Of a DNA stretch of 64,000 nucleotides, positions 1 to 64,000 are shown one piece after another (position 1 is the stretch's first letter; every line of letters begins with the position of its first letter). Source of the DNA: Bacteroidia bacterium (GTDB lineage Bacteria; Bacteroidota; Bacteroidia; B-17B0; Aurantibacillaceae); assembly GCA_026003255.1 (NCBI GenBank), contig BPGX01000002.1, positions 450,330 through 514,329 on the forward strand, in the 5' to 3' direction. The notes beneath the pieces are model-generated. The model saw nothing but the letters and a program-made list of their open reading frames with translations. It had not been told where the DNA came from and ran no database searches. The translations under genes were made by a program, and so were the position numbers.

Positions 1-1
1 T

Positions 2-421
2 ATTCACCGACATTATTTCAAAATACCCCATAAAATTCTGGCGTTCCAGCATCTTTGCCAGACCTTGAATGTTTCTGAAAAGGAATGTTGTTTTGTTTTT
101 GACGATATTTTAGATTTGAGCATTGCAGAACATTGCGGATTGAGAATGTATGTTCAAAAGCCCTCAGCAGTTTTGTTTAATGAATATGTTTTGAAGAATA
201 ATTTAGCAGATTATGTAAGTTTTTCAGATGGATCTAAAAATGCTGTACGAGAAATTACTGAATTGCTTATAGGTGTGTATGATAATTTTGAAGAAGTATT
301 GAAACACCGCATAGAATTTAGTGCGGTTTACAAAAATTACTTATCTTCTAAAAGACAGATTAAAACCGAAAATTTTACTTACATACAAGACAGGATAGAA
401 TCATTTTCAGATAAAGAATAA
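2..421 (+). CDS. HAD-superfamily phosphatase, C-terminal part (5' end outside window)
   Basis: The frame is open to the left edge, so only the last 139 residues of a longer protein are seen. The motif CFVFDDILDL followed by AEHCGLRMYV and then SDGSKNAVREITELLIG matches the late part of HAD phosphatases of the KdsC-like type, where an acidic pair and a glycine/alanine-rich segment close the active site. It lies 2 bases ahead of the heptose-phosphate kinase gene, as expected for a phosphatase acting in the same nucleotide-heptose route for LPS; this link is inferred from position. The catalytic N-terminal DxD motif is outside the window. Confidence 0.7.
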   Translation: MHRHYFKIPHKILAFQHLCQTLNVSEKECCFVFDDILDLSIAEHCGLRMYVQKPSAVLFNEYVLKNNLADYVSFSDGSKNAVREITELLIGVYDNFEEVLKHRIEFSAVYKNYLSSKRQIKTENFTYIQDRIESFSDKE

Positions 422-423
422 GT

Positions 424-1449
424 ATGTTGATTAGAAGCAAAGCGCCTTTGAGAATTGGATTAGCGGGCGGTGGAACAGATGTGTCGCCGTATTCGGATTT
501 ATATGGAGGAGCAGTGTTGAATGCCACCATTAATCTGTATGCTGTTACAACAATAGAAATTACTAACGATAATACAATAGAGTTTATTCTAGGTAATTTT
601 TCTCAAAGAAAAATATATAAAAGTGAAAAAGAATTGCCAGTAGAAAAACCTTTTGAACTAATGAGTGGCGTTTACAATCGCATAGTCAAAATGTTTGATT
701 TACCACCGCTTTCGTTCAAAATGCATTCTTACATTGAAGCACCACAGGGATCTGGATTAGGAACGTCATCTACTCTGGTAGTATCTATTATTGGTGCATT
801 TGCAGAATGGTTAAAATTACCGCTTGGAAAGTATGATATTGCGCATTTAGCATATGAAATAGAACGATTGGATTTGCAAATGCACGGAGGTAAACAAGAT
901 CAATATGCAGCCACTTTTGGAGGGATAAATTTTTTGGAATTTTATGCGAATGATAAAGTGATTGTCAATCCATTAGATATTAAGCCGCACATTAAAAAAG
1001 AATTAGAATTGTGTTTGTTGCTCTATTTTACAGATACTCAAAGGCATTCCTCTGAAATCATCAAAGAACAAATTCAAAATGTTCAATCCAATAAAACAAC
1101 CTCTATTGAAGCAATGCATCATTTGAAAGAACAAGCGTTGTTATTAAAAGATTATTTATTAAAAGAAGAATTAAATAAAATTGGAGAACTTTTACACTTT
1201 GGTTGGATACATAAAAAACAAATGGCAAGCAATATATCCAATACATTAATTGACAACATCTATGAGTCCGCACTCAAAGCAGGTGCTACCGGAGGAAAAA
1301 TATCCGGAGCAGGAGGAGGGGGATTTATGTTTTTTTATTGTCCTAAAAATACAAAGTTAGAAGTGGCTAATGCAGTATTAAAGTTTGGTGGAAAAACTCA
1401 ACCCTTTCAATTTACAACTGAGGGCTTAACGACTTGGACGGTGGATTAG
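424..1449 (+). CDS. hddA: D-glycero-alpha-D-manno-heptose 7-phosphate kinase (GHMP kinase)
   Basis: 341 residues, full length for the family. The N-terminus RSKAPLRIGLAGGGTDV is the substrate-binding start typical of heptose/fucose GHMP kinases. The ATP-binding motif EAPQGSGLGTSSTL is at about residues 105-117, and the C-terminal GHMP motif GGKISGAGGGGFMFFY is near residue 290. The enzyme phosphorylates heptose 7-phosphate at C1 in the cytoplasm on the way to GDP-heptose for LPS or surface glycan. It follows the HAD phosphatase by 2 bases, so the two are probably cotranscribed. The last 38 bases overlap the convergent cupin gene. Confidence 0.85.
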   Translation: MLIRSKAPLRIGLAGGGTDVSPYSDLYGGAVLNATINLYAVTTIEITNDNTIEFILGNFSQRKIYKSEKELPVEKPFELMSGVYNRIVKMFDLPPLSFKMHSYIEAPQGSGLGTSSTLVVSIIGAFAEWLKLPLGKYDIAHLAYEIERLDLQMHGGKQDQYAATFGGINFLEFYANDKVIVNPLDIKPHIKKELELCLLLYFTDTQRHSSEIIKEQIQNVQSNKTTSIEAMHHLKEQALLLKDYLLKEELNKIGELLHFGWIHKKQMASNISNTLIDNIYESALKAGATGGKISGAGGGGFMFFYCPKNTKLEVANAVLKFGGKTQPFQFTTEGLTTWTVD

Positions 1450-2359
1450 GTAATAAAAATTTTTCCTTTAAGGACGAATCAAAATAAGGTGTTTGATGTA
1501 CTTTGTAATTATTCCAATAAATTGGAAAATGTTTTTTCATAAAAGTATCAATATTACGCATACCTATTAAGTACCAAAGTCCTTTCAAAATACCAATTGG
1601 TGTAGTATTGATGGATCGCATACTCATTGCTATGCTATTTTCTAGATACTCAATATGGTGCCAAAATCCTGGAGGCATTATCAAAGCATCAGATGGTTCT
1701 AATATCACTTCATATCCTTGTGCTTCTTTGAGTTTAGGAAACTGTGTTTCTAATTCATTTATTCTTTCAGCATAATTGGAAAAATCTACCCAACTCAATA
1801 CTTCAAAAGGTTTTCTGTATAAAAGATGTTGTTGGTCAAATGGAAACAATAAAAACTTTTTTCTGCCATAAATTTGAACGTGTAAAACAGTACTATAATC
1901 AATATCAAAATGCATATGAGTAATGGACCCCTTTCCCCCTATAAATAACATTGGGGCTTGCTTTACAATAGGAGAAATAACATCGGTTGGATAATCAAAA
2001 TCTTTTAGTAATTCAGGGGCTTGTGTGTAGATATTGAATAAAAACAAACGCCATTTATGTTCAGGATGTTGTAAAATGTTTTGAATGTAATCGCTAAAAG
2101 CCATATAATCGTCGGCAGTATTGACAGGCGTATAAGCGTCACTTTTGACATTGTTGTACAATGGGACTTTTATATCTTTGATTTTATTTTGGAGATATTC
2201 GGGAGTCCACAAATTTTGGGCTTTCCAACGATGTGCAAAATTTTTTAATACAACAGGCGTTTGTTGGCTAATGTAATTGCGAATTTGCTTTTTACCTACG
2301 ACAGTCAATATTTTAGGAGATTTTAAATGCATATAAACAAAATTAATTGGTGAATTCAA
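1412..2359 (-). CDS. cupin-8 / JmjC-like Fe(II) oxygenase family protein
   Basis: 315 residues with the JmjC/cupin_8 fold signature. An HxD pair (H150, D152 in HMHFDID) and a distal histidine (H234 or H235 in PPGFWHHIEYL) form the likely iron triad, with a basic stretch YGRKKFLLFP between them. Such proteins are 2-oxoglutarate/Fe(II) hydroxylases of proteins or RNA; the substrate here is unknown. The first codons lie inside the left inverted repeat of the adjacent IS30 element, so the native start may be M10 (about 2332) and the native promoter has probably been replaced. The 3' end overlaps hddA by 38 bases, tail to tail. Confidence 0.7.
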   Translation of the reverse strand: MNSPINFVYMHLKSPKILTVVGKKQIRNYISQQTPVVLKNFAHRWKAQNLWTPEYLQNKIKDIKVPLYNNVKSDAYTPVNTADDYMAFSDYIQNILQHPEHKWRLFLFNIYTQAPELLKDFDYPTDVISPIVKQAPMLFIGGKGSITHMHFDIDYSTVLHVQIYGRKKFLLFPFDQQHLLYRKPFEVLSWVDFSNYAERINELETQFPKLKEAQGYEVILEPSDALIMPPGFWHHIEYLENSIAMSMRSINTTPIGILKGLWYLIGMRNIDTFMKKHFPIYWNNYKVHQTPYFDSSLKEKFLLPNPPSKSLSPQL

Positions 2360-2379
2360 GTCACAAATGCAACTTTTTG
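2353..2379 (+). repeat. left outer inverted repeat of IS30 copy A
   Basis: AATTCAA, five unmatched bases, then AAATGCAACTTTTT. It pairs with the right repeat at 3694-3718 at 20 of 25 positions. It overlaps the first codons of the cupin gene. Confidence 0.65.
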
Positions 2380-2598
2380 ATGGTGCAAATATAAATAAAA
2401 TTTTAATCTTGGAAAAATAAATAGATGTATGAGTAAATATTTATAGAAAACTCTACTCAAACAAGCAGTTTTTAGAAAAATTGTAAGGGGATCAAAACAA
2501 GAAAAAACACTTTATACGATGAAATGTTAAAGGATATAGAGGAGGGTGTATGAATCTTTTGGGAAGTTGATTATCTTTGGTATAACTTAAAGAAGAAA

Positions 2599-3579
2599 TT
2601 AAGTTGCAGAAAAACAGAGAGCGTTTGATGGAGAGATGTGCGTATAGCACTCTATTGGTGAGAGATAACCCAATCTTTTTCTTGGTCTGTTATTAAGTTT
2701 GTCTTGCACTTCTTGTATCTGTTCATCAGTGATATTTTCAAAAGATAATTTCTTCGGAAAGTATTGTCTAATGAGCCCATTTAGATTTTCATTTGCTCCT
2801 CTTTGCCATGACTGATAAGGTTTTGCAAAATATATTTCTACACCTAATCTTTGACTTATCTTTTCATGTGCAGCAAATTCTTTTCCGTTATCTACTGTAA
2901 TAGTATGTAAATACTCTTTTATTGGTGAAAGTGTGTGTATTACTTTTTCTGATAGTATATGGGCATTTTTACCCGGTAATTTACTTATCCATACCATTCC
3001 CGTTGCTCTATCATTGATGGTAAGCAAACAACCTTTGTGATTTTTTCCTATTATCGTATCCATCTCTAAATCTCCAAATCGTTTTTTGAATTCTACCTCT
3101 TTAGGCCTTAAATCTATATCCTTTCTATTTTTGATAATGCCTCTATTATCGGTTTTATTCCCTCTTTTTTTATACTTTTTACCTTGCCTTCGCAAGTGCT
3201 TGTATAAACTACCTCCTTTCTTTTTATCTTCCCATATATGTTGATATATCCGTTCATGGCTTACTGTAGGACGCCCTTCTTTCTTGAGCCGATTTGCAAT
3301 CTGCTCTGGACTATGATCTTTCGCTAATAATTCCTCTACAACGGCTTTGATTTCTTCTGTAAAATATCGCTTTTTAGGTTTATTTCTCATTCGTGTTTCA
3401 TACTTTCGTTGTGCTAAATCAGATCTATATTCTCCTGTCCGTTTATCACAATTTCGCTTTAACTCTCTACTAATTACCGATTTGTCTTTACCAATAGCTT
3501 CTGCTATTTCTTTGAGTGAATAATTTTTTGTTCTCATTACACTTATTGCGTATCTTTGCTCTTTGGTGAGATGTTTCAT
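2599..3579 (-). CDS. IS30-family transposase
   Basis: 326 residues, normal length. The N-terminal helix-turn-helix (YSLKEIAEAIGKDKSVISREL, residues 20-40) is the IS30-type DNA-binding domain, followed by a second HTH-like segment (HSPEQIANRLKKEG, about 89-102). The DDE catalytic triad is complete: D174 (LEMDTIIG), D230 (TVDNGKEF) and E264 (RGANENLNGLIRQYFPK). No frameshift is present, so this copy may be active. The 5' half is repeated nearly unchanged in copy B at 7365-7820. Confidence 0.92.
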   Translation of the reverse strand: MKHLTKEQRYAISVMRTKNYSLKEIAEAIGKDKSVISRELKRNCDKRTGEYRSDLAQRKYETRMRNKPKKRYFTEEIKAVVEELLAKDHSPEQIANRLKKEGRPTVSHERIYQHIWEDKKKGGSLYKHLRRQGKKYKKRGNKTDNRGIIKNRKDIDLRPKEVEFKKRFGDLEMDTIIGKNHKGCLLTINDRATGMVWISKLPGKNAHILSEKVIHTLSPIKEYLHTITVDNGKEFAAHEKISQRLGVEIYFAKPYQSWQRGANENLNGLIRQYFPKKLSFENITDEQIQEVQDKLNNRPRKRLGYLSPIECYTHISPSNALCFSAT

Positions 3580-3693
3580 TTTGCAACTTTTTTAGGAAGG
3601 AAAGGGACAAAAATAATATCTCTCCATCAGGGTAAAGAGGAGAAAGAATATTTTCTTTCTCCCTTTCCTTGAAAAATATAATTTTTTTACTCC

Positions 3694-3718
3694 AAAAGTT
3701 GCATTTATTAGTTGAATT
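3694..3718 (-). repeat. right outer inverted repeat of IS30 copy A
   Basis: Read on the minus strand it gives AATTCAA-CTAAT-AAATGCAACTTTT, the partner of the left repeat. The same sequence ends the truncated copy at 7935-7959. Confidence 0.65.
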
Positions 3719-3724
3719 TAGTAT

Positions 3725-3929
3725 ATTAAATAAGTGGAATAATCTCACACCCATACAAAGAAATGAATGGATTTGCTGGATAACTATTGTGAAAAAAGAA
3801 GAAACAAGAAAAGAACACATTCGCAGAATGTTAGAAGATTTGAAATCAGGTAAAAAAACACCTTGTTGTTGGCCAGGATGTCCGCATAGAAGACCCAATG
3901 CGAAAAAGTGGTTGAAAGGAAAAAATTGA
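3725..3929 (+). pseudogene. 5'-truncated YdeI/OmpD-associated family gene
   Basis: The frame running from the IS30 right end to 3929 encodes about 67 residues with TPIQRNEWICWI, KKEETRKEHIRRMLEDL and the end CCWPGCPHRRPNAKKWLKG. This is recognisable as the C-terminal tail of YdeI/OmpD-associated (bacteriocin-protection-like) proteins. The rest of the gene is missing: the reading frame enters directly from insertion-sequence DNA, and no N-terminal half is seen on the far side of the element. The element therefore probably caused a deletion or rearrangement as well as an insertion. Not expected to be functional. Confidence 0.65.
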
Positions 3930-3935
3930 CAATCT

Positions 3936-4301
3936 TTATTTACTTGATTTTCCAATAATATTTTTTCTGTGTTCTAATCCCCATTTTACCATTACATCTA
4001 ACACTTTACGAAACGATTTTCCAGATGAAGTAAGTTCATATTCAACAACAGGTGGTATATTGCTAATCACTTTTCTCTTTACAATACCGTTTATCTCTAA
4101 TTCCTTTAATTCTTTAGAAAGCATCCTTGGATTGATATTTGGTATTTCACGAATAAGTTCATTGAATCTTTTCTTTCCATACAACAATGTGCCAATAATG
4201 GGTAACTTCCATTTTCCACTAATAACATTCAAAGTATCCTTTACTGCCAAAACATATTCACCTGAACACTTCTTTACTTCTTTCAAATCTTTTTTACTCA
4301 T
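3936..4301 (-). CDS. HxlR-family (DUF24) winged-helix transcriptional regulator
   Basis: 121 residues. The HxlR core is present: a conserved N-terminal cysteine (KKCSGEYVL, residue 12), LNVISGKWKLPIIGTLLYGKKRFNELIREIPNIN and the wing segment MLSKELKELEINGIVKRKV, ending VEYELTSSGKSF. Regulators of this family often sense thiol-reactive quinones or aldehydes through the N-terminal cysteine (for example YodB, CatR and HypR in Bacillus). It is divergent from the DoxX gene, and the space between them holds a perfect operator-like palindrome at 4333-4352. Autorepression plus control of the doxX-frnE genes is therefore likely, by inference. Confidence 0.85.
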   Translation of the reverse strand: MSKKDLKEVKKCSGEYVLAVKDTLNVISGKWKLPIIGTLLYGKKRFNELIREIPNINPRMLSKELKELEINGIVKRKVISNIPPVVEYELTSSGKSFRKVLDVMVKWGLEHRKNIIGKSSK

Positions 4302-4330
4302 AATTTTTAATTTTAATTTTAATTTTAATT
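4302..4330. repeat. AATTTT hexamer tandem repeat in the hxlR leader
   Basis: About four copies of a 6-bp AT unit lie directly before the hxlR start codon and next to the operator palindrome. Changes in copy number would change the spacing between operator/promoter and start codon. Confidence 0.6.
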
Positions 4331-4332
4331 AA

Positions 4333-4352
4333 CACTATACAAATGTATAGTG
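4333..4352. promoter_or_regulatory. putative HxlR operator palindrome
   Basis: CACTATAC-AAAT-GTATAGTG is a perfect 8-bp inverted repeat, followed at 4353-4358 by a further half-site CTATAC. It lies in the divergent hxlR-doxX promoter region, where HxlR dimers would bind. Binding by this regulator is inferred. Confidence 0.6.
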
Positions 4353-4425
4353 CTATACTTTTTAATAATACTTGCAAAAGCGAAGCAAATATATGTAAAT
4401 TTGCACCAACAAAAAAATCAAAACT

Positions 4426-4830
4426 ATGGAACAAAAAAACAAAAACTTGAATGTCTTGTTGTGGATTGCTCAAGTTGCATTAGCCGCTATTTTTTTAATG
4501 GCAGGCATTATGAAATCTACAACTCCCATTAACGAACTCTCTCAAAAATTAAATTGGGTAAGTGAAGACACCAAATTTCTTGTAAGATTTATTGGTATTT
4601 CTGAATTGTTAGGGGCTATCGGATTAATTTTACCATCTTTACTTAGAATTAAACCTATTCTAACACCTCTTGCTGCACTCGGTTTTTTAATTATTATGAT
4701 TTCGGCAATTATATTTCACATCGTAAGAGGTGAGTACAATGTATTACCTATTAATTTTCTTTTTGGTGCGATAGCATTGTTTATTGCATGGGGAAGATAT
4801 AAAAAAGTTCCAATTCAACCCAAATCTTAA
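4426..4830 (+). CDS. DoxX-family membrane protein
   Basis: 134 residues with four hydrophobic segments (about 9-26, 45-64, 72-92, 100-117), the DoxX layout. Characteristic pieces are WIAQVALAAIFLMAGIMKST near the N-terminus and FIGISELLGAIGLILPSL. DoxX proteins are small inner-membrane proteins linked to quinone or thiol redox stress; in Bacillus the DoxX protein CatD is paired with an extradiol dioxygenase under an HxlR regulator. The same three classes (HxlR, DoxX, extradiol dioxygenase) occur here in a row. The start follows an AT-rich leader and agrees with the family N-terminus. Confidence 0.8.
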   Translation: MEQKNKNLNVLLWIAQVALAAIFLMAGIMKSTTPINELSQKLNWVSEDTKFLVRFIGISELLGAIGLILPSLLRIKPILTPLAALGFLIIMISAIIFHIVRGEYNVLPINFLFGAIALFIAWGRYKKVPIQPKS

Positions 4831-4832
4831 TT

Positions 4833-4964
4833 ATGAGTGAAAATAAAAAGAATACCATTGAAATGTTCTACACTCTTACTTGCCCAAATTGTAAGATATT
4901 AGAAAAAATGCTTAAAGAAGTACTACATATTAAAGATAATATATTCATTCATCATATCCGATGA
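4833..4964 (+). CDS. 43-residue CxxC thioredoxin-like mini-protein
   Basis: A short frame beginning 2 bases after the doxX stop. It encodes IEMFYTLTCPNCKILEKM: a beta strand, a CPNC redox motif and the first helix of a thioredoxin fold, and then ends after 43 residues. Its stop overlaps the start of the next gene by 4 bases (ATGA), which points to translational coupling and so to real expression. A full thioredoxin fold needs about 80 residues, so it is either a minimal redox peptide or a truncated glutaredoxin-like gene. Confidence 0.5.
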   Translation: MSENKKNTIEMFYTLTCPNCKILEKMLKEVLHIKDNIFIHHIR

Positions 4965-5854
4965 ATCGCAGAGAATTTATGCAGTCATTATTAAGTTTAG
5001 CGGCTGTTGGAACTTTATCAAGTTTCAAAAGCATTACTGATCTTTTTCCTTCACAAAGTAAAAAGTTACCAGTAATATTCACATCACATGGTAATCCTTT
5101 TGATATTATAAAATCAAGAGAAGAAAGACCATTTTGGAAAAAACTTTATGAATTAGGTATTGAGTTACAAAATAAACACGAAATCAAAGCTGCATTAATT
5201 GTTTCTGCTCATTGGTGTACAAAAGGCACTTATGTAAATGTTTCTCCACATCCAAAACAAATCTACGATTACTACGGATTTCCTGAAGATTATTACAAGG
5301 TTGTTTACAAAGCAAAAGGTTCGCCAGAATATGCTTATGAAGTAAAAAAATTGGCTCAAGAAGTAAAAGAAACCACTGATTGGGGACTTGACCATGGTGC
5401 TTGGCCTATGCTTATGCATTTATTTCCAGATGGTTATATACCCGTCTTTCAAATGAGTATTCATTATTATGCTTCTCCGCAATATCATTACAACCTTGCT
5501 AAACAATTGAAATCATTAAGAGAAAAAGGTGTGTTAATCATTGGAAGTGGTGCTTTAATACATAATCTTCAACTTGCAGGAAAGAAAATGTATGAAAATG
5601 ATATGACACCTTATGGTTGGGAATTTGAATACGATGAATGGATTAAAAAACAAATTGAATCCAGAAACATTGATAATATTATCAATTATGAAAAAAGTCA
5701 TCCATTAGGAAAATTAGCCGCACCAACACCCGATCATTTTGTACCCGTTCTTTACACACTTGGTTTGATAGATAGCAAAGATGAATTACAATTCTTTTAT
5801 GAAGGTCATCCTACTCTTCCCGCTTTTAGTGAAAGAAGTTTTATATTTGCTTAA
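4961..5854 (+). CDS. ygiD: YgiD/DODA-type class III extradiol dioxygenase
   Basis: 297 residues. The N-terminus MNRREFMQSLLSLAAVGTLS resembles a twin-arginine or lipoprotein-like signal, so export is possible. The body has the metal-site pattern of the 4,5-DOPA extradiol dioxygenase family: FTSHGNP, VSAHWCT, TDWGLDHGAWPML and TPDHFVPVLY. Family members open catechol-type rings with O2 using Fe(II) or Zn at the histidines. The start codon overlaps the CxxC mini-gene. With HxlR and DoxX upstream, a role against catechols or quinones is inferred; the substrate is unknown. Confidence 0.82.
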   Translation: MNRREFMQSLLSLAAVGTLSSFKSITDLFPSQSKKLPVIFTSHGNPFDIIKSREERPFWKKLYELGIELQNKHEIKAALIVSAHWCTKGTYVNVSPHPKQIYDYYGFPEDYYKVVYKAKGSPEYAYEVKKLAQEVKETTDWGLDHGAWPMLMHLFPDGYIPVFQMSIHYYASPQYHYNLAKQLKSLREKGVLIIGSGALIHNLQLAGKKMYENDMTPYGWEFEYDEWIKKQIESRNIDNIINYEKSHPLGKLAAPTPDHFVPVLYTLGLIDSKDELQFFYEGHPTLPAFSERSFIFA

Positions 5855-5875
5855 AAATATCTTTGCTTTAGCAAT

Positions 5876-6715
5876 ATGATTTCTTTTCCAAATTCAAAAT
5901 ATCTTCTCTTAATTGGCACTTTATTTTTTCATTTAAATTTCTTTGCTCAAAAAAAATTAAAATCATCTCAACAAAAATTTCAAAAACAAAACACTATGGA
6001 AAATAAAATGAAAATAGAAGTATGGAGCGATGTTGTTTGTCCATTCTGCTATATTGGAAAAAGAAAACTTGATTTAATATTACAAAACTTTGAACACAAA
6101 AATAAAATTCAAATTGAATGGAAAAGTTTTCAATTAGATCCCGAAATGATTACTCAACCAAATAAAAATATCAATCAATATCTTTCTGAAAGAAAAGGTA
6201 TTCCTTTGAAAAAAGCACAAGAACTAAATGAATATGTTTCAAATATGGCTAAAGAAGTAGGATTGCATTACAATTTAGATAAAGCCATACCAGCAAATAC
6301 TTTGAAAGCTCATCAACTTATTCATTACGCTAAAAAATTTGGAAAACAAACAGAAGCAGAAGAATTACTATTTCAATCTTATTTTATTGATGGAAAAAAT
6401 ATTGATGATATCAATACTTTGTTAGAAGTTGCAAAATCTTTAGGTTTGAATACTAATGAATTAAAAGACATATTAGAAAATAACAAACTTGTTAACGAAG
6501 TTCAACAAGATATTTATGAAGCCAAACAATTAGGTATAAGCGGCGTACCATTTTTCTTATTCAATGATAAATATGCTATTTCAGGAGCACAAGATATTAA
6601 AGTGTTTTCACACACATTAGATAAAGCATATAAAGATTGGGAAAAAGAAAATCAATCAACTACAATAGAAACTATCAAAGGTAAAGTATGCACACCAGAT
6701 GGCGAATGCAAATAA
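5876..6715 (+). CDS. DsbA-family oxidoreductase of the FrnE type
   Basis: 279 residues from the first ATG, with a hydrophobic N-terminal segment (YLLLIGTLFFHLNFFA) that looks like a signal peptide; an internal ATG at 5996 would give the usual cytoplasmic FrnE length of about 239. The redox motif VVCPFCYIGKRKL follows the first strand, and GISGVPFFLFNDKYAISGAQ carries the cis-proline loop (GVP) near the C-terminus. FrnE proteins are disulfide isomerase-like enzymes of oxidative stress response. It lies 21 bases after ygiD in the same cassette, so cotranscription is likely. Confidence 0.85.
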   Translation: MISFPNSKYLLLIGTLFFHLNFFAQKKLKSSQQKFQKQNTMENKMKIEVWSDVVCPFCYIGKRKLDLILQNFEHKNKIQIEWKSFQLDPEMITQPNKNINQYLSERKGIPLKKAQELNEYVSNMAKEVGLHYNLDKAIPANTLKAHQLIHYAKKFGKQTEAEELLFQSYFIDGKNIDDINTLLEVAKSLGLNTNELKDILENNKLVNEVQQDIYEAKQLGISGVPFFLFNDKYAISGAQDIKVFSHTLDKAYKDWEKENQSTTIETIKGKVCTPDGECK

Positions 6716-6728
6716 AATTATTATTATT

Positions 6729-7301
6729 ATGAACTTTAAAATTAATCAACCTCTCAATACGAAAGAGTACATTGAACTTTTTCAACAAAATGCAAATGGC
6801 ATCAGAAAAGATTACAGTGATGAATATATTCCCTATTTGCAACTCAATTACAAAAGATTTGAAAGAGTTATCAAAAATTATGACCCATCAAATGAAGTGA
6901 TTAATGCTTTTGCAAAATTATCATTTCAACCAAAACTATATATTATTACCGAGCCATGGTGTGGAGATGCCGCACAATCTGTTCCTGTATTTATCAAAAT
7001 ATGGGAAAAATTAAATTACTCAGACATCACTTTTATTTTAAGAGATAAAAATCCTGATATAATGGATTTGTATCTCACTGATGGTAATAAGAGAAGTATT
7101 CCTATTGCTATTTTTGAAAAACCAGATGGTTCTGAATGGTTTCATTGGGGACCAAGACCTCAGAAAGCACAGATAATTTTTGATGAAGTAAAAAAACAAA
7201 GTGATCGTCCTGAGCATGCTTACGAAGCATTACAAAAATTCTACAACGAAGATAAAGGAAAAAGCATTGAAGAAGAATTGATGAAAAAATTGGTGGAATA
7301 A
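6729..7301 (+). CDS. thioredoxin-fold protein with WCGDA motif
   Basis: 190 residues from the ATG at 6729, a more likely start than the upstream GTG/TTG-type codons inside the frnE end. The motif ITEPWCGDAAQSVPVF replaces the second CxxC cysteine with alanine, so only one catalytic cysteine remains; RSIPIAIF carries the cis-proline. This single-cysteine thioredoxin family is common in Bacteroidota and its reaction is not established. It is the last gene of the redox cassette, followed by the IS30 fragment. Confidence 0.75.
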   Translation: MNFKINQPLNTKEYIELFQQNANGIRKDYSDEYIPYLQLNYKRFERVIKNYDPSNEVINAFAKLSFQPKLYIITEPWCGDAAQSVPVFIKIWEKLNYSDITFILRDKNPDIMDLYLTDGNKRSIPIAIFEKPDGSEWFHWGPRPQKAQIIFDEVKKQSDRPEHAYEALQKFYNEDKGKSIEEELMKKLVE

Positions 7302-7364
7302 ATTTTTTGTTGTGAATGTAAAAATCACTATCTAAGCTTTTTTCAACTAAAATAGCTGTCTTTT

Positions 7365-7820
7365 TTAATTCAAATGTTCATCTCTTTTATCTGTTTTATT
7401 CCCACTTTTTTTATACTTTTTACCTTGCCTTCGCAAGTGCTTGTATAAACTACCTCCTTTCTTTTTATCTTCCCATATATGTTGATATATCCGTTCATGG
7501 CTTACTGTAGGACGCCCTTCTTTCTTGAGCCGATTTGCAATCTGCTCTGGACTATGATCTTTCGCTAATAATTCCTCTACAACGGCTTTGATTTCTTCTG
7601 TAAAATATCGCTTTTTAGGTTTATTTCTCATTCGTGTTTCATACTTTCGTTGTGCTAAATCAGATCTATATTCTCCTGTCCGTTTATCACAATTTCGCTT
7701 TAACTCTCTACTAATTACCGATTTGTCTTTACCAATAGCTTCTGCTATTTCTTTGAGTGAATAATTTTTTGTTCTCATTACACTTATTGCGTATCTTTGC
7801 TCTTTGGTGAGATGTTTCAT
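7365..7820 (-). pseudogene. IS30 transposase fragment (N-terminal 140 residues)
   Basis: It matches residues 1-145 of the copy A transposase (both helix-turn-helix segments), with one change in KKRGNKTD to KKSGNKTD, then runs into unrelated DNA and stops. D174, D230 and E264 are missing, so no catalysis is possible; the fragment could still bind the IS ends. Confidence 0.8.
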
Positions 7821-7965
7821 TTTGCAACTTTTTTAGGAAGGAAAGGGACAAAAATAATATCTCTCCATCAGGGTAAAGAGGAGAAAGAATATTTTCTTTC
7901 TCCCTTTCCTTGAAAAATATAATTTTTTTACTCCAAAAGTTGCATTTATTAGTTGAATTTAGTAT
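7385..7965 (-). mobile_element. truncated IS30-family element, copy B
   Basis: The right 580 bases of copy A are present again in the same orientation, nearly identical from about 7395 to 7965, including the upstream hairpin and the right inverted repeat. The left part (3' half of the transposase) is absent, so the copy is immobile on its own. Its right end stops about 30 bases from the tmRNA 3' end. Confidence 0.8.
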
Positions 7966-7995
7966 TACATTTGAATTCCTAAGTTTATAAAAATG

Positions 7996-8349
7996 TGGAC
8001 CCGCTCCGAATCGAACGGAGGTCCAAGTAAGCAATGAGTAAGTTTTCTACAGGTTTAGTGTTCACTTTCGCATTCGGTACAAAGCAAGCAGAACACCGCT
8101 TATACTTTGTACCTATCCGCTGGTAGTCATCTTTCGTAGCGGAGTCCGAAAGATGCTCTGTCTCTTTCCGACGCCTTACACCTTTCGCCAGACAGAAGGG
8201 CTAAAGGGAAGACGGGCTGCAGCTATTAGGCAGCCAAAGCGAAGTTAGATTCGCCATTTAAGTTTTGGAGACGAGATTTAAGAGCATTGTCCCCATTGCT
8301 CTACCTGCTTACTTACCCATTGTTCTTACTGTCGAAACCTTTCGGGCCC
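7996..8349 (-). ncRNA. ssrA: transfer-messenger RNA (tmRNA)
   Basis: The 5' end GGGCCCGAAAGGTTTCGAC and the 3' tRNA-like end (T arm GGTTCGATTC-like, then CGGGTCC) form a 7-bp acceptor stem with one G-U pair, followed by discriminator A; CCA is not encoded. The tag frame runs from 8255 to 8226: GESNFALAA followed by TAA TAG. It rescues stalled ribosomes with SmpB and tags the product for Clp proteolysis. A promoter lies upstream (8376-8406), which leaves a leader of about 20 bases to be trimmed by RNase P. The IS30 fragment begins about 30 bases beyond the 3' end, and no clear terminator is seen between them. Confidence 0.95.
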
Positions 8350-8375
8350 ATTTTTCAATGTGCAAATTTTGCCAG

Positions 8376-8406
8376 CAAATATAGTCAATTTATGTACCAA
8401 TGTCAA
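8376..8406 (-). promoter_or_regulatory. ssrA promoter
   Basis: Read on the minus strand: TTGACA, then TATATTTG with 20 bases between TTG and the -7 box. This fits the Bacteroidota consensus TTG-N19-21-TAnnTTTG and lies about 27 bases before the mature tmRNA 5' end. Confidence 0.7.
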
Positions 8407-8765
8407 GAAAATACATTTCATTGTAATTTTTACACAACTTTTACTGATTATTTGTCATGTTTTTTTGAAAATACAGAATTTATCCCAGATTATATTAGGA
8501 ATAAAGGAATTTGAGTTTATTATAAATTCAAACCTCTTGTATTTTAACCACAAAGGACACCAAGAAAACAAACAAAGTACACAAAGTCCAGATACATTCT
8601 AAAAGTAAGAAATACTTTGAGTTTTTGTGAAAAACTTTGTTTTATCTGTGTTTAATAAAATCAACTAATTATTTTTAAAACCAAATAGGTAATAACATTT
8701 TTATTTAAGTATCAATGAAATTGAGTAACGTAAACAGTATTTAATTTCCATTGCATAATTTTGTT
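8407..8765. other. gene-free stretch with a degenerate intergenic repeat
   Basis: No coding frame is supported. At 8541-8660 short units AACCACAAAGG, ACACAAAG and, in the opposite sense, CTTTG and ATCTGTG form a weak dispersed repeat resembling the unit array at 31262-31301. Confidence 0.4.
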
Positions 8766-9509
8766 TTATATCTTTTTTCCTAAAAATATCATTCTCGGAC
8801 TTTTATCATTGTATGGATTCAGTTCATAATCTCCAAATACTTGTAATAAATTTATTTTATTCAACCTAAACTCATTTTCAAAAAATGTATTGTTCAATAT
8901 TCTTACTCTTTCAGTGTATTTTTTTATTAAATCTCCTTCTTTAATTTCAATCGTTTTAATTACAATGTTATTCTTTATTTCTCTTTTTATTATAAATTGA
9001 ATGTTATTTATAGTTTTAATTTCAAGTGGAACAATATATTGAGTCACGTATACCGGGTTAAAAAAATCTATAACAAGATATCCATTCTTTTTTATTGAAT
9101 TTGCCATAACTTTAATTACCTTTTTCTCTTCATATAAGTGTTCAAAATATCCTATACTTGTAAAAAGATTTACTGCTAAATCAAAATAATTAACATAAAA
9201 TTCTTTTCTCATGTCATGAATAAAGAACTGAACATTATCAAAAGGATATTTTTCTTTAGCTTCATTAATGTTTTTTTCGTTAATGTCAGTTCCAACAACA
9301 TTCAAACCGTTTTTTGAGAAGATATAAGAGTGCCTTCCTTTTCCGCAAGCGTTGTCCCAAACTTTTGAACCTTGTGGTAGTTTTATTTTTTTGATAAGAT
9401 TGCTTATAAATAATTCTGCTTCTTTTTCATCTCTATTCCTATACAAAATTTTATAATATTCTGATGAAAACCAATCTTTAAACCACTCTTTTTGTTCCAT
9501 GTGAAACAT
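8766..9509 (-). CDS. class I SAM-dependent methyltransferase
   Basis: 247 residues. Motif I is VWDNACGKGRHSYIFSK, with GLNVVGTDIN as motif II and FDLAVNLFTSIGYF at the motif IV position. This is the small UbiE/SmtA-like type; the substrate is not evident. The start overlaps the stop of the upstream hydrolase gene (TAATG), so the two are translationally coupled. An alternative start MEQKEW is 9 bases further in. A parS-like 16-mer covers the first codons. Confidence 0.75.
   Translation of the reverse strand: MFHMEQKEWFKDWFSSEYYKILYRNRDEKEAELFISNLIKKIKLPQGSKVWDNACGKGRHSYIFSKNGLNVVGTDINEKNINEAKEKYPFDNVQFFIHDMRKEFYVNYFDLAVNLFTSIGYFEHLYEEKKVIKVMANSIKKNGYLVIDFFNPVYVTQYIVPLEIKTINNIQFIIKREIKNNIVIKTIEIKEGDLIKKYTERVRILNNTFFENEFRLNKINLLQVFGDYELNPYNDKSPRMIFLGKKI
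9493..9508. promoter_or_regulatory. parS-like ParB binding site 1
   Basis: TGTTCCATGTGAAACA matches the Bacillus parS site TGTTCCACGTGAAACA at 15 of 16 positions, with only C to T in the centre. It lies inside the start of the methyltransferase gene, 1.5 kb from a second site with the same central change. Confidence 0.6.
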
Positions 9510-10453
9510 TATTTTTTTATGAATTTTATTATTGTATGAATTAAATCTTTAGACAGAGTAAGGTCAGGATTGCTATATGTTTCTATATTTGATTTTCTAT
9601 CTTTTGGTGCATCTACGAGAACATGATTCATGTTTTCTATTATTTTTAATTCGCAATTTTTACAATGCTCTTTTAATCTGTAAGCATTATCAACACTAAC
9701 TTGAATATCATTTGTTCCCTGAACAATTAAAGTTGGTATTTTTATTTTTTCTAATTCTACTGCTGGGTCAATGCTCAATGTAGAAATTAAATAATTTTGT
9801 ACAGATTCTCTGAATAACATGTTTAACATAGGTGGAATGTTTTCCACTTTTTTTCCTGAAGCAATGGTGTCAATCAATGGGAAGATGATTTTTTTAGCAT
9901 TTTCATGAAGATAAGCTAATTGCCTTTTAATTATTGTGTCTAATCTAAATCCTGGTCCAGAAATTAATATCAATTTTTTTACTTTTTTGTTGTTTTGTGC
10001 TACAAGTGTAGAAATTAATGCGCCTTCACTATGACCTATGAGAATAATTCTTTTAAATTTATATGGTTTATTGGAAAAATAATTTATCCATGTATTTAAA
10101 TCACTTTTATAAGTTTGTATTGTGGAGCTATCTTCATATTCTAATGCATCCTTACTTTTACCAATTCCTCTTTTATCAAATCTAAAAACAGATATTCCAT
10201 TTTTAGCTAAACTATCTGCAATTTTTTTTAAGTAATTACATTCAATTCCTATTTCACTATTTCCATTTCTGTCAGTTGGTCCTGAACCCGCATGAATTAT
10301 ACAAAGATAATCTTTACTTGCTATTGATAAAGTTCCATATAAACTATCTGGATGAGCAGCGATGGCAATTTCTTTTTCAATTGTCTTTTGCGAAAATGAA
10401 ATTTGTAATAAACAAAAAACAAAAAAAACTAAACTATATTTTTTGCAATACAT
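9509..10453 (-). CDS. secreted alpha/beta hydrolase
   Basis: 314 residues with a signal peptide (SLVFFVFCLLQISFS, cleavage about residue 21). The serine hydrolase fold is complete: oxyanion-side HAGSGPTDRNG, nucleophile elbow GHSEGAL (S142), acid D249 in QGTNDIQVS and H277 in NMNHVLVD. Similar exported Bacteroidota hydrolases are esterases or peptidases of unknown substrate. It overlaps the neighbouring methyltransferase genes on both sides by a few bases, forming a three-gene minus-strand operon. Confidence 0.82.
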   Translation of the reverse strand: MYCKKYSLVFFVFCLLQISFSQKTIEKEIAIAAHPDSLYGTLSIASKDYLCIIHAGSGPTDRNGNSEIGIECNYLKKIADSLAKNGISVFRFDKRGIGKSKDALEYEDSSTIQTYKSDLNTWINYFSNKPYKFKRIILIGHSEGALISTLVAQNNKKVKKLILISGPGFRLDTIIKRQLAYLHENAKKIIFPLIDTIASGKKVENIPPMLNMLFRESVQNYLISTLSIDPAVELEKIKIPTLIVQGTNDIQVSVDNAYRLKEHCKNCELKIIENMNHVLVDAPKDRKSNIETYSNPDLTLSKDLIHTIIKFIKK

Positions 10454-11297
10454 ATATTAAACTTGAATATTCCTTAGATTTGTTTGCTTTAAGATTTGAA
10501 ATAAATCCTCTATATATGCCTTTTAATAATGCTAAATTTGTTTTTTTATATTTTTCTGAGAGAATAGATACGTAAAAGGAATCAAAATACATCGGATGGA
10601 TGTCTATTATTTTAAATTTTTTACTTATTAAATTTTGTATATCTTTTTTTGTAAAATGGAATAGATGCCTTGGTACATCGTATCCTGCCCAATAATTTTT
10701 ATAATATTGACCGTCGTAAGAGTTTTTATTTGGAAGTGCCAATAATAAATACCCATTTTTGTTCAATAGATTGTAAAATGTATTAATATATTCTTTTGGT
10801 TCGTATAAATGTTCTAATACATGCCATAAGGTAATAATATCAAACTTAACATCTTTTATTTCCTTAATATCTTTGAAAATGTTTTGATTTTTACTTCTGG
10901 CTATTTCTCTGGCTTTTTCATTTATTTCAATACCATAAGTTGTGAACTTGTTTTTATTACATGCTTCTAAAAAGTATCCTGTTCCACACCCATAATCTAA
11001 AATTGTTCCATGTGGAACATAATTTTTAATTAAATTGACTTTTTGAATTAATGTGTATTTTCTTACAACATGATAAAGAATATCAAAAAAACTATTCTTT
11101 TTATCAGAATGAGAAATGTATTCATTGGATTCGTAATATTTACCAATATTTTTTTGGTCAGGATAAGGAAAGGTTTGAACTAATCCGCAATTCTCACAAG
11201 ATACTAAATTAAACTGTTCTTTTGTGGTGGTATAATCAACGCAATTAATAAAGGGCTTATACTTATTGGAATTACAAATAGGACATATAAAATTCAT
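10434..11297 (-). CDS. methyltransferase with N-terminal zinc ribbon
   Basis: 287 residues. Four cysteines C5, C8, C34 and C37 form a zinc ribbon, followed by a class I methyltransferase domain with motif I ILDYGCGTGYFLEA (about 99-112) and FDIITLWHVLEHLYEPKEY. The arrangement zinc ribbon plus type 12 methyltransferase is typical of enzymes near glycan or O-antigen genes; the acceptor is unknown. The 3' end overlaps the hydrolase gene by 20 bases. A parS-like site lies within the gene (11004-11019). Confidence 0.78.
   Translation of the reverse strand: MNFICPICNSNKYKPFINCVDYTTTKEQFNLVSCENCGLVQTFPYPDQKNIGKYYESNEYISHSDKKNSFFDILYHVVRKYTLIQKVNLIKNYVPHGTILDYGCGTGYFLEACNKNKFTTYGIEINEKAREIARSKNQNIFKDIKEIKDVKFDIITLWHVLEHLYEPKEYINTFYNLLNKNGYLLLALPNKNSYDGQYYKNYWAGYDVPRHLFHFTKKDIQNLISKKFKIIDIHPMYFDSFYVSILSEKYKKTNLALLKGIYRGFISNLKANKSKEYSSLIYVLQKI
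11004..11019. promoter_or_regulatory. parS-like ParB binding site 2
   Basis: TGTTCCATGTGGAACA is palindromic except at the centre. It differs from TGTTCCACGTGGAACA only by the same central C to T as site 1. It is within a coding gene, as many chromosomal parS sites are. Confidence 0.6.
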
Positions 11298-11303
11298 GAT
11301 TGC

Positions 11304-13175
11304 TTATTTGGTTAAATGCATTAAAAGTATATTTATATCCGCTGGAGAAATGCCAGAGATTTTAGACGCCTCTTCAATACTTGATGGTCTGAATTTTTTT
11401 AGCTTTTGACGACTTTCATTACTTAATGAGGGTAATTTATCGTAATCTAAATTTGGACTAATTTTTAAATTTTTCCACTTTTTAATTCTTTCTACTTGTT
11501 CTTGCTCCCTTTGAATATAATCATCATATTTTATTAAAATTTCTGCTTGAAAAATAGATTCAGGATCTTTTGTTTGTAAAAAATTAAATAAAACATCATC
11601 GTGATTTGCTAACTCTTTAATAGTAACATTTGGCCTTGAAAGAATGTTTTCATATCTAACTTTTTGAGATAAGGGAGAAGAGTTAATGCTCTCAAGGTAA
11701 TTATTGATTTTTTCTGGAATTGCAGAATTGCTTTTTAAAAATTGAATAATTTCCTCTATTTCTTTAATTTTCTTTTGAACTTTTTCAAATCGTTCTTTTG
11801 AAGCTAATCCTAATTTGTAAGACAAAGGCGTAAGCCGTATATCAGCATTGTCCTGACGAAGAAGTAATCGGTATTCTGAACGAGAAGTAAACATTCTATA
11901 AGGTTCATCTGTGCCTTTGTAAACTAAATCATCAATTAAAACGCCAATATATGCTTCGTGTCTTTTTAAAATAAAAGGTTCTTTTTCGTTAATTTTCAAG
12001 TGAGCATTAATACCCGCCATTATACCCTGTGCTGCTGCTTCTTCGTAACCAGTAGTGCCATTGATTTGTCCGGCAAAATATAAATTTTCAATAAGCCGTG
12101 TTTCTAATGTTGGATATAACTGAGTAGGAGGAAAATAATCGTATTCTATGGCATATCCCGGTCTAAACATTTTGGCGTTTTCTAAACCGGGAATTTTTCT
12201 TAATGCCTTGTATTGCACATCTTCTGGTAAGGAGGTAGAAAAACCATTTAAATACACTTCAACCGTATTCCAACCTTCTGGCTCAATGAATAGCTGATGC
12301 CGTTCTCTTTCAGCAAAACGTGTAATTTTATCTTCAATACTGGGACAATATCTTGGTCCGATGCCCTTAATTCTTCCAGAAAACATTGGGGATTTTTCAA
12401 ATCCGGTTTCTAATATTTGATGCACTTCTTTGTTAGTATAGGTAATGTAACAAGGCAATTGCTTTTCTAATGGTTTAGTCAGGTCAGAATAGGAAAATTT
12501 GAATTCGGGCGGGTCACCATCCTGTCTCTCTAAAACTGAATAGTTAATGGTTCTTCCATCAATACGAGGAGGTGTTCCTGTTTTCATTCTTCCGCTTTCA
12601 AAACCTAAACTTACCAATTGCTCTGTTAAACCTTTTGCTGCCGGCTCTCCTGTTCTGCCGCCGCCAAATTGCTTTCTCTCCAATATGTATCACGCCGTTC
12701 AAGAAGGTTCCGTTGGTTAAAACTACTGCTTTTGAGTAAGAACGAATGCCCATTCCTCGTTATCACACCCCATAAACTCTTTTGTCTTTTACTATAAGTT
12801 CTCTGACCATGTCCTGCCAGAAATCTACATGTTGGGGTTTTTTCCAGCATTTCTCGCCATTTGGCCGCGAATAAGCATGCGGTCGTTTTGGGACCTGAGG
12901 ACTCCACATTGCGGGACCTTTGCTTCGGTTTAACATTCTGAACTGAATGGCGGATAAATCGCTAACTATTCCGGAATAACCGCCCAGCGCATCCAGTTCT
13001 CTTACTATTTGTCCTTTGGCTATGCCGCCCATTGCCGGATTGCAACTCATCTGGGCAATGGTTTGCATATTCATGGTAATGAGTAAAACTTTGATCCCAT
13101 ATTAGCTGCTGCTGCCGCTGCTTCGCACCCGGCATGCCCTGCACCTACCACAATAACATCGTATTGAAAATCCAT
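11304..13175 (-). CDS. mnmG: tRNA uridine 5-carboxymethylaminomethyl modification enzyme MnmG (frameshifted in this sequence)
   Basis: The start at 13175 gives [20 protein letters not shown], the FAD-binding motif of MnmG/GidA. The C-terminal 459 residues (11304-12683) are intact, with [29 protein letters not shown] and [14 protein letters not shown]. Between them, 12683-13095 needs at least six single-base corrections: frames alternate through [43 protein letters not shown] and [14 protein letters not shown], each in perfect family register. With MnmE this enzyme modifies wobble uridine. Because the residues are unchanged between the indels, sequence error is more likely than decay. Confidence 0.85.
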
Positions 13176-13179
13176 ACCT

Positions 13180-13963
13180 CTACAAATTCACGACCATTAA
13201 ATTCAATCGTTTGTACACTTCGTCTTTGTAATTTCCGCCTATAGGTATTCTTTTAGGGAAATTTTCCAAAACAAGTTCTTGATTTTCAATACTTTGTATT
13301 TTATCTATGCGAACAATATAAGACCGGTGTGCCCGTATAAAATCTTTGTGTCCTAATTTTTCTTCTATGAACTTCATGGTGGCATGAACGATGTATCTGC
13401 CGTGGGTAGTATGAAAAGTCACATAATCTTTAAGTGCTTCTACAATAAAGATGTCTTCAAATTTTATTTTTACCATTTTTCCACCCGATTTGACAAATAC
13501 CACATTTGCCGCTTGTTCTTTACCTTGTTTTTCTACAATAGAATAAAGCAGTTCTTTTTCTTTTTTTCTTTCCAAATCTTTTTTATGCCTGAACAAAGAT
13601 ATTTCTATGGCAGAGAGAATGTCGGCATTTTTAAAGGGCTTGTTGATGTAAGCGTATGGTTCCACAACTTTTGCTTTTTCAAGTGTGGGCATATCGGAAT
13701 AAGCCGGTAAGAAAAATAATGGGGATGTCGTATTCTTCTTTTATTTTGTGAGACAACTCTATGCCGTTGATATTCCCCTTTATCATAATGTCCATCAAAA
13801 TAATATCGGGCGTTTCTTGTGCAATGTAATTCAGCGCTGTTTCTGCATTGTTGGCCACACCCAATACTTCAAAATTGTTTTTTAAGAGAATGTTTTGAAT
13901 GTCTTTGGCCACAATGGATTCATCTTCTACAATGAGCACTTTTGTTTTCTTTTCGGATGACAT
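13180..13963 (-). CDS. LytTR-type response regulator (one frameshift)
   Basis: The receiver domain starts at 13963 with [18 protein letters not shown] and [18 protein letters not shown]; the phosphoacceptor aspartate is in LMDIMI. The frame breaks near 13703, where an extra G in ACCGGCTTATTCC shifts it, and continues in register with [20 protein letters not shown]. After a coiled linker the LytTR DNA-binding domain follows ([49 protein letters not shown]). It probably acts with an unlinked histidine kinase. The upstream TPR/PD40 gene ends 14 bases before the start. Confidence 0.8.
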
Positions 13964-13976
13964 GGTTTGTTTTTTG

Positions 13977-15607
13977 TTATTTTTTTAATAGAAAATCTTT
14001 TACAAGTGTGTAAGTATCTTCTTTACCGATTGGCAAGATTGATTTTTTCGGATGATGCCTGAAATCCTTTGGCTGATGCTTTAACGGTATATTGTCTTGT
14101 CGCCGGGCAGGGTAAGGAAGTATTCGCCGTTTTCGTTGGTTATTGTAGAAGCAACCAACGCATCTTTGTCGTCGTAAATTTCCACTTTTGCATCTGCGAT
14201 GCCAAATCCTTCAAAGCCATCTCGGACGGTTCCTTTCAGTATACTCAAGCCGTTGGAGAATTTTTCTTTTTTGTTGCCCAATAATGGATATTCAGAAATA
14301 TCTGCCATGTAAATGTCTTTTTCTCCCACATCCGCCGGGTCGGTCGCTGGAAAAATACGCTATTCTTCCCGTTGCATCTATGGAAACCGGGCCATCGGAA
14401 AATTCTGTATTGATGGGATATCCAAGATTTACAGGCGTTGTCCATTGTCCATTTTCGTAAGTTGTTTTAAAGATATCGTAACTGCCCATGGAATTAGGAC
14501 CGTTGGAGCAAAAGAACAAAGTTTTTCCATCGGGTGCCATAAATAGTCCTACTTCGTCGTAAGGGGTGTTCACTGTGCTTCCAAGGTTGACGGGCTTGCT
14601 CCATTCTTTGTTGTTGATTTTTGTGCTCATCCATATATCGGAGTGTCCGAATCCACCCTTTCCTTTCGCTGGTAAAATAGAGTGTTTTTCCGTCGGGAGA
14701 TAAGCAGGCGCCACCTTCCCAATAAGTAGAATTGATAGGTTTTCCAATGGGTTCGGGAGTTTTCCATTTGTTTTTCATTACTTTTGGATATGAAAATATC
14801 TCCGCCGGAGCCGCTTCGTGGTCTCTGGTATCGTTTTTGTAAATGAAGATGATTTTTCCATCGGGAGAAATGGAAGTGATGGCATCGTGGGCATCGGTAT
14901 TGACATTGCCGGGAACAGGTGTGCGGCAGTCCATTTTTTATTGACTGTATCAAAATACGACACATAAATATCCTGATAATATTTTCCGTCTCCTTCTACA
15001 TCTATAGGGGAGTTGGGGTCTTCTGGGCGGCGGGTATTGAAAGCAAGCATTTTTCCGTCTGCGGTAACGCAAGGCGTAGCATCGTCGTATTCGCTGTTGA
15101 TGTCTTGTCCCATGTTGATGATTTGACGGGTACAGGATTTTTCTTCATTTGAATGGCGTTGTTGCATTGGGAGATATATACATCCACATCGCTTTCTTCT
15201 ATTTGTTTTTTGGATTTTACTTTGGATTTGAATTGATTGAATTCTTCTAATGGCTTTATCAAAATTGCTTTGTTTTTGATACAGCAATCCCAGGTATAAG
15301 TGTGTTTCGGGGATAGACGCACCGTTTTTTTCGGCTTCCGAAAAATAATCCATAGCGTTTTTGTAATCTGCTATTTCATAATAACAATATCCTATGTGGT
15401 GCGGTAGTTCAGAATTGGCGGGATATTTGTCGTATAAAGTTTTGAACTGATGAATGGCGGATTTGTATTTTCCGCCGTACATGGTTTGTTTAGCAAGCAC
15501 CACTTTGGGGTTGTCCAAAATGTCTATTTTGCTTTTGTTATCTTGCGGAAATGCTTGAAATGCAAGCATTATCAACAGCACAAATGCCGTAAAATTTTTG
15601 GATGCAT
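13977..15607 (-). CDS. TPR / PD40 beta-propeller / regulatory-like domain envelope protein (multiple frameshifts)
   Basis: In register across several frames: signal-like FVLLIMLAFQAFPQD; TPR-like NSELPHHIGYCYYEIADYKNAM and ETHLYLGLLYQKQSNFDKAI; PD40 blades with CVTADGKMLAFNTRRPED, SISPDGKIIFIYKND, CLSPDGKTLYFTSERKG, MAPDGKTLFFCSNG and IDATGRIAYFSSDRPGG; then a carboxypeptidase-regulatory-like domain (LKGTVRDGFEGFGIADAKVEIY, ENGEYFLTLPGDK, TVKASAKGFQASSEKINL). This is the layout of OmpA-family PorE-like proteins, but no OmpA domain is seen before the stop near 13977. At least six single-base shifts break the frame. The start at 15607 assumes one of them. Confidence 0.65.
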
Positions 15608-15680
15608 AATCTTTATTTTTGGCACAACAAATTAAAGGAATTATTTAATGCTGTGCAAAGAAAAATTTTTTTGAAAAAGT

Positions 15681-15714
15681 TTTTGGAAGTATAAGAAAGT
15701 TTTGCGTATAATTG
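15681..15714 (+). promoter_or_regulatory. tRNA-Lys promoter
   Basis: TTTTGG, then 20 bases, then TATAATTG, close to the Bacteroidota TAnnTTTG -7 box. It ends 20 bases before the tRNA. Confidence 0.5.
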
Positions 15715-15733
15715 CACCCCCAATTAAAGGTTT

Positions 15734-15806
15734 GATTCCGTAGCTCAGCCGGTAGAGCATTACACTTTTAATGTAAGGGTCCCGGGTTCGAGTCCCGGCG
15801 GAATCA
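15734..15806 (+). tRNA. tRNA-Lys (anticodon TTT)
   Basis: 73 bases. The acceptor GATTCCG pairs with CGGAATC, the D arm is GCTC-AGCCGGTA-GAGC, the anticodon stem TTACA/TGTAA encloses CTTTTAA, and the T arm is CCGGG-TTCGAGT-CCCGG. Discriminator A; CCA is not encoded. Followed at once by a terminator. Confidence 0.97.
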
Positions 15807-15810
15807 CAAG

Positions 15811-15839
15811 CCCTTCCTGATAAAGGAAGGGTTTTTGTT
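15811..15839 (+). terminator. intrinsic terminator after tRNA-Lys
   Basis: CCCTTCCT-GATAA-AGGAAGGG hairpin followed by TTTTTGTTT. Only the plus strand has the T tract. Confidence 0.85.
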
Positions 15840-18130
15840 TATATTTTGACTCCCAATAAGGTTACATCATCTGTTTGATAGCCCTCTCCACGCCATTGAA
15901 GATAAAATGTTTCTAATGCAGTATATTGCTCTTCAATGGCTTTGTTTACCAAACTACTTAACAACTCCTTGAATTGCTTTGTACCTATCTTCTTTCCTTT
16001 TTCTCCTCCGAACTGGTCGGCATAACCATCGGTGGTGAGATATAAAAGTGCGTTTTCGTTGAGTTCTATTTGTTGTGATGAAAATGGTTTTGCTTCTTCA
16101 TACTTTCCAATTGGTTGTTTGTCTGGTTTGATTTCAATGAGTATGTTGTTTTCTGCAATATACAAAGGACGATTGGCTCCGCTGTATTGAATTTGCTTTC
16201 GGTTTTGTTTGTTGATTCTTACCAGACATACATCCATTCCGTCTCTGATATTTTCATCACTTCCGCTGAGTTTTTCTATGACGATTTCTCTTACTCTGTT
16301 TAGAATCTGATTCGTTTCTGTAAGTTTTTCTTCCAATACCGCTCTGGTAAGTGCATTGCTGCACACTACGCTCACCATAGCGCCGGGAACACCATGTCCC
16401 GTGCAGTCGCAGGCAGCAACAAAGATGTATTGATCTGTTTCTTCCAGCCAGTAAAAGTCACCGGCTACAATGTCTTTGGGTAAATAAAGAATAAAACTAT
16501 CCGGTAAGAGTTGTTCCCATTTGTTGGGATGTGGTAAAATGGCTTGTTGTATTCTTTTAGCGTAAGTGATGCTATCCAGAATGTCTTTATTTTTTTCTTC
16601 CACGATTTTCTTCTGGGCGGCGATTTCATCTCTGGCTTGTTCGATGATTTTCTTTTGACGTTTGGTAGTTTGCAGGGATTTGAAGACGATACCGAGGATG
16701 ATGAGAATGGCAAGAGATACAGAGCCGGTGAGGTAAAGGTACAATTGTTGTTGTTTTTCTTTGGCTTCTCTTCTTAACAGTTCCTGTTCGTGTTTGGCTT
16801 GTTCTTCGGCTTGCTTTTTTTCAAAGAGATATTGCATTTCTTTGGTTGCAAGGGCTTTTTTGTTTTCTTCACTGTTCACGCTGTCTTTGTGCATTACGTG
16901 TTTTTTGTATGCTTCCAGTGCTTCTTTGTAACGGCCGGTTTGAGCATAAAGAGTGTAGAGAATAAGATAGTTTTCAACTAAATGATAGTGGTTATAAATT
17001 GATTCACTTATGTTTTTGGCTTGAATCAAAAGCGTTTCTGCAAGTTTATATTTTTTTTGAATTAAGTATATAGATGCCATGGTAGATAGACATATTGCTT
17101 TACTGCGAATTTGCCCTATTTCTGAATTGAGATAATAGGATTTATTTAAATATTCTAATGCTTTTGAATGGTTTTTTATAGCGTCTGTATGATTACCATA
17201 ACTAATCATAGAATCTCCAATTGTTTTGTATAATATGCCAATATTTGTGAGAGTTTTGCCTAATTTCTTTTTATCTTGTAGTTTTTCATTTATTTTCAAT
17301 GCTTTAAAGTAATAATTTAGGGAAAGTTTTTTTTGGTTTAATTGGTCATAACAATTTCCTATATTGCAATAGTTGTTACTTATTCCGGCGAGATTATTAA
17401 TTTGCTCATTTGTTTTTAAGGCATTGAAAAAGTATTTTAAACTTTTATTGTATTGTTCTTGTTCATAAAATACAATTCCAATATTTTCAAGACAAGATGC
17501 TTCTACCTCTTTGTAGTTTATTTTTTGACTAATTTTCAAAGATTTAAATAAAAACTCTAATGCTTTATCATATTTAGCAAGTTCAATATATAAAGTGGCT
17601 ATATTATAGTCAACCGCACATTGATCGTACATGTTGCCAATCTTTTCGTATTGTTGTTTAGTAAAATTAAACATTTCAAGAGCTTTTACAAGATCTCCGA
17701 GATTCCAATGTATAGTGGCGATGTTTGCTATAACACCAGCGTATAATCTTTCTTTTTTTGGTACTTTGCCATCAATTTGTTGTAGATTTCTGACTACATT
17801 ATTAAATATTTCCAATGCTTTTTGATATTCACCAATAAGAAAAAAAGACCAACCTATTTGTGTGACACTATATAGCTCTCGAATAGGATCTCTTATTTGT
17901 TTAGCTTTGGATATACTTTGATTAAAAAAGTAATTGGCAGAATCAATATTAGAATAATGATATTCTAAACCAAGGTTATAGTAACAATTATACACATTGG
18001 TATCTGCTTCTGTTCCGCTTTTGCTTTCCCATTTTTTCAGTTCAGTGAAAAGGGAATCTAATTTCTTTTGGTTTTGGGAAAAACCAAATTTTAAAATAAT
18101 CAATAATACTATGAAACTTCTCCTTATCAT
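15839..18130 (-). CDS. TPR protein with SpoIIE/PP2C-type phosphatase domain
   Basis: 763 residues from the ATG at 18130 (MIRRSFIVLLIILKFGFSQ, signal peptide); a further start at 18154 adds 8 residues. TPR repeats fill about residues 40-430. A membrane segment follows (LYLTGSVSLAILIILGIVF), then a coiled coil (KKIIEQARDEIAAQKKIVEEKNKDI), then a SpoIIE domain with LPKDIVAGDFYWLEE, ACDCTGHGVPGAMVS and LTTDGYADQFGG, the metal-binding aspartates of PP2C. The likely role is a membrane phosphatase answering a periplasmic TPR sensor, as in partner-switching. A close paralog is at 43115-45493 on the other strand. Confidence 0.85.
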   Translation of the reverse strand: MIRRSFIVLLIILKFGFSQNQKKLDSLFTELKKWESKSGTEADTNVYNCYYNLGLEYHYSNIDSANYFFNQSISKAKQIRDPIRELYSVTQIGWSFFLIGEYQKALEIFNNVVRNLQQIDGKVPKKERLYAGVIANIATIHWNLGDLVKALEMFNFTKQQYEKIGNMYDQCAVDYNIATLYIELAKYDKALEFLFKSLKISQKINYKEVEASCLENIGIVFYEQEQYNKSLKYFFNALKTNEQINNLAGISNNYCNIGNCYDQLNQKKLSLNYYFKALKINEKLQDKKKLGKTLTNIGILYKTIGDSMISYGNHTDAIKNHSKALEYLNKSYYLNSEIGQIRSKAICLSTMASIYLIQKKYKLAETLLIQAKNISESIYNHYHLVENYLILYTLYAQTGRYKEALEAYKKHVMHKDSVNSEENKKALATKEMQYLFEKKQAEEQAKHEQELLRREAKEKQQQLYLYLTGSVSLAILIILGIVFKSLQTTKRQKKIIEQARDEIAAQKKIVEEKNKDILDSITYAKRIQQAILPHPNKWEQLLPDSFILYLPKDIVAGDFYWLEETDQYIFVAACDCTGHGVPGAMVSVVCSNALTRAVLEEKLTETNQILNRVREIVIEKLSGSDENIRDGMDVCLVRINKQNRKQIQYSGANRPLYIAENNILIEIKPDKQPIGKYEEAKPFSSQQIELNENALLYLTTDGYADQFGGEKGKKIGTKQFKELLSSLVNKAIEEQYTALETFYLQWRGEGYQTDDVTLLGVKI

Positions 18131-18228
18131 TTTAAGGATTACAAATGTAAACAATATATTTTTTGAAAAGAAATATAGTTGCTCTAAATGTAACTATTTA
18201 GAAACACTATCGTATTAATTAAAGTTTA

Positions 18229-19575
18229 TTATTGTTTTTCAAATTCCAATCTCATTCCTTTTTTACTTTCGTCAAAAACGCCATTATCATAAGCCAGATG
18301 ACCGTTTACAAAAGTTTTTTCAATAGTTGAAGAAAACGAATAGTTTTCAAAAGGAGACCACTTACATTTGTATAATAGGTTGTTTGCACGCACTGTATAA
18401 GGTTTATGAATATCTATTAAAACAAGGTCTGCAAAGCAACCTTCTTCAACAAATCCACGTTTTTTTATGCCAAACAACTTTGCAACGTTATGTGAAGTTT
18501 TCCGGACAATGGTTTCTAATGAAAATAAATTTTGATGATAAAGTTCTAATAGTGCTAATAGTGCATGTTGTACTAATGGTCCCCCGCTTGGAGCTTCTAA
18601 TAAGGGTTTGTTTTTTTCTTCAATAGTATGAGGCGCATGGTCGGTTGCAATAACATCAATTATGTCGTTATTGACCGCTTCAATAATTTTATCTCTATCG
18701 TATTTTGTTTTAATTGCAGGGTTCCATTTGATTTTATTCCCTAATTTTTCATAATCTTCATCGCAAAACCACAAATGATGAATGCATGCTTCGGCAGTAA
18801 TGTGTTTTTCTTCTAATGGTAATTGATTGGTAAACAATGAAAGTTCTTTGGCTGTTGAGATATGAAGGATGTGTAAACGAGTTTTGTATTTTTTTGCCAA
18901 CTCAACGGCAAATTTTGACGAAGTATAACAAGCATTTTCATCACGAATAATAGGATGAAAATAAGGGGGTAAATCAAAACCATATTCTTCTGTAATTTTA
19001 TCAAGATTTTTTTTGATAATGCTATCATCTTCACAATGCGTTGTAATCAATGCCTTACATTCAGAAAAAATTCTTTCTAAAGTTTTTTTGTCATCTACAA
19101 GCAAGTCACCTGTTGAAGATCCCATGAATATCTTTACCCCACACACTTTTGAAAAATCTGTATTCAGAATTTCTTCTAAATTATTATTAGTAGCTCCAAT
19201 GTAAAACGAATAATTGGCTAATGATTTAGATTGAGCGAGTGCATATTTTTTTTCAAGTTCATCTTGTGTAGTAGCGGGTGGTTGGGTATTGGGCATTTCC
19301 ATATAAGAGGTAATGCCACCTGCAACGGCTGCTTTGCTTTCAGTATAAATTTCACCTTTGTGAGTTAAGCCCGGTTCTCTAAAATGTACCTGATCATCAA
19401 TCATTCCGGGCATTAAAATTTTCCCTTCACCATTTATTTCAATAACATTGCTTTTAATATCATCTATTGTTTTTTCAATTCTTGAAATATAAGGAGGTTC
19501 AATAAGCACATCATAATAATCATAACAATCATCACTGGCTACAAAAATATTTTTGATAAGATATTTTTGACTCAT
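18229..19575 (-). CDS. pyrC: dihydroorotase
   Basis: 448 residues of the class I amidohydrolase type. PGMIDDQVHFREPGLTHKG carries the first metal histidine and the REPG signature. GVKIFMGSSTG, ITTHCEDD, LHILHISTAKE and VIATDHAPHTIEEK supply the remaining metal ligands and the catalytic aspartate. It closes carbamoyl aspartate to dihydroorotate in pyrimidine synthesis. The lysine that would be carboxylated is probably the K of GVKIFMG. The gene stands alone between the phosphatase and a terminator hairpin. Confidence 0.9.
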   Translation of the reverse strand: MSQKYLIKNIFVASDDCYDYYDVLIEPPYISRIEKTIDDIKSNVIEINGEGKILMPGMIDDQVHFREPGLTHKGEIYTESKAAVAGGITSYMEMPNTQPPATTQDELEKKYALAQSKSLANYSFYIGATNNNLEEILNTDFSKVCGVKIFMGSSTGDLLVDDKKTLERIFSECKALITTHCEDDSIIKKNLDKITEEYGFDLPPYFHPIIRDENACYTSSKFAVELAKKYKTRLHILHISTAKELSLFTNQLPLEEKHITAEACIHHLWFCDEDYEKLGNKIKWNPAIKTKYDRDKIIEAVNNDIIDVIATDHAPHTIEEKNKPLLEAPSGGPLVQHALLALLELYHQNLFSLETIVRKTSHNVAKLFGIKKRGFVEEGCFADLVLIDIHKPYTVRANNLLYKCKWSPFENYSFSSTIEKTFVNGHLAYDNGVFDESKKGMRLEFEKQ

Positions 19576-19686
19576 TTTTTTATTGGCAAAGGTAGGGAAA
19601 TTATTAGAAATCTTGCAAAAGCATAAAAAACAATAATAAAAAGTTGATTGTAATTACTATTGTCCAAAATATTTTTTATGAAAAAT

Positions 19687-19729
19687 AAAAATTCTTATCT
19701 GCTATAAATAGATATTTATGAGAATTTTT
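19687..19729 (-). terminator. terminator-like hairpin downstream of the T9SS cargo gene
   Basis: AAAAATTCT and AGAATTTTT pair over at least 9 bp around an AT-rich loop; A runs on the left give a U tract on the minus strand. The same palindrome could also act on the plus strand. Confidence 0.5.
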
Positions 19730-19854
19730 CGCACACGGCGAATAGTTAGATGGATGTTTTATTTAATATACTTTTTTGCCCAAGTCCAATCTTTTCTATA
19801 ATCAGCATTGAAAAAGATGACCAATTTCCTCACTATAATTATACAAGAGATTTA

Positions 19855-21363
19855 TTAGCGTATTAAAAAAACCTTCTTAAAGTTAACAATAAAATTAGAT
19901 TGTGTTTTGATAATGTAGGGACCATCATTTAATGAATTTAAAGTGATGATAACATTGGTATTTAAATTATCAGGATATATTTCCATTACTTTTTCGTTAA
20001 TTAAATTATAAACTTCAATTTTATCAATAGGGTAAGGTGCATTAAACATTAAGACATCTTTGGTTGGGTTAGGGTATATTTTGATTATATCAATATTGAA
20101 ATTGTTAGTGGGTAAATTTGTTATTATATTACCTGATGTGTCTAAATAGCTAATAAAACTTTTAAATGAGTTGCTATCATTAAAGTTGTAATATAAGCCA
20201 GCGATTATATTTTTTGATCCTAAATAAATACTTGATGGATTATACCATTCATTTGTTGCATTGCCATAATACCGGATGTTTTTTAAAAAACAATTTGTGT
20301 CCATAACACTGATAAACATTTGTTGAGGTTGTTGTGGAAAAAAGGGAAAGATATTATTAGACACTGAAGATATGCCTGTAAGCCACATATTATTATTAGA
20401 ATATCCAATGGCATTATAATAATAGGTTAATGAATAATTTTTTTGATCTGACCATTTAATAATTTTAGAATAAAAAATATTATTAGGATTATTCAAATTA
20501 AATTTTGTGAGTATAATTTTATTTTTCGGATTGTTACTTAAACAGGAATTGATGGAATCAATTATTTGTGAAAGAGTAATATTAATGATATTATTACTAT
20601 TTACAATGGGTAGATTAAAATTATACAATGGATTAGTGTTTATCCATTGTGAGCAATAATTGTTAGATGCATTATAAATACTATCAATGGAATATGATTT
20701 TATTAAATTAAGCGTAGTATCAAAAACTACTAATTCTCCTGAATAATTAGGATTATTATTACAAAAACCATATATTCCAGCAAATAAATATCCATCATTG
20801 TGATAAAGCGAATTTAAATAATCTATCTGAGCACCTCTTAAAGAAAAATAAGTTGTAGAATCAATAGTATTTAAATTAAAATCTATTTTAAATAGATGAA
20901 GTGAATTATTTTGTGTTATCTGAAAAACATAAAAGGACTTATTATTTACTGTTATATTAATCATATAGGTGTTAGTAAAATATTTTGAGAGAATAATATT
21001 GAAACTTGTATCTAATTTCATAAAATATATCTTGCCGTTACTGGCCCATCCACATACAAAAATATGATTGTCAACATAAAATAGTTTTAGAATACTGGAA
21101 TTAATACCATCAATATATATGGAATCTATTTGATTACCTTGTTGGTTGAATTTCAGTAAAAATGAATTTTTAGGGTAATGTGAAGTATCTATACTAGTTA
21201 CACCTGTATATATGAAACTATTATTTTCTACAACGCTATTAAAAATATAAATAGAATTTTTATTATTGTTTTTTTCAATTAGAAAATTCTGTTGCCCAAA
21301 TACAGAGATGAAAAGTATTTTGAATATTACTATAATAAAAAAGTGAAAGGATTTCCAATTCAT
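19855..21363 (-). CDS. Asn-rich secreted protein with type IX secretion sorting domain
   Basis: 502 residues with an N-terminal signal peptide (FHFFIIVIFKILFISVFGQ). The middle is asparagine- and tyrosine-rich, with repeated strand-like segments (FLLKFNQQGNQIDS, FLSYLDTSGN-like), consistent with a beta-propeller of a PQQ/Kelch-like kind but without a clear family. The last about 75 residues are a type A T9SS C-terminal domain: IDIIKIYPNPTKDVLMF, IDKIEVYNLINEKVMEI, LNDGPYIIKT and FKKVFLIR. It is exported by the Por secretion system and anchored or released. Function unknown. Confidence 0.8.
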   Translation of the reverse strand: MNWKSFHFFIIVIFKILFISVFGQQNFLIEKNNNKNSIYIFNSVVENNSFIYTGVTSIDTSHYPKNSFLLKFNQQGNQIDSIYIDGINSSILKLFYVDNHIFVCGWASNGKIYFMKLDTSFNIILSKYFTNTYMINITVNNKSFYVFQITQNNSLHLFKIDFNLNTIDSTTYFSLRGAQIDYLNSLYHNDGYLFAGIYGFCNNNPNYSGELVVFDTTLNLIKSYSIDSIYNASNNYCSQWINTNPLYNFNLPIVNSNNIINITLSQIIDSINSCLSNNPKNKIILTKFNLNNPNNIFYSKIIKWSDQKNYSLTYYYNAIGYSNNNMWLTGISSVSNNIFPFFPQQPQQMFISVMDTNCFLKNIRYYGNATNEWYNPSSIYLGSKNIIAGLYYNFNDSNSFKSFISYLDTSGNIITNLPTNNFNIDIIKIYPNPTKDVLMFNAPYPIDKIEVYNLINEKVMEIYPDNLNTNVIITLNSLNDGPYIIKTQSNFIVNFKKVFLIR

Positions 21364-21403
21364 GTATGCAAATTTAATTAATATTTACCTATTGTTCAAA
21401 ATT

Positions 21404-21712
21404 TTACACTCCATATTCTTTTTCTTCACGCTTCGGGGTCAATTTAGGGGAAGAAGGTTTTTGAACAATAGTGAATTTATAATATTTCTCTATTTTTCTT
21501 ATGTGTTTCATAGATTTTTCCATAACCTCTGATAGTAATAATTTTTCATACCTACTTTTGAAAAATATTACCTGTGAAAGATTTGTGAATGGTTATATTA
21601 GTGTTGTTGTGCATAATATGAAGTTCTTTCTAAATCTACAAAAGAAATTTCTTTAAAATTGGAAACGCAGACCAACACATCTGTAATTGGATATTCAAAT
21701 TCTCTAATACTC
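21404..21712 (-). pseudogene. possible degenerate coding remnant of unknown family
   Basis: This occupies most of a 406-bp gap. On the minus strand an open stretch 21404-21592 ends in QKPSSPKLTPKREEKEYGV then stop, and a second stretch around 21598-21712 reads EFEYPITDVLVCVSNFKEI before a stop, in a different frame. Both look like protein sequence, but neither has a proper start and no family is recognised. It may be a decayed gene; chance frames in AT-rich DNA remain possible. Confidence 0.3.
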
Positions 21713-21769
21713 TTCTAGGATTTAGCATTTTAGCAGATTAAAAATATTATTTTGCAACAATTCTACTAA

Positions 21770-22803
21770 TTAGCCATTAGGAATATTACAGTATGGTATA
21801 CCATAAGTTATATTTATATTCCAATATAGTTTCAAAGTATTAGGTGGACATCCATCGCTATACGAATATCTTACATAAAAAAATGGAACAACATCGTAAT
21901 TGATTATATAATAGTTGGAATTGGGCTTCTTTAAATTACCTAATGATTTAATGCTATTTATTAATGAATTTAAGCTAGGGTTCCCGTATGCATTAACATA
22001 AATACTATTTAAAACTAAACATGTGTTGGTGTTACATTTTATATTATATAATGTATAAGGAGCAATACTAATGTCGTTTATTGGACTATTATATGAGGTT
22101 TGCACATTAGTCCAATAATAATTATTACTACAAAAATTATAGTTCAAACAATTTAATTTACCTTCTACCAAAGTAGGACCATCTAATCCTGTACTACATG
22201 AATAGTACGTTGCATATTGGGTAGACCAATCACAATTAAAGCTATTGCTAAAAAGGGCACATGGATCATCGTTTGTTTTATAGTTTGAATTGTTGCTATC
22301 TTCATATAATGTAATCAAGGATTTTATTTTAACTTTATTCTCTTCAGATTGTTCGCCAAAAATATCAATGGCTTTAACTTGATAATTTTTTGAGATTATA
22401 TAACTATAAATTTTATAGTAAATCACACTTAATGTGTCTTTACTAATAGCGTCCTTTTCAACTTGTACTTCACATGTTATACTATCAAAAGATAAATAAT
22501 TTTTATCCAGTTGTTTATCAAAAAAATAATTCAAATAAGTTTCTAACACCCAAAGCGAACTATCAAGGGGTAAATAATTTTGATTCGATGAAATTTTAAA
22601 TGTATTCTTATTTTTATTTACTAATGATGCCATCTGCTTTATAATTTCATCCATTTTATCTTTTGAAGGAAAGTAGAATTTTTCAATTCTTTTATCTTGC
22701 TGAATACTAGTTGAACTAATATCTTTCTCGTTTAATTTATTTTGTTTTTTACAACCAAATACTAACACAAAAAAGAAACTAAATAAAAAAAAATCTTCTC
22801 ATA
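21770..22803 (-). CDS. lipoprotein of unknown function (homopolymer shift in signal peptide)
   Basis: The frame 21770-22768 encodes 332 residues beginning MLVFGCKKQNK, which contains the lipobox LVFGC but lacks the usual charged and hydrophobic part. An ATG at 22803 followed by AGA AGA and nine T's supplies that part if one T is removed: MRRFFLFSFFFVLVFGC. The mature protein has many cysteines in its second half (CALFSNSFNC, YYSCSTG, KLNCLNYNFCSNN, DGCPPN) and no recognised domain. It is a neighbour of the T9SS cargo gene on the same strand. Surface or periplasmic location is inferred. Confidence 0.6.
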
Positions 22804-22874
22804 ATTTTAATTTTTTAAGTTAATGATTTTTTTAATTGCTAATTGTTTTTATAGGTACAATTAGCAAAACCTTC

Positions 22875-22918
22875 CACTGGCCAGTGGTGTATATCATTTG
22901 GCGCCACAATGATATACT
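22875..22918. repeat. two adjacent perfect palindromes
   Basis: CCACTGGCCAGTGG (14 bp, no loop) at 22875-22888, followed 1 base later by GTATATCATT-TGGCGCCAC-AATGATATAC (10-bp arms) at 22890-22918. They lie in the gap between the minus-strand lipoprotein gene and the plus-strand methyltransferase gene. Could be regulatory sites, an attachment-type sequence or a mobile palindromic repeat. The rest of the gap 22804-23100 holds nothing else recognisable. Confidence 0.55.
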
Positions 22919-23100
22919 TGGGTGCAATAATAAAGTAGAAAAAAAAACAAACAAGTTTTTCTGAAATATTTTTATTAAGTAATTGAAAATGAGTGAATTA
23001 TTTTTAAGTTGATAGCCATCATCGCTTACATTTTGTTTTCTTGTTATTAATTTTCTTTTTTGATATTTTCTTTTAGTTCAATTACATTAGTCCCAAAAAA

Positions 23101-23856
23101 ATGTCTACTGCAGAAAGAGTTAATCATAAAGAACTATCAGATAATTATGTGTTGCAAAGAAGTATCAGTGCTTATTTGTATGCGGCACAATTAGTGCAGG
23201 GAAAAGCTCTGGAAATAGGCACCGGCAGTGGTTATGGTATAGATTATATTGCACCCCACTCAGAAGAATTTATTACATTAGATAAATTTCAATCCGATAT
23301 TGATTTTTCAAAATACAAAAATGTTAGGTTTGTTCAATGTACTGTACCTCCTTTGCCTTTTGAAGATAACACATTTGATTTTGTAGTGAGTTTTCAGGTT
23401 ATAGAGCATATTGAAAAGGATGACTGGTTTGTAAAAGAAATACATCGTGTTTTAAAATCAGGGGGTAAGTTTATTGTAACAACGCCCAATATACTTACTA
23501 CACTAACAAGAAATCCATGGCATGTTCGTGAATATACAAAAGAACAATTACAGGAATTATTAAGTCGATATTTTTCAAACATAGAAATGTTTGGTGTTTT
23601 TGGAAATGAAAAGGTTATGAAATACTACGAGCACAATAAGCAAGCCGTGCAGAAATTAATGCGATGGGATGTGTTTGATTTACAACACAAATTACCACGA
23701 TGGGCATTGCAGATTCCTTATGATATTTTAAACCGATGGAATAGACAGAAACTCTTAAAAGAAAATCCTCTAACTAAAGATATTACTGTTCAGGACTTTT
23801 CACTATCACCTGTTAACGATTCAGCATTGGATTTGTTTTATATTGCTACAAAATAA
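23101..23856 (+). CDS. class I SAM-dependent methyltransferase (glycan-type)
   Basis: 251 residues. Motif I ALEIGTGSGYGIDYI, then ITLDKFQSD, then LPFEDNTFDFVVSFQVIEHIEKDDWFVKEIHRVLKSGG, the methyltransferase type 11 pattern, and a C-terminal helical extension. It begins a plus-strand run of ten genes and is followed 3 bases later by a polysaccharide deacetylase, which suggests a cell-surface glycan acceptor; this is inferred from context only. Confidence 0.78.
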   Translation: MSTAERVNHKELSDNYVLQRSISAYLYAAQLVQGKALEIGTGSGYGIDYIAPHSEEFITLDKFQSDIDFSKYKNVRFVQCTVPPLPFEDNTFDFVVSFQVIEHIEKDDWFVKEIHRVLKSGGKFIVTTPNILTTLTRNPWHVREYTKEQLQELLSRYFSNIEMFGVFGNEKVMKYYEHNKQAVQKLMRWDVFDLQHKLPRWALQIPYDILNRWNRQKLLKENPLTKDITVQDFSLSPVNDSALDLFYIATK

Positions 23857-23859
23857 TTT

Positions 23860-24486
23860 ATGTTTTTTCTTCAAACCCCTGTTTTACTTTATCAAAAGCT
23901 ATTTCCTGAAGCGATATTTCAACTCAAGCATCCCAATCAAATTGCGCTCACTTTTGATGATGGGCCTATTCCAGAAGTAACAGAATTTATTCTGGATGTT
24001 CTTAAAAGTTATCAAATACCTGCTACATTTTTTTGTGTAGGCCACAACATTATTAAGCATAAAAAAATTTTTGATAGAATATTAAACGATGGACATAGTG
24101 TAGGTAATCATACTTTTTCTCACATTAATGGATGGAAGTGTTCTTTGAATAGATATTTAGGTGATGTCAATCAATTTGAAAAAATTTATTCTACTTCTTT
24201 TTTTCGTCCGCCTTATGGTAAAATTAAAAAAAGTCAATATAATGAATTGCTGAAAAGAAACTATAAAATTGTTTTTTGGAGTATTATCAGTTACGATTAT
24301 CATTCTAAAATGACTGAAAATAAGTGTAAGAAATTACTTGAAAATCAAACTACTGGCGGGCAAATAGTTTTATTTCATGATAGTATAAAGTCCTTTCGTC
24401 TAATTTCTAAAATTTTACCACAATATATAGAATTTTGTCATAGTTTAAATCTTACCTTTGTGCCGCTCAAAAATTCTTTACTATGA
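23860..24486 (+). CDS. NodB-type polysaccharide deacetylase (CE4)
   Basis: 208 residues with the full CE4 motif set: LTFDDGP (catalytic base and metal aspartates), GHSVGNHTFSH (metal histidines), FFRPPYGKIK (oxyanion arginine), DYHSK and QIVLFHDS (catalytic histidine). No signal peptide is evident, so it may be cytoplasmic or membrane-associated through the N-terminal TPVLLYQKLF segment. It removes N- or O-acetyl groups from a polysaccharide or peptidoglycan. It overlaps the next gene by 4 bases (ATGA). Confidence 0.85.
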   Translation: MFFLQTPVLLYQKLFPEAIFQLKHPNQIALTFDDGPIPEVTEFILDVLKSYQIPATFFCVGHNIIKHKKIFDRILNDGHSVGNHTFSHINGWKCSLNRYLGDVNQFEKIYSTSFFRPPYGKIKKSQYNELLKRNYKIVFWSIISYDYHSKMTENKCKKLLENQTTGGQIVLFHDSIKSFRLISKILPQYIEFCHSLNLTFVPLKNSLL

Positions 24487-24818
24487 AAAAGTTTATTTTT
24501 CTTTCAATATTATCTGTATTATTAGTATTGTTTTCATGTAAAAGTAATGTTGTGGAAACTCAGGTGCATGTATGGGGTGTGTGTGATCTATCAAAATCTA
24601 AAATTGATAGTGCAGCCAAATTAGAAGGTGTTGTTAAAGCAGATTGGGATAAAGAAACCCGATTACTAACATTAGAGTTTGACAGTACAAAAGTTTCATT
24701 GGATAATATCCTGAAAAATGTGGCTATGGCTGGATTTGACAACGAACGTTATTTTGCGGATGATTATGCGTATGAACAACTTCCCGATGAATGTAAATAC
24801 GAAAGAAGAGAAGAATAA
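24483..24818 (+). CDS. lipoprotein with heavy-metal-associated-like fold
   Basis: 111 residues. The signal peptide and lipobox are KKFIFLSILSVLLVLFSC. The rest, VHVWGVCDLSKSKIDSAAK ... GVVKADWDKETRLLTLEFD ... VSLDNILKNVAMAGFDNERY, follows the beta-alpha-beta pattern of HMA domains, but the metal motif is reduced to one cysteine (GVCDLSK), with a second late in the protein (DECKYE). Periplasmic copper handling is possible. Translationally coupled to the deacetylase. Confidence 0.65.
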   Translation: MKKFIFLSILSVLLVLFSCKSNVVETQVHVWGVCDLSKSKIDSAAKLEGVVKADWDKETRLLTLEFDSTKVSLDNILKNVAMAGFDNERYFADDYAYEQLPDECKYERREE

Positions 24819-24920
24819 TTTGGGTTTAATTATGTAGCACGTTCATAAATACGTTTATTTTCAGTTCGAATCATTCAGGCAAAAACAATTCATTATTTTT
24901 GTAGCACTTATTTTAATCTA

Positions 24921-25976
24921 ATGGGAACATTTATTATCACTGGCATTCAACAAATAGGTGTGGGCGTATCGGATGTAGTAAAGGCATTTGATTTTTATAG
25001 AAAACAACTTGGTTTTGATATTCGTGTATTTGACGAAGCAGCGGAAGCTAACTTAATGTTGCCATACACGGGCGGAAAGCCACATCAACGCCGAGCGATA
25101 TTAGCCATCAATTTGAACGGTGGTGGCGGACTTGAAATATGGCAATATACCAGCCGAACTCCACAACCGCCTGCATTTACTCCACAACTTGGAGACCTCG
25201 GTATTTTTGTCGCAAAAATTAAAACCTTTGATATTCAACAAACGCATCAACGTCTTTTACAATCAGGTTTGCGCATTAGCAATGTTTTAAAGCATTCGGC
25301 AGGATTTCAACATTTTTTCTTTCAGGATATTTTTGGAAATCATTTTGAAGTAGTTGAACAATCGGATTTTTTTCAAAAGAAAAACTTCCCAAATGGTGGA
25401 ATTTGTGGCGCAATCATTGGTGTGAGCAATTTAGAACAATCCATTGATTTTTACAAAACCATACTTGGCTTTGATGAGATAGTGTATCAATCAAATAGTG
25501 GAGCATTTGATGATTTATCGTTTTTTGGAGAAAATAAAACATACAAAAGATGTTTACTAACTCGTTCAAAATTAGAAACCGCTGGCTTCTCCGCACTCTT
25601 TGGAAAACCGTATATTGAATTAATAGAATGGACAAATGGCACTCCAAGAAAAATTTTTGAAAATAGATATTGGGGCGATTTAGGATTTATTCATTTATGC
25701 TTTGATGTGCGCAATATGCAAGCATTGAAAAAACATTGTGAAAAAAACAATGCTCCTTTTACCGTGGATAGTGGTGAAAAATTTGCAATGGGCGATGCTG
25801 CTGGACACTTTGCTTATATTGAAGACCCTGATGGAACGTTAATAGAATTTGTTGAAACCAAAAAAGTACCTATTCTCAAAAAGTTGAACTGGTATTGGAA
25901 GTTTTCTCCCACTAAAATACATCAACCCGTGCCAAAATGGATGATTAAAGCGTTTCAATTGAATCGTGTAAAGTAA
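24921..25976 (+). CDS. two-domain VOC (glyoxalase/dioxygenase fold) protein
   Basis: 351 residues with two VOC modules. The first starts TGIQQIGVGVSDVVKAFDFYRKQLGF and ends FFQDIFGNHFEVVEQ; the second starts GAIIGVSNLEQSIDFYKTILGF and ends AYIEDPDGTLIEFVE. In each, a histidine/glutamate pattern (HFF...HFEVVE; LGFIHLCF...LIEFVE) could bind a metal. This is the extradiol dioxygenase/glyoxalase fold; the reaction is unknown. It lies 5 bases before mqnA in the same run. Confidence 0.72.
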   Translation: MGTFIITGIQQIGVGVSDVVKAFDFYRKQLGFDIRVFDEAAEANLMLPYTGGKPHQRRAILAINLNGGGGLEIWQYTSRTPQPPAFTPQLGDLGIFVAKIKTFDIQQTHQRLLQSGLRISNVLKHSAGFQHFFFQDIFGNHFEVVEQSDFFQKKNFPNGGICGAIIGVSNLEQSIDFYKTILGFDEIVYQSNSGAFDDLSFFGENKTYKRCLLTRSKLETAGFSALFGKPYIELIEWTNGTPRKIFENRYWGDLGFIHLCFDVRNMQALKKHCEKNNAPFTVDSGEKFAMGDAAGHFAYIEDPDGTLIEFVETKKVPILKKLNWYWKFSPTKIHQPVPKWMIKAFQLNRVK

Positions 25977-25981
25977 TTAGA

Positions 25982-26782
25982 ATGTCTGATTCAAAAATAA
26001 AAATAACTGCCGTAAATTATTTAAATACGTTTCCTTTTAAGTACGCGCTTGAAAAATTTGCAAATCAGGTAGATTGGGCTGAAATTAATTATGCCGCACC
26101 TGCCGAATGTGCTCAAATGCTAATAAATAATGAAACCAATCTCGCTTTAGCACCCATCGCTGTTTTAGCAAAACAACCCAATTTAAACATAGTTACGAAT
26201 TTTTGTTTATCAACATTTAATGAAGTCAAATCTGTAAAACTATATAGCAAAAAATCTATTGAAGACATTCAAACTATTGTATTGGATTATCAATCACTTT
26301 CTTCTGTTTCTTTAATAAAAGTATTAATGAAATACTATTGGAAAAAATCTGTTCGATACCTTCAAGGATACAAGGGATTTGAAAACAAATTATCAGCCGA
26401 TGCAATGGTAGTGATTGGAGATAGAACGTTTGAATTGAATGGAAAATTCCCGTATGAATATGATTTAGCCACAGAATGGTATCGTTATTATGGAAAGCCC
26501 TTTGTATTTGCTGGCTGGATTAGTAATGTCATTTTGAAAGATTCTTATTTACAGCAACTAAACACTATTTTTGATTATGGTCTCCAACATCTTGATGAAG
26601 TAATTGATTATGCTATGCAAAATCATTCTCTTTCTGGTAAGCGGTTGAATAAGGAAATTATTGCAGATTATTTGACAAACAAAATGCACTATCGTTTGAC
26701 GAATGACCGAAAAGAAAGCATTGAACATTTTTTACATCTGCTGAAAAAATTAGAAACAGAGAAAAGTGTTGTAGATTTTTAG
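25982..26782 (+). CDS. mqnA: chorismate dehydratase, futalosine menaquinone pathway
   Basis: 266 residues. The N-terminus ITAVNYLNTFPFKYAL and YAAPAECAQMLINNETNLALAPIAVL match MqnA, which makes 3-enolpyruvyl benzoate from chorismate as the first step of the futalosine pathway. VVIGDRTFELNGKFPYEYDLATEWYRYYGKPFVFAGW is a family block. Together with the UbiA-type gene at 40213-41076 (mqnP) it shows this organism makes menaquinone by this route. The next gene may supply a nucleosidase. Confidence 0.85.
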   Translation: MSDSKIKITAVNYLNTFPFKYALEKFANQVDWAEINYAAPAECAQMLINNETNLALAPIAVLAKQPNLNIVTNFCLSTFNEVKSVKLYSKKSIEDIQTIVLDYQSLSSVSLIKVLMKYYWKKSVRYLQGYKGFENKLSADAMVVIGDRTFELNGKFPYEYDLATEWYRYYGKPFVFAGWISNVILKDSYLQQLNTIFDYGLQHLDEVIDYAMQNHSLSGKRLNKEIIADYLTNKMHYRLTNDRKESIEHFLHLLKKLETEKSVVDF

Positions 26783-26790
26783 TTTGAATT

Positions 26791-27636
26791 ATGTTGCCCA
26801 AACTATTTGTATTTGCCTATTCTGAAGAGGCACAGCCGTTTTTAGCTATCTACCCATCTAAAACTTTGTTTCAACTTAAAAACATTCAATGTTTATTAAA
26901 TGAAAAAGAAAATATTTATACACTGATTGCTGGCAGCGGCTTTGAAAATGTTGTTGTGGCATTAAGTGTTTTTTTTGAAAGATTTCACCATTTAAAGAAT
27001 AACATAATTTGCTTTAATATCGGCATTGCTGGAAGTTATGGAAAATCGCTTTACTCTATACACTATGCCTCTAAAATCACAAACTATCATACATTAAAGA
27101 GTTTTTATCCAGATATTTTCATAAAAACAGCAATGTCAGAATTGATAAGCATCTCCTTTCCAGCAGATAGAAAAATTATGAAACAATATCCTGAAGCATT
27201 GTTTGATATGGAAGCATATTCTTATGCAACTACTTGTCGATATTTTGTCAAGAATCATCAAATACATTGCATTAAATTTGTAAGTGATAACGATGGAAAA
27301 ATTTCAGATATGTTTTATTTATTAGAACAATATGAAAATAAAACAAAGGATATTTTGAACCTTGTTCAACAAGTTGAACAAAAGGTAGAAAAATTTTTTA
27401 CATATAAAATATCAAAAAACATTGATACAAGTTTCCTTCAAGAATTTTCAAGAAAAATGCACCTCACGTTTTCTCAACAAAATCAATTAAACAAAGCCAT
27501 TCAATTTTATCTGCATCAACATACCAATGAAGATATAGAAAATATTCTTAATTCTGATTTAAGTGCAGAAATAACATCTAAGAAAGAAAGAAATCAACAT
27601 TTTCAACAACTATTGAATAAACTTTACAATGTTTAA
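26791..27636 (+). CDS. nucleoside phosphorylase/nucleosidase-like protein
   Basis: 281 residues. IICFNIGIAGSYGKSLYSI and ALFDMEAYSYATTCRYF are the phosphorylase-superfamily blocks (nucleoside-binding glycine loop and the DMEAY ribose-binding glutamate seen in MTA/SAH nucleosidases and futalosine hydrolase). The last 90 residues are an extra helical, Gln/Asn-rich extension. It may be a divergent MqnB or a nucleosidase for 5'-deoxyadenosine released by the radical SAM enzyme encoded next. It overlaps that gene by 8 bases. Confidence 0.65.
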   Translation: MLPKLFVFAYSEEAQPFLAIYPSKTLFQLKNIQCLLNEKENIYTLIAGSGFENVVVALSVFFERFHHLKNNIICFNIGIAGSYGKSLYSIHYASKITNYHTLKSFYPDIFIKTAMSELISISFPADRKIMKQYPEALFDMEAYSYATTCRYFVKNHQIHCIKFVSDNDGKISDMFYLLEQYENKTKDILNLVQQVEQKVEKFFTYKISKNIDTSFLQEFSRKMHLTFSQQNQLNKAIQFYLHQHTNEDIENILNSDLSAEITSKKERNQHFQQLLNKLYNV

Positions 27637-28618
27637 ACATCTGGTATATATTGAAGAAAAAATTGCCAGAGATTCTTCCACCAAAAAGATTTTAGAAAAA
27701 CTACAACCTTCGGAAATTGTTTACATTCAACACTACAAAGAAGTATTAAATCAAACCAATAGTCACTGGTTATTCAATAAAGAGCACCAAAAAATCATTT
27801 TAGCCAAACGAGAAAGTGAGTTCTATTACAAAGGTTCTTATCTTACACCAACTTTTGGTTTTAAACATTTTTATTACAATGCATTAGCCATCAATTGTTT
27901 GTTTCATTGTGAATACTGCTATTTACAAGGAATGTATAACACTCCACATCTTGTTTTATTCTTAAATAATCAGGATTTTATCAATGCTATTCAACAATTC
28001 ATTCATCTTAATAACGAAAAAATATATTTAGCACTCTCGTATGATACGGATTTATTGGCTTTAGAACAATACTATCCATATTGTAAGGAATGGATTCAAT
28101 TCGCCAACAACGAACCTCGTTTGACTATTGAAATTCGCACAAAATCTCATCAGATAGATTTACTCAACACTATTCAACCCAACGACAATGTTATATTAAG
28201 TTTTACGCTTTCACCTGAAGAAATTCAAAAAAAATACGAACCCTTCACACCAAAATTAGAACAACGAATAATTGCTGTGAAAAAGGCAATTGATAAAGGT
28301 TTTCGTGTGATGATTTGCATTGACCCAATGATTTATTCATCCAGTTATCAAAGTATTTACTCTAAATTTCTTGACTATCTTTTTGAACAAGTTTCACCTA
28401 AACACATACACGCTGTATCAATTGGTGTATTCCGAATGAACAAAGATTTCTTCAAACGCATCAAAAAAAATGGTAATAACTCGGATATTTATTATTACAA
28501 TTATGAGATAGAAAATAAAATGGTTTCGTATTCACCAGATATTCGTCGGGAAATGATTATGTTTGTACAAAATATATTGACTCAAAAAGGCATAAAGAAC
28601 ATCCATATTTATGATTAA
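27629..28618 (+). CDS. spore photoproduct lyase-like radical SAM protein
   Basis: 329 residues. The start YIEEKIARDSSTKKILEKL resembles SPL-family N-termini, and NCLFHCEYCYLQGMYNT is the C-x3-C-x2-C iron-sulfur motif of SPL-type radical SAM enzymes, followed by LALSYDTDLLALEQ, LTIEIRTKSHQI and NVILSFTLSPEEI. SPL reverts the spore photoproduct thymine dimer in spore formers; Bacteroidota do not form spores, so the substrate here is open. It is fixed between a nucleosidase-like gene and an SDR gene by 8-base overlaps on both sides. Confidence 0.75.
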   Translation: MFKHLVYIEEKIARDSSTKKILEKLQPSEIVYIQHYKEVLNQTNSHWLFNKEHQKIILAKRESEFYYKGSYLTPTFGFKHFYYNALAINCLFHCEYCYLQGMYNTPHLVLFLNNQDFINAIQQFIHLNNEKIYLALSYDTDLLALEQYYPYCKEWIQFANNEPRLTIEIRTKSHQIDLLNTIQPNDNVILSFTLSPEEIQKKYEPFTPKLEQRIIAVKKAIDKGFRVMICIDPMIYSSSYQSIYSKFLDYLFEQVSPKHIHAVSIGVFRMNKDFFKRIKKNGNNSDIYYYNYEIENKMVSYSPDIRREMIMFVQNILTQKGIKNIHIYD

Positions 28619-29300
28619 ATACATTTTATTGACAGGACATAGTAAAGGTTTGGGAAAATCAATTGCAGAAAAACTATTAACACAACCAGATTTCCATATC
28701 GTTGGGATTTCCAGAACATCCGCAGGTTTTAATAGCACTAATTTTACAGAGATTTTAGCCGATTTATCCGACGTTCAGCAAGTTTTTAATTTACAACACC
28801 AATTAAAAAAATATTCTTTTCATACCATCCTATTGAATGCAGGAGCAAATTCCATAAAACCACCCGAGTCCTATAAATTACAAGAAATACAGAACATTAT
28901 TCAACTCAATTTTACATCCAATGCCTTAATTTTAAGAATGTGTTTGAATTCTATTCTTCAAAATAAAGGACATATTATTGGAATCGGCAGTTATTCTGGA
29001 TTAGAAATAAAGAAGTGGAATAATTTTTATGGTGCTGCCAAAAGTGGCTTACATCATTTGCTTCGCAATCTTTTTGAACAATACAGAAAACAAGGTATAA
29101 AAGTAAGTATTGTGATTCCAGACATTATGAATTCTGAATTTTACAAACATCAGGAATTTGAACCAGTAGAAGACGCTCAATATTCCTTGCAGGTCAACGA
29201 TATTGCTGAACTTATTTGCAGTTGGATAATCCAACCACCGACTTATGTTCCGTTTGAAATCATATTACGACCTCAACAATTTCAATTGAAAAAAAAGTAA
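28611..29300 (+). CDS. short-chain dehydrogenase/reductase
   Basis: 229 residues. The nucleotide motif LLTGHSKGLGKSIAEKL, then LNAGANS, then a serine (IGIGSYSG) and YGAAK complete the SDR catalytic set. NAD(P)-dependent oxidoreductase, substrate unknown. The start overlaps the end of the SPL-like gene by 8 bases, so the three genes 26791-29300 form a tight coupled set. Confidence 0.8.
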   Translation: MIKYILLTGHSKGLGKSIAEKLLTQPDFHIVGISRTSAGFNSTNFTEILADLSDVQQVFNLQHQLKKYSFHTILLNAGANSIKPPESYKLQEIQNIIQLNFTSNALILRMCLNSILQNKGHIIGIGSYSGLEIKKWNNFYGAAKSGLHHLLRNLFEQYRKQGIKVSIVIPDIMNSEFYKHQEFEPVEDAQYSLQVNDIAELICSWIIQPPTYVPFEIILRPQQFQLKKK

Positions 29301-29363
29301 TAACAAATTGTTTTCAATCAAGTATTATCTTAAAATTACGACATTTGCCAAAAACACAGAAAG

Positions 29364-30671
29364 TTGAGAACAAAAAGTTATCATAAAAGAAAAGTAAATG
29401 TAATTACATTAGGATGCAGTAAAAATCTTGTAGATAGCGAGCATTTAATGGGAGAATTATCGGCTCTTGGTTATGATGTGAAACACGAAAGAGACGACGA
29501 AGAACAAGACATTGTTATTATCAATACTTGCGGATTCATTGAAAGCGCCAAGGAAGAAAGTATTCAAACGATATTACAATTTGCCGAAGCCAAAAATAAA
29601 GGTTGGATTGAAAAACTTTATGTAACAGGATGTTTGAGCGAACGTTACAAGGATGATTTAAAAAAAGAAATCCCTGAAGTAGATGCATTCTTTGGAACAC
29701 GAGATTTGCCGAACGTATTGAAACAATTAAAAACAGATTATCAAAAGGAATTAACTGGCGAGCGATTACTTACAACGCCATCGCATTATGCGTATTTGAA
29801 AATCAGTGAAGGATGTGATAGACCCTGTAGTTTCTGCGCTATTCCTTTGATGCGAGGGAATCACATTTCTGTCCCGATTGAAACATTAGTGGAACAAGCA
29901 CAAAAGTTAGCAGATAGAGGTGTAAAAGAACTTTTGCTCATTGCACAGGACTTGACGTATTATGGACTTGATTTATACAAAAAAAGACGGTTAGCTGAAT
30001 TATTAGAAGCGTTAAGTAAAGTAAACGGAATAGAATGGATTAAACTACATTATCTTTTTCCAAGCGGATTTCCAGAAGATGTGCTTTATGTGGTAAGAGA
30101 TAATCCAAAAGTTTGTAAGTATTTAGATATGCCGATTCAACACATTAATAACGAAATGTTGAAGAATATGAAACGAGGCATTACCAGAGAAAAGACAACA
30201 GAACTGATTTACAAAATACGAGAAATCATTCCAGATGTGGCACTACGAACCAGCATTATGGTGGGCTTTCCGGGAGAAACAGATGAACAATTTCAGGAAT
30301 TAATGGATTGGTTAAAAGAAATAAAATTTGACCGATTAGGAGTATTTACTTACTCACACGAAGAAAACACTGCTGCTTACTTAATGAAAGACAATGTGCC
30401 AAAAAAAGTAAAAAAGCAACGAGCCGATGCTGTGATGCGTCAACAGGAAAAAATATCGTTTGAATTAAATCAAAACAAAATCGGTAAAATCTTTAAGACC
30501 ATCATTGACCGAAAAGAAGGGGAATACTGGATTGGACGCACTGAATACGATAGTCCAGATATTGATAACGAAGTTTTAATTAAATACGACAAATTAAAAA
30601 CAGGTGAATTTTATAATGTAAAAATTTTGGATGCAGAAGAATTTGATTTATATGGTGAAATCGTAAACTAA
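29364..30671 (+). CDS. rimO: ribosomal protein S12 methylthiotransferase
   Basis: 435 residues with a TTG start at 29364 (RTKSYHKRKVNVITLGCSKN). The MTTase N-terminal domain carries three cysteines (GCSKN, NTCGFI, VTGCLSE) for the auxiliary cluster, the radical SAM motif is GCDRPCSFCAIPLMRG, and a C-terminal TRAM domain ends FDLYGEIV. The GCSKNLVDSE and FCAIP blocks separate RimO from MiaB. It adds a methylthio group to an aspartate of S12. Starts 63 bases after the SDR gene. Confidence 0.93.
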   Translation: MRTKSYHKRKVNVITLGCSKNLVDSEHLMGELSALGYDVKHERDDEEQDIVIINTCGFIESAKEESIQTILQFAEAKNKGWIEKLYVTGCLSERYKDDLKKEIPEVDAFFGTRDLPNVLKQLKTDYQKELTGERLLTTPSHYAYLKISEGCDRPCSFCAIPLMRGNHISVPIETLVEQAQKLADRGVKELLLIAQDLTYYGLDLYKKRRLAELLEALSKVNGIEWIKLHYLFPSGFPEDVLYVVRDNPKVCKYLDMPIQHINNEMLKNMKRGITREKTTELIYKIREIIPDVALRTSIMVGFPGETDEQFQELMDWLKEIKFDRLGVFTYSHEENTAAYLMKDNVPKKVKKQRADAVMRQQEKISFELNQNKIGKIFKTIIDRKEGEYWIGRTEYDSPDIDNEVLIKYDKLKTGEFYNVKILDAEEFDLYGEIVN

Positions 30672-30676
30672 TTTTT

Positions 30677-31228
30677 ATGACAACGAAAAATCTTTCAGAT
30701 ATTGAAAAATACGATGCTGTTGTAAAAACTTGCAGAGATGTGTTTGAGAAAAAAATGCAGGATTATGGGACTTCCTGGCGCCATTTAAGACCGGAATCAC
30801 TTACCGACCAAATTTATATTAAAGCCAAACGGCTCAAAACTATTGATACATTAAAACAACAAAAAGTAAAAGATAAACCAGAAGATGAATGGATTGGAAT
30901 CATCAATTATTGCATTATAGCATTAATACAATTGGATTTAAAAGACGACGATAGAATTGATTTAAGTGCAGAAGAAGTATTGAATCTATATGACCAAAAA
31001 ACAAAAATAGTCAAAGACCTGATGCTTAAAAAGAATCACGATTATGGCGATGCGTGGAAAGATATGCGGATAAGTTCATTAATTGACCTTGTGTTGGTAA
31101 AACTGCATCGCATCAAACAGATAGAAGATAATCAGGGAAAAACATTAGTATCAGAAGGTGTTGAAGCCAATTATATGGACATTATTAATTACAGCATTTT
31201 TGCTTTGATTAAGTTGAAATTTAGTTGA
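30677..31228 (+). CDS. DUF1599 protein with two tandem modules
   Basis: 183 residues containing the same about 75-residue module twice: EKKMQDYGTSWRHLRPESLTDQIYIKAKRLKTID ... GIINYCIIALIQL and LKKNHDYGDAWKDMRISSLIDLVLVKLHRIKQIED ... DIINYSIFALIKL. This is the DUF1599 (nucleotide-modification-associated) family, found widely in Bacteroidota. Function unknown. It closes the plus-strand run, 5 bases after rimO, and converges with uvrA. Confidence 0.8.
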   Translation: MTTKNLSDIEKYDAVVKTCRDVFEKKMQDYGTSWRHLRPESLTDQIYIKAKRLKTIDTLKQQKVKDKPEDEWIGIINYCIIALIQLDLKDDDRIDLSAEEVLNLYDQKTKIVKDLMLKKNHDYGDAWKDMRISSLIDLVLVKLHRIKQIEDNQGKTLVSEGVEANYMDIINYSIFALIKLKFS

Positions 31229-31261
31229 TGAACTAGGAATAAATTCAGGTTCAATAAGTAT

Positions 31262-31301
31262 ATCTGTGTAAATCTGTTTTAATCTGCGTTTATCTGTGTG
31301 C
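31262..31301. repeat. four 10-bp units ATCTGnGTnn
   Basis: ATCTGTGTAA, ATCTGTTTTA, ATCTGCGTTT and ATCTGTGTGC follow each other without gaps, in the convergent gap before the uvrA stop. One similar unit occurs near 8645. A dispersed intergenic repeat of unknown role. Confidence 0.6.
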
Positions 31302-31309
31302 CATAATTT

Positions 31310-34219
31310 TCACTTTGAGTTTAGTTCAAACTCTAATCTCAAAAATTTTGCCGTGTCGTTGTTTTTAAGTTGAATGAGTTCTTCAGGTGTGCCTTCAAAG
31401 AGGATGGTTCCACCGGCTTTTCCACCCTCCGGACCTAAGTCGATAATATGGTCTGCCGTTTTGATAACATCCATATTATGTTCAATTACAATCACTGTAT
31501 TACCTTTATCCACCAAGTGATGCAGAACAATAAGCAGTTTATTAATATCTTCAAAATGCAAGCCGGTAGTGGGTTCGTCAAGAATGTAAAGCGTTTTACC
31601 GGTGTCTCTTTTGTAAAGTTCAGAAGCAAGTTTTACTCTTTGTGCTTCACCACCGCTGATGGTTACAGACGATTGACCTAATTGAAGATAACCTAAACCA
31701 ATATCGTTTAAGATTTTCAATTTCTTTAATATCTTTGGATGGTTCTCGAAGAAAACACAGGCATCTTCAATGGTCATATTCAATACATCGTTAATATTTT
31801 TTCCTTTATATTTTACCTGTAATGTTTCTCTGTTGTAGCGCTTTCCTCTACATGCCGGACAGGTGATGTAAACATCTGGTAAAAACAACATTTCCAATAG
31901 TTTTTGTCCGCCTCCTCCACATTCTTCACAGCGACCGCCTTTAAGATTAAAGGAAAAACGACCGGGTGTATAACCGCGAACTTTAGCTTCCGGTGTTTCG
32001 GCAAAAAGCTTGCGGATTTCATCAAAAACACCGGTATAAGTAGCTGGATTACTTCGTGGTGTGCGACCGATGGGTGATTGGTCAATTTCAATAACTCTAT
32101 CAATGTTTTCCACACCTTCAATGGAATCAAAAGGATATGGCTTAATTTCAGTAACATAGTCCAATTTTTCTTTTATAGCTGGTAAGAGCGTTTCCATTAT
32201 GAGCGTAGATTTTCCGCTACCACTCACACCAGTAACACAGATAAATTTTCCAAGCGGAAAAGAGACGGTAATGTTTTTCAAATTATTGCCTTTACATCCT
32301 TTAATAGCGAGATATTTTCCGTTACCTTCTCGGCGTTTGGAAGGTGAGTAAATTGTTTTTTGTTGATTGAGATATTGAGCAGTAATCGTGTTGGTATTGA
32401 GTAATTCTTTTGGAGTACCAGAAAAAACAATTTCTCCGCCGTGTCTTCCAGCACCGGGACCAATGTCAATTATGTGATCACTTTCTAAAATCATTTCTTT
32501 ATCGTGTTCAACAACAATGATGGAGTTGTGTTGGTCTCTGAGTTTTTTCAAAGCGAGTATAAGACGATGGTTATCTCGTTGATGAAGTCCAATGCTGGGT
32601 TCATCTAGAATGTAGAGTACATTCGAAAGTTGAGAACCTAATTGTGTGGCTAATCGTATTCGTTGTGCTTCTCCACCACTGAGTGCGTAAGCAGGCAAGT
32701 TCAATGTAAGATACCCAAGTCCTACATCTAATAAAAATTCTATTCGTGGTAAAAGTTCTTTAAGGATTTCTTCCTGGACCAGTTGATAAGAAGACATTTC
32801 GGGCTGTGGTAAATTTTTTAACCAATCGTAAAGTTGTTGTATAGAGAAATCTCCAATATCACCAATGGTAGTGTTTTGTATTTTGAAGTAAAGGGCTTCA
32901 GGTTTTAATCGTTTTCCATTGCAATCAGGGCAGGTAGTTTCTTCTAATAATTTGTTTTCATTAAGATATTGTTCAAATTTTTCCAGATTAGTATTTTCAG
33001 AATAAAATGTTTCATTTTCAAGGTACTTTTCCAGAGTTATTTTATATTTATAAAAAATATAATTTGAATGAATCGTTGTCAAAATTTTCTCAGTAGGTTC
33101 TTGAAATTTCTGATACAGTTCTGAAAATGGCAGTGTTAATATATTTTTTTCAAATGCTTCAATTTCCTGTAAATCCCAATCTTTAAATAAACCTTTATAG
33201 AATAATAAACCTTCAATATGAATTTTCAATTCTTTTTCATCCAGCGGGAGAATTTTTTTATCAATTGCTTTAATAAGCGGCTTACTGAAATTTTTTATTA
33301 TTCTATGAATATCTAATTTTTTTTGTGTGCCTAAACCTTTGCATTTTGGACACCAGCCGTAAGGAGAATTGAAAGAAAATGTATTGGGAGACGGGTCTTC
33401 AATAGCAAATCCTGTTTCTTCATCAGTATAATTCAAAGAAAACAACACGGGTTGAGTTTGTTCATTTTCTAAAACCATTATTTTGTTTTCTCCAAATTTT
33501 AAGGCCGTGTTTAATGAATTTTTTAATCTTTCAATATTATCAATATTAATTTCGAGTTCATCTACTAACAGTTCAATGTTATGTACTTTATATCGGTCTA
33601 ATTTTAGATTTTCTGAAATATCTTTGATTTTCCCATCAATTCTACATTTTGTATAACCTTTTTTAAGTAACTGGCGAAATAATTCATTGTAATGTCCTTT
33701 TCTACCATAAACAAGTGGCGCTAATAGAAGAATAGTTTTATGTAAATAATTTTTTTGAATTTGATGAAATATCTGTTCTGGAGAATACTTGATAAGTTTT
33801 TTTCCAGATGTTGGAGAATACGCATCGGCTATTCGTGCATATAAAAGCCGCAAGAAATCGTATATTTCGGTGATTGTACCGACAGTACTTCTTGGATTTT
33901 TACTGACGGTTTTTTGCTCTATAGAAATTGCAGGACTTAATCCGTTGATTTTATCTACATCTGGCCGTTCCATTTCGCCCATAAATTGTCGGGCGTAAGC
34001 AGAGAGTGTTTCTAAAAACCTTCTTTGCGCTTCTGCGTAAATAGTATCAAAAGCCAGTGAGGACTTTCCGCTACCGCTCAATCCTGTAAATACAACCAAT
34101 TCATTGCGTGGAATTTTTAAAGAAATGTTTTTTAAGTTATGAACGCGTGCATTAATGATTTCTATTTCTTCTTTTGGTTTTGTTGTGGTTGCTTTCAGTA
34201 GTTGTGCTTCTGTTTGCAT
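31310..34219 (-). CDS. uvrA: excinuclease ABC subunit A
   Basis: 969 residues, full length. Two ABC modules: first Walker [21 protein letters not shown] and signature [15 protein letters not shown]; second Walker [21 protein letters not shown] and signature [16 protein letters not shown]. Zinc-finger cysteines are [17 protein letters not shown] and CEECGGGGQ with CPACRGKRY. UvrA finds bulky DNA damage with UvrB in nucleotide excision repair. It starts 2 bases after the lytic transglycosylase stop and ends a long minus-strand run. Confidence 0.96.
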
Positions 34220-34220
34220 A

Positions 34221-35213
34221 TTATTCAGAAATAGATGGATGGGTTGAAAGTGGCAAATTTGAGGAATCTTTTGTTATTGAACTGTCTTTTTGATTATTTT
34301 TGGAAGAGTTGGTTTCATTCGTATTGTAATTATATCCTAATAAATCAGAAATGTAAGCAGAATAATCTAATTTAGTGTTAGCAGGATATTTGAAAACATA
34401 TACTTTTTTTTCAGGATTGGGGAGAGATTCTGATAATAACCAGGGGTTAAATGCTTTCAAAAGTAGTAATGGGCATTGTAAGTGTTTTGCAAGATATTTC
34501 AAATTAGTTATAGAAGAATCTATTTTTATAGATTTTAGTTTCGGTACAAACGATGGTTTTATTTTTCTTTTTATTCCAAAAAGTTCTGGATAATTAAGTA
34601 GTGTTTTATATGCAATGATACGGTAAACAAACTCTTTAGTTTCTTTGTTTAATTGTAATTGATGATAGGATTGTGTGTTTTGTTTTTCTAATTGAAATTT
34701 AATGCCATTAATCCCATAGTTGTAAGCGGCTGCTACCAATGTCCAATTTTTTAATTCCTGATAGGCCTGCAGAAAGTATTTACATGCAGCATATGTTGAT
34801 TTTTCTACGTCCAATCGTTCATCCACATATTCATTTACTTCCAGCCCATAGGTTTGAGCGGTAGATGGTAATAACTGCCAGAAGCCCTTTGCGCCCATTG
34901 GTGAAGTTACATTGCTCAAATGACTTTCTATAATTGCAACGTATTTTATATCTTCCGGTAATTGGTATTTTTTTAAGATGGGCTCAATAATAGGAAACCA
35001 ACGATTACATCTTGATATTAATAACATCACTGATGCTTTGTTTTTAATTAAGCCTTTTTCGTAAAATTCTTTTTGAATAGAATGTTTGACTTCGATATTG
35101 TCTAATGGAAGCGTGTCGTTGCAAAAGTGCATGTATTTAGGAAGCCCTTTTCCGTATATGAACAAATTACTATTAAAATAAGAAGGATAGTTTTCAGGAA
35201 CATTTTGGTTCAA
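34221..35213 (-). CDS. membrane-bound lytic transglycosylase (SLT domain)
   Basis: 330 residues from a TTG at 35213. The SLT catalytic core is YVAIIESHLSNVTSPMGAKGFWQLLPSTAQTYGL, with E at the catalytic place of IIES, plus ERLDVEKSTYAACKYF and TLVAAAYNYGINGI. The frame continues upstream without an ATG through FFGTIAAFAVSIILWLFLSLN, a clear membrane anchor, so translation more likely begins at a rare codon such as CTG (35318) or ATT (35303) overlapping the end of the WecA-like gene. Cleaves peptidoglycan in the envelope. MltD-like, without a clear LysM domain. Confidence 0.8.
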   Translation of the reverse strand: MNQNVPENYPSYFNSNLFIYGKGLPKYMHFCNDTLPLDNIEVKHSIQKEFYEKGLIKNKASVMLLISRCNRWFPIIEPILKKYQLPEDIKYVAIIESHLSNVTSPMGAKGFWQLLPSTAQTYGLEVNEYVDERLDVEKSTYAACKYFLQAYQELKNWTLVAAAYNYGINGIKFQLEKQNTQSYHQLQLNKETKEFVYRIIAYKTLLNYPELFGIKRKIKPSFVPKLKSIKIDSSITNLKYLAKHLQCPLLLLKAFNPWLLSESLPNPEKKVYVFKYPANTKLDYSAYISDLLGYNYNTNETNSSKNNQKDSSITKDSSNLPLSTHPSISE

Positions 35214-35298
35214 AGAAAGAAATAGCCATAAAATTATGCTTACAGCAAATGCTGCAATAGTTCCAAAAAAAGGGTTAATTTCTAAAAAATAAGAAAAT

Positions 35299-36390
35299 TT
35301 AATTGCTTTTCCTTTCAGAGCAAAAAAGTTTAGTATTTAAATACAAAAATAAGAAAGAAATCAAACAAAACAAAATGCTTACATATAAATTCATTACAGA
35401 AAAATGAAACATTAAATTATATGCTAAAATACCACTTAATATTGCTATGAAGGAAAATATGTAAAACACCATTCTTTCACTTAATCCTCTTCTGCATAAA
35501 TAGTGTGTGGTATGGTCTTTCCCGCCCACAAAAGGAGAACCACCAGTTAAAATTCTATTGATGGTAACGGTTGTAGTATCTGTTAATGGTATCAAATACA
35601 CCAAAGCAATAAGGAAAAACTTATACACAACAGGATGAATTGAATCAAGTAGTGATGCATCATATGGAAAGTTCCAAATATATTCTATTCCGACATAAGC
35701 CAGCAAAAGTCCAAGAAATTGACTGCCTGTATCACCCATAAAAATACGGGAAGGATGAAAATTAAAAAATAAAAATGCCAACAAACTAATGCTGGTTCCT
35801 GCAATCAATAAAAAATGAATGGAAAAAATGGAAAAATTTAGATGATAAATTATCCATAAGATAAAAACAAAAATATACAATGAAATACTGCCAGCAATCC
35901 CGTCCATATTGTCTAACATATTGATGCTATTCATTATTCCCACTGTCCATAAAATGGTCAAAAAATGATTCAAAAGATTGTTTTCAAAAATATGAATTTG
36001 AGTGCCTGTAAGAATAAGAACAAGGGCACAGGTGAGTTGACTGGCAGATTTTAAAATGGGTTGCGTGTTAAAAGTGTCGTCTGCGAAACCCATGAAAAAT
36101 GCAATGGTAGCAGCGCCCCATAATCCCATGGATTTAATTTTATCTTGCTGGGGAATACCAAACAATAAGGTTGCAAATATCATGGTGAGTAAGAATATTA
36201 TGTAAAAAACAAATCCCCCAACAGAGGGCTTGTGGTTTGGATTCCAGCGATTTACTTCGCTTTTTTGAAATTCACGCACTCCAAAGGAATGAGAAAAGTA
36301 TGAAAACAAATTAAATAAAAATAATGAGATTATGAAATTACCAATGATGAAAAAAGTAAAGAATAGGTCTGGAGAAAAAGTGTTTTCCAT
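35299..36390 (-). CDS. WecA/MraY-family undecaprenyl-phosphate glycosyl-1-phosphate transferase
   Basis: 363 residues with about ten membrane segments. Family motifs: NPNHKPSVGGFVFY, GFADDTFNT (catalytic DD), NMLDNMDGIAGS (conserved DxxD), SRIFMGDTGSQFLGLLLA and GGKDHTTHYLCRRGLS (DHxxH). It transfers a sugar 1-phosphate to undecaprenyl phosphate to start O-antigen or exopolysaccharide on the inner membrane face. It follows rfbC by 6 bases inside the Wza/Wzc run, so it probably starts that polymer. Confidence 0.88.
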   Translation of the reverse strand: MENTFSPDLFFTFFIIGNFIISLFLFNLFSYFSHSFGVREFQKSEVNRWNPNHKPSVGGFVFYIIFLLTMIFATLLFGIPQQDKIKSMGLWGAATIAFFMGFADDTFNTQPILKSASQLTCALVLILTGTQIHIFENNLLNHFLTILWTVGIMNSINMLDNMDGIAGSISLYIFVFILWIIYHLNFSIFSIHFLLIAGTSISLLAFLFFNFHPSRIFMGDTGSQFLGLLLAYVGIEYIWNFPYDASLLDSIHPVVYKFFLIALVYLIPLTDTTTVTINRILTGGSPFVGGKDHTTHYLCRRGLSERMVFYIFSFIAILSGILAYNLMFHFSVMNLYVSILFCLISFLFLYLNTKLFCSERKSN

Positions 36391-36396
36391 AATATT

Positions 36397-36939
36397 CTAA
36401 AAAGGAGAAATAAAATCTTTGAATAACTTACCCGATTTGTCTTTCTCAGAAAGTATTGGATTTTGAACTTTCCAATCAATGTTCAAAGTAGGATCATTCC
36501 AAAGAATTGTGTCTTCTGAATTTTTGTTGTAAAATTCAGAACACTTGTAAGCAAAAATAGTATTGTCTTCAAGTGTAGCAAAGCCGTGTGCAAAACCAAC
36601 AGGAATATACAACATCAAGAAATTATCTTCTGTTAGTTCAATACTAAAAGTTTTTCCATAAGTAGGTGAGTTTTTACGAATATCAACTACTACATCTAAT
36701 ACAGCACCTTTAATCACCCGTACTAATTTTGCTTGTGCAAAAGGAGGATGTTGAAAATGCAGTCCTCTTACAACATTTTTCTGAGACAAAGATTGGTTAT
36801 CCTGAACAAAATTATCCTTAATTCCGTGTACCTCGAATACATGTTTATTATAGGATTCATAAAAATATCCTCTGGTATCTTTGAATATGGTTGGTTCAAT
36901 AACTAATAATCCGGATAAATTAGTTTCAATAATTTTCAT
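36397..36939 (-). CDS. rfbC: dTDP-4-dehydrorhamnose 3,5-epimerase
   Basis: 180 residues, normal RmlC size. LLVIEPTIFKDTRGYFYESYN, FVQDNQSLSQKNVVRGLHFQHPPFAQAKLVRVIKGAVLDVVVDIRKNSPTYGK and IPVGFAHGFATL carry the catalytic histidine (RGLHFQ) and the tyrosine segment (AYKCSEFYN). It forms dTDP-L-lyxo-4-hexulose on the way to L-rhamnose. rfbA, rfbB and rfbD are not in the window. Confidence 0.93.
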   Translation of the reverse strand: MKIIETNLSGLLVIEPTIFKDTRGYFYESYNKHVFEVHGIKDNFVQDNQSLSQKNVVRGLHFQHPPFAQAKLVRVIKGAVLDVVVDIRKNSPTYGKTFSIELTEDNFLMLYIPVGFAHGFATLEDNTIFAYKCSEFYNKNSEDTILWNDPTLNIDWKVQNPILSEKDKSGKLFKDFISPF

Positions 36940-36950
36940 GGTTCCATTAT

Positions 36951-39368
36951 TTAATCAACATAATAATTACTTTGCTTGCCATACATATAGCCATACCCAT
37001 AGCCGTAACCATAACCATAATTATAGCCATAGGTGTTTTTCTTAATCTCAACGCTGTTTAATACAACTGACAATTTAGTGATTTTATTTTCATTTTTGAG
37101 TCGATCGTAAATTTGAACAAAATTCATTTTAGAATAATTGGCACGAAAAACATAAATAGGTATATCCGCTTTTTGCAATATGGGTGTAGCATCGGATACT
37201 AAACCAATGGGTGGATTGTCTAAAATGATATAATCATATTTCTTTTTTAATTCTTCAAGAATGCTAAATGTTCGTTCAGATAAAACTAATTCAGACGGAT
37301 TAGGCGGTAATGGTCCGGCAGTAATAATTTTGAGATTTGGAAGTGGACCTTGCTGGATACATTCATCTATAGAATGTATTCCCGAAAGTAAAGTACTCAT
37401 GCCTTTTTCATTGGACAATCCAAATGCTTTATCTACCTTTGGCTTTCTCATATCTAAGTCCAAAATAATGACTTTTTTCCCAGCAAATTCTAAAATTCCG
37501 GCCAGATTCACAGCAACAAAGGTTTTTCCTTCACCAGAAATGGTGGAAGTTAAAGCGACAATTTTGGGGCCGGGAGAGTTATCAATAAATTGCATATTGC
37601 TTCGTAAACTTCTAAATGCTTCTGCAATAATAGATTTTGAATTTTTATCCACTACTAATTGTGATACATCTAATTTCTTTTTATGCATAGGGATAATACC
37701 TAAAATACTTACATTGGCATTGGTTGCTTTGGTGATATTGGAAAGTGAATAAATAACATCATTAGTTACATATTTAAAGAAAACTAAAAGAAAGGAAAGT
37801 AAAAAGGCACTTAATGCCCCTAATGTTATAGAAGATTTTTTACTCGGTGAAACAAATTGGGCTGAATATGCTTTTTCCAAGATAATGTTTTGAGATACAA
37901 ATCCGGCTTTTGATATAGAGTATTCTGTTTTCTTTTCTAACAAAAGTGTGTAATATTTTTCATTGATAGAATAAATTCTGGTTAATCGCGTTAATTCAAT
38001 TTCATTTTCGCTATTTGGATAAACTTCTGTTTTAACTTCATTTTTTCTTTCTAATAAATTTCTGTATTGAGTTCTGTATTTTTGTTTAAGAGCATACAAG
38101 GTTTCAATAAGAATTTTTTTCTGATTTTCTATCTGATAATTTAATATCTTAATTTGTTCAGAATTGGGCGTAACCTGATAAAGCAAATTTTCTTTTTCCA
38201 ATAATAATTTCTGAATGTTATTCGTAATGTTTCGAATACTTTCTTCGTAAGATGTTCCGTTGGCTAAAGAGATTAATTGATACAAGTCAATGTTTTTTTG
38301 ATTTTGAATGTTATTCAATATTTCATCTAAAAGGCGTTCGTTTAATTCGATTTGTAATAATTGTTCTTGTACAGAAGAATATATTTGAGATTGGGAAGTG
38401 TTAAGGGCAGAATGTTCAGAAGGAGTAATGATATTTTTTTGTTTCTTAAATTCATTTAATTTGGTTTCAGAATTTTTTAATTCTTCATAAACAATACTCA
38501 ATTGAGAGTTAATAAAATTGAGAATGTTTTTAGAACTTTCACTTTTTCTTTCCACATCATAGTTTAAATATTCTTCAGCAATGGTATTTACAATATCCGT
38601 GGTTTTTTGAGGATTAACATCTTTTATTGCAATAGAAATGGTTTGTGCAAGGTCGTTTAATGGCTTTACTTCTAATTTCTTTTGAAGATAGGTAGCCATT
38701 GCATCTTTAGAATGAACAACAAAAAATGTGTTTAGATTTTTTTCGAGGTCTTGTTGGATAGATTTGAAATCACGCTTTTCATTAAAACGAATAATAAAAT
38801 CTAATAAAGAGTGTTTCATCCAATTATTGATAGTAAATGGAATTTTTTCTAAACTCCCTTCTGCAAATTCAATAAGAATATATCCAGATTTAAAATCATC
38901 ATTAAACTTCACATATATTTTTTTCTCATAAATATTATCTTGCTTTATATTAACATCTACAAAATAAGGAGAATTTTTGTATAGTTCGTGATTCTTAAAT
39001 GTACCTTCATTGTAATAAGTTATTTGTAAATTGAGAATATCCACAATTCTTTCCAAAAATGTTTTTGAACGAATTTGTTCAATCGCTTCTGAAACTTTAT
39101 TGCTTCCCTCTGAATTTACAGGATTGATTTGTAATATCTGATTGGCTTCGGAATTGACAATTTGAATAACACTTTGTGATTGATAAATTCTTTCACTATA
39201 GCGTAAATACAAAAACACACTAATACCAGCAATGCCGAAAAAAAGAATGTACCACCATCGGCATTTAATAATTATATCAATCAACAGACCTATATCCAGA
39301 TTGTTGCTAAAACTTTCTAATCGTTGTTTATAAGATTGGTATTCGTTATCGGCATTAGCTATTATCAT
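36951..39368 (-). CDS. Wzc-type polysaccharide co-polymerase with BY-kinase domain
   Basis: 805 residues. Wzz-like N-terminus with a first membrane segment (WYILFFGIAGISVFLYL), a long periplasmic coiled coil (about 270-480), a second segment (ITLGALSAFLLSFLLVFF), then a bacterial tyrosine kinase with Walker A STISGEGKTFVAVNLAG, Walker A' VIILDLDMRKP and DYIILDNPPIG. The tail is a tyrosine cluster of alternating GY units, the autophosphorylation region. It controls chain length and export with the Wza-like protein encoded 22 bases upstream. Confidence 0.9.
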   Translation of the reverse strand: MIIANADNEYQSYKQRLESFSNNLDIGLLIDIIIKCRWWYILFFGIAGISVFLYLRYSERIYQSQSVIQIVNSEANQILQINPVNSEGSNKVSEAIEQIRSKTFLERIVDILNLQITYYNEGTFKNHELYKNSPYFVDVNIKQDNIYEKKIYVKFNDDFKSGYILIEFAEGSLEKIPFTINNWMKHSLLDFIIRFNEKRDFKSIQQDLEKNLNTFFVVHSKDAMATYLQKKLEVKPLNDLAQTISIAIKDVNPQKTTDIVNTIAEEYLNYDVERKSESSKNILNFINSQLSIVYEELKNSETKLNEFKKQKNIITPSEHSALNTSQSQIYSSVQEQLLQIELNERLLDEILNNIQNQKNIDLYQLISLANGTSYEESIRNITNNIQKLLLEKENLLYQVTPNSEQIKILNYQIENQKKILIETLYALKQKYRTQYRNLLERKNEVKTEVYPNSENEIELTRLTRIYSINEKYYTLLLEKKTEYSISKAGFVSQNIILEKAYSAQFVSPSKKSSITLGALSAFLLSFLLVFFKYVTNDVIYSLSNITKATNANVSILGIIPMHKKKLDVSQLVVDKNSKSIIAEAFRSLRSNMQFIDNSPGPKIVALTSTISGEGKTFVAVNLAGILEFAGKKVIILDLDMRKPKVDKAFGLSNEKGMSTLLSGIHSIDECIQQGPLPNLKIITAGPLPPNPSELVLSERTFSILEELKKKYDYIILDNPPIGLVSDATPILQKADIPIYVFRANYSKMNFVQIYDRLKNENKITKLSVVLNSVEIKKNTYGYNYGYGYGYGYGYMYGKQSNYYVD

Positions 39369-39390
39369 ACTATTTATTCAACGATGATAC

Positions 39391-40155
39391 TTAAAAGGAT
39401 CTATATACTCTTAAAAAAATTAATGTGCTCAATAATAAAGACACTAATGGGCTTACATCTCTTACAAATGCTTGCAAGGGTCTGTATCTGGGCTCTACAT
39501 AAATAATATCATTGGCTAAAACGGTTGTTTGTCCTTTTGATAATCCATCTATTGTAGATAAATCCAATAAATATACAAGCGATTTACCATCCGGTAAAGT
39601 ACGAATTAATTTAACTTTGTATGCTTTACCATCTTCTGGAATTCCCCCAGCTAAAGCAATAGCTTCTAAGACCGTAGTGTTATTGTTTTGAAGCGGAATT
39701 ACTTTTGCCTGAGCACTGTTGCCAGGAAACACAATCACTCTTTTATTATTTACCGATAATCTCACAAATGGTTTTATATAAAACTCAGAATATAATGCTT
39801 CCAACTTTTTTTCCGCTTCTGGCACTGTCAATCCTGAAATTTTTACTCTTCCTATCATTGGCATTTTCACCGTTCCATCTTGTTCTATCGTAGCTTCCGC
39901 TTTGACAAAAAAACTGGCTTGCGCATTATTAATCACATCCACCATTTTAAATCCATCGTTTGTAAATATCTGAAAACTAATAATATCATTAGGAGCTAAA
40001 AGGTAAGATATGCGAGATAAACTATCATTTAAATCGGCAAACTTATAATTGGATGGAGTTGTAAGCATTAAATTCGGACGCAATATTTTACAGGAAGTAA
40101 AATTGATTACAATTACAATCAAAACATAAAGTAATCCGTGTATAAAGAACTTCAT
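39391..40155 (-). CDS. Wza-like polysaccharide export outer-membrane lipoprotein
   Basis: 254 residues. Lipoprotein signal LYVLIVIVINFTSCKI, then the export domain YLLAPNDIISFQIFTNDG, IEQDGTVKMPMIGRVKISGLTVPEAEKKLEALYSEF, then an SLBB segment (VIPLQNNNTTVLEAIALAGGI, LANDIIYVEPRYRPLQAF) and a C-terminal hydrophobic helix (VSPLVSLLLSTLIFLRVY). It forms the outer-membrane channel for the exopolysaccharide. First of the polysaccharide genes in the run. Confidence 0.88.
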   Translation of the reverse strand: MKFFIHGLLYVLIVIVINFTSCKILRPNLMLTTPSNYKFADLNDSLSRISYLLAPNDIISFQIFTNDGFKMVDVINNAQASFFVKAEATIEQDGTVKMPMIGRVKISGLTVPEAEKKLEALYSEFYIKPFVRLSVNNKRVIVFPGNSAQAKVIPLQNNNTTVLEAIALAGGIPEDGKAYKVKLIRTLPDGKSLVYLLDLSTIDGLSKGQTTVLANDIIYVEPRYRPLQAFVRDVSPLVSLLLSTLIFLRVYRSF

Positions 40156-40212
40156 AGATGAATTTTGAATTGGTGAAACAAAAATACAGAATAATTTTTC
40201 AAGTGCTGCAAA

Positions 40213-41076
40213 TTATTTTATTAAAACATCCCATATTGCCAAGCACCCAAAAATTAAACCAGCCCAACTATTCAATGTGCCAAATGCAAAAGGAATTTTA
40301 CTAATATCATCCGGACGAACTAAATAATGCTCATACACTAATAACAAACTAAATAGCATCCAGCCAATAAAATAAATTTCACCAAATCCAAAACTAATAA
40401 AATTGATTAAAAGCAATATACTGCTTAAAATGTGAAATATCCGTGCTAAATAAATGGACTTTGTCCTTCCAAAAAAAGAAGGTATCGAATACAACGAATA
40501 GGACTTATCAAACTCCTCATCCTGTAAAGCATATATGATATCAAATCCACTCACCCAGAATAACACAGCAGCACTAACTATTATCACGCTAATATGTATT
40601 TCACCTGTAATGGCCATATAAGCACCAACAGGTGCCAACGCCAAACCTAATCCTAAAATAATATGACAAAGCCAGGTAAACCGCTTGGTATAACTATATC
40701 CAAGAACAACCAACAAAGCTACAGGAGATAAATAAAAACACAACGGATTTAGTAAACGAGCAGCATATACAAAAAGTATCGAACTAACAACCGTCAATAA
40801 CAAGGCTTCTTTCGGTTTTACTTTATTAGAAGGTATTTCCCTGTTTTGAGTGCGAGGATTTAATTTATCAATATCTTTATCTAAATACCTGTTAAACGCC
40901 ATCGCTGCTGTTCTTGCAAACACCATACACAACAAAATAAATAAAAACTTTTGCCACGTAAATGCTTGAGGAAAATGTTGATATGCAATAGCAACACCTA
41001 ATATCGCAAACGGCATTGCAAATATCGTATGAGAAAAACGAATCAACCGAAGATACAAAACGATTTTTTGAAACAT
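40213..41076 (-). CDS. mqnP: UbiA-family prenyltransferase of the menaquinone (MqnP) type
   Basis: 287 residues with eight to nine membrane segments. The aspartate-rich motif NRYLDKDIDKLNPRTQNREIPS and the second motif DIIYALQDEEFDKSYSLYSIPS bind Mg-prenyl diphosphate. With mqnA in the window, the MqnP role (prenylation in the futalosine route) is the best reading; a 4-hydroxybenzoate prenyltransferase is unlikely in a menaquinone-only Bacteroidota cell. Located between a small membrane protein gene and the Wza gene. Confidence 0.82.
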   Translation of the reverse strand: MFQKIVLYLRLIRFSHTIFAMPFAILGVAIAYQHFPQAFTWQKFLFILLCMVFARTAAMAFNRYLDKDIDKLNPRTQNREIPSNKVKPKEALLLTVVSSILFVYAARLLNPLCFYLSPVALLVVLGYSYTKRFTWLCHIILGLGLALAPVGAYMAITGEIHISVIIVSAAVLFWVSGFDIIYALQDEEFDKSYSLYSIPSFFGRTKSIYLARIFHILSSILLLINFISFGFGEIYFIGWMLFSLLLVYEHYLVRPDDISKIPFAFGTLNSWAGLIFGCLAIWDVLIK

Positions 41077-41082
41077 ACTAAT

Positions 41083-41343
41083 TTACGAAGTTTTTATCTG
41101 CTTGAAAAAAATAAACACTATACAAAAAGATGAAAACAACAATGCAAACAACAACAAATTAGAAAATCGATACTTACCGGGCTTAATAAGCGGAAACAAG
41201 GTGGCAATAGTAGAAAACATTGACCCCAAGGCAGCAAACAATAAGCAGTAAAAATTACTTAAAAACAAAAATACAATAGATAAAACCGATAAGCCAAAAG
41301 AAACGCTTTCTAACGCCCGATACCAGCAAGTTCCATTAAACAT
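41083..41343 (-). CDS. small three-helix membrane protein
   Basis: 86 residues, nearly all hydrophobic: segments near residues 14-30, 30-50 and 62-80 (SNLLLFALLFSSFCIVFIFF). No family recognised. Its start overlaps the helicase stop by 8 bases and its end is 6 bases before mqnP, so it is part of the same transcript. Confidence 0.55.
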   Translation of the reverse strand: MFNGTCWYRALESVSFGLSVLSIVFLFLSNFYCLLFAALGSMFSTIATLFPLIKPGKYRFSNLLLFALLFSSFCIVFIFFKQIKTS

Positions 41344-43021
41344 CGTAATGATTATTAATCATTTTTCTCAATTTAGTAATATACTGCTGATATTGCCACA
41401 TGTAATAATTATCGGTAGCGTTTATACATTTACAATATTGTTTTAATCGATGCTTTATTTCGTCTCGCAATAGTTCAAATAATTCAAACGCTTCTTCTTT
41501 TTCAGATGCATTTCCAATAATTCTCTCATAATGGTCATGCAGCGATTCTTCTAAAACTTTGGATGGCTTTATGCCTTTCTTAACATAGGCCTGATATCTA
41601 TCTTTTACAGAAAATGCTTCATAAGAAGAATTGATAAAACGCTCTCTGACTTCTGGTGGTAATTCATAATTGAACTCCATTTCATAATCCCAATTGTCCT
41701 TATATCGGTTTTCAAGATACAAATGAGGTTCTCTGAAAACATGCCTCCAATCAATTTCTGTTTGCCAGTAGCCAAAACGTCTCAAATTATTTCCAAGGTC
41801 GATGATTTGAAATCTTCGTTTGTTTTTCCAAACTCTACTTCCTCTTCCTATCATCTGATGATAAAGTGTTAAGGACCGGGTAGCACGATTTAAGATAATA
41901 CTTTCTACTGCCGGCTCATCAAATCCCTGAGTTAATATACTCACAGAAGTTAAAATACCATTCGGCGTGTTTCTAAACCAATCCAACACCTCGGCTCTTT
42001 CTCTATCACTAAACGTACTATCTAAATGTTTTATCGGATACCCTTTCTTTGAAAAGGCCTCATAAACTGCTTTACTGGTCAATATACCCGCATTAAAAAT
42101 CAAGGTCTTCGTATTCAATGCTCTCTCTTCGTAGGCCTGTATAAGTTTATTCAACATGACAGATTGTGTATATAACTGCTCGTGTGAACTTACCGTAAAT
42201 TCACCATTAGAACCAACTCTTAATGAACTCAAATTGACTTCATACGTATAGGTGTCCGCATCACACAAATACCCTTTTTCAATTAAGGACTTAATACTTT
42301 CCCCTACAATCAAATCATTGTATATCTGATAAAGCGGCAACTTTTTATTACTACTCAATGGAGTTGCTGTAACCCCTAAAATATTCACATCCTTAAAATA
42401 ATGGAAAATTTTTCGAAATGAATTATTGTGCGCTTCATCTACTATAACAAGTCCTATATCCTCCAAAAACTCCTCATTTTCCTGCAAGCGATTATTTAAG
42501 GTTTCTACTAATGCCGTAAAACACTGGTATGGCGTTTGATTCGGCAGTTGTTTTACTTCGGAATTAATAACCTTGTTAGAAATGCCAATATAACTTAATA
42601 CTTCAGAGGTTTGCTGACTTAATTCAATCCGATGTGTTAATATCAATACTTTTCTCTTGTATTTTTGAATGTATCGTTTAGCGATTTCGGAAAAAATAAT
42701 GGTTTTACCTCCTCCAGTAGGTAATTGAAATAACAAGTTAGCATTCGGCGGCATTTCCTCTAATCTAGCAAAAATTTTTTCAACTGCTTCCTTTTGATAG
42801 GGATATAACTCTTTAATTTCTCTCGGTTCTCTCAATAAAACATGCTTTGTTTTAGTAATTACTGGAAATGGCTTTTTTTCTTTCTGTTCACTCTTTTTTT
42901 TTGTAGATGTTTTATCTGTTTCGGACTTTACTTTTTTAGAAGCACTTTTTTTTGTTTTTGCTTCAGCACTAATGCTTTTACTCTCCTTTTCAGATTTTTC
43001 TTTTGTTAATACTTTTGCCAT
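41336..43021 (-). CDS. superfamily II DEAD/DEAH-box helicase
   Basis: 561 residues. A lysine- and serine-rich low-complexity N-terminus (about 1-55) is followed by a helicase core: Q-like LYPYQKEAVEKIF, Walker A LLFQLPTGGGKTIIF, DEAH box LVIVDEAHNN, motif III GVTATPLS and motif VI YHQMIGRGSRVWKNKRRFQIIDLG. It resembles the restriction-enzyme R subunit/XPB-like helicases without a nuclease domain. The basic tail may bind nucleic acid. First gene of a nine-gene minus-strand run ending at uvrA. Confidence 0.85.
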   Translation of the reverse strand: MAKVLTKEKSEKESKSISAEAKTKKSASKKVKSETDKTSTKKKSEQKEKKPFPVITKTKHVLLREPREIKELYPYQKEAVEKIFARLEEMPPNANLLFQLPTGGGKTIIFSEIAKRYIQKYKRKVLILTHRIELSQQTSEVLSYIGISNKVINSEVKQLPNQTPYQCFTALVETLNNRLQENEEFLEDIGLVIVDEAHNNSFRKIFHYFKDVNILGVTATPLSSNKKLPLYQIYNDLIVGESIKSLIEKGYLCDADTYTYEVNLSSLRVGSNGEFTVSSHEQLYTQSVMLNKLIQAYEERALNTKTLIFNAGILTSKAVYEAFSKKGYPIKHLDSTFSDRERAEVLDWFRNTPNGILTSVSILTQGFDEPAVESIILNRATRSLTLYHQMIGRGSRVWKNKRRFQIIDLGNNLRRFGYWQTEIDWRHVFREPHLYLENRYKDNWDYEMEFNYELPPEVRERFINSSYEAFSVKDRYQAYVKKGIKPSKVLEESLHDHYERIIGNASEKEEAFELFELLRDEIKHRLKQYCKCINATDNYYMWQYQQYITKLRKMINNHYDV

Positions 43022-43072
43022 TGCTTAAAAAGTTTCGCAAATATACATACAATTTTTAAACTGACAAAGAAC

Positions 43073-43107
43073 GTTTTATTTTTTTAAGAAAAAAGTCATT
43101 ACTTTTG
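43073..43107 (+). promoter_or_regulatory. promoter of the second TPR-SpoIIE gene
   Basis: TACTTTTG (43100-43107) is a perfect TAnnTTTG box with a T-rich -33 region about 20 bases upstream. The start codon is only 7 bases downstream, so the leader is very short or absent. Confidence 0.45.
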
Positions 43108-43114
43108 TAAAAAA

Positions 43115-45493
43115 ATGAAAAAAGCCGTATTTCTCATCTTATTCTTTTGCTCATTCCAGAACCTCTTTTCCCAAAACCAAATGAAATTGGACTCCCTTCT
43201 CACTGCCCTGAAAAAATGGGAAGGCAAAAGCGGAACAGAAGCCGATACCAATGTGTATAATTGTTATTACAAGATTGGAGTACAATTTCAAGAATCTGAT
43301 CCCGATACAGCTATTTATTTACTGAACAGAAGCATCGAAAGGGCAAAAAAACTCAATGACAAAATTCGTGAAGCAGAAAGTGTAAGACAACAAGGTTGGT
43401 GTTATTATGTAAAAGGGGATTATGAGGAAGCATTAAAAAAATATGAAGAGAGCATGCAAACCCTTCCGGAGCAGGTAGAGGGGAAAGATAGAATTCGTAA
43501 GCAAAAGGTATATGCCGCCAATCTCGGGAACATTGGGGTTGTTTATGATGATCAAGGCAATTATTCCAGGGCCTTAGAGTATTATTTCAGGGCATTGAAA
43601 ATATGTGAAGAAATCGGAAACAAGCAACGTCAGGCATCCTGTCTCGGAAACATTGGGGGTGTTTATCATGAGCAAGGCAATTACTCCAAAGCATTGGAGT
43701 ATTATTTTAAGGCATCGAAAATCAATGAAGAAATCGGAAACAAGCAACGTCAGGCCAACAATCTCGGAAACATTGGGGGTGTTTATCATGAGCAAGGCAA
43801 TTATTCCAAAGCATTGGAGTATTATTTCAAGGCATTGAAAATCAATGAAGAAATCGGAAACAAGCGAAGTCAGGCCAACAATCTCGGAAACATTGGGGGT
43901 GTTTATCATGACCAAGGCAATTATTCCAAAGCATTGGAGTATTATTTTAAGGCATTGAAAATAAATGAAGAAATCGGGAACAAGAAAGGTCAGGCCAACA
44001 ATCTCGGAAACATTGGGGGTGTTTATCATGAGCAAGGCAATTATTCCAAAGCATTGGAGTATTATTTCAAGGCATTGAAAATCAATGAAGAAATCGGAAA
44101 CAAGCGAAGTCAGGCCAACAATCTCGGAAACATTGGGGGTGTTTATCATGACCAAGGCAATTATTCCAAAGCATTGGAGTATTATTTTAAGGCATTGAAA
44201 ATAAATGAAGAAATCGGGAACAAGAAAGGTCAGGCCATCAATCTCGGAAACATTGGGGCATTATACATCCAACAAAAAAAATACAAAGAAGCGAAACCAT
44301 ATCTAAAACAAGCTATTTTAATCGGAGAAGAATTGCATATTATTTATCATCTGGAAGGTTTTTATAATTCTTTATCCGACCTTTATATCCAAACCGGTCG
44401 TTACAAGGAAGCGCTGGAGGCATACAAAAAACATGTTATGCACAAAGACAGTGTCAATAGCGAACAAAATCGTAAAGCCCTTGCCACCAAGGAAATCCAA
44501 TACCTGTTTGAAAAAAAACAAGCCGAAGAACAAGCCAAACACGAACAGGAAATTTTAAAAAGAGAAGCCAAAGAAAAACAACAACAATTGTATCTTTACC
44601 TTGCTGGCTCTATATCCCTTGCTATTCTTATCATTCTCGGTATCGTCTTTAAATCCCTGCAATCTACCAAACGTCAAAAGAAAATCATCGAACAAGCCAG
44701 AGATGAAATAGCCGTCCAGAAGAAAATCGTGGAAGAAAAGAATAAGGATATTCTGGACAGTATCAATTACGCCAAATGCATTCAGGAAGCCATTTTACCG
44801 CATCCCAACAAATGGAAACAGCTTTTACCGGAAAGCTTTATTTTATATTTACCAAAAGACATAGTAGCAGGTGACTTTTACTGGTTGGAAGAAACAGACC
44901 AATACATCTATGTCGCTGCCTGCGATTGTACAGGACACGGAGTACCCGGCGCAATGGTAAGCGTAGTATGTAGTAATGCTTTAACTCGTGCCGTATTGGA
45001 AGAAAAACTCATTGAAACCAATCAAATTTTAGACAGAGTAAGAGAAATCGTCATAGAAAAACTCAGCGGAAGTGATGAGAAAATCAGGGACGGAATGGAT
45101 GTGTGTTTGGTAAGAATCAACAAACAAAACCGAAAGCAAATCCAATATAGCGGAGCCAATCGTCCTTTGTATATTGCAGAGAACAACACACTCAACGAAA
45201 TCAAAGCCGATAAACAACCCATTGGAAAATACGAAGAAGCGATGCCATTTACAGCACAACAAATTGAGTTATCAGAAAACATTGTTTTATATCTCACCAC
45301 GGATGGCTATGCTGACCAGTTTGGAGGAGAAAAAGGAAAGAAGATAGGCACAAAGCAATTCAAGGAGTTGTTAAGTAGTTTGGTAAACAAAGCCATTGAA
45401 GAACAAAAGAAAACATTAGAAGCATTTTATATTCAATGGCGTGGAGAGGGCTATCAAACAGATGATGTGACAATGTTGGGGTTGAGGGTTTGA
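43115..45493 (+). CDS. TPR protein with SpoIIE/PP2C phosphatase domain, paralog of the 15.8 kb gene
   Basis: 792 residues: signal peptide (VFLILFFCSFQNLFSQ), then TPR repeats. Six consecutive 40-residue units of the form LGNIGGVYHEQGNYSKALEY are almost identical, which is unusual. They are followed by more divergent TPRs, a membrane segment (LAGSISLAILIILGIVF), a coiled coil and a SpoIIE domain with DIVAGDFYWLEE, CDCTGHGVPGAM and LTTDGYADQFGG. The C-terminal half is nearly the same as in the 15839-18130 protein. Likely a membrane phosphatase whose TPR sensor has been expanded by recent duplication. Confidence 0.88.
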   Translation: MKKAVFLILFFCSFQNLFSQNQMKLDSLLTALKKWEGKSGTEADTNVYNCYYKIGVQFQESDPDTAIYLLNRSIERAKKLNDKIREAESVRQQGWCYYVKGDYEEALKKYEESMQTLPEQVEGKDRIRKQKVYAANLGNIGVVYDDQGNYSRALEYYFRALKICEEIGNKQRQASCLGNIGGVYHEQGNYSKALEYYFKASKINEEIGNKQRQANNLGNIGGVYHEQGNYSKALEYYFKALKINEEIGNKRSQANNLGNIGGVYHDQGNYSKALEYYFKALKINEEIGNKKGQANNLGNIGGVYHEQGNYSKALEYYFKALKINEEIGNKRSQANNLGNIGGVYHDQGNYSKALEYYFKALKINEEIGNKKGQAINLGNIGALYIQQKKYKEAKPYLKQAILIGEELHIIYHLEGFYNSLSDLYIQTGRYKEALEAYKKHVMHKDSVNSEQNRKALATKEIQYLFEKKQAEEQAKHEQEILKREAKEKQQQLYLYLAGSISLAILIILGIVFKSLQSTKRQKKIIEQARDEIAVQKKIVEEKNKDILDSINYAKCIQEAILPHPNKWKQLLPESFILYLPKDIVAGDFYWLEETDQYIYVAACDCTGHGVPGAMVSVVCSNALTRAVLEEKLIETNQILDRVREIVIEKLSGSDEKIRDGMDVCLVRINKQNRKQIQYSGANRPLYIAENNTLNEIKADKQPIGKYEEAMPFTAQQIELSENIVLYLTTDGYADQFGGEKGKKIGTKQFKELLSSLVNKAIEEQKKTLEAFYIQWRGEGYQTDDVTMLGLRV
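43531..44270 (+). repeat. tandem 120-bp TPR-coding repeats with a 240-bp exact duplication
   Basis: About six 120-bp units in frame. Bases 43801-44040 recur at 44041-44280 with identity up to one base near position 44238 (caggccaac becomes caggccatc) and the unit end. Units alternate between two versions (caagcgaagt and caagaaaggt), so the last event copied a pair. Confidence 0.9.
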
Positions 45494-45500
45494 AAAAAGT

Positions 45501-46625
45501 TTAAACAAAAAACTCTCTTGATATTGTATCAACTAATAAAAAACCTTTATTGGACTTTAATGAGAAGTCAGTATTTGTGCTATTAACATTAAAATAATCT
45601 TTGTATAATTGATATTTATTCAGAAAATGTTTTTTGAAAGATTGACCAAACAATTTTTCTATTTCATCTAAATTGCACCCGAAAACAGTTCTTAGCCGTG
45701 TTAAGATGTATTCGTTGAATTGTTGTTGGATATTTAGTGTCTCTTTTTCAAAATATATTTCATGATTCAAAACACGTTTGGCATACAAATAATTATTTGC
45801 GACATTCCATCTTCTTTCGTTATTCCTATAAGAGTGAGCTGACGGACCAAAGCCAAGGTAAGGTTTTTGGAGCCAGTAAGAAGAATTATGTTTAGAAATA
45901 AATCCGGGTTTAGCATAATTTGAAACTTCATAATGACAATAATTATTTTTTTCTAATATCTCCTGAATACTTAAAAACTCATTAATAATTTTTTCTTCAG
46001 ATGATGGTTGAAATTTTTTTGTTCGCAATAAATAATTTAATTTTGTTTTAGGTTCAATGGTAAGTTGATAAGCAGAAATATGTGGTGGAAAAAAATAGAG
46101 TAAATTATTTAAATCACTTAAAAGTTGGTGCGTCGGATAAAATGGAATTCCAAAAATAAAATCAATGGAAAAGTTTTCAAATCCCGCTTGAAGAATAGAT
46201 TGAATGCTCTTAACGGATTGTTCGGCAGTATGATGTCTTCCCATCCACTTTAAAACACCATCATTTAAGGACTGAATACCTAAACTGATTCGATTAAATC
46301 CTAAACTTTGCAAATCCTTCAAATACTGAATAGAAATATCTTCTGGATTACACTCTATAGTCATTTCAATTTTTTTATTCAAAGCATAATGTTGGTATAT
46401 TTGATTTAAAATCGCTTCTAATTGATTTAATGAGAGTATGGAGGGTGTACCACCGCCAAAATAAATTGTTTCAATAGTTGATGTGCTTTCATTTTTTCTT
46501 TCTTCAATTTCCTTGTGTAAAGCCGACAAGACCTTATTTAAGGATTTTTGATTAACAGAAAAATGAAAATCACAATAGGTGCACTTGTGATGACAAAAAG
46601 GGATGTGAATATAAATTCCGATCAT
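45501..46625 (-). CDS. hemW: HemW-type radical SAM protein
   Basis: 374 residues. IYIHIPFCHHKCTYCDFHF gives the C-x3-C-x2-C cluster motif with the extra F of the HemN/HemW group, then ETIYFGGGTPS and NRISLGIQSLNDGVLKWMGRHH. It is shorter than HemN and lacks the additional N-terminal residues required for coproporphyrinogen oxidation, so it is HemW, a heme chaperone. Its downstream end faces the SpoIIE gene, 7 bases apart, without a clear terminator between them. Confidence 0.88.
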   Translation of the reverse strand: MIGIYIHIPFCHHKCTYCDFHFSVNQKSLNKVLSALHKEIEERKNESTSTIETIYFGGGTPSILSLNQLEAILNQIYQHYALNKKIEMTIECNPEDISIQYLKDLQSLGFNRISLGIQSLNDGVLKWMGRHHTAEQSVKSIQSILQAGFENFSIDFIFGIPFYPTHQLLSDLNNLLYFFPPHISAYQLTIEPKTKLNYLLRTKKFQPSSEEKIINEFLSIQEILEKNNYCHYEVSNYAKPGFISKHNSSYWLQKPYLGFGPSAHSYRNNERRWNVANNYLYAKRVLNHEIYFEKETLNIQQQFNEYILTRLRTVFGCNLDEIEKLFGQSFKKHFLNKYQLYKDYFNVNSTNTDFSLKSNKGFLLVDTISREFFV

Positions 46626-46647
46626 TCTTCTTAAACTTTAAAATAAA

Positions 46648-46674
46648 AAAAGCCCCCAATGAAAGAGGGCTTTT
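46648..46674 (-). terminator. intrinsic terminator of the Spy-like gene
   Basis: AAAAGCCC ... GGGCTTTT hairpin with an A run on the left, which is a U tract on the minus strand. It lies 19 bases after the stop and before hemW, so hemW needs its own promoter or readthrough. Confidence 0.75.
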
Positions 46675-46692
46675 AAGCAAACAGGATAATAA

Positions 46693-47097
46693 CTATTTTT
46701 CGTGTTTGTGTTCCATTAATTCTTCTTTTTTCTTTTTCCACAACTCTTGCTGAGCAGGTGTAAGAATGTTATTTACATTGTTGAAAAACTCTTCGTTGAT
46801 TTGTTTCTTTTGGGCTTTCAGGTTTTGTTTTTCTGCCTCATCTTTTGTAGCTTTAATTTTTTCGTTGATAGGTTGTACTTTGTACAATCTATCCATTGCA
46901 AATTTTTTGAATTTGCTTTTTTGTTCGTCATTAAGGGCTAATTCTTTGGCTGCTTTTTCTGTCTGTTTGTTGGCTTTCGCTTCCAGATCTCTTGCAGGGG
47001 TCATTGCATTTTTAGCCGTTGTTTGAGCAGTGCTCATTAAAGGTGTCATTAAACATAACACACTTGCTAAACCTAATACCATTCCTAACTTTTTCAT
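46693..47097 (-). CDS. small Spy/CpxP-like periplasmic protein
   Basis: 134 residues with a signal peptide (MVLGLASVLCLMTPLMSTAQ). The mature part is charged and helical with ELALNDEQKSKFKKFAMDRL and ILTPAQQELWKKKK, the two LTxxQ-like motifs of Spy/CpxP proteins. Family members are small ATP-independent chaperones or metal-stress sensors of the periplasm. Single gene with its own terminator. Confidence 0.65.
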   Translation of the reverse strand: MKKLGMVLGLASVLCLMTPLMSTAQTTAKNAMTPARDLEAKANKQTEKAAKELALNDEQKSKFKKFAMDRLYKVQPINEKIKATKDEAEKQNLKAQKKQINEEFFNNVNNILTPAQQELWKKKKEELMEHKHEK

Positions 47098-47174
47098 AGT
47101 TTTTTGTTTTATTTATGCTGCAAATATAAGTAAAAACTTTTAAAAGTTCTTGTTTTTTATTCTCAAAAATAAAA

Positions 47175-47207
47175 TTTTTTAAAAAAGAATAAAAAAATGT
47201 ACTTTTG
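47175..47207 (+). promoter_or_regulatory. sucC promoter
   Basis: TTTTTT, 19 bases, then TACTTTTG (47200-47207), a perfect -7 box. The start codon is 33 bases downstream. Confidence 0.55.
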
Positions 47208-47239
47208 AGCCGACTAAAAAAATGTAATTTTTTTATTGT

Positions 47240-48432
47240 ATGAACTTACATGAATATCAAGGCAAACAAATTTTAAAATCCTTTGGAGTAGCCGTACAAG
47301 AAGGTGTAGTGGCTGAAACAATAGAACAAGCCATTAAAGGATATGAAGAAATCAAAACAAAATATAATTCACCAATAGCAGTTGTTAAAGCACAGATTCA
47401 CGCTGGTGGAAGAGGGAAAGGCGGTGGAGTAAAGGTGGCAAAAAATTTAGAAGAATTAAAAGAAAAAGCATCTGCCATTTTAGGTATGCAATTAGTAACA
47501 CCTCAAACAGGTCCGAAGGGCAAAAAAGTTCATAAGATATTAATTGCTCAAGATGTATATTATCCCGGACCCTCATCAACAAAAGAATTTTACATGAGTG
47601 TTTTGTTAGATCGTGCGAAAGGCCGTAATGTAATTATGTACTCTACAGAAGGAGGAATGGAAATAGAAGAAGTAGCAGAAAAAACACCACATCTTATCTG
47701 GAAAGAAGTTGTTGACCCAAAAGTTGGGTTACAGCCCTTTCAAGCCAGAAAAATAGCATTCAATTTAGGGCTATCAGGGAATGCGTTTAAAGAAATGGTA
47801 AACTTTTGTTCAAAAATTATACAAGGCCTACGAAAATATTGACGCCAGTTTGTTTGAAATCAACCCATTGCTTGAAAACATCAGATGATAAAATCATTGC
47901 TGTTGATGCTAAGGTTGTTTTAGACGATAATGGATTATATCGCCATCCGGATTTAGCCGCAATGCGAGACGTTTTAGAAGAAGATCCAACTGAAGTAGAA
48001 GCTAAAGCAGCAGGATTAAACTACGTGAAATTGGATGGTAATGTGGGTTGTATGGTGAACGGCGCAGGATTAGCCATGGCTACCATGGATATTATTAAAC
48101 TTTCCGGCGGAGAACCGGCCAACTTTTTGGATGTTGGAGGAACAGCTAATGCAGAAAGAGTAGAAAAAGCGTTTAGAATTATTTTGAAAGACCCCAATGT
48201 AAAAGCAATCCTTATAAATATCTTTGGAGGCATTGTAAGATGCGACAGAGTAGCGCAAGGAATTGTTGATGCTTATAAAAACTTAGGAAACATTCCTGTT
48301 CCAATAATAGTTCGCCTTCAGGGTACCAATGCAGAACAAGCCAAACAATTGATAGATGCTTCTGGACTGAAAGTATATTCTGCTATTGAATTACAAGAAG
48401 CGGCTGACTTAGTAAAAAAACTCATAAAATAA
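47240..48432 (+). CDS. sucC: succinyl-CoA synthetase beta subunit (two frameshifts)
   Basis: [33 protein letters not shown] and [16 protein letters not shown] begin a normal SucC. The frame breaks at about 47806 (an extra T in the T run of aacttttgtt) and again at about 47873 (an extra G in cttgaaaac), with family sequence continuing in the third frame between: [22 protein letters not shown]. It then resumes as [19 protein letters not shown] and ends with [16 protein letters not shown]. Converts succinyl-CoA with ADP/GDP in the TCA cycle. sucD is not next to it. Sequence error is more likely than gene loss. Confidence 0.88.
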
Positions 48433-48437
48433 ATAAT

Positions 48438-49349
48438 ATGAAGCTAAAATTTCTTTTAGTAACTTCTTCAGTTATCCTTGCCTTATTAAATTTTTCATGT
48501 TCGGGAGATAAAACAGAAGAAGAGATTACAAATGTTGTTGATAGTTCCCAAACAAACTCAAATCAAGATGAATTGACTTCCAATTACGAAACTTTTTTTC
48601 AGGTTCCTTCTCCTGGAGAAATGCTTTCTTTTATTAAATCCGTTGGTAAAAGAGATAAAAGCAAATTAAACATATTAAACGCAGTTGAAAATATAAATAA
48701 ATACACGGATAATAAGTCCAAAGCATTAAATTTTGGTATTTATTCTACAGATTTGAGTTATTGCAGCATATTTAATATGGGTGCTGAATCTATTAAGTAT
48801 TTCAAGGTGGTGAAACAGTTAGGAGACCAGTTAGGATTATCTTCTACTATTAAGCCAGAAATATTGGCAAGAATAGAGAAAAACATAGATAATACAGATT
48901 CTTTAAGTATTATTACAGATGACTTGTATTATTCCAGTTTTGAAACATTAGACGAAAGTAAACAAGGGCATACTCTGGCACTTGTTGTTGCTGGTGGTTG
49001 GTTAGAGAGCGTGTACATTGCCATTAATATGGTAGATAAATTTCAATCTAATAGTCCTGTTGTGCAAAGAATTGCCGATCAGAAGTATACATTAGAAAAC
49101 CTTATTGAATTCTTGAAAAAACACGAAGGAGATTCTGAGGATGTAAAGCAAGTAAAATCGGACATGGAAAATTTAATGCAGGTATTTAACTTATTGAAGG
49201 AAGAAAAACTTTCTGATACTAAAATAGAGCAAAGTGGAGATAAAAAGTTAATTGGAGGTGGGATTAATCTGGTAATTGATGAAAAATTATTCAATGAAAT
49301 AAAAACAAAGGTTACTAATTTGCGTCAAGCATATACTCAAAACAAATAA
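48438..49349 (+). CDS. lipoprotein of unknown function
   Basis: 303 residues with a lipobox (LALLNFSCSGD), then an acidic stretch and a helical body. SPGEMLSFIKSVGKRDKSKLNILN, LNFGIYSTDLSYCSIFNMGAESIKYFK and LVVAGGWLESVYIAINMVDKF look like a conserved Bacteroidota lipoprotein family without a known function. It follows sucC by 5 bases and precedes another secreted protein gene by 11 bases. Confidence 0.65.
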   Translation: MKLKFLLVTSSVILALLNFSCSGDKTEEEITNVVDSSQTNSNQDELTSNYETFFQVPSPGEMLSFIKSVGKRDKSKLNILNAVENINKYTDNKSKALNFGIYSTDLSYCSIFNMGAESIKYFKVVKQLGDQLGLSSTIKPEILARIEKNIDNTDSLSIITDDLYYSSFETLDESKQGHTLALVVAGGWLESVYIAINMVDKFQSNSPVVQRIADQKYTLENLIEFLKKHEGDSEDVKQVKSDMENLMQVFNLLKEEKLSDTKIEQSGDKKLIGGGINLVIDEKLFNEIKTKVTNLRQAYTQNK

Positions 49350-49360
49350 ATTTTACTACT

Positions 49361-49873
49361 ATGAAAAAATTATCCATAATAATAGTATTAATCTCTATTT
49401 CGACTTCTTTTGCTCAAAAGAAAAGAGAACTTGTTTCACAAGCTACGGTTTGCGGACAATTTCATAAAAAATATTGTAAATTAGATAAAGAAAAGGGTGA
49501 AAAATGGGAATATAATTCACAAAGCAGAAGCGGCTTATTCTCACAAGGTATGAATTCAAAAATTCGTTGTGTCATATACAAAGGCATGGACTATAGAATG
49601 ACCCTCTGTGCTGAAACAGCATTAGGAGATAAATTAAACTTTAAAATTTACGATGCTAAAACCAATGAGCTTTTATTTGATAATGCCTCTGCTGAAAATA
49701 CTCAGGTGTTTGAATTTCAAAGTGCCACTACCCGACCCATCATCATTGAAGTATTCGTACCTGAAGGAGCTACTGAATCTGATAATTCTGGATTAAAAGC
49801 AAAAGATGCCGCTTGTTTAGGGTTATTAATAGAGCATAAAAAAACAGATATTCAGGGCTTTAGCAAGTATTAA
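49361..49873 (+). CDS. small secreted protein of unknown function
   Basis: 170 residues with a signal peptide (LSIIIVLISISTSFAQ). The mature part has cysteine pairs (VCGQFHKKYCKL, MTLCAETAL, KDAACLGLL) and beta-rich blocks; no family recognised. Cotranscribed with the preceding lipoprotein gene and followed by a strong terminator. Confidence 0.6.
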   Translation: MKKLSIIIVLISISTSFAQKKRELVSQATVCGQFHKKYCKLDKEKGEKWEYNSQSRSGLFSQGMNSKIRCVIYKGMDYRMTLCAETALGDKLNFKIYDAKTNELLFDNASAENTQVFEFQSATTRPIIIEVFVPEGATESDNSGLKAKDAACLGLLIEHKKTDIQGFSKY

Positions 49874-49900
49874 TAAACTTTTACAATGATAAATTACATT

Positions 49901-49940
49901 AAAATCCCGTCCGTTTTTAGCAACGTACGGGATTTTTATT
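49901..49940 (+). terminator. intrinsic terminator after the secreted protein gene
   Basis: AAAATCCCGT and ACGGGATTTT form a 10-bp stem followed by a T tract; it could act in both directions. Confidence 0.8.
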
Positions 49941-49958
49941 TTAATATACTCTAATTTT

Positions 49959-50774
49959 ATGAACACTATAAAAGAATATAAAAAAATTACAACTCATGCC
50001 TTGTATGAGATGAAAGAAGCAGGTATAAAAATATCCATGCTTACCGCGTATGACTATACGATGGCCAAAATTATTGACAGATCTGGAATTGATGTGATTC
50101 TAGTTGGGGATTCGGCTAGTAATGTAATGGCTGGACATGAAACCACGTTGCCTATTACGCTTGATCAAATGATTTATCACGCTTCTTCTGTTGTAAGAGC
50201 AGTTAAACGTGCTTTAATAGTAGTGGATTTGCCGTTTGGAACATATCAGGGAAATTCAAAAGAGGCATTGAACTCTGCTATACGAATTATGAAAGAAAGT
50301 GGGGCGCACGCTGTAAAAATGGAAGGAGGAATCAATATCAAAGAAAGCGTGGAACGAATTTTGTCTGCTGGAATACCGGTAATGGGACATTTGGGGCTTG
50401 TTCCTCAATCTATTTACAAATTTGGAACGTATGAAGTAAGAGCCCGGGAAGAAGCAGAAGCTAATCAATTATACGAAGATGCTATTTTATTGGAAAAATT
50501 GGGATGCTTTGCAATTGTATTAGAAAAAATCCCGGCAGAATTAGGAAAAAAAGTGTCCTCAACTCTGAAAATTCCAGTCATTGGAATAGGTGCCGGAAAA
50601 TACGTAGATGGTCAGGTACTGGTTACGCACGATATGTTAGGAATGACCACTGAATTTAGTCCCAGATTTTTAAGACGCTATGCAAATTTGAATGAAATTA
50701 TGACCAAGGCATTTCAGCAATATATTAGTGATGTTAAAAACGGTGATTTTCCCAGTGAAAAAGAACAGTATTAA
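49959..50774 (+). CDS. panB: 3-methyl-2-oxobutanoate hydroxymethyltransferase
   Basis: 271 residues. [66 protein letters not shown] and [26 protein letters not shown] are PanB blocks, including the Mg-binding D of VGDS. It makes ketopantoate for coenzyme A. Its own leader follows the terminator by 19 bases. Confidence 0.94.
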
Positions 50775-50892
50775 CAATTTTATATTATTGAAAATCAACA
50801 ACTTATAACAAATCGTGCTATTTTTTAGACCAAAGGAAAATCTTTATAGAAACAATAATTGGTAAATTTAAGCCCACAAAAAAATAATTACT

Positions 50893-51963
50893 ATGGAAAC
50901 AAAAACTTCTAAACCTGATGTGATTGAATTGTTAGGAGACAAAGCATCGTATTATTTGGAACACGTATGTAAAGGCATTCCAAAAGAACAATTAATGTTA
51001 CCCGGAAAAAAATTTGTAGACGAATCGTTTGGATTGTCTAATAGAAGTCCACAAGTTTTAAGAAGTTTACAACAAATCTATAATACAGGTAGATTAGCAG
51101 GAACTGGGTATATGAGTATTTTACCGGTAGACCAGGGTATTGAACATAGTGCCGGCGCCTCTTTTGCACCCAATCCTATTTATTTTGACCCGGAAAATAT
51201 TGTGAAGTTGGCTATTGAAGGTGGATGCAATGCGGTGGCTTCTACTTTTGGTGTCCTGGCTTCCGTGTCCAGAAAATATGCCCATAAAATTCCTTTCATT
51301 GTAAAAATAAATCACAATGAATTCTTGACTTACCCTAATAAATACGACCAAATTTTATTTGGAACTGTAAAAGAAGCATGGAACCTTGGTGCAGTGGCAG
51401 TGGGTGCAACAATTTATTTTGGTTCACCAGAATCTTCCCGACAAATTGTGGAAATTGCGGAAGCATTTGAATATGCCCATGAATTAGGAATGGCAACAGT
51501 ATTATGGTGTTATTTGAGAAATTCCGGATTCAAAAAAGATGGAGTAGATTATCATACTTCTGCAGATTTGACTGGACAAGCCAACCATATTGGTGTAACT
51601 ATTCAAGCTGATATCATTAAACAAAAACTTCCAACGAATAATGGCGGTTATACAGCACTTAATTTTGGCAAGACACATCCAAAAGTATATTCAGAACTTA
51701 CAACCGATCATCCTATTGATTTATGTCGCTATCAGGTAGCCAATTGTTATATGGGAAGAGTTGGATTAATTAACAGTGGTGGTGAAAGTAAAGGTGCAAC
51801 GGACTTACAGGAAGCCGTATTTACAGCAGTTATCAATAAAAGAGCAGGTGGACAAGGATTAATATCTGGTAGAAAGGCCTTCCAGAAACCCATGAAAGAA
51901 GGGGTGCAAATCCTCAATGCTATTCAAGATGTTTACTTAAACAAAAAAATCACCATCGCATAA
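50893..51963 (+). CDS. fbaB: class I fructose-bisphosphate aldolase (FbaB/DhnA type)
   Basis: 356 residues. [58 protein letters not shown] and [13 protein letters not shown] match the archaeal-type class I aldolase. Schiff-base lysine probably in the HNEF/GATIYF region. Reversible aldol step of glycolysis and gluconeogenesis. It is followed 10 bases later by accD, so probably cotranscribed. Confidence 0.88.
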
Positions 51964-51973
51964 ATTCAAAGCA

Positions 51974-52852
51974 ATGGAAGTAGAAGTTCAAACACAAACA
52001 CAATCTATGAGCTGGTTCAAAAGAATTAAAGAAGGCATTACTACCTCAACAAGAGAGAAAAAAGAAACCCCGGAAGGATTGTGGTATAAATGCCCGTCCT
52101 GTAAAAAAATAACTACAACTCAGGACCATGCTAAAAACGCTTATGTTTGTGAAAATTGTGGTTATCATGAACGAATAGGCAGCGCAGAATATTTTAGTTT
52201 ACTCTTTGATGATGGACAATTCATGGAATTGTTTGATAACATTGTAAGTGACGACCCTTTGAATTTTGAAGACACTAAAAAATACACCGAACGATTGAAA
52301 GAAGCACAAGAAAAAACAAAACTAAAAGATGCTATTAGAGTAGGATTTGGAAAAGTAAGCGAACATGATGTTGTAATTGCAGCAATGGATTTTAATTTTA
52401 TTGGCGGGTCAATGGGTTCGGTAGTGGGAGAAAAAATTGCCCGTGCTGTTGACTTTTGTATTAAAACCAACTCACCTCTTTTGATTATTTCCAAATCCGG
52501 TGGAGCCAGAATGATGGAAGCCCCCTTTTCTTTAATGCAAATGGCTAAAACCTCTGCTAAATTGTATCAACTGGCACAACATAAAATACCATATATTTCT
52601 TTGTTGACCGACCCAACCACTGGTGGCGTTACTGCAAGTTATGCTATGCTTGGAGATTTGAATATTGCGGAACCTGGGGCTTTAATTGGCTTTGCAGGCC
52701 CAAGAGTTGTAAAAGAAACCATTGGTAAAGACCTGCCAAAAGGTTTTCAAACGGCTGAATTTGTCTTAGAACATGGCTTTTTAGATTTAATTGTCTCACG
52801 CACGCAACTGAAAGAAAAACTCTCACAGATATTGAGTTTTTTCAGGAATTAA
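51974..52852 (+). CDS. accD: acetyl-CoA carboxylase carboxyltransferase subunit beta
   Basis: 292 residues. A zinc ribbon ([10 protein letters not shown] ... [11 protein letters not shown]) precedes the crotonase-like carboxyltransferase fold with [86 protein letters not shown]. It transfers carboxyl from biotin to acetyl-CoA with AccA (not in the window) for fatty acid synthesis. Confidence 0.95.
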
Positions 52853-52865
52853 AAATAATTTAGTG

Positions 52866-53318
52866 ATGAAAGTTCACTCGGTTGAAGAATATATCAACAG
52901 TTTACCAGAAGATCGAAAAATCGTTATTCAAAACATTCGTCAGGTTATTTTGAAAAATTTACCGGAAGGATTTCAGGAAACGATTAGTTATGGAATGATA
53001 GGGTATGTGGTGCCGCATTCTATTTATCCGAAAGGTTATCATTGTAATCCAAAAGAACCTTTGCCTTTTATAAGTATTGCTTCTCAAAAGGGACACATTG
53101 CCATTTATCATCTAGGTTTATACGCAGACCAAAGTTTAAAGCAATGGTTTACAAATGAGCTTTCTCAACATTCAAAGTCGAAGTTAGATATTGGTAAAAG
53201 CTGCATTCGTTTTAAGAAAATAAATGAAATACCTTATGATTTGATTGGTAAGTTGTGCACTAAAATGAGTGTTCAAAATTGGATAAGTTTATACGAAAAA
53301 GCATTCAATAAGAGATAG
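52866..53318 (+). CDS. DUF1801 family protein
   Basis: 150 residues from the ATG at 52866. VEEYINSLPEDRKIVIQNIRQVILKNLPEGFQETISYGMIGY, then GHIAIYHLGL and SCIRFKKINEIPYDLIGKLC are DUF1801 (YdhG-like) blocks. Function unknown; related folds bind heme or iron. It follows accD by 13 bases and is the last gene of the plus-strand run. Confidence 0.8.
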   Translation: MKVHSVEEYINSLPEDRKIVIQNIRQVILKNLPEGFQETISYGMIGYVVPHSIYPKGYHCNPKEPLPFISIASQKGHIAIYHLGLYADQSLKQWFTNELSQHSKSKLDIGKSCIRFKKINEIPYDLIGKLCTKMSVQNWISLYEKAFNKR

Positions 53319-53480
53319 TACGAAATATCTTCACGAATACATTAATAATTCTTGCATTAGTGGCATATTTAATTAAACAAAGGACATATTTACGAAAATT
53401 TATATTCAATTTTATTAAATGAATTCTGTTCTACCGTAGTAAAAACTTAATGATTTTTTTTAAAGTGAATTAACTCTGTT

Positions 53481-55169
53481 TCAAAACAAACATTTCTCAT
53501 ATTCCTTCCATACAAAGTCAATCAACTCCTTTATGTAAGATTCAGAAAAATCAAAACGAATACCAGCGGCTTGATATATTTCCGGAATTGATTTTGTATT
53601 TCCTAAGGATAAAGCGTTCTTGTAATTTTCAATGGCTCTGGAAGGATTCTCTTTGTATTGTTTCCACATAGCAATGGCGCCTAATTGTGCAAAGCCATAT
53701 TCTATGTAGTAAAACGGCACTTCGTATATGTGCAATTGTGCCTGCCAGCGAATCTTCAAAAACGCTTCTAATCCATCGTGTTTAATATTTTTAGGAGAAA
53801 AGGATTGTATAGTATCCATCCAGTAAGTGTAACGTTCTTCAATATTATGATCTGGATTTTCATACAATAGATGCTGGAACTTATCAATAGCAGCAATCCA
53901 TGGTAATGCGTCTATAACACTTTCTAACTGCTGTTGTTTGGCACGTTGTAAGTCCTTTTTCTCTGGGAAGAAAACATCCCAGTGTTCCATCGTAATGAGT
54001 TCCATGCTCATACTGGCAAGCTCAGCTACTTCACTTGGTGGGCTTTTGAAATCTAAAACAGGATAATGGTTGTTCAGAAAGAAATGCACCGCATGTCCGG
54101 TTTCGTGCATCAAAGTAACAAGGTCACGATGTAAACCTACCGCATTCATGAAGATAAAGGGCACACCAGTTTTGTATAATGGATATTGGTAACCTCCGGG
54201 CGCCTTGCCAATGCGAGAACTTAAATCCAGATGTTTTTGTTGATGCATTTCTTTTAAGCAATCCGCAAAGAAACCATCAATTTGTTGAAAACACTGAATA
54301 CTTTTACTAATAAATTCCTCTTCCGTTTCAAAAGGTTTCAGTGGTTGAAGACCATACATATCTACTTGTGTATCCCAGGGATAATAATCGTTTTCAAGGT
54401 GTAATTTTTTTTGCCGAATGGCATGAATTTCCTGAACGACTGGAACTACTGCATTTTCAACAGATTGATGAAATTGTTTACAATCCTGAACGCTGTAATC
54501 ATATCTTCCTAATGCCTGATGCATGTAATCTCTGAAGTTCCGAAAACCAGCATTGATCGCTACTTTGTGTCGTAATTGAATTAAATCAGTCAATAAATTA
54601 TTAAGTGCATCTTTATCTTGTTGTCTTCTGTTATTTATTAGATAATATACTTCTTTACGAACCGTTCTATTCAAGTTTTTCAGATAAATGCTGGCTTGTT
54701 GAAGTGTGAGTGTTTTTCCTTCATATTCAATGCTCTGTTGCCCGGTAGTTTCTGCATATTTTTGTTGTAACTCTTGAATTTGAGTAAATAATGGCACATT
54801 TTCTTCTCTAAATAATTCAATATCTTTTTGAAGATTTTTTTTGAATACAGAAAAGTAATCAGTAGAAAGTGATTTGAAAAAAGGGCTTTCAAAGGTTTTT
54901 CGATTTAGTTGATTTTGCACAATTTGCAAGTGAGGTTCTATTTGAGTAACAAATTGAAGATATTTTTGTTTGAGAGATTCATCGTTTGTGTGGCAGGTCA
55001 TGTTGATATAACGCCATCCGCCTTCTTCAGAAATAACAGTTAATAAAGCATTCCAATCGTAGATAAATTGTAAATAATCATGATAGTTTTCAATGTTTCT
55101 TTGTAATAATTCGTCAAAATGAGGTTTTAAGTCGTCCCAGTTTTCAAATGATAAGGAATTGTAGTTCAT
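53481..55169 (-). CDS. M3-family oligoendopeptidase (PepF-like)
   Basis: 562 residues, cytoplasmic (no signal). The zinc site is VTLMHETGHAVHFFLN (HExxH with the glycine) and the third ligand lies in SEVAELASMSMELITMEHWDVF. The N-terminal helical domain and the GGYQYPLYKTGVPFIFMNAVG substrate block fit M3B oligoendopeptidase. Degrades peptides of moderate length. Stands alone between gene-poor stretches. Confidence 0.9.
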   Translation of the reverse strand: MNYNSLSFENWDDLKPHFDELLQRNIENYHDYLQFIYDWNALLTVISEEGGWRYINMTCHTNDESLKQKYLQFVTQIEPHLQIVQNQLNRKTFESPFFKSLSTDYFSVFKKNLQKDIELFREENVPLFTQIQELQQKYAETTGQQSIEYEGKTLTLQQASIYLKNLNRTVRKEVYYLINNRRQQDKDALNNLLTDLIQLRHKVAINAGFRNFRDYMHQALGRYDYSVQDCKQFHQSVENAVVPVVQEIHAIRQKKLHLENDYYPWDTQVDMYGLQPLKPFETEEEFISKSIQCFQQIDGFFADCLKEMHQQKHLDLSSRIGKAPGGYQYPLYKTGVPFIFMNAVGLHRDLVTLMHETGHAVHFFLNNHYPVLDFKSPPSEVAELASMSMELITMEHWDVFFPEKKDLQRAKQQQLESVIDALPWIAAIDKFQHLLYENPDHNIEERYTYWMDTIQSFSPKNIKHDGLEAFLKIRWQAQLHIYEVPFYYIEYGFAQLGAIAMWKQYKENPSRAIENYKNALSLGNTKSIPEIYQAAGIRFDFSESYIKELIDFVWKEYEKCLF

Positions 55170-55726
55170 TTTTTGGGTATAAATATATGTAATTTTATCA
55201 GGCGGATTTGAAGCTTCCTGTAATTTGAGTAAGAAACATATTATTTATGAGATTGTTGAAAGATGTTATGCAATTTCATTTTGCAATAAAGTATTTTTTC
55301 GAGTCAGAAGATATAAAGTCAGTAATTTCAGATAATTAAATTTGTTGTTTTTTTCTGAAAACAGATGAAAATATTTGTTTTGTGGTGGATTCGATAGGTT
55401 AAGGATTAAACAATTTTTCAATGTAATAAAAAGTTAGATTGAATTGAGTTCGTTATCAGGTTATTTAAAATCACTTTTGAGATTTGCCGAAATAAGCATA
55501 AGTAGTTTAAAGTTGGAGCGGTTTCTCAAATTAAATTCAAAATTTTTTTCTTGTTTTTTCTAAAAACACTACCAAAAAATTTGCTGTTCATTGGCAAAAA
55601 AACAGATTTTTACTTCCTAATCATGAAACCTAACTATTTACATAGATTTCTAGCAATTTATTATCAATTTTTTATTCCTGAATTTACATTAGATTATTGA
55701 ATTATATTTGAAAAATAACTAACTTG
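55170..55726. other. 557-bp gene-free stretch
   Basis: Very AT-rich, with A and T runs and no supported frame, RNA, repeat or terminator. It must hold the promoter of the M3 peptidase gene (minus strand) and any terminator of the trehalose gene, but neither is clear. Confidence 0.5.
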
Positions 55727-57973
55727 TTAACTATAAGCTATTTTCTGAAGAAAACGTTGAACATCGTGGATACTCTTTAAGTAGTATTGTGCATTTGTAA
55801 AAGCATTTCCCACTTTTATAGTAATAGAATTATTGAATCCGAGGAGTGCTTTAAACATTTCTTCATCGGTATAATCGTCTCCCAGTGCTATAATTAAGTC
55901 ATAAGAATTTAAATCAAATAATTCTGTAATACATCCTTTACTGATATTAAATGGTTTAATTTCAATAATTTTATTTCCTTTATAAACGCCAATATTAGTA
56001 TTAGCTAAAAGGTTTTTCAAGTAGTCCATCATATCTGTAATGATAGAGTAGGCGGATTCTGGTTCAGATTTTCTATAATGAAACACTAATGAATATTTTT
56101 TTTCTTCAACAAATGAACCCGACAATCTATCACAATACATTAACAAAATTTTTTTAATGTTTTTTTTCCAAGATGATTCGGTAGTTATTGTATTTTTTTT
56201 CCATAATTGTTGTGGAAATTTATAAAATGCGCCGTGTTCAGCAATTAAAGTTACAGGTATTCCTAAAAAATGTTTTGATAGAAAATCTTTATTTCTTCCG
56301 CTAATGATTACAATTTCTGTATTTTTGTTTGTTATACTCTTTAAAAGTAATTTCGTGTCTTTTGATACTATTGCATCATCAGGTTTTTCAGAAAATTCAA
56401 CAAGTGTACCATCATAGTCCAAAAAAATTATAGTATTTTTGGCATTTCGATATTTGTCAAGAATTTGATTTAGAATCTTATCATTTAATAATTTAGTTTC
56501 ATATTGTTTTCTTTTTTGAGATATAAGAATCAATTCTGATAAAAAATTTTCAGCCCATTTATTTACATCATTTTTTTTAATGAATGTTTGTAATTTTATC
56601 AATCTTTCGTTTTGTTCACTTAAAGGCATTTTGATGGCTATATGTATTGCTTCACCGATTTCTTCGATATCGTTTGGATTTACGATTAAGGCATCTATTA
56701 ATGATTTTGAAGCGCCAGTTGTTTCGCTCAAAATTAAAACTCCATTACTATTTTTGGAAGCAATAAATTCTTTAGAGACAAGATTCATGCCATCGCGAAG
56801 AGGCGTTACAAGCATTATATCTGCAATATTATATAAAGCAACGAGTTCTTCAAATTCAAGATGTCCATATTTGTATATAATTGGTGACCATTTAAATGTA
56901 CTAAATTTTCCGTTTATTTTTCCAATCAGTTCGTCTATCTGTTTTTTCATCTGTTGATAATGAAAAACACCTATTCTGGAAGGTACAACTACAATGTACA
57001 GAATTATTTTTTCTCTCCATTCAGGATGTTTTTCTAAGAAGTTTTCATAAGCCACCAGTCGGTTTACTAAACCTTTTGTGTAGTCCAAACGGTCTACACT
57101 AAAAATCATTTTTTTATTACCTTTAAGTTCCTGTTTTATTTCAGATATTTTCGCTTTTATTGTAGGTAAATTTAAAGCATTTTGAAATTTTTCGAAATTA
57201 ATACTAATGGGATGTGAGGATATTTTTATCTGTCTTCCAAAATAATGTATTATTCCCAATTGATTCTCTATCCCTAAAAATTTAAGTACAGCTTTTGAAA
57301 AATTACTTGTATCTATCTCTGTCTGGAATCCTATTAGATCTGACCCTAACAATCCATTCAAAATTTCTTTTCGCCATTTAGAAGGTATGAATTGAAAAAC
57401 TTCACTTGCTGGAAAGGGAATATGAAGAAAAAAACCAATAGGAAGCGAAGGATACCTATCTCTTAAAAGAGAAGGCAATAACATTAAATGATAGTCGTGA
57501 ATCCACAAAATATCTTTTTCTACGTCTATCATTGAAGCTACAACTTCCGCAAACTTTATATTTACAGATTTATAAATATCATAACTTTCTTTTTGAAAAG
57601 TAGCTATTCCCGAAAAATAATGAAAAAGGGGCCATAAAGTTTTATTACAAAAACCCAAATAAAATTTATCCATCTCTTTTTCATTCAAAAATATTGGTGA
57701 GTAGTTCCATTGTTTTAATAACTTAATTATTATTTCTTGCTCTTCTTTATTTACATTAATCCCAGACCAACCTATCCATCTATAAGAAATATTTGAATTC
57801 TTTTCAAGAAAAGAGCCAATACTTGTAACAAGCCCTCCGACGCTTTTTGTTACTTCAAAGACCTCCGAATCTTTTTTCTTTATATTTACAGGTAACCTGT
57901 TAGATACTATTACAAGACGTTTCTGTTTATTCCACAAAAGATTATTGGTTTTATACATGCTTATACTTCTCAT
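55727..57973 (-). CDS. otsA-otsB: bifunctional trehalose-6-phosphate synthase/phosphatase (OtsA-OtsB fusion)
   Basis: 748 residues. The synthase part (to about 480) has RLVIVSNRLPVNI, KSVGGLVTSIGSFL, WIHDYHLMLLPSLLR, VDRLDYTKGLVNRLVAYENFL and VTPLRDGMNLVSKEFIA (GT20). After a linker, the HAD phosphatase part has IIFLDYDGTLVEFSEKPDDA and IALGDDYTDEEMFKAL. It makes trehalose from UDP-glucose and glucose 6-phosphate as an osmotic or desiccation protectant. Either MRSIS or the internal MYKTNN may be the start. Confidence 0.93.
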   Translation of the reverse strand: MRSISMYKTNNLLWNKQKRLVIVSNRLPVNIKKKDSEVFEVTKSVGGLVTSIGSFLEKNSNISYRWIGWSGINVNKEEQEIIIKLLKQWNYSPIFLNEKEMDKFYLGFCNKTLWPLFHYFSGIATFQKESYDIYKSVNIKFAEVVASMIDVEKDILWIHDYHLMLLPSLLRDRYPSLPIGFFLHIPFPASEVFQFIPSKWRKEILNGLLGSDLIGFQTEIDTSNFSKAVLKFLGIENQLGIIHYFGRQIKISSHPISINFEKFQNALNLPTIKAKISEIKQELKGNKKMIFSVDRLDYTKGLVNRLVAYENFLEKHPEWREKIILYIVVVPSRIGVFHYQQMKKQIDELIGKINGKFSTFKWSPIIYKYGHLEFEELVALYNIADIMLVTPLRDGMNLVSKEFIASKNSNGVLILSETTGASKSLIDALIVNPNDIEEIGEAIHIAIKMPLSEQNERLIKLQTFIKKNDVNKWAENFLSELILISQKRKQYETKLLNDKILNQILDKYRNAKNTIIFLDYDGTLVEFSEKPDDAIVSKDTKLLLKSITNKNTEIVIISGRNKDFLSKHFLGIPVTLIAEHGAFYKFPQQLWKKNTITTESSWKKNIKKILLMYCDRLSGSFVEEKKYSLVFHYRKSEPESAYSIITDMMDYLKNLLANTNIGVYKGNKIIEIKPFNISKGCITELFDLNSYDLIIALGDDYTDEEMFKALLGFNNSITIKVGNAFTNAQYYLKSIHDVQRFLQKIAYS

Positions 57974-58162
57974 TATTGAAAAAAAATTAAGGTTTAATAA
58001 ACCTAGTTAAACTAAGTGTTTTGCAGAACCACAAAGGAAGTGCAATATTATAAATACTTAAATAAATTAGCAAATAGAATTTATAGATATTAGTTTAAAT
58101 TTAATTATTAAAAAGAATTGTAAGAACAAACGCATCTATCTAAATAGAACACTCTCTATAAA

Positions 58163-58606
58163 TTAATGCTTTATCCACATAATGACCTGTGCGTTATTTT
58201 CGTAATCAGAGATGTTTTTTTGAGATAACAATACTATGCAATCTATAAGAGGAATCAATCCAAATACCCCGCCCGCTGATGCGGCATATACGATAGGCAC
58301 GTGTGCTGCCGTTCCTAAATACACTCTGTGTAATCCCACACATCCAAAAGGGAAAGGAAAGGCAAGTGCAGCGGCTAAATGCCGATTACGAGTTTGTTTG
58401 AATATTTTTTTTAGTGGATTAGGCCAATATTGTGAATTGTGAATGTAGTTTTTGGTAGATATGCTGTTATTTTCAATATTAGAAAAAAATAAATCCTGAT
58501 TATGAGCAGCACATAGGCAATGATAATTATAAATGAATAAAACAAAAAGAGCCCCAATAGACAAGGGGCTCAATTTGAAAGAGGGAATGTTTTTAAGGAG
58601 TAACAT
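58163..58606 (-). CDS. TM2-domain protein
   Basis: 147 residues. RHLAAALAFPFPFGCVGLHRVYLGTAAHVPIVYAASAGGVFGLIPLIDCIVLL is a TM2 domain: two membrane helices around a short turn, with the typical FGxxGxHRxYLG-like block. The N-terminal region (GALFVLFIYNYHCLCAA) looks like a signal peptide, but the DNA that encodes it is also a terminator hairpin (58544-58571). The start overlaps the SOD stop (TAATG). TM2 proteins are small and of varied, mostly unknown function. Confidence 0.6.
   Translation of the reverse strand: MLLLKNIPSFKLSPLSIGALFVLFIYNYHCLCAAHNQDLFFSNIENNSISTKNYIHNSQYWPNPLKKIFKQTRNRHLAAALAFPFPFGCVGLHRVYLGTAAHVPIVYAASAGGVFGLIPLIDCIVLLSQKNISDYENNAQVIMWIKH
58544..58571 (-). terminator. 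intrinsic terminator of the SOD gene, inside the TM2 frame
   Basis: On the minus strand GAGCCCC-N9-GGGGCTC is followed by TTTTTG and more T's. It lies 35-62 bases after the SOD stop, but also within the first 20 codons of the TM2 frame. Confidence 0.7.
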
Positions 58607-59217
58607 TATTTTAGTGCATTCAAATAAAGTTCATTGACTTTTTTCCAGTTGATGACATTGAAAAACGCCGTTACATAATCGGCTCTTCTATTTTGATAAT
58701 TCAAATAGTAAGCATGTTCCCAAACATCAATACCTAATACCGGGGTTCCTTTAAGTTCTGAAATATCCATTAAAGGATTATCCTGATTTGGAGTAGAGCC
58801 AATTACAATGTTTTTGTTAGCATCAACAACGAGCCACGCCCAGCCAGAACCAAAGCGTCCCATCGCAGCTTGTGAAAATTGTGATTTAAAGTTATCAAAA
58901 CTTTGAAAAGTTTTAAGGATGGCCTGACCAATTTCACCAATGGGTTCACCGCCAGCATTTGGTGCCATCCATTGCCAGAATAGAGTGTGATTGTAATGAC
59001 CGCCACCGTTGTTTCTCACCGCTACGGGATATTTTGAAACCTGTCTACAAATTTCTTCAATGCTTAATTTTTCGGCATCCGTTCCTGCAATGGCTTTGTT
59101 GAGGTTGTCAATGTAAGCTTGATGATGTTTGGTGTGATGAATTTCCATTGTTCTTGCGTCAATGTGTGGTTCTAATGCATTGTAAGCATATTCTAATTTT
59201 GGTAATGTGAATGCCAT
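58606..59217 (-). CDS. sodA: Fe/Mn superoxide dismutase
   Basis: 203 residues from the ATG at 59217 ([20 protein letters not shown]). The metal ligands are the H of [14 protein letters not shown] of GHYNHTLFW, and D and H of [16 protein letters not shown] glycine (GSGWAWLV) precedes the third ligand region. Removes superoxide in the cytoplasm. Fe or Mn use cannot be told. A Crp/Fnr-like site lies 55 bases upstream, between this gene and narK. Confidence 0.9.
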
Positions 59218-59271
59218 AGTGGTAAATTTTTGAAGGCAAAAGTAGGATTTATTATTGAAATAGTCAAAAAC

Positions 59272-59283
59272 TGATAACAATCA
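59272..59283. promoter_or_regulatory. Crp/Fnr-type palindrome upstream of narK
   Basis: TGAT-AACA-ATCA, perfect for the core of TTGAT-N4-ATCAA. Its centre is 59.5 bases before the last base of the narK -7 box (59337), i.e. about -61 to -65 from the start point, as for a class I activator site. The same pattern is found before narK2. Confidence 0.55.
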
Positions 59284-59305
59284 TGGGTCAAACTGACTTA
59301 TCTCA

Positions 59306-59337
59306 TTGAAACAGTAGGGATTCCAAACATAACTTTG
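59306..59337 (+). promoter_or_regulatory. narK promoter
   Basis: TTG, 21 bases, TAACTTTG; the -7 box is a perfect TAnnTTTG. 18 bases before the start codon. Confidence 0.65.
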
Positions 59338-59354
59338 TAACAAAAATAATCACT

Positions 59355-60858
59355 ATGAATACAACAACATTTGACTTAAGCAAATCGCATCGTATATTGT
59401 TTTTCAACACACTTGCATTTACTATTTGTTTTGCTGTTTGGACTTTAAATGGAGTATTGGCGACGTATCTTGCAGACAAAGGGGTGTTTCAATGGGGTGC
59501 TGTAGAATTAGGATGGCTTTTGGGTATTCCAATTTTAACGGGGTCAATATTTCGTCTTCCAATTGGTATTATGACAGACAAGTTTGGAGGTAAATGGGTA
59601 TTTGTATCCATACTCATCTTCTGTGCAATTTCAGTATATCTTTTAAGTTTTGCCAATAGTTTTTTCAGTTTTGCGATATTAAGTTTATGCTTTGGAATGG
59701 CTGGAACTGGTTTTGCGGTAGGGATTGCGTATACTTCTGTATGGTATCCAAAAGAATGGCAGGGAAGAGCATTAGGAATTTTTGGAATGGGTAATGCGGG
59801 CGCTGCTTTAACAACATTATTTGCTCCCACATTACTCAATCAGTTCACGAACAATGGTAAAAACTTAGAAAATTGGGTGATGTTACCAAAACTATATGCT
59901 TATGTAATGCTTGGAATGGCGGTGTTGTTTATTTTGTTTACAGAAAATAAAAAGCCATCTACACCACCAAGAACCATTGCTCAAATGGTAAAACCGCTTT
60001 CTAATGTTCGGGTTTGGAGATTTGGGTTGTATTATTTTTTGGTATTTGGCTGCTTTGTAGCATTTGCACAATGGTTAGTTCCCTATTTTGTAAATGTATA
60101 TGGTGCGTCATTGGTAGTTGCCGGATTATTCGCATCTGCATTTAGTTTTCCTTCAGGAGTAATTAGAGCATTAGGTGGCTGGATGAGTGATAAGTGGGGG
60201 GCAAGAAAGGTTATGAAAGGTGTTTTTGAATGGTCAATAGTAATAACTGCACTTCTTATTTTCCCAAAAATGCTAATAACAACACCCGGAAAGGGAGTTA
60301 TGGCTGCAAAAGCCGGAAAAGTCAGCTATGTAAGTGATTCAGTAATAAAAGTAGATGATAAAACATATCCACTCATTCTAAAACCAAAGGATACAAAATC
60401 AGGCGAATTTGATATATTGCCAACTAAGATAATGTGGCAAGAGCCGGTAGTAAAAGTAGGCGATGAGGTGAAGAAAAAACAACTGTTAGCTAAGGGGATA
60501 TCTCAAATCAATTTTGAAGCGAATATGTGGATTTATGGTTTTCTTGTAATTGTGATTGGAATTGTCTGGGGAATTGGGAAAGCGGCCGTTTATAAATATA
60601 TCCCGGATTATTTTCCCTAACGATGTAGGTGCAGTAGGAGGAATGGTAGGTGTTATCGGAGGACTGGGTGGTTTTGTTTGCCCGATTATTTTTGGTTATT
60701 TGTTAGAATGGACTGGACTTTGGACAAGTTGCTGGATGTTGATGTTAGTAATTTCTATTATTTGTTATTGGTGGTTGCAAAAAGTAGTAGCATCCATTGT
60801 AAGTAAAAAGGCACCATCCATTTCAGAACAATTTGAAATCAAACAAAATGGAAATTAA
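59355..60858 (+). CDS. narK: NarK-type nitrate/nitrite MFS transporter with inserted barrel-like domain (one frameshift)
   Basis: About 500 residues after correction. NarK blocks: LGWLLGIPILTGSIFRLPIGIMTDKFGGKWV, LCFGMAGTGFAVGIAYTSVWYPKEWQGRALGIFGMGNAGAAL and FPSGVIRALGGWMSDKWGARKVM. Between membrane segments a soluble insert of about 85 residues (GKGVMAAKAGKVSYVSDSVIK ... EPVVKVGDEVKKKQLLAKG) looks like a lipoyl/barrel-sandwich fold. A single extra T at about 60618 (ttttccctaacg) breaks the frame; the rest reads NDVGAVGGMVGVIGGLGGF. Cytoplasmic membrane, nitrate uptake or nitrate/nitrite exchange. Confidence 0.85.
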
Positions 60859-60870
60859 AAAAATAATATT

Positions 60871-62243
60871 ATGAAAACAATTAAAAATTTTCTAACAATC
60901 CTTGCGGGTAGTGTCCTTTCAATAAATAGTATGGGGCAAAGTCCCTCTACACAAAATGATAAGCCAGCCATTAAGCACGAGTTCATTCCTCAAATTATGA
61001 CACGTGGGGAATATCGTCATGGCTACCAATCTTTAGCGGATACCAATCAGAAACCCGCTGCATTTATTGGACAGCGAACCCGATTAACTTATAAAATGAC
61101 GGCTGAAAAATTTGATATTGTAATTACTGCTCAGGATATTCGGGTGTGGGGTTCAAATGCCAATTTACCAATTGACACTTCTGGTAAATTATCTTTGGCA
61201 GAAGGATATGGAATTATCAAATTTGATAAAAACAACAAACTAAAAATTGGCCGACAGATTATTTCTTATGATGAAGATAGAATATTAGGTTCATTGGATT
61301 GGGCATTCCAATCTCGTCGCCATGATTTGATGGTTTTTGAACATAAAAACGACAGTGTATTAACTTTTCATATAGGCGCTGCCTGGAATCAAAAATCAGA
61401 TTATTACAATACTACCGTTTACGGAGTTCCAAAGAACTATAAAACATTACAATATCTATGGTTGTTTCGTCAAATGAAGCAATGGAATATTAGTTTGTTG
61501 TTTTTTAAATAATGGCACGCAATTAACTAAAACAGAAGGCGCAAAAAAGATTTACAGAGATTGTTATACCCAAACATTTGGATTCAATTCTAACGTAAAA
61601 ATCGGGAAATTTTCCTCTAATGTCTTTGGATATTATCAAATGGGATTTGATGCCGGAATTGTGAATGCTTCCGGTAATCCAAAGGCGATTAATGCTTTTG
61701 ATGCGGGTTTGAATTTAAACTATAAAATAATTGATTGGCTGAATGTTTCATTAGGAGGTGAATATCTTTCCGTGGTACCAGTCAGGATCCTCAAATAACA
61801 AGCACAATCTTTGTCGTTTAATCCTTTTTATGGCACCAATCACAGATTTAATGGATATATGGATTATTTTTATGTTGGAAATCACATCAATAGTGTAGGA
61901 TTGATAGATGGGTATTTAAAACTTAATTTTGGAAAAGGGAACTGGAATATTTTTGTAAATGTGCATAATTTTCAGGCAGCAGCAGATATAAAGGATGTAA
62001 AAAAAATCTACACCCACTCAATTTGTAGCTATGAGCAGACAGTTGGGGCAAGAATTAGATCTAACGTTTTTGTATAAAATTAGTGATGGTGTTTCAATTC
62101 AGGCAGGATATAGTCAAATGTTTGGAACCGAGTCCATGGTAGCAATACGTGGTGGGAATACATCAGCAATAAGTAACTGGGCATATCTTATGTTTCATTT
62201 TCGTCCAGGAGTGTTATTCCCCAGAACTGGTTTAAAACAATAA
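60871..62243 (+). CDS. alginate-export-type outer-membrane porin (several frameshifts)
   Basis: Signal peptide (FLTILAGSVLSINSMGQ), then HEFIPQIMTRGEYRHGYQSL, AFIGQRTRLTYKMTAEKFDIVITAQDIRVWG, RQIISYDEDRILGSLDWAFQSRRHD and a C-terminal GVSIQAGYSQMFGTESM ... AYLMFHFRPGVLF, the beta-barrel pattern of alginate-export porins. The frame shifts near 61510 (T6A3), 61775, 61795 and 62003 (A8), each with family sequence resuming. Placed between two narK genes, it probably lets nitrate or nitrite cross the outer membrane; inferred from position. Confidence 0.7.
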
Positions 62244-62269
62244 CATCTTTCAGTAAAAGAAATATAAAC

Positions 62270-62281
62270 TGATAAAAATCA
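62270..62281. promoter_or_regulatory. Crp/Fnr-type palindrome upstream of narK2
   Basis: TGAT-AAAA-ATCA. Its centre is 36.5 bases before the last base of the -7 box, i.e. about -41 from the start point, the class II position. The partner site before narK is at about -61. Confidence 0.6.
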
Positions 62282-62304
62282 TTTCATAAATGAGAAAAAA
62301 CCAG

Positions 62305-62312
62305 AACTTTTG
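62305..62312 (+). promoter_or_regulatory. -7 element of the narK2 promoter
   Basis: AACTTTTG fits TAnnTTTG at five of six fixed positions. No TTG is found at -33, which suits an activator-dependent promoter with the Fnr-like site in its place. Confidence 0.45.
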
Positions 62313-62343
62313 CATCACAAATTAACACATTAAAACTAAATCT

Positions 62344-63735
62344 ATGTCAACATGGTTAACAAAATGGGAGCCCGAAAATGTTGATTTTTGGGAAAATGGG
62401 GGTGGGAAAGAGAGGGGGTGGAAAACGCTCATTGTGACAACTATTGCTTTATTATTTTCTTTTGCTACCTGGTTTGTTATCAGCGCAGTAGTGGTAAGAT
62501 TACCGGGAATTGGATTTAAATTCAGTCAAATGGAGTTGTTCTGGTTGGCTGCCATGCCTGGTTTATCCGGAGGAATTTTAAGAATAATCAATACGTTTCT
62601 TATTCCTTTGTATGGAACAAGACATGTAATTACGACAACGATATTTTTGAAGATTGTTCCTATGCTCTGGCTTGTGAAAGCCATAAATGATCCAACAACA
62701 AGTTTTGGGGAGTTTTTAGCTATTTCTTTTTTGTGTGGTCTTGGAGGTGGCGATTTCTCTTCCTACATGCCATCAACGAGTTTGTTCTTTCCAAAACGTT
62801 TACAAGGGGTAGCACTTGGAATTCAAGCAGGAATTGGTAATTTCGGAGTATCTGTAGTTCAATTTCTTACGCCATGGATTATTGGTTTTGCTGCCTTTGG
62901 TTCTCTAATTGGGGGACCGCAGGAATTTCACAAAGGAGAAGTTGTAAAACAAATCTGGTTACAAAATGCTCCTTTTGTTTATGTGCCATTTCTTCTAGTT
63001 ATTGGTGTTGTTGCATGGTTTACACTGAGAAGTGTTCCCGTAAAAGCCAGTTTTAAAGAACAGTTAGATATTTTTAGTGATAAACACACTTGGTATTGTA
63101 CTATTATATATGTGATGACTTTTGGTTCTTTTGCAGGATTTTCAGCAGCTTTCCCATTGATGATTAAAGAAGTTTATGGCTCTTTCGAAAATGCGCCAGA
63201 TCCATTAAAATATGCATTTTATGGCCCATTAATTGGTTCAATGTTGAGAGTAATTTTTGGCGGACCATCTGATAAATGGGGTGGTGCATTATTTACATTA
63301 GTTTCAGGCATTGGGCTAATCATAGTATCCATTCTATTAATTTTCAGCGGTGCATTGACACCTACTTCATTGGATAGTTTTTCTACTTTTGTAACATATA
63401 TGTTATTATTGTTTTTCTTTACGGGTATTGGTAATGCGTCTACTTTTAGACAGTTTCCAATTGCTTTTGCTTTTAATCCCAGAAAAGCAGCGGGAGTGAT
63501 TGGGTTTACTGCGGCTATTGCTGCATTTGGCCCATTTATATTTAATTCTTTAATTGGCGCTTCTATTAAATCTTATGGTAGTGCCATACCTTTTTTCTGG
63601 GGGGCTGTTATCTTTTACATCATTGCTACGTTCTTAAACTGGAAACATTACTATAGCAGAAATGGTGAAAGGTACGACAGAGGAAATAGTGGTGGAACAT
63701 GGTGGGATAAAGCAAAAGCTACGTATGTCAATTAA
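62344..63735 (+). CDS. narK: second NarK-type nitrate/nitrite transporter
   Basis: 463 residues, intact. TTIALLFSFATWFVISAVVVRLPGIGFKFS, LPGLSGGILRIINTFLIPLYGTRHV, LGGGDFSSYMPSTSLFFPKRLQGVALGIQAGIGNFGVS, PLIGSMLRVIFGGPSDKWGGALF and FFFTGIGNASTFRQFPIAF are the nitrate-signature regions of the MFS NNP family. Unlike the first narK it has no large insert. It probably works in the same locus, one for uptake and one for nitrite exchange. Overlaps the MbnP-like gene by 11 bases. Confidence 0.9.
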   Translation: MSTWLTKWEPENVDFWENGGGKERGWKTLIVTTIALLFSFATWFVISAVVVRLPGIGFKFSQMELFWLAAMPGLSGGILRIINTFLIPLYGTRHVITTTIFLKIVPMLWLVKAINDPTTSFGEFLAISFLCGLGGGDFSSYMPSTSLFFPKRLQGVALGIQAGIGNFGVSVVQFLTPWIIGFAAFGSLIGGPQEFHKGEVVKQIWLQNAPFVYVPFLLVIGVVAWFTLRSVPVKASFKEQLDIFSDKHTWYCTIIYVMTFGSFAGFSAAFPLMIKEVYGSFENAPDPLKYAFYGPLIGSMLRVIFGGPSDKWGGALFTLVSGIGLIIVSILLIFSGALTPTSLDSFSTFVTYMLLLFFFTGIGNASTFRQFPIAFAFNPRKAAGVIGFTAAIAAFGPFIFNSLIGASIKSYGSAIPFFWGAVIFYIIATFLNWKHYYSRNGERYDRGNSGGTWWDKAKATYVN

Positions 63736-64000
63736 CCGTGTAATTATCACGATAATTTCTATTTTATTCTTTTTATCGTCTTGCAACAAAGATATTATCG
63801 TACCGGGGAAGGTAAAATTATCCTTAGAATTTATTCATTCCTACAATAATAAAAGTATTCTGTGGGATACGCTGGTTTATTCTACCTGCAACTCTGATAC
63901 TATTTCTATTTCAAAAATAGAGTATATTGTTAGCAATATTGTCGTATATTCAAGAGGTTCTGCATATAAACAGAAACGCTCCTTTTATGTAAATCCCCGC
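63725..64000 (+). CDS. MbnP-like lipoprotein (3' end outside window)
   Basis: ATG at 63725, reading MSINRVIITIISILFFLSSCNKDI: a lipobox (LSSC) signal. The next part, KLSLEFIHSYNNKSILWDTLVY ... SKIEYIVSNIVVYSRG, follows the MbnP pattern (LxFxH..., ISxxxYyISNI), a family of metal-binding proteins in Bacteroidota often next to a cytochrome peroxidase. Only 92 residues are in the window. Overlap with narK2 suggests one transcript. Confidence 0.6.
   Translation, partial: MSINRVIITIISILFFLSSCNKDIIVPGKVKLSLEFIHSYNNKSILWDTLVYSTCNSDTISISKIEYIVSNIVVYSRGSAYKQKRSFYVNPR

Follow-up and report, generated by a model that had tools for sequence, protein, structure and literature searches.

A putative HxlR-repressed electrophile-defence operon in a Bacteroidia genome and its relatives on candidate integron-like cassettes of Bacteroidota

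We propose that a compact gene unit in the genome of a Bacteroidia bacterium is, on balance, best read as an operon that defends the cell against quinones, catechols or similar electrophiles and is repressed by an HxlR-type regulator. Relatives of this unit are found on mobile cassettes, and we consider it probable that these belong to a second kind of integron, present in about half of the sampled Bacteroidota and predicted from arrays of attC-like sites of ~134 bp and from recombinases that group beside IntI without its insertion. Some of the cassettes (HxlR-NmrA-DoxX-YgiD) would carry their own regulator and operator, unlike typical promoterless cassettes, and would recently have crossed the borders of orders and phyla. 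The copy that led to them lies in the 64-kb stretch of DNA analysed here, called the window, where it sits outside any array, with a full IS30 element on one side and a broken one on the other. Its features are the following.

2349-3722, minus strand: IS30-family element, full copy 1, with the transposase at 2599-3579 (NF033563, 304.7 bits)
3725-3929, plus strand: C-terminal gene fragment with a weak YdeI/OmdA match (PF13376, E 0.053)
3936-4301, minus strand: HxlR-type repressor (PF01638, 98.3 bits, E 2e-28)
4333-4352, no strand: operator CACTATAC-AAAT-GTATAGTG, an exact 8-4-8 palindrome
4339-4346, minus strand: TACATTTG, element resembling the Bacteroidota -7 type, serving hxlR and lying within the operator, read from the sequence
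4396-4403, plus strand: TAAATTTG, putative -7-like element for the doxX operon, read likewise
4426-4830, plus strand: DoxX_2 membrane protein (PF13564, 81.7 bits, E 5e-23)
4833-4964, plus strand: thioredoxin-like CxxC remnant, 43 aa (PF13098, below cut-off)
4961-5854, plus strand: YgiD/DODA-type extradiol dioxygenase, LigB/YgiD (PF02900, E 5e-28; 2pw6, E 1e-46)
5876-6715, plus strand: FrnE-type DsbA (PF01323, 150.8 bits, E 5e-44; Deinococcus FrnE 5cnw, E 4.5e-43)
6699-7301, plus strand: Thioredoxin_9 protein (PF14595, 103.3 bits, E 1e-29)
7382-7963, minus strand: IS30 copy 2, a remnant with the right end only (584 bp, 99.5% identical to 3141-3724)
7993-8349, minus strand: ssrA, the tmRNA gene (RF00023, 137.7 bits; ARAGORN)

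A sequence-only reading of this DNA had named HxlR, DoxX, a YgiD-type dioxygenase, FrnE and a thioredoxin, and Pfam matches confirm all five families. It had also placed the unit beside ssrA, where both RNA methods locate that gene, and had described overlapping genes, which are found where the stop of the CxxC remnant meets the start of YgiD (4961-4964) and between FrnE and Thioredoxin_9 (6699-6715). The CxxC gene, which it had listed in the cassette, is not supported as functional: it turned out to be a fragment whose best Pfam score, 19.6 bits, falls short of the cut-off of 27. In a locus of the same genus (L139) just MFYTLTCPNYK and a stop are left at the corresponding position ahead of YgiD, so the frame is a decaying gene. 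At the other edge of the unit, the fragment at 3725-3929 is cut by the insertion sequence, its reading frame running out of IS30 copy 1.

The regulator is a winged-helix protein whose structure-based matches are YtcD, YybR, HxlR and YodB. Its Cys12 sits in the segment KKCSGEYVLA, and the cysteine is kept in most close homologues. The gene diverges from DoxX-YgiD-FrnE-Trx9 and faces a conserved CTATAC-N4-GTATAG operator, which covers the promoter-like element of hxlR and sits upstream of that of doxX. The consensus of the Bacteroidota -7 element is TAnnTTTG; as the minus strand of the palindrome holds the similar TACATTTG, HxlR likely represses its own transcription. A palindrome by itself proves little, since the 64-kb window contains seven 8-4-8 palindromes of this type. 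We nevertheless judge the operator to be real, because the palindrome, already pointed out at 4333-4352 by the sequence-only reading, recurs upstream of HxlR genes elsewhere: its core is present with 0 mismatches in 18 of 28 such regions (17 of 27 when the window is set aside), which are not fully independent, L052 being the L139 locus and several others near-identical copies. In a blind search over 61 genomes of the family, every exact copy of the 20-mer adjoins an HxlR gene; it occurs only in the genome of the window (at the locus and in its repeat on contig C16) and in G076 and G079, where it precedes an HxlR gene that diverges from a nitroreductase gene, followed in G076 by one for DoxX. 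In L139, the downstream genes of which differ, the operator is kept in position and sequence.

Aligned to E. coli YgiD (2pw6), the dioxygenase, a LigB-fold protein, retains the histidine motifs SHGxP-like, SAHW, HN and TPxH. Its N-terminus has a Tat-like RR...LLSLAAVGTL segment, and most relatives begin with M-x-R-[RK]-x-F and then a hydrophobic stretch, a sign that these proteins may be exported, unlike E. coli YgiD. FrnE combines a signal-like N-terminus and the CPFC motif of its DsbA-like domain with a C-terminal cysteine pair, CTPDGEC, that is common to the proteins of L074 and L132 and falls outside the part aligned to Deinococcus FrnE 5cnw. The Thioredoxin_9 protein has a single cysteine, in EPWCGDAAQ, and its best relative within the order is 38% identical.

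Scanning the YgiD protein against 84,980 species yielded 80 loci. One order recurs among them: HxlR on the minus strand, often an NmrA-type reductase, then DoxX, YgiD and sometimes glutathione peroxidase (GPx) or FrnE. The arrangement was seen in Balneola, Cyclobacterium, Maribacter, Lewinella, Phaeodactylibacter, Cyclobacteriaceae, Sediminibacterium and others, so that the HxlR-DoxX-YgiD neighbourhood, for which a lack of conservation would have spoken against the earlier reading, recurs across many Bacteroidota and Balneolota. FrnE lies close to YgiD at five loci (L074, L090, L115, L129 and L132), and at L274 a nitroreductase and DoxX make up the redox company of HxlR. The Thioredoxin_9 gene was absent from all other loci of the HxlR-DoxX-YgiD kind examined. 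The loci with HxlR-NmrA-DoxX-YgiD-GPx (L070-L075, L081-L087 and L132) have the regulator, DoxX, YgiD and the operator in common with the window and differ from it in their NmrA reductase and, often, GPx; several of them are attC-bounded cassettes, which the window copy is not. In the plasmid collections searched, relatives were all below 60% identity.

The evidence for mobility comes from these relatives. Units of the type HxlR-NmrA-DoxX-YgiD-GPx or -FrnE form cassettes of 3.5-4 kb, whose identity between orders and phyla reaches 100%. The GPx-containing unit is 99.7-100% identical over 3.4-3.7 kb, amid unrelated flanks, in Balneola, Balneolaceae UBA3186, Cyclobacterium lianum, Maribacter 4G9 and a Bacteroidetes MAG; among the Balneola, Cyclobacterium, Maribacter and Balneolaceae copies, a block of 3.66 kb agrees at 99.8-100%. 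Sediminibacterium shares the unit at 99% over 2.4 kb, again with unrelated flanks. The shared block starts with GTTAGCGGC in L070, L071, L072 and L132, and in L070-L073 it stops after CAAAACG, before TT (after G and before AT in L072). The right end is a hairpin-forming element of 134 bp that starts with GCCGCTAAC, which is complementary to the nine bases at the start of the unit: the arrangement of an integron cassette and its attC. A 7.1-kb DoxX-YgiD unit, about 98-99% identical in Flavobacterium, Gramella and Flagellimonas genomes, is likewise bounded by sites. FrnE and Thioredoxin_9 were considered as markers of other cassettes and rejected: the best FrnE matches of 395 genomes and four Thioredoxin_9 matches stand alone.

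How widespread are such sites? A covariance model built from eight of them found sites in 18 of the first 20 genomes, with same-strand arrays in many, and at E<=1e-6 in 138 of 296 Bacteroidota genomes, representing 82 of 140 genera; wherever they were examined closely the sites form arrays. On a small control of 49 kb of E. coli and five other loci the model found nothing. Stem covariation was strong, at 0.556 against 0.166 after shuffling in alignment A3 and 0.536 against 0.183 in A4, with slid stems at <=0.11, in alignments that had been fitted to the structure. A structure-free test compared the first nine bases of each unit with the R'' box of the site that follows that unit. Complementarity of at least 8/9 was found in 52 of 58 pairs (47 of 53 without the five counted twice through the overlap of L102 and L248), against 4.3 by shuffling, and in a second, independent set, drawn from nine genomes of which eight are complete or almost complete, in 38 of 53 pairs against 5.1 (at most 13 among 5000 shuffles). 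Within an array, R'' and R' of a single site agree no better than by chance, which is what past shuffling of the units would produce.

Arrays often come after tyrosine recombinases that do not have the ~40-residue insertion present in four true IntI proteins. A quick tree of 23 proteins places these recombinases in a single group (support 86), next to IntI (99) and away from Xer. Counted by eye from the coordinates, twenty lie no more than about 10 kb from an array and always 5' of it; one further case (G000 C27) is ambiguous, and near the sites of five genomes (G355, G218, G220, G115 and G312) no such recombinase was found. Among 16 mostly complete genomes that have sites, just one gave a true IntI above the cut-off, at a distance from its array, and none of the array-adjacent recombinases examined was an IntI with the specific insertion. 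In the assembly of the window a true IntI is encoded on contig C26, and contamination is suspected because its neighbour has a YPNPFNP-type tail seen in Ignavibacteria. The system resembles integrons, with their IntI, attI and attC arrays, in the same-strand arrays, the hairpin sites, the recombinase on the 5' side and the cassette starts complementary to their own site; it differs in sites of ~134 bp with a relaxed GTT core and in the recombinase without the IntI-specific insertion.

What would the unit do for the cell? An HxlR dimer would repress transcription in both directions until modification of its N-terminal cysteine releases the operator; DoxX and the probably exported YgiD-type dioxygenase would then handle an aromatic electrophile by ring cleavage, and FrnE and the thioredoxin would repair or shield thiols. 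A regulon like that of CatR/YodB fits because of the operator and of the redox company, which includes NmrA, glutathione peroxidase and nitroreductase with DoxX. Compared at the level of sequence, the B. subtilis CatR/YodB regulon (catDE, azoR1, yodC) shares the HxlR-type regulator, a DoxX gene adjoining an extradiol dioxygenase, and nitro/quinone reductases, here in related loci; the window differs in having a YgiD/LigB-type dioxygenase with a Tat-like leader in place of CatE, and in the added FrnE and thioredoxin. Against the electrophile reading, HxlR proteins sense other signals too, the function of DoxX is generic, and neither the Thioredoxin_9 gene nor the window's gene order was seen in any genome but this one. 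The unit might instead be a general thiol/disulfide stress operon in which FrnE and the thioredoxin are the main effectors, DoxX lends membrane support and the LigB protein is minor or has another substrate. Three thiol-related features in the unit and the recurrence of FrnE at five related loci speak for this, as does the response of YodB-type HxlR proteins to diamide. We regard it as rather unlikely all the same, given that DoxX and YgiD, which are not thiol proteins, are the most constant partners across loci, whereas Thioredoxin_9 is unique to this locus and the CxxC frame is in decay.

The sequence-only reading had the unit between two IS30 copies; judged by element ends derived from six genomic copies, copy 1 proves whole, but copy 2 is a remnant that has its outer end and is truncated inside, with one end and half of the transposase missing. 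An IS30 composite transposon carrying the operon is improbable on these grounds. The outer 3-bp flanks do match, both ahead of copy 1 and behind copy 2 being ATT, the own flanks of copy 1 do not (ATT/ATA), and other IS30 copies in the genome made 3-bp duplications at two of four sites; agreement over 3 bp is, however, weak evidence in AT-rich DNA. Nor is there a second genomic location except contig C16 of the same assembly, which repeats window positions 1-7413 with one mismatch, flank included, and ends inside copy 2. An assembly gap directly precedes the window start, and the C16 repeat may be either a real duplication or a redundant contig. It is very unlikely that the unit is an old integron-type cassette whose attC-like site was lost when the IS30 copies landed beside it. 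The best HxlR, YgiD and FrnE matches do include cassette-borne loci, and the genome does contain such arrays: one, whose recombinase is broken, lies at C2:238579-253619, at a distance of 200 kb from the operon, and C19 has an intact recombinase. Yet with filters off no attC-like site or remnant was detected in or beside the unit (best match 10.6 bits, E 0.34), and the YgiD tree joins the window with L139 of the same genus (support 98), not with the cassette-borne clade. Percent identity alone, 74% to distant taxa (L074) against 65% to its own genus, had made a horizontal origin a candidate, rejected in view of this tree. A cassette origin of the window copy is hence not supported by these comparisons, and the link between operon and cassettes is one of family, not of descent.

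These observations bear on a phylum from which integrons are nearly absent in the literature. According to IntegronFinder 2.0 (PMC9024848), Bacteroidetes had earlier yielded only In0 and now have one complete integron, in Salinibacter; integron surveys define IntI by its insertion (PMC9668308). We found no description of the present arrays in the open-access literature searched. The closest NCBIfam model for the recombinases is 'site-specific tyrosine recombinase/integron integrase'; as it covers the proteins, these are known, while the arrays apparently are not. An integron-like system that extends across Bacteroidota has apparently gone undescribed so far, even though attC-like sites occur in close to half of the genomes sampled. 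For the study of electrophile stress in Bacteroidota, the operon offers a regulator-operator pair. If the wider reading is true, a major route of gene exchange in a very abundant phylum would have been overlooked, because its recombinase does not have the domain used for detection.

The operator of the divergently transcribed HxlR gene is retained at the HxlR locus of a genome of the same genus as the window (L139:6511-6540), despite different downstream genes, which there encode YceI, a CDGSH protein, another DoxX and YgiD. A separate observation concerns the YgiD gene of Sediminibacterium (L132:8001-8885), which is a chimera of two paralogues with its junction near 8409-8510; both parent paralogues stand adjacent to one another in Balneola (L070).

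Positions 1-7413 of the window are repeated in contig C16 of the same genome with one mismatch. C16 extends upstream of the repeat, and at the corresponding place C2 shows a partial IS30 and a gap in the assembly, a scaffold or strain conflict. Elsewhere, the window holds an inverted 1.1-kb duplicate (15852-16951 and 44381-45480, 87% identity) and tandem repeats of ~120 bp at 43504-44258.

Several Flavobacteriaceae (L102, L103, L105 and L106) share a 7.1-kb DoxX-YgiD unit at ~98-99% identity, with attC-like hairpin sites at its borders; its start, GTTAGCGGT, corresponds to its own site, ACCGCTAAC. Among the unit starts of L252-L270, A is near-invariant at position 11, past the first nine bases, and TA is favoured at positions 15-16. 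The window's own genome carries arrays of 134-bp attC-like sites on C2 (238579-253619, L237), C19 (L245), C27 (L246) and C18, which adjoin tyrosine recombinases lacking the IntI-specific insertion; the recombinase is split on C2 and intact on C19. In the hairpin loop of attC-like sites, AGCAC motifs recur ~20 bp apart (for example, L071:3615-3748), and the sequence of this loop is conserved, whereas the loops of usual attC sites are variable.

What the first reader, a model, noticed from the sequence alone, without database searches (positions are those of the whole stretch)
26791..29300. Overlapping trio: nucleosidase-like, spore-photoproduct-lyase-like radical SAM, SDR
Three genes are joined by 8-base overlaps. 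An SPL-type enzyme in a lineage without spores is unexpected. Radical SAM enzymes can release 5'-deoxyadenosine, and a nucleosidase of the MTA/SAH type could clear it, so pairing of the two has a chemical logic. The long C-terminal extension of the nucleosidase and the SDR partner are not explained by known SPL systems. Could be a DNA- or nucleotide-repair module.
Basis: partly seen in the sequence, partly recalled or inferred. Interest (0 to 1): 0.7.

Follow-up and report, generated by a model that had tools for sequence, protein, structure and literature searches.

The report
Nucleosidase–SPL-like radical SAM–reductase module
Three overlapping genes encode a radical enzyme shaped like the DNA-repair enzyme of bacterial spores, a nucleosidase and a reductase; the same set recurs in very different bacteria, most of the evidence points to metabolism rather than UV repair, and we found no description of it.

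Summary
Among 80 loci fetched by similarity to the radical SAM protein alone, 76 have the nucleosidase directly upstream and 60 the SDR downstream, across Bacteroidota, Clostridia, Sulfuricurvum and Thermodesulfobacteria, while other neighbours change. Three loci fuse nucleosidase and radical SAM. The nucleosidase is not MqnB: the genome has its own MqnB beside MqnD. It is an MTAN-fold hydrolase (catalytic Glu/Glu/Asp in 80 of 84 homologues) with an extra helical tail. The radical SAM protein has the full spore-photoproduct-lyase fold (Z 33.9) but forms a separate, deeply diverged family. It lacks the lesion-flipping hairpin, is acidic on average where true SPLs are basic, and in the window lacks both known hydrogen-donor cysteines. 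DNA photoproduct repair is therefore unlikely. Best model (inferred): the enzyme consumes SAM and releases a 5'-substituted adenosine (an adenosyl adduct or 5'-deoxyadenosine), the nucleosidase removes adenine, and the SDR reduces the resulting sugar, the logic of HpnH-HpnG-reductase in hopanoid synthesis. The substrate is unknown. I found no description of this module in the open-access papers searched.

The parts
26791..27636 (+). Nucleosidase (281 aa): MTAN/PNP-UDP fold core, residues 1-200, plus C-terminal helical domain
   Evidence: AF2 mean pLDDT 93.3; best structure match MTAN CT263, Z 22.2 over 182 residues
26827..26829 (+). Codon of Glu13, equivalent of MTAN Glu12
   Evidence: invariant in 41 aligned homologues; 80 of 84 have Glu13+Glu141+Asp166
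27208..27213 (+). Codons of Met140-Glu141, ribose-binding motif of MTAN (Met173-Glu174)
27286..27288 (+). Codon of Asp166, equivalent of MTAN Asp197
27391..27633 (+). C-terminal helical extension of the nucleosidase, residues 201-281; kept in two homologues whose catalytic core has decayed (L061, L062)
27629..27636 (+). 8-base overlap nucleosidase/SPL (ATGTTTAA); same 8-base overlap in the other Bacteroidota loci
27629..28618 (+). SPL-like radical SAM protein (329 aa)
   Evidence: PF20903 71 bits; profile hit to SPL structures E 1.2e-23; AF2 pLDDT 94.7; Z 33.9, 318 residues, to SPL 4k9r
27845..27847 (+). Codon of Thr73 at the position of the alternative H-donor Cys (C. acetobutylicum SPL C74, Gt S76): Cys in 42 of 56 homologues, Thr in all Bacteroidota, Ser in Sulfuricurvum
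27896..27919 (+). CX3CX2C cluster motif C90-C94-C97 with Tyr96 (Tyr98 follows)
28040..28042 (+). Codon of Tyr138 at the position of B. subtilis SPL Cys141 (Tyr in 94% of the family)
28316..28318 (+). Codon of Cys230, near-universal (54 of 56) family-specific cysteine; Ile, Leu or Met in canonical SPL
28611..28618 (+). 8-base overlap SPL/SDR (ATGATTAA)
28611..29300 (+). Short-chain dehydrogenase/reductase (229 aa) with intact GxxxGxG, Ser127, Tyr140, Lys144 and family C-terminus RPQ..(R/Q)(I/L)..RK

Best explanation
The trio is one metabolic module acting in the order radical SAM, nucleosidase, reductase. Shown: the genes form a conserved, often overlapping and sometimes fused set; all three window proteins keep their catalytic residues (cluster cysteines; Glu13/Glu141/Asp166; Ser127/Tyr140/Lys144). 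Inferred: the SPL-like enzyme cleaves SAM as a consumed co-substrate and releases a 5'-substituted adenosine, either an adduct of the 5'-deoxyadenosyl radical to an unsaturated acceptor (quenched by a protein hydrogen donor, perhaps Cys230) or 5'-deoxyadenosine itself. The MTAN-type nucleosidase hydrolyses off adenine, and the SDR reduces the resulting sugar (5-substituted ribose) at C1. The helical tail docks or stabilises the radical SAM partner. I lean to the adduct version, because its logic is that of HpnH-HpnG (adenosylhopane, then ribosylhopane, then reduction) and MqnE-MTAN/MqnB. The acceptor is unknown.
For: Conserved order NUC-SPL(-SDR) in several phyla with changing flanks. NUC-SPL fusions in L047, L052, L057. 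Where the SDR is not adjacent, a close orthologue lies elsewhere in two genomes (L142, L143: 319 and 272 bits). Distances of the three proteins are correlated (rho 0.65-0.80, 0 of 500 permutations as high). MTAN catalytic set in 80 of 84. Relay residues of SPL that allow SAM regeneration are not kept: the Cys141 position is Tyr, the alternative Cys is Thr in Bacteroidota and Ser in Sulfuricurvum, and Tyr99 is Phe in 11 of 56; in B. subtilis SPL, C141A or Y99F leave no SAM regeneration, so one SAM is consumed per turnover (PMC3742179). DNA-binding features lost. The nucleosidase is retained in 23 genomes that also have a general MTAN, which favours a dedicated role. Precedent HpnH-HpnG-reduction: PMC12583986.
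Against: No substrate is identified and no assay exists. 20 of 80 loci have no adjacent SDR, and 11 of 14 such genomes tested have no close copy elsewhere at E 1e-30. Four homologous nucleosidases have lost catalytic residues, so this step can be dispensed with or complemented; all four, and the genome without an adjacent nucleosidase, have a general MTAN, which fits simple 5'-deoxyadenosine clearance equally well. SPL itself is a DNA enzyme, and in one thermophilic clade an EndoQ-family gene is adjacent.
Confidence: 0.45

Rival explanations
1. By-product clearance only: the radical SAM enzyme does an unrelated reaction, the nucleosidase merely removes inhibitory 5'-deoxyadenosine, and the SDR disposes of 5-deoxyribose (for example to 5-deoxyribitol) or acts on the main product.
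For: 5'-dAdo inhibits radical SAM enzymes and MtnN is needed for biotin synthase in vivo (PMC8102628, PMC6302742). The window genome has no MTAN over the TIGR01704 cut-off and 35 of 58 trio genomes with an intact nucleosidase lack one. The catalytically dead or missing nucleosidases all lie in genomes with a general MTAN (5 of 5 against 23 of 58), though this is not corrected for relatedness and MTAN is common in that clade.
Against: The nucleosidase is kept, overlapped or fused even where a general MTAN exists; other radical SAM enzymes rarely have a private nucleosidase (own knowledge).
Confidence: 0.3
2. Nucleic-acid or nucleotide repair module: the SPL-like enzyme reverses a base lesion other than spore photoproduct.
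For: Full SPL fold; SPL family; EndoQ-family endonuclease directly upstream in seven loci of a thermophilic clostridial clade.
Against: Lesion hairpin absent; canonical basic residues R111, R171, R194 and K310 not kept; mean net charge -2.2 against +8.3 in canonical SPL (the window protein itself is +4). Many carriers are dark-living gut anaerobes. Canonical SPL coexists in several genomes. EndoQ adjacency is one clade and may be one event.
Confidence: 0.15
3. MqnB of the futalosine pathway: an mqnA-mqnB pair with two unrelated genes behind it.
For: mqnA (25982-26782, PF02621) ends 8 bases upstream of the nucleosidase in the window and lies next to it in its nearest relatives.
Against: No match to TIGR03664 at E 1e-3; a true MqnB (159.5 bits, cut-off 124.7) sits beside an MqnD-like gene at G000:C15; outside the nearest relatives mqnA is not the neighbour.
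Confidence: 0.03

Closest known systems
Spore photoproduct lyase (SplB; PF20903, TIGR04070)
   Same: Full-length fold, CX3CX2C motif, Tyr97/Tyr99 equivalents, Glu207, Arg216, Lys175, Pro236 and Tyr247 equivalents kept
   Different: Separate clade on a very long branch; 79 bits against a 400-bit cut-off; no Cys141; no alternative Cys in Bacteroidota; no lesion hairpin; acidic on average; partners are a nucleosidase and an SDR
HpnH-HpnG (adenosylhopane synthase and its nucleoside phosphorylase-family partner)
   Same: Radical SAM enzyme paired with a putative phosphorylase that removes adenine, followed by a reduction (PMC12583986)
   Different: The radical SAM protein is of the SPL family, not HpnH; substrate unknown; the comparison is of logic, not homology of the radical SAM part
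MqnE with MTAN/MqnB (futalosine menaquinone pathway)
   Same: Radical SAM adenosylation followed by an MTAN-family nucleosidase (own knowledge)
   Different: No MqnE homology beyond the radical SAM fold; the genome has a separate MqnB beside an MqnD-like gene
MTA/SAH nucleosidase (MTAN, Pfs)
   Same: Fold and catalytic Glu/Glu/Asp
   Different: Shortened middle region, extra helical C-terminal domain, below TIGR01704 cut-off, near-constant neighbour of the SPL-like protein

Membership tests
Spore photoproduct lyase | SPL fold with radical SAM CX3CX2C cluster motif | tested here: met
   Z 33.9 over 318 residues, next fold 15.9; motif invariant
Spore photoproduct lyase | NCBIfam equivalog score (400 bits) | tested here: not met
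   79.3 bits; canonical members in Clostridia mostly score above 300 against PF20903, this type below 80
Spore photoproduct lyase | H-donor cysteine at Bs C141 or Ca C74 | tested here: not met
   Window: Tyr138 and Thr73; 42 of 56 homologues do have Cys at the C74-like column, which MAFFT aligns across a short insertion
Spore photoproduct lyase | Tyr97 and Tyr99 of the radical relay | tested here: met
   Tyr96 and Tyr98 in the window; the Tyr98 column is Phe in 11 of 56 homologues
Spore photoproduct lyase | Lesion-recognition hairpin (Gt R304/Y305 region, conserved K302..G304..G307) | tested here: not met
   Columns are gaps in 89-98% of the family
Spore photoproduct lyase | Repair of 5-thyminyl-5,6-dihydrothymine | not testable with these tools
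   needs an assay
MqnB futalosine hydrolase | TIGR03664 score above cut-off | tested here: not met
   no match at E 1e-3; true MqnB elsewhere in the genome
MTAN-type nucleosidase | Fold and catalytic Glu12/Glu174/Asp197 equivalents | tested here: met
MTAN-type nucleosidase | TIGR01704 equivalog score | tested here: not met
   no match at E 1e-3 for the window protein; L018 homologue 21.1 bits, cut-off 73.8
HpnH/HpnG pair | Radical SAM partner belongs to the HpnH family | tested here: not met
   only SPL models hit at E 1e-3
SDR superfamily (classical) | GxxxGxG cofactor motif and Asn/Ser/Tyr/Lys catalytic residues | tested here: met
   G9, G13, G15, S127, Y140, K144 invariant, N100 nearly so
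Known anti-phage system | PADLOC model match | tested here: not met
   no hits for the three proteins

The most novel reading that the evidence does not exclude
An SPL-fold radical SAM enzyme has left DNA repair and catalyses 5'-deoxyadenosylation of an unknown metabolite, with a private nucleosidase and reductase completing a three-step route to a new polyol- or ribosyl-bearing compound found in gut Clostridia and in Bacteroidota.
Probability: 0.3. Interest if true: 0.8.

Novelty: new variant of a known kind. Interest (0 to 1): 0.6.

Why it matters
Characterised SPL-family members known to me repair one DNA lesion. A widespread sister family in non-sporulating and gut bacteria, tied to its own nucleosidase and reductase, implies either a new metabolite route or a dedicated way to handle 5'-deoxyadenosine, whose fate is still poorly known. 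It also warns that 'spore photoproduct lyase' annotations in such genomes are probably wrong in function.

Tried and rejected
MqnB identity: rejected. Spread by phages: viral contigs gave no relative. Anti-phage system: no PADLOC hit. A larger operon: 43 neighbouring proteins scanned gave 64 Pfam families, none in more than two members; the clearest recurrent extra neighbour is the EndoQ-family gene in one clade. 'No Cys141, therefore not an SPL' was dropped as too simple, because most clostridial canonical SPLs also lack it and carry the alternative cysteine (PMC5368176). The link between dead nucleosidase and general MTAN was kept only as a weak hint, because the dead cases are few and most are in a clade where MTAN is common. 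A known fold for the nucleosidase tail was not found, but the tail was not searched alone, so its fold is open. Papers on SPL together with nucleosidases in gene clusters: none relevant. The NAR 2012 SPL structure paper was not held, so residue roles come from PMC3742179, PMC5368176 and own knowledge.

Full report
Observation. The overlaps are ATGTTTAA and ATGATTAA, 8 bases each. mqnA (PF02621) ends 8 bases before the first gene and rimO follows the last. Pfam assigns SPL to the second and adh_short to the third; the first has no Pfam match of its own.

The trio is a real, recurrent unit. In a search of 60 genomes of the window's relatives, 5 (own genome included) carry the radical SAM gene. 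All five have the same order NUC-SPL-SDR, with an 8-base NUC/SPL overlap, although the flanks differ. A scan of 84,980 species genomes with a profile of the radical SAM protein alone returned 80 loci from Bacteroidota, Clostridia (many Lachnospiraceae), Sulfuricurvum, Thermodesulfobacteriaceae and Spirochaetaceae. Scored with profiles of the two partners, 76 of 80 have the nucleosidase directly upstream, two more (L061, L062) have a decayed remnant, one has almost no upstream sequence (L082) and one has none (L067); 60 of 80 have the SDR downstream. Three loci encode NUC-SPL as one polypeptide (L047, L052, L057). Apart from an EndoQ-like gene in one clade, neighbours are not conserved across the family: 43 flanking proteins gave 64 Pfam families, none in more than two. 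Where the SDR is not adjacent, two of 14 genomes have a close orthologue elsewhere (L142, L143). Pairwise distances of the three proteins are strongly correlated, as expected if they descend together; shared ancestry alone also gives such correlation.

The nucleosidase. Its profile finds MTA/SAH nucleosidases in the PDB, and its model (pLDDT 93.3) matches MTAN CT263 at Z 22.2 over residues 1-197. The catalytic Glu13, Glu141 and Asp166 are all present in 80 of 84 sequences; the four exceptions are L061, L062, L063 and L065. It is not MqnB: the genome has a TIGR03664 MqnB (159.5 bits) immediately beside an MqnD-like gene at G000:C15, plus a second, broken MqnB-MqnD copy at C1. The genome has no MTAN over the TIGR01704 cut-off (the assembly is 89.6% complete). 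Residues beyond about 205 form a helical domain that MTANs lack. In L061 and L062 this tail survives although the catalytic core is gone, so the tail has a function of its own, most simply docking to the radical SAM protein (inference).

The radical SAM protein. The model (pLDDT 94.7) matches SPL over 318 residues at Z 33.9; the next radical SAM fold is at 15.9. Yet a tree separates this family from canonical SPL by a very long branch, and canonical SPL and this type coexist in several clostridial genomes. I aligned 56 family members with 31 SPL relatives of high score. The cluster cysteines and Tyr97 are invariant in both, and Tyr99 is kept in 80% of the family. The Cys141 position is Tyr in 94% of the family, but that is not decisive: most clostridial canonical SPLs also lack Cys there and have it at the C74 position, the documented alternative donor (PMC5368176; compare the S76C structure 4rh0). 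The family has Cys at that column in 42 of 56, but Thr in all ten Bacteroidota and Ser in the four Sulfuricurvum. So the window protein has neither known hydrogen donor. A new cysteine, Cys230, is in 54 of 56. The lesion-flipping hairpin is deleted. Canonical basic residues are replaced, and mean net charge falls from +8.3 to -2.2, mean pI from 9.0 to 6.7; the window protein is at +4, so this is a family trend, not absolute.

What it does. In B. subtilis SPL, C141A or Y99F leave no SAM regeneration, so one SAM is consumed per turnover (PMC3742179). Natural loss of the relay in this family, next to an MTAN-type hydrolase, fits a SAM-consuming enzyme whose adenosyl product is cut by the partner. 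Two versions remain. In the first the product is an adduct of the 5'-deoxyadenosyl radical, as in HpnH, whose partner HpnG removes adenine before the ribose is reduced (PMC12583986). In the second the product is free 5'-deoxyadenosine, an inhibitor that must be cleared (PMC8102628). In both, an SDR acting on the ribose aldehyde is chemically sensible. For the adduct version: the nucleosidase is kept or fused even in 23 genomes with a general MTAN. For clearance: the five genomes with a dead or missing nucleosidase all have a general MTAN (5 of 5 against 23 of 58). The latter is weak, because four of the five belong to a group in which MTAN is usual.

Against repair. Many hosts are rumen and gut anaerobes (titles). 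The only repair-like context is an EndoQ-family gene (TIGR00375; the EndoQ name is own knowledge) immediately upstream in seven loci of thermophilic Clostridia; the five of them placed in the tree form one clade, so this may be a single event. I keep repair at 0.15.

Verdict. Real, conserved and, in the open-access papers I could search, undescribed. It works like a radical SAM plus nucleosidase plus reductase pathway; it is an SPL homologue by fold but fails tested features of SPL membership; the nucleosidase is MTAN-like, not MqnB.

Noticed in passing
L013, L018, L020, L026, L031, L037, L043, directly upstream of the nucleosidase: An EndoQ-family (TIGR00375) PHP protein of about 400 aa lies from 38 bases overlapping to 38 bases before the nucleosidase in one thermophilic clostridial clade that lacks the SDR.
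   Followed up: partly
G000:C1:194886-195489 (L093:1459-2976): A second MqnB gene split into two overlapping frames, followed by a second MqnD-like gene; may be a decaying duplicate, a sequencing error or a contaminating contig (assembly contamination 5.3%).
   Followed up: no
window 24483-24818: Small lipoprotein-like protein with a weak CopZ/MerP-type match in which the metal motif has a single cysteine (GVCDLSK).
   Followed up: no
L096, L110 (Acetivibrio alkalicellulosi): The canonical SPL lacks cysteine at the Bs C141 position (Ser) and an extra C-terminal SPL fragment lies 2 kb away; the genome also has the trio-type protein.
   Followed up: no
L061:4221-6002: Nucleosidase remnant without catalytic residues in one frame with the SPL-like domain, tail retained; L063 and L065 are separate dead nucleosidases.
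   Followed up: partly
window 7993-8349 and 15734-15806: tmRNA and a tRNA gene found by Rfam.
   Followed up: no
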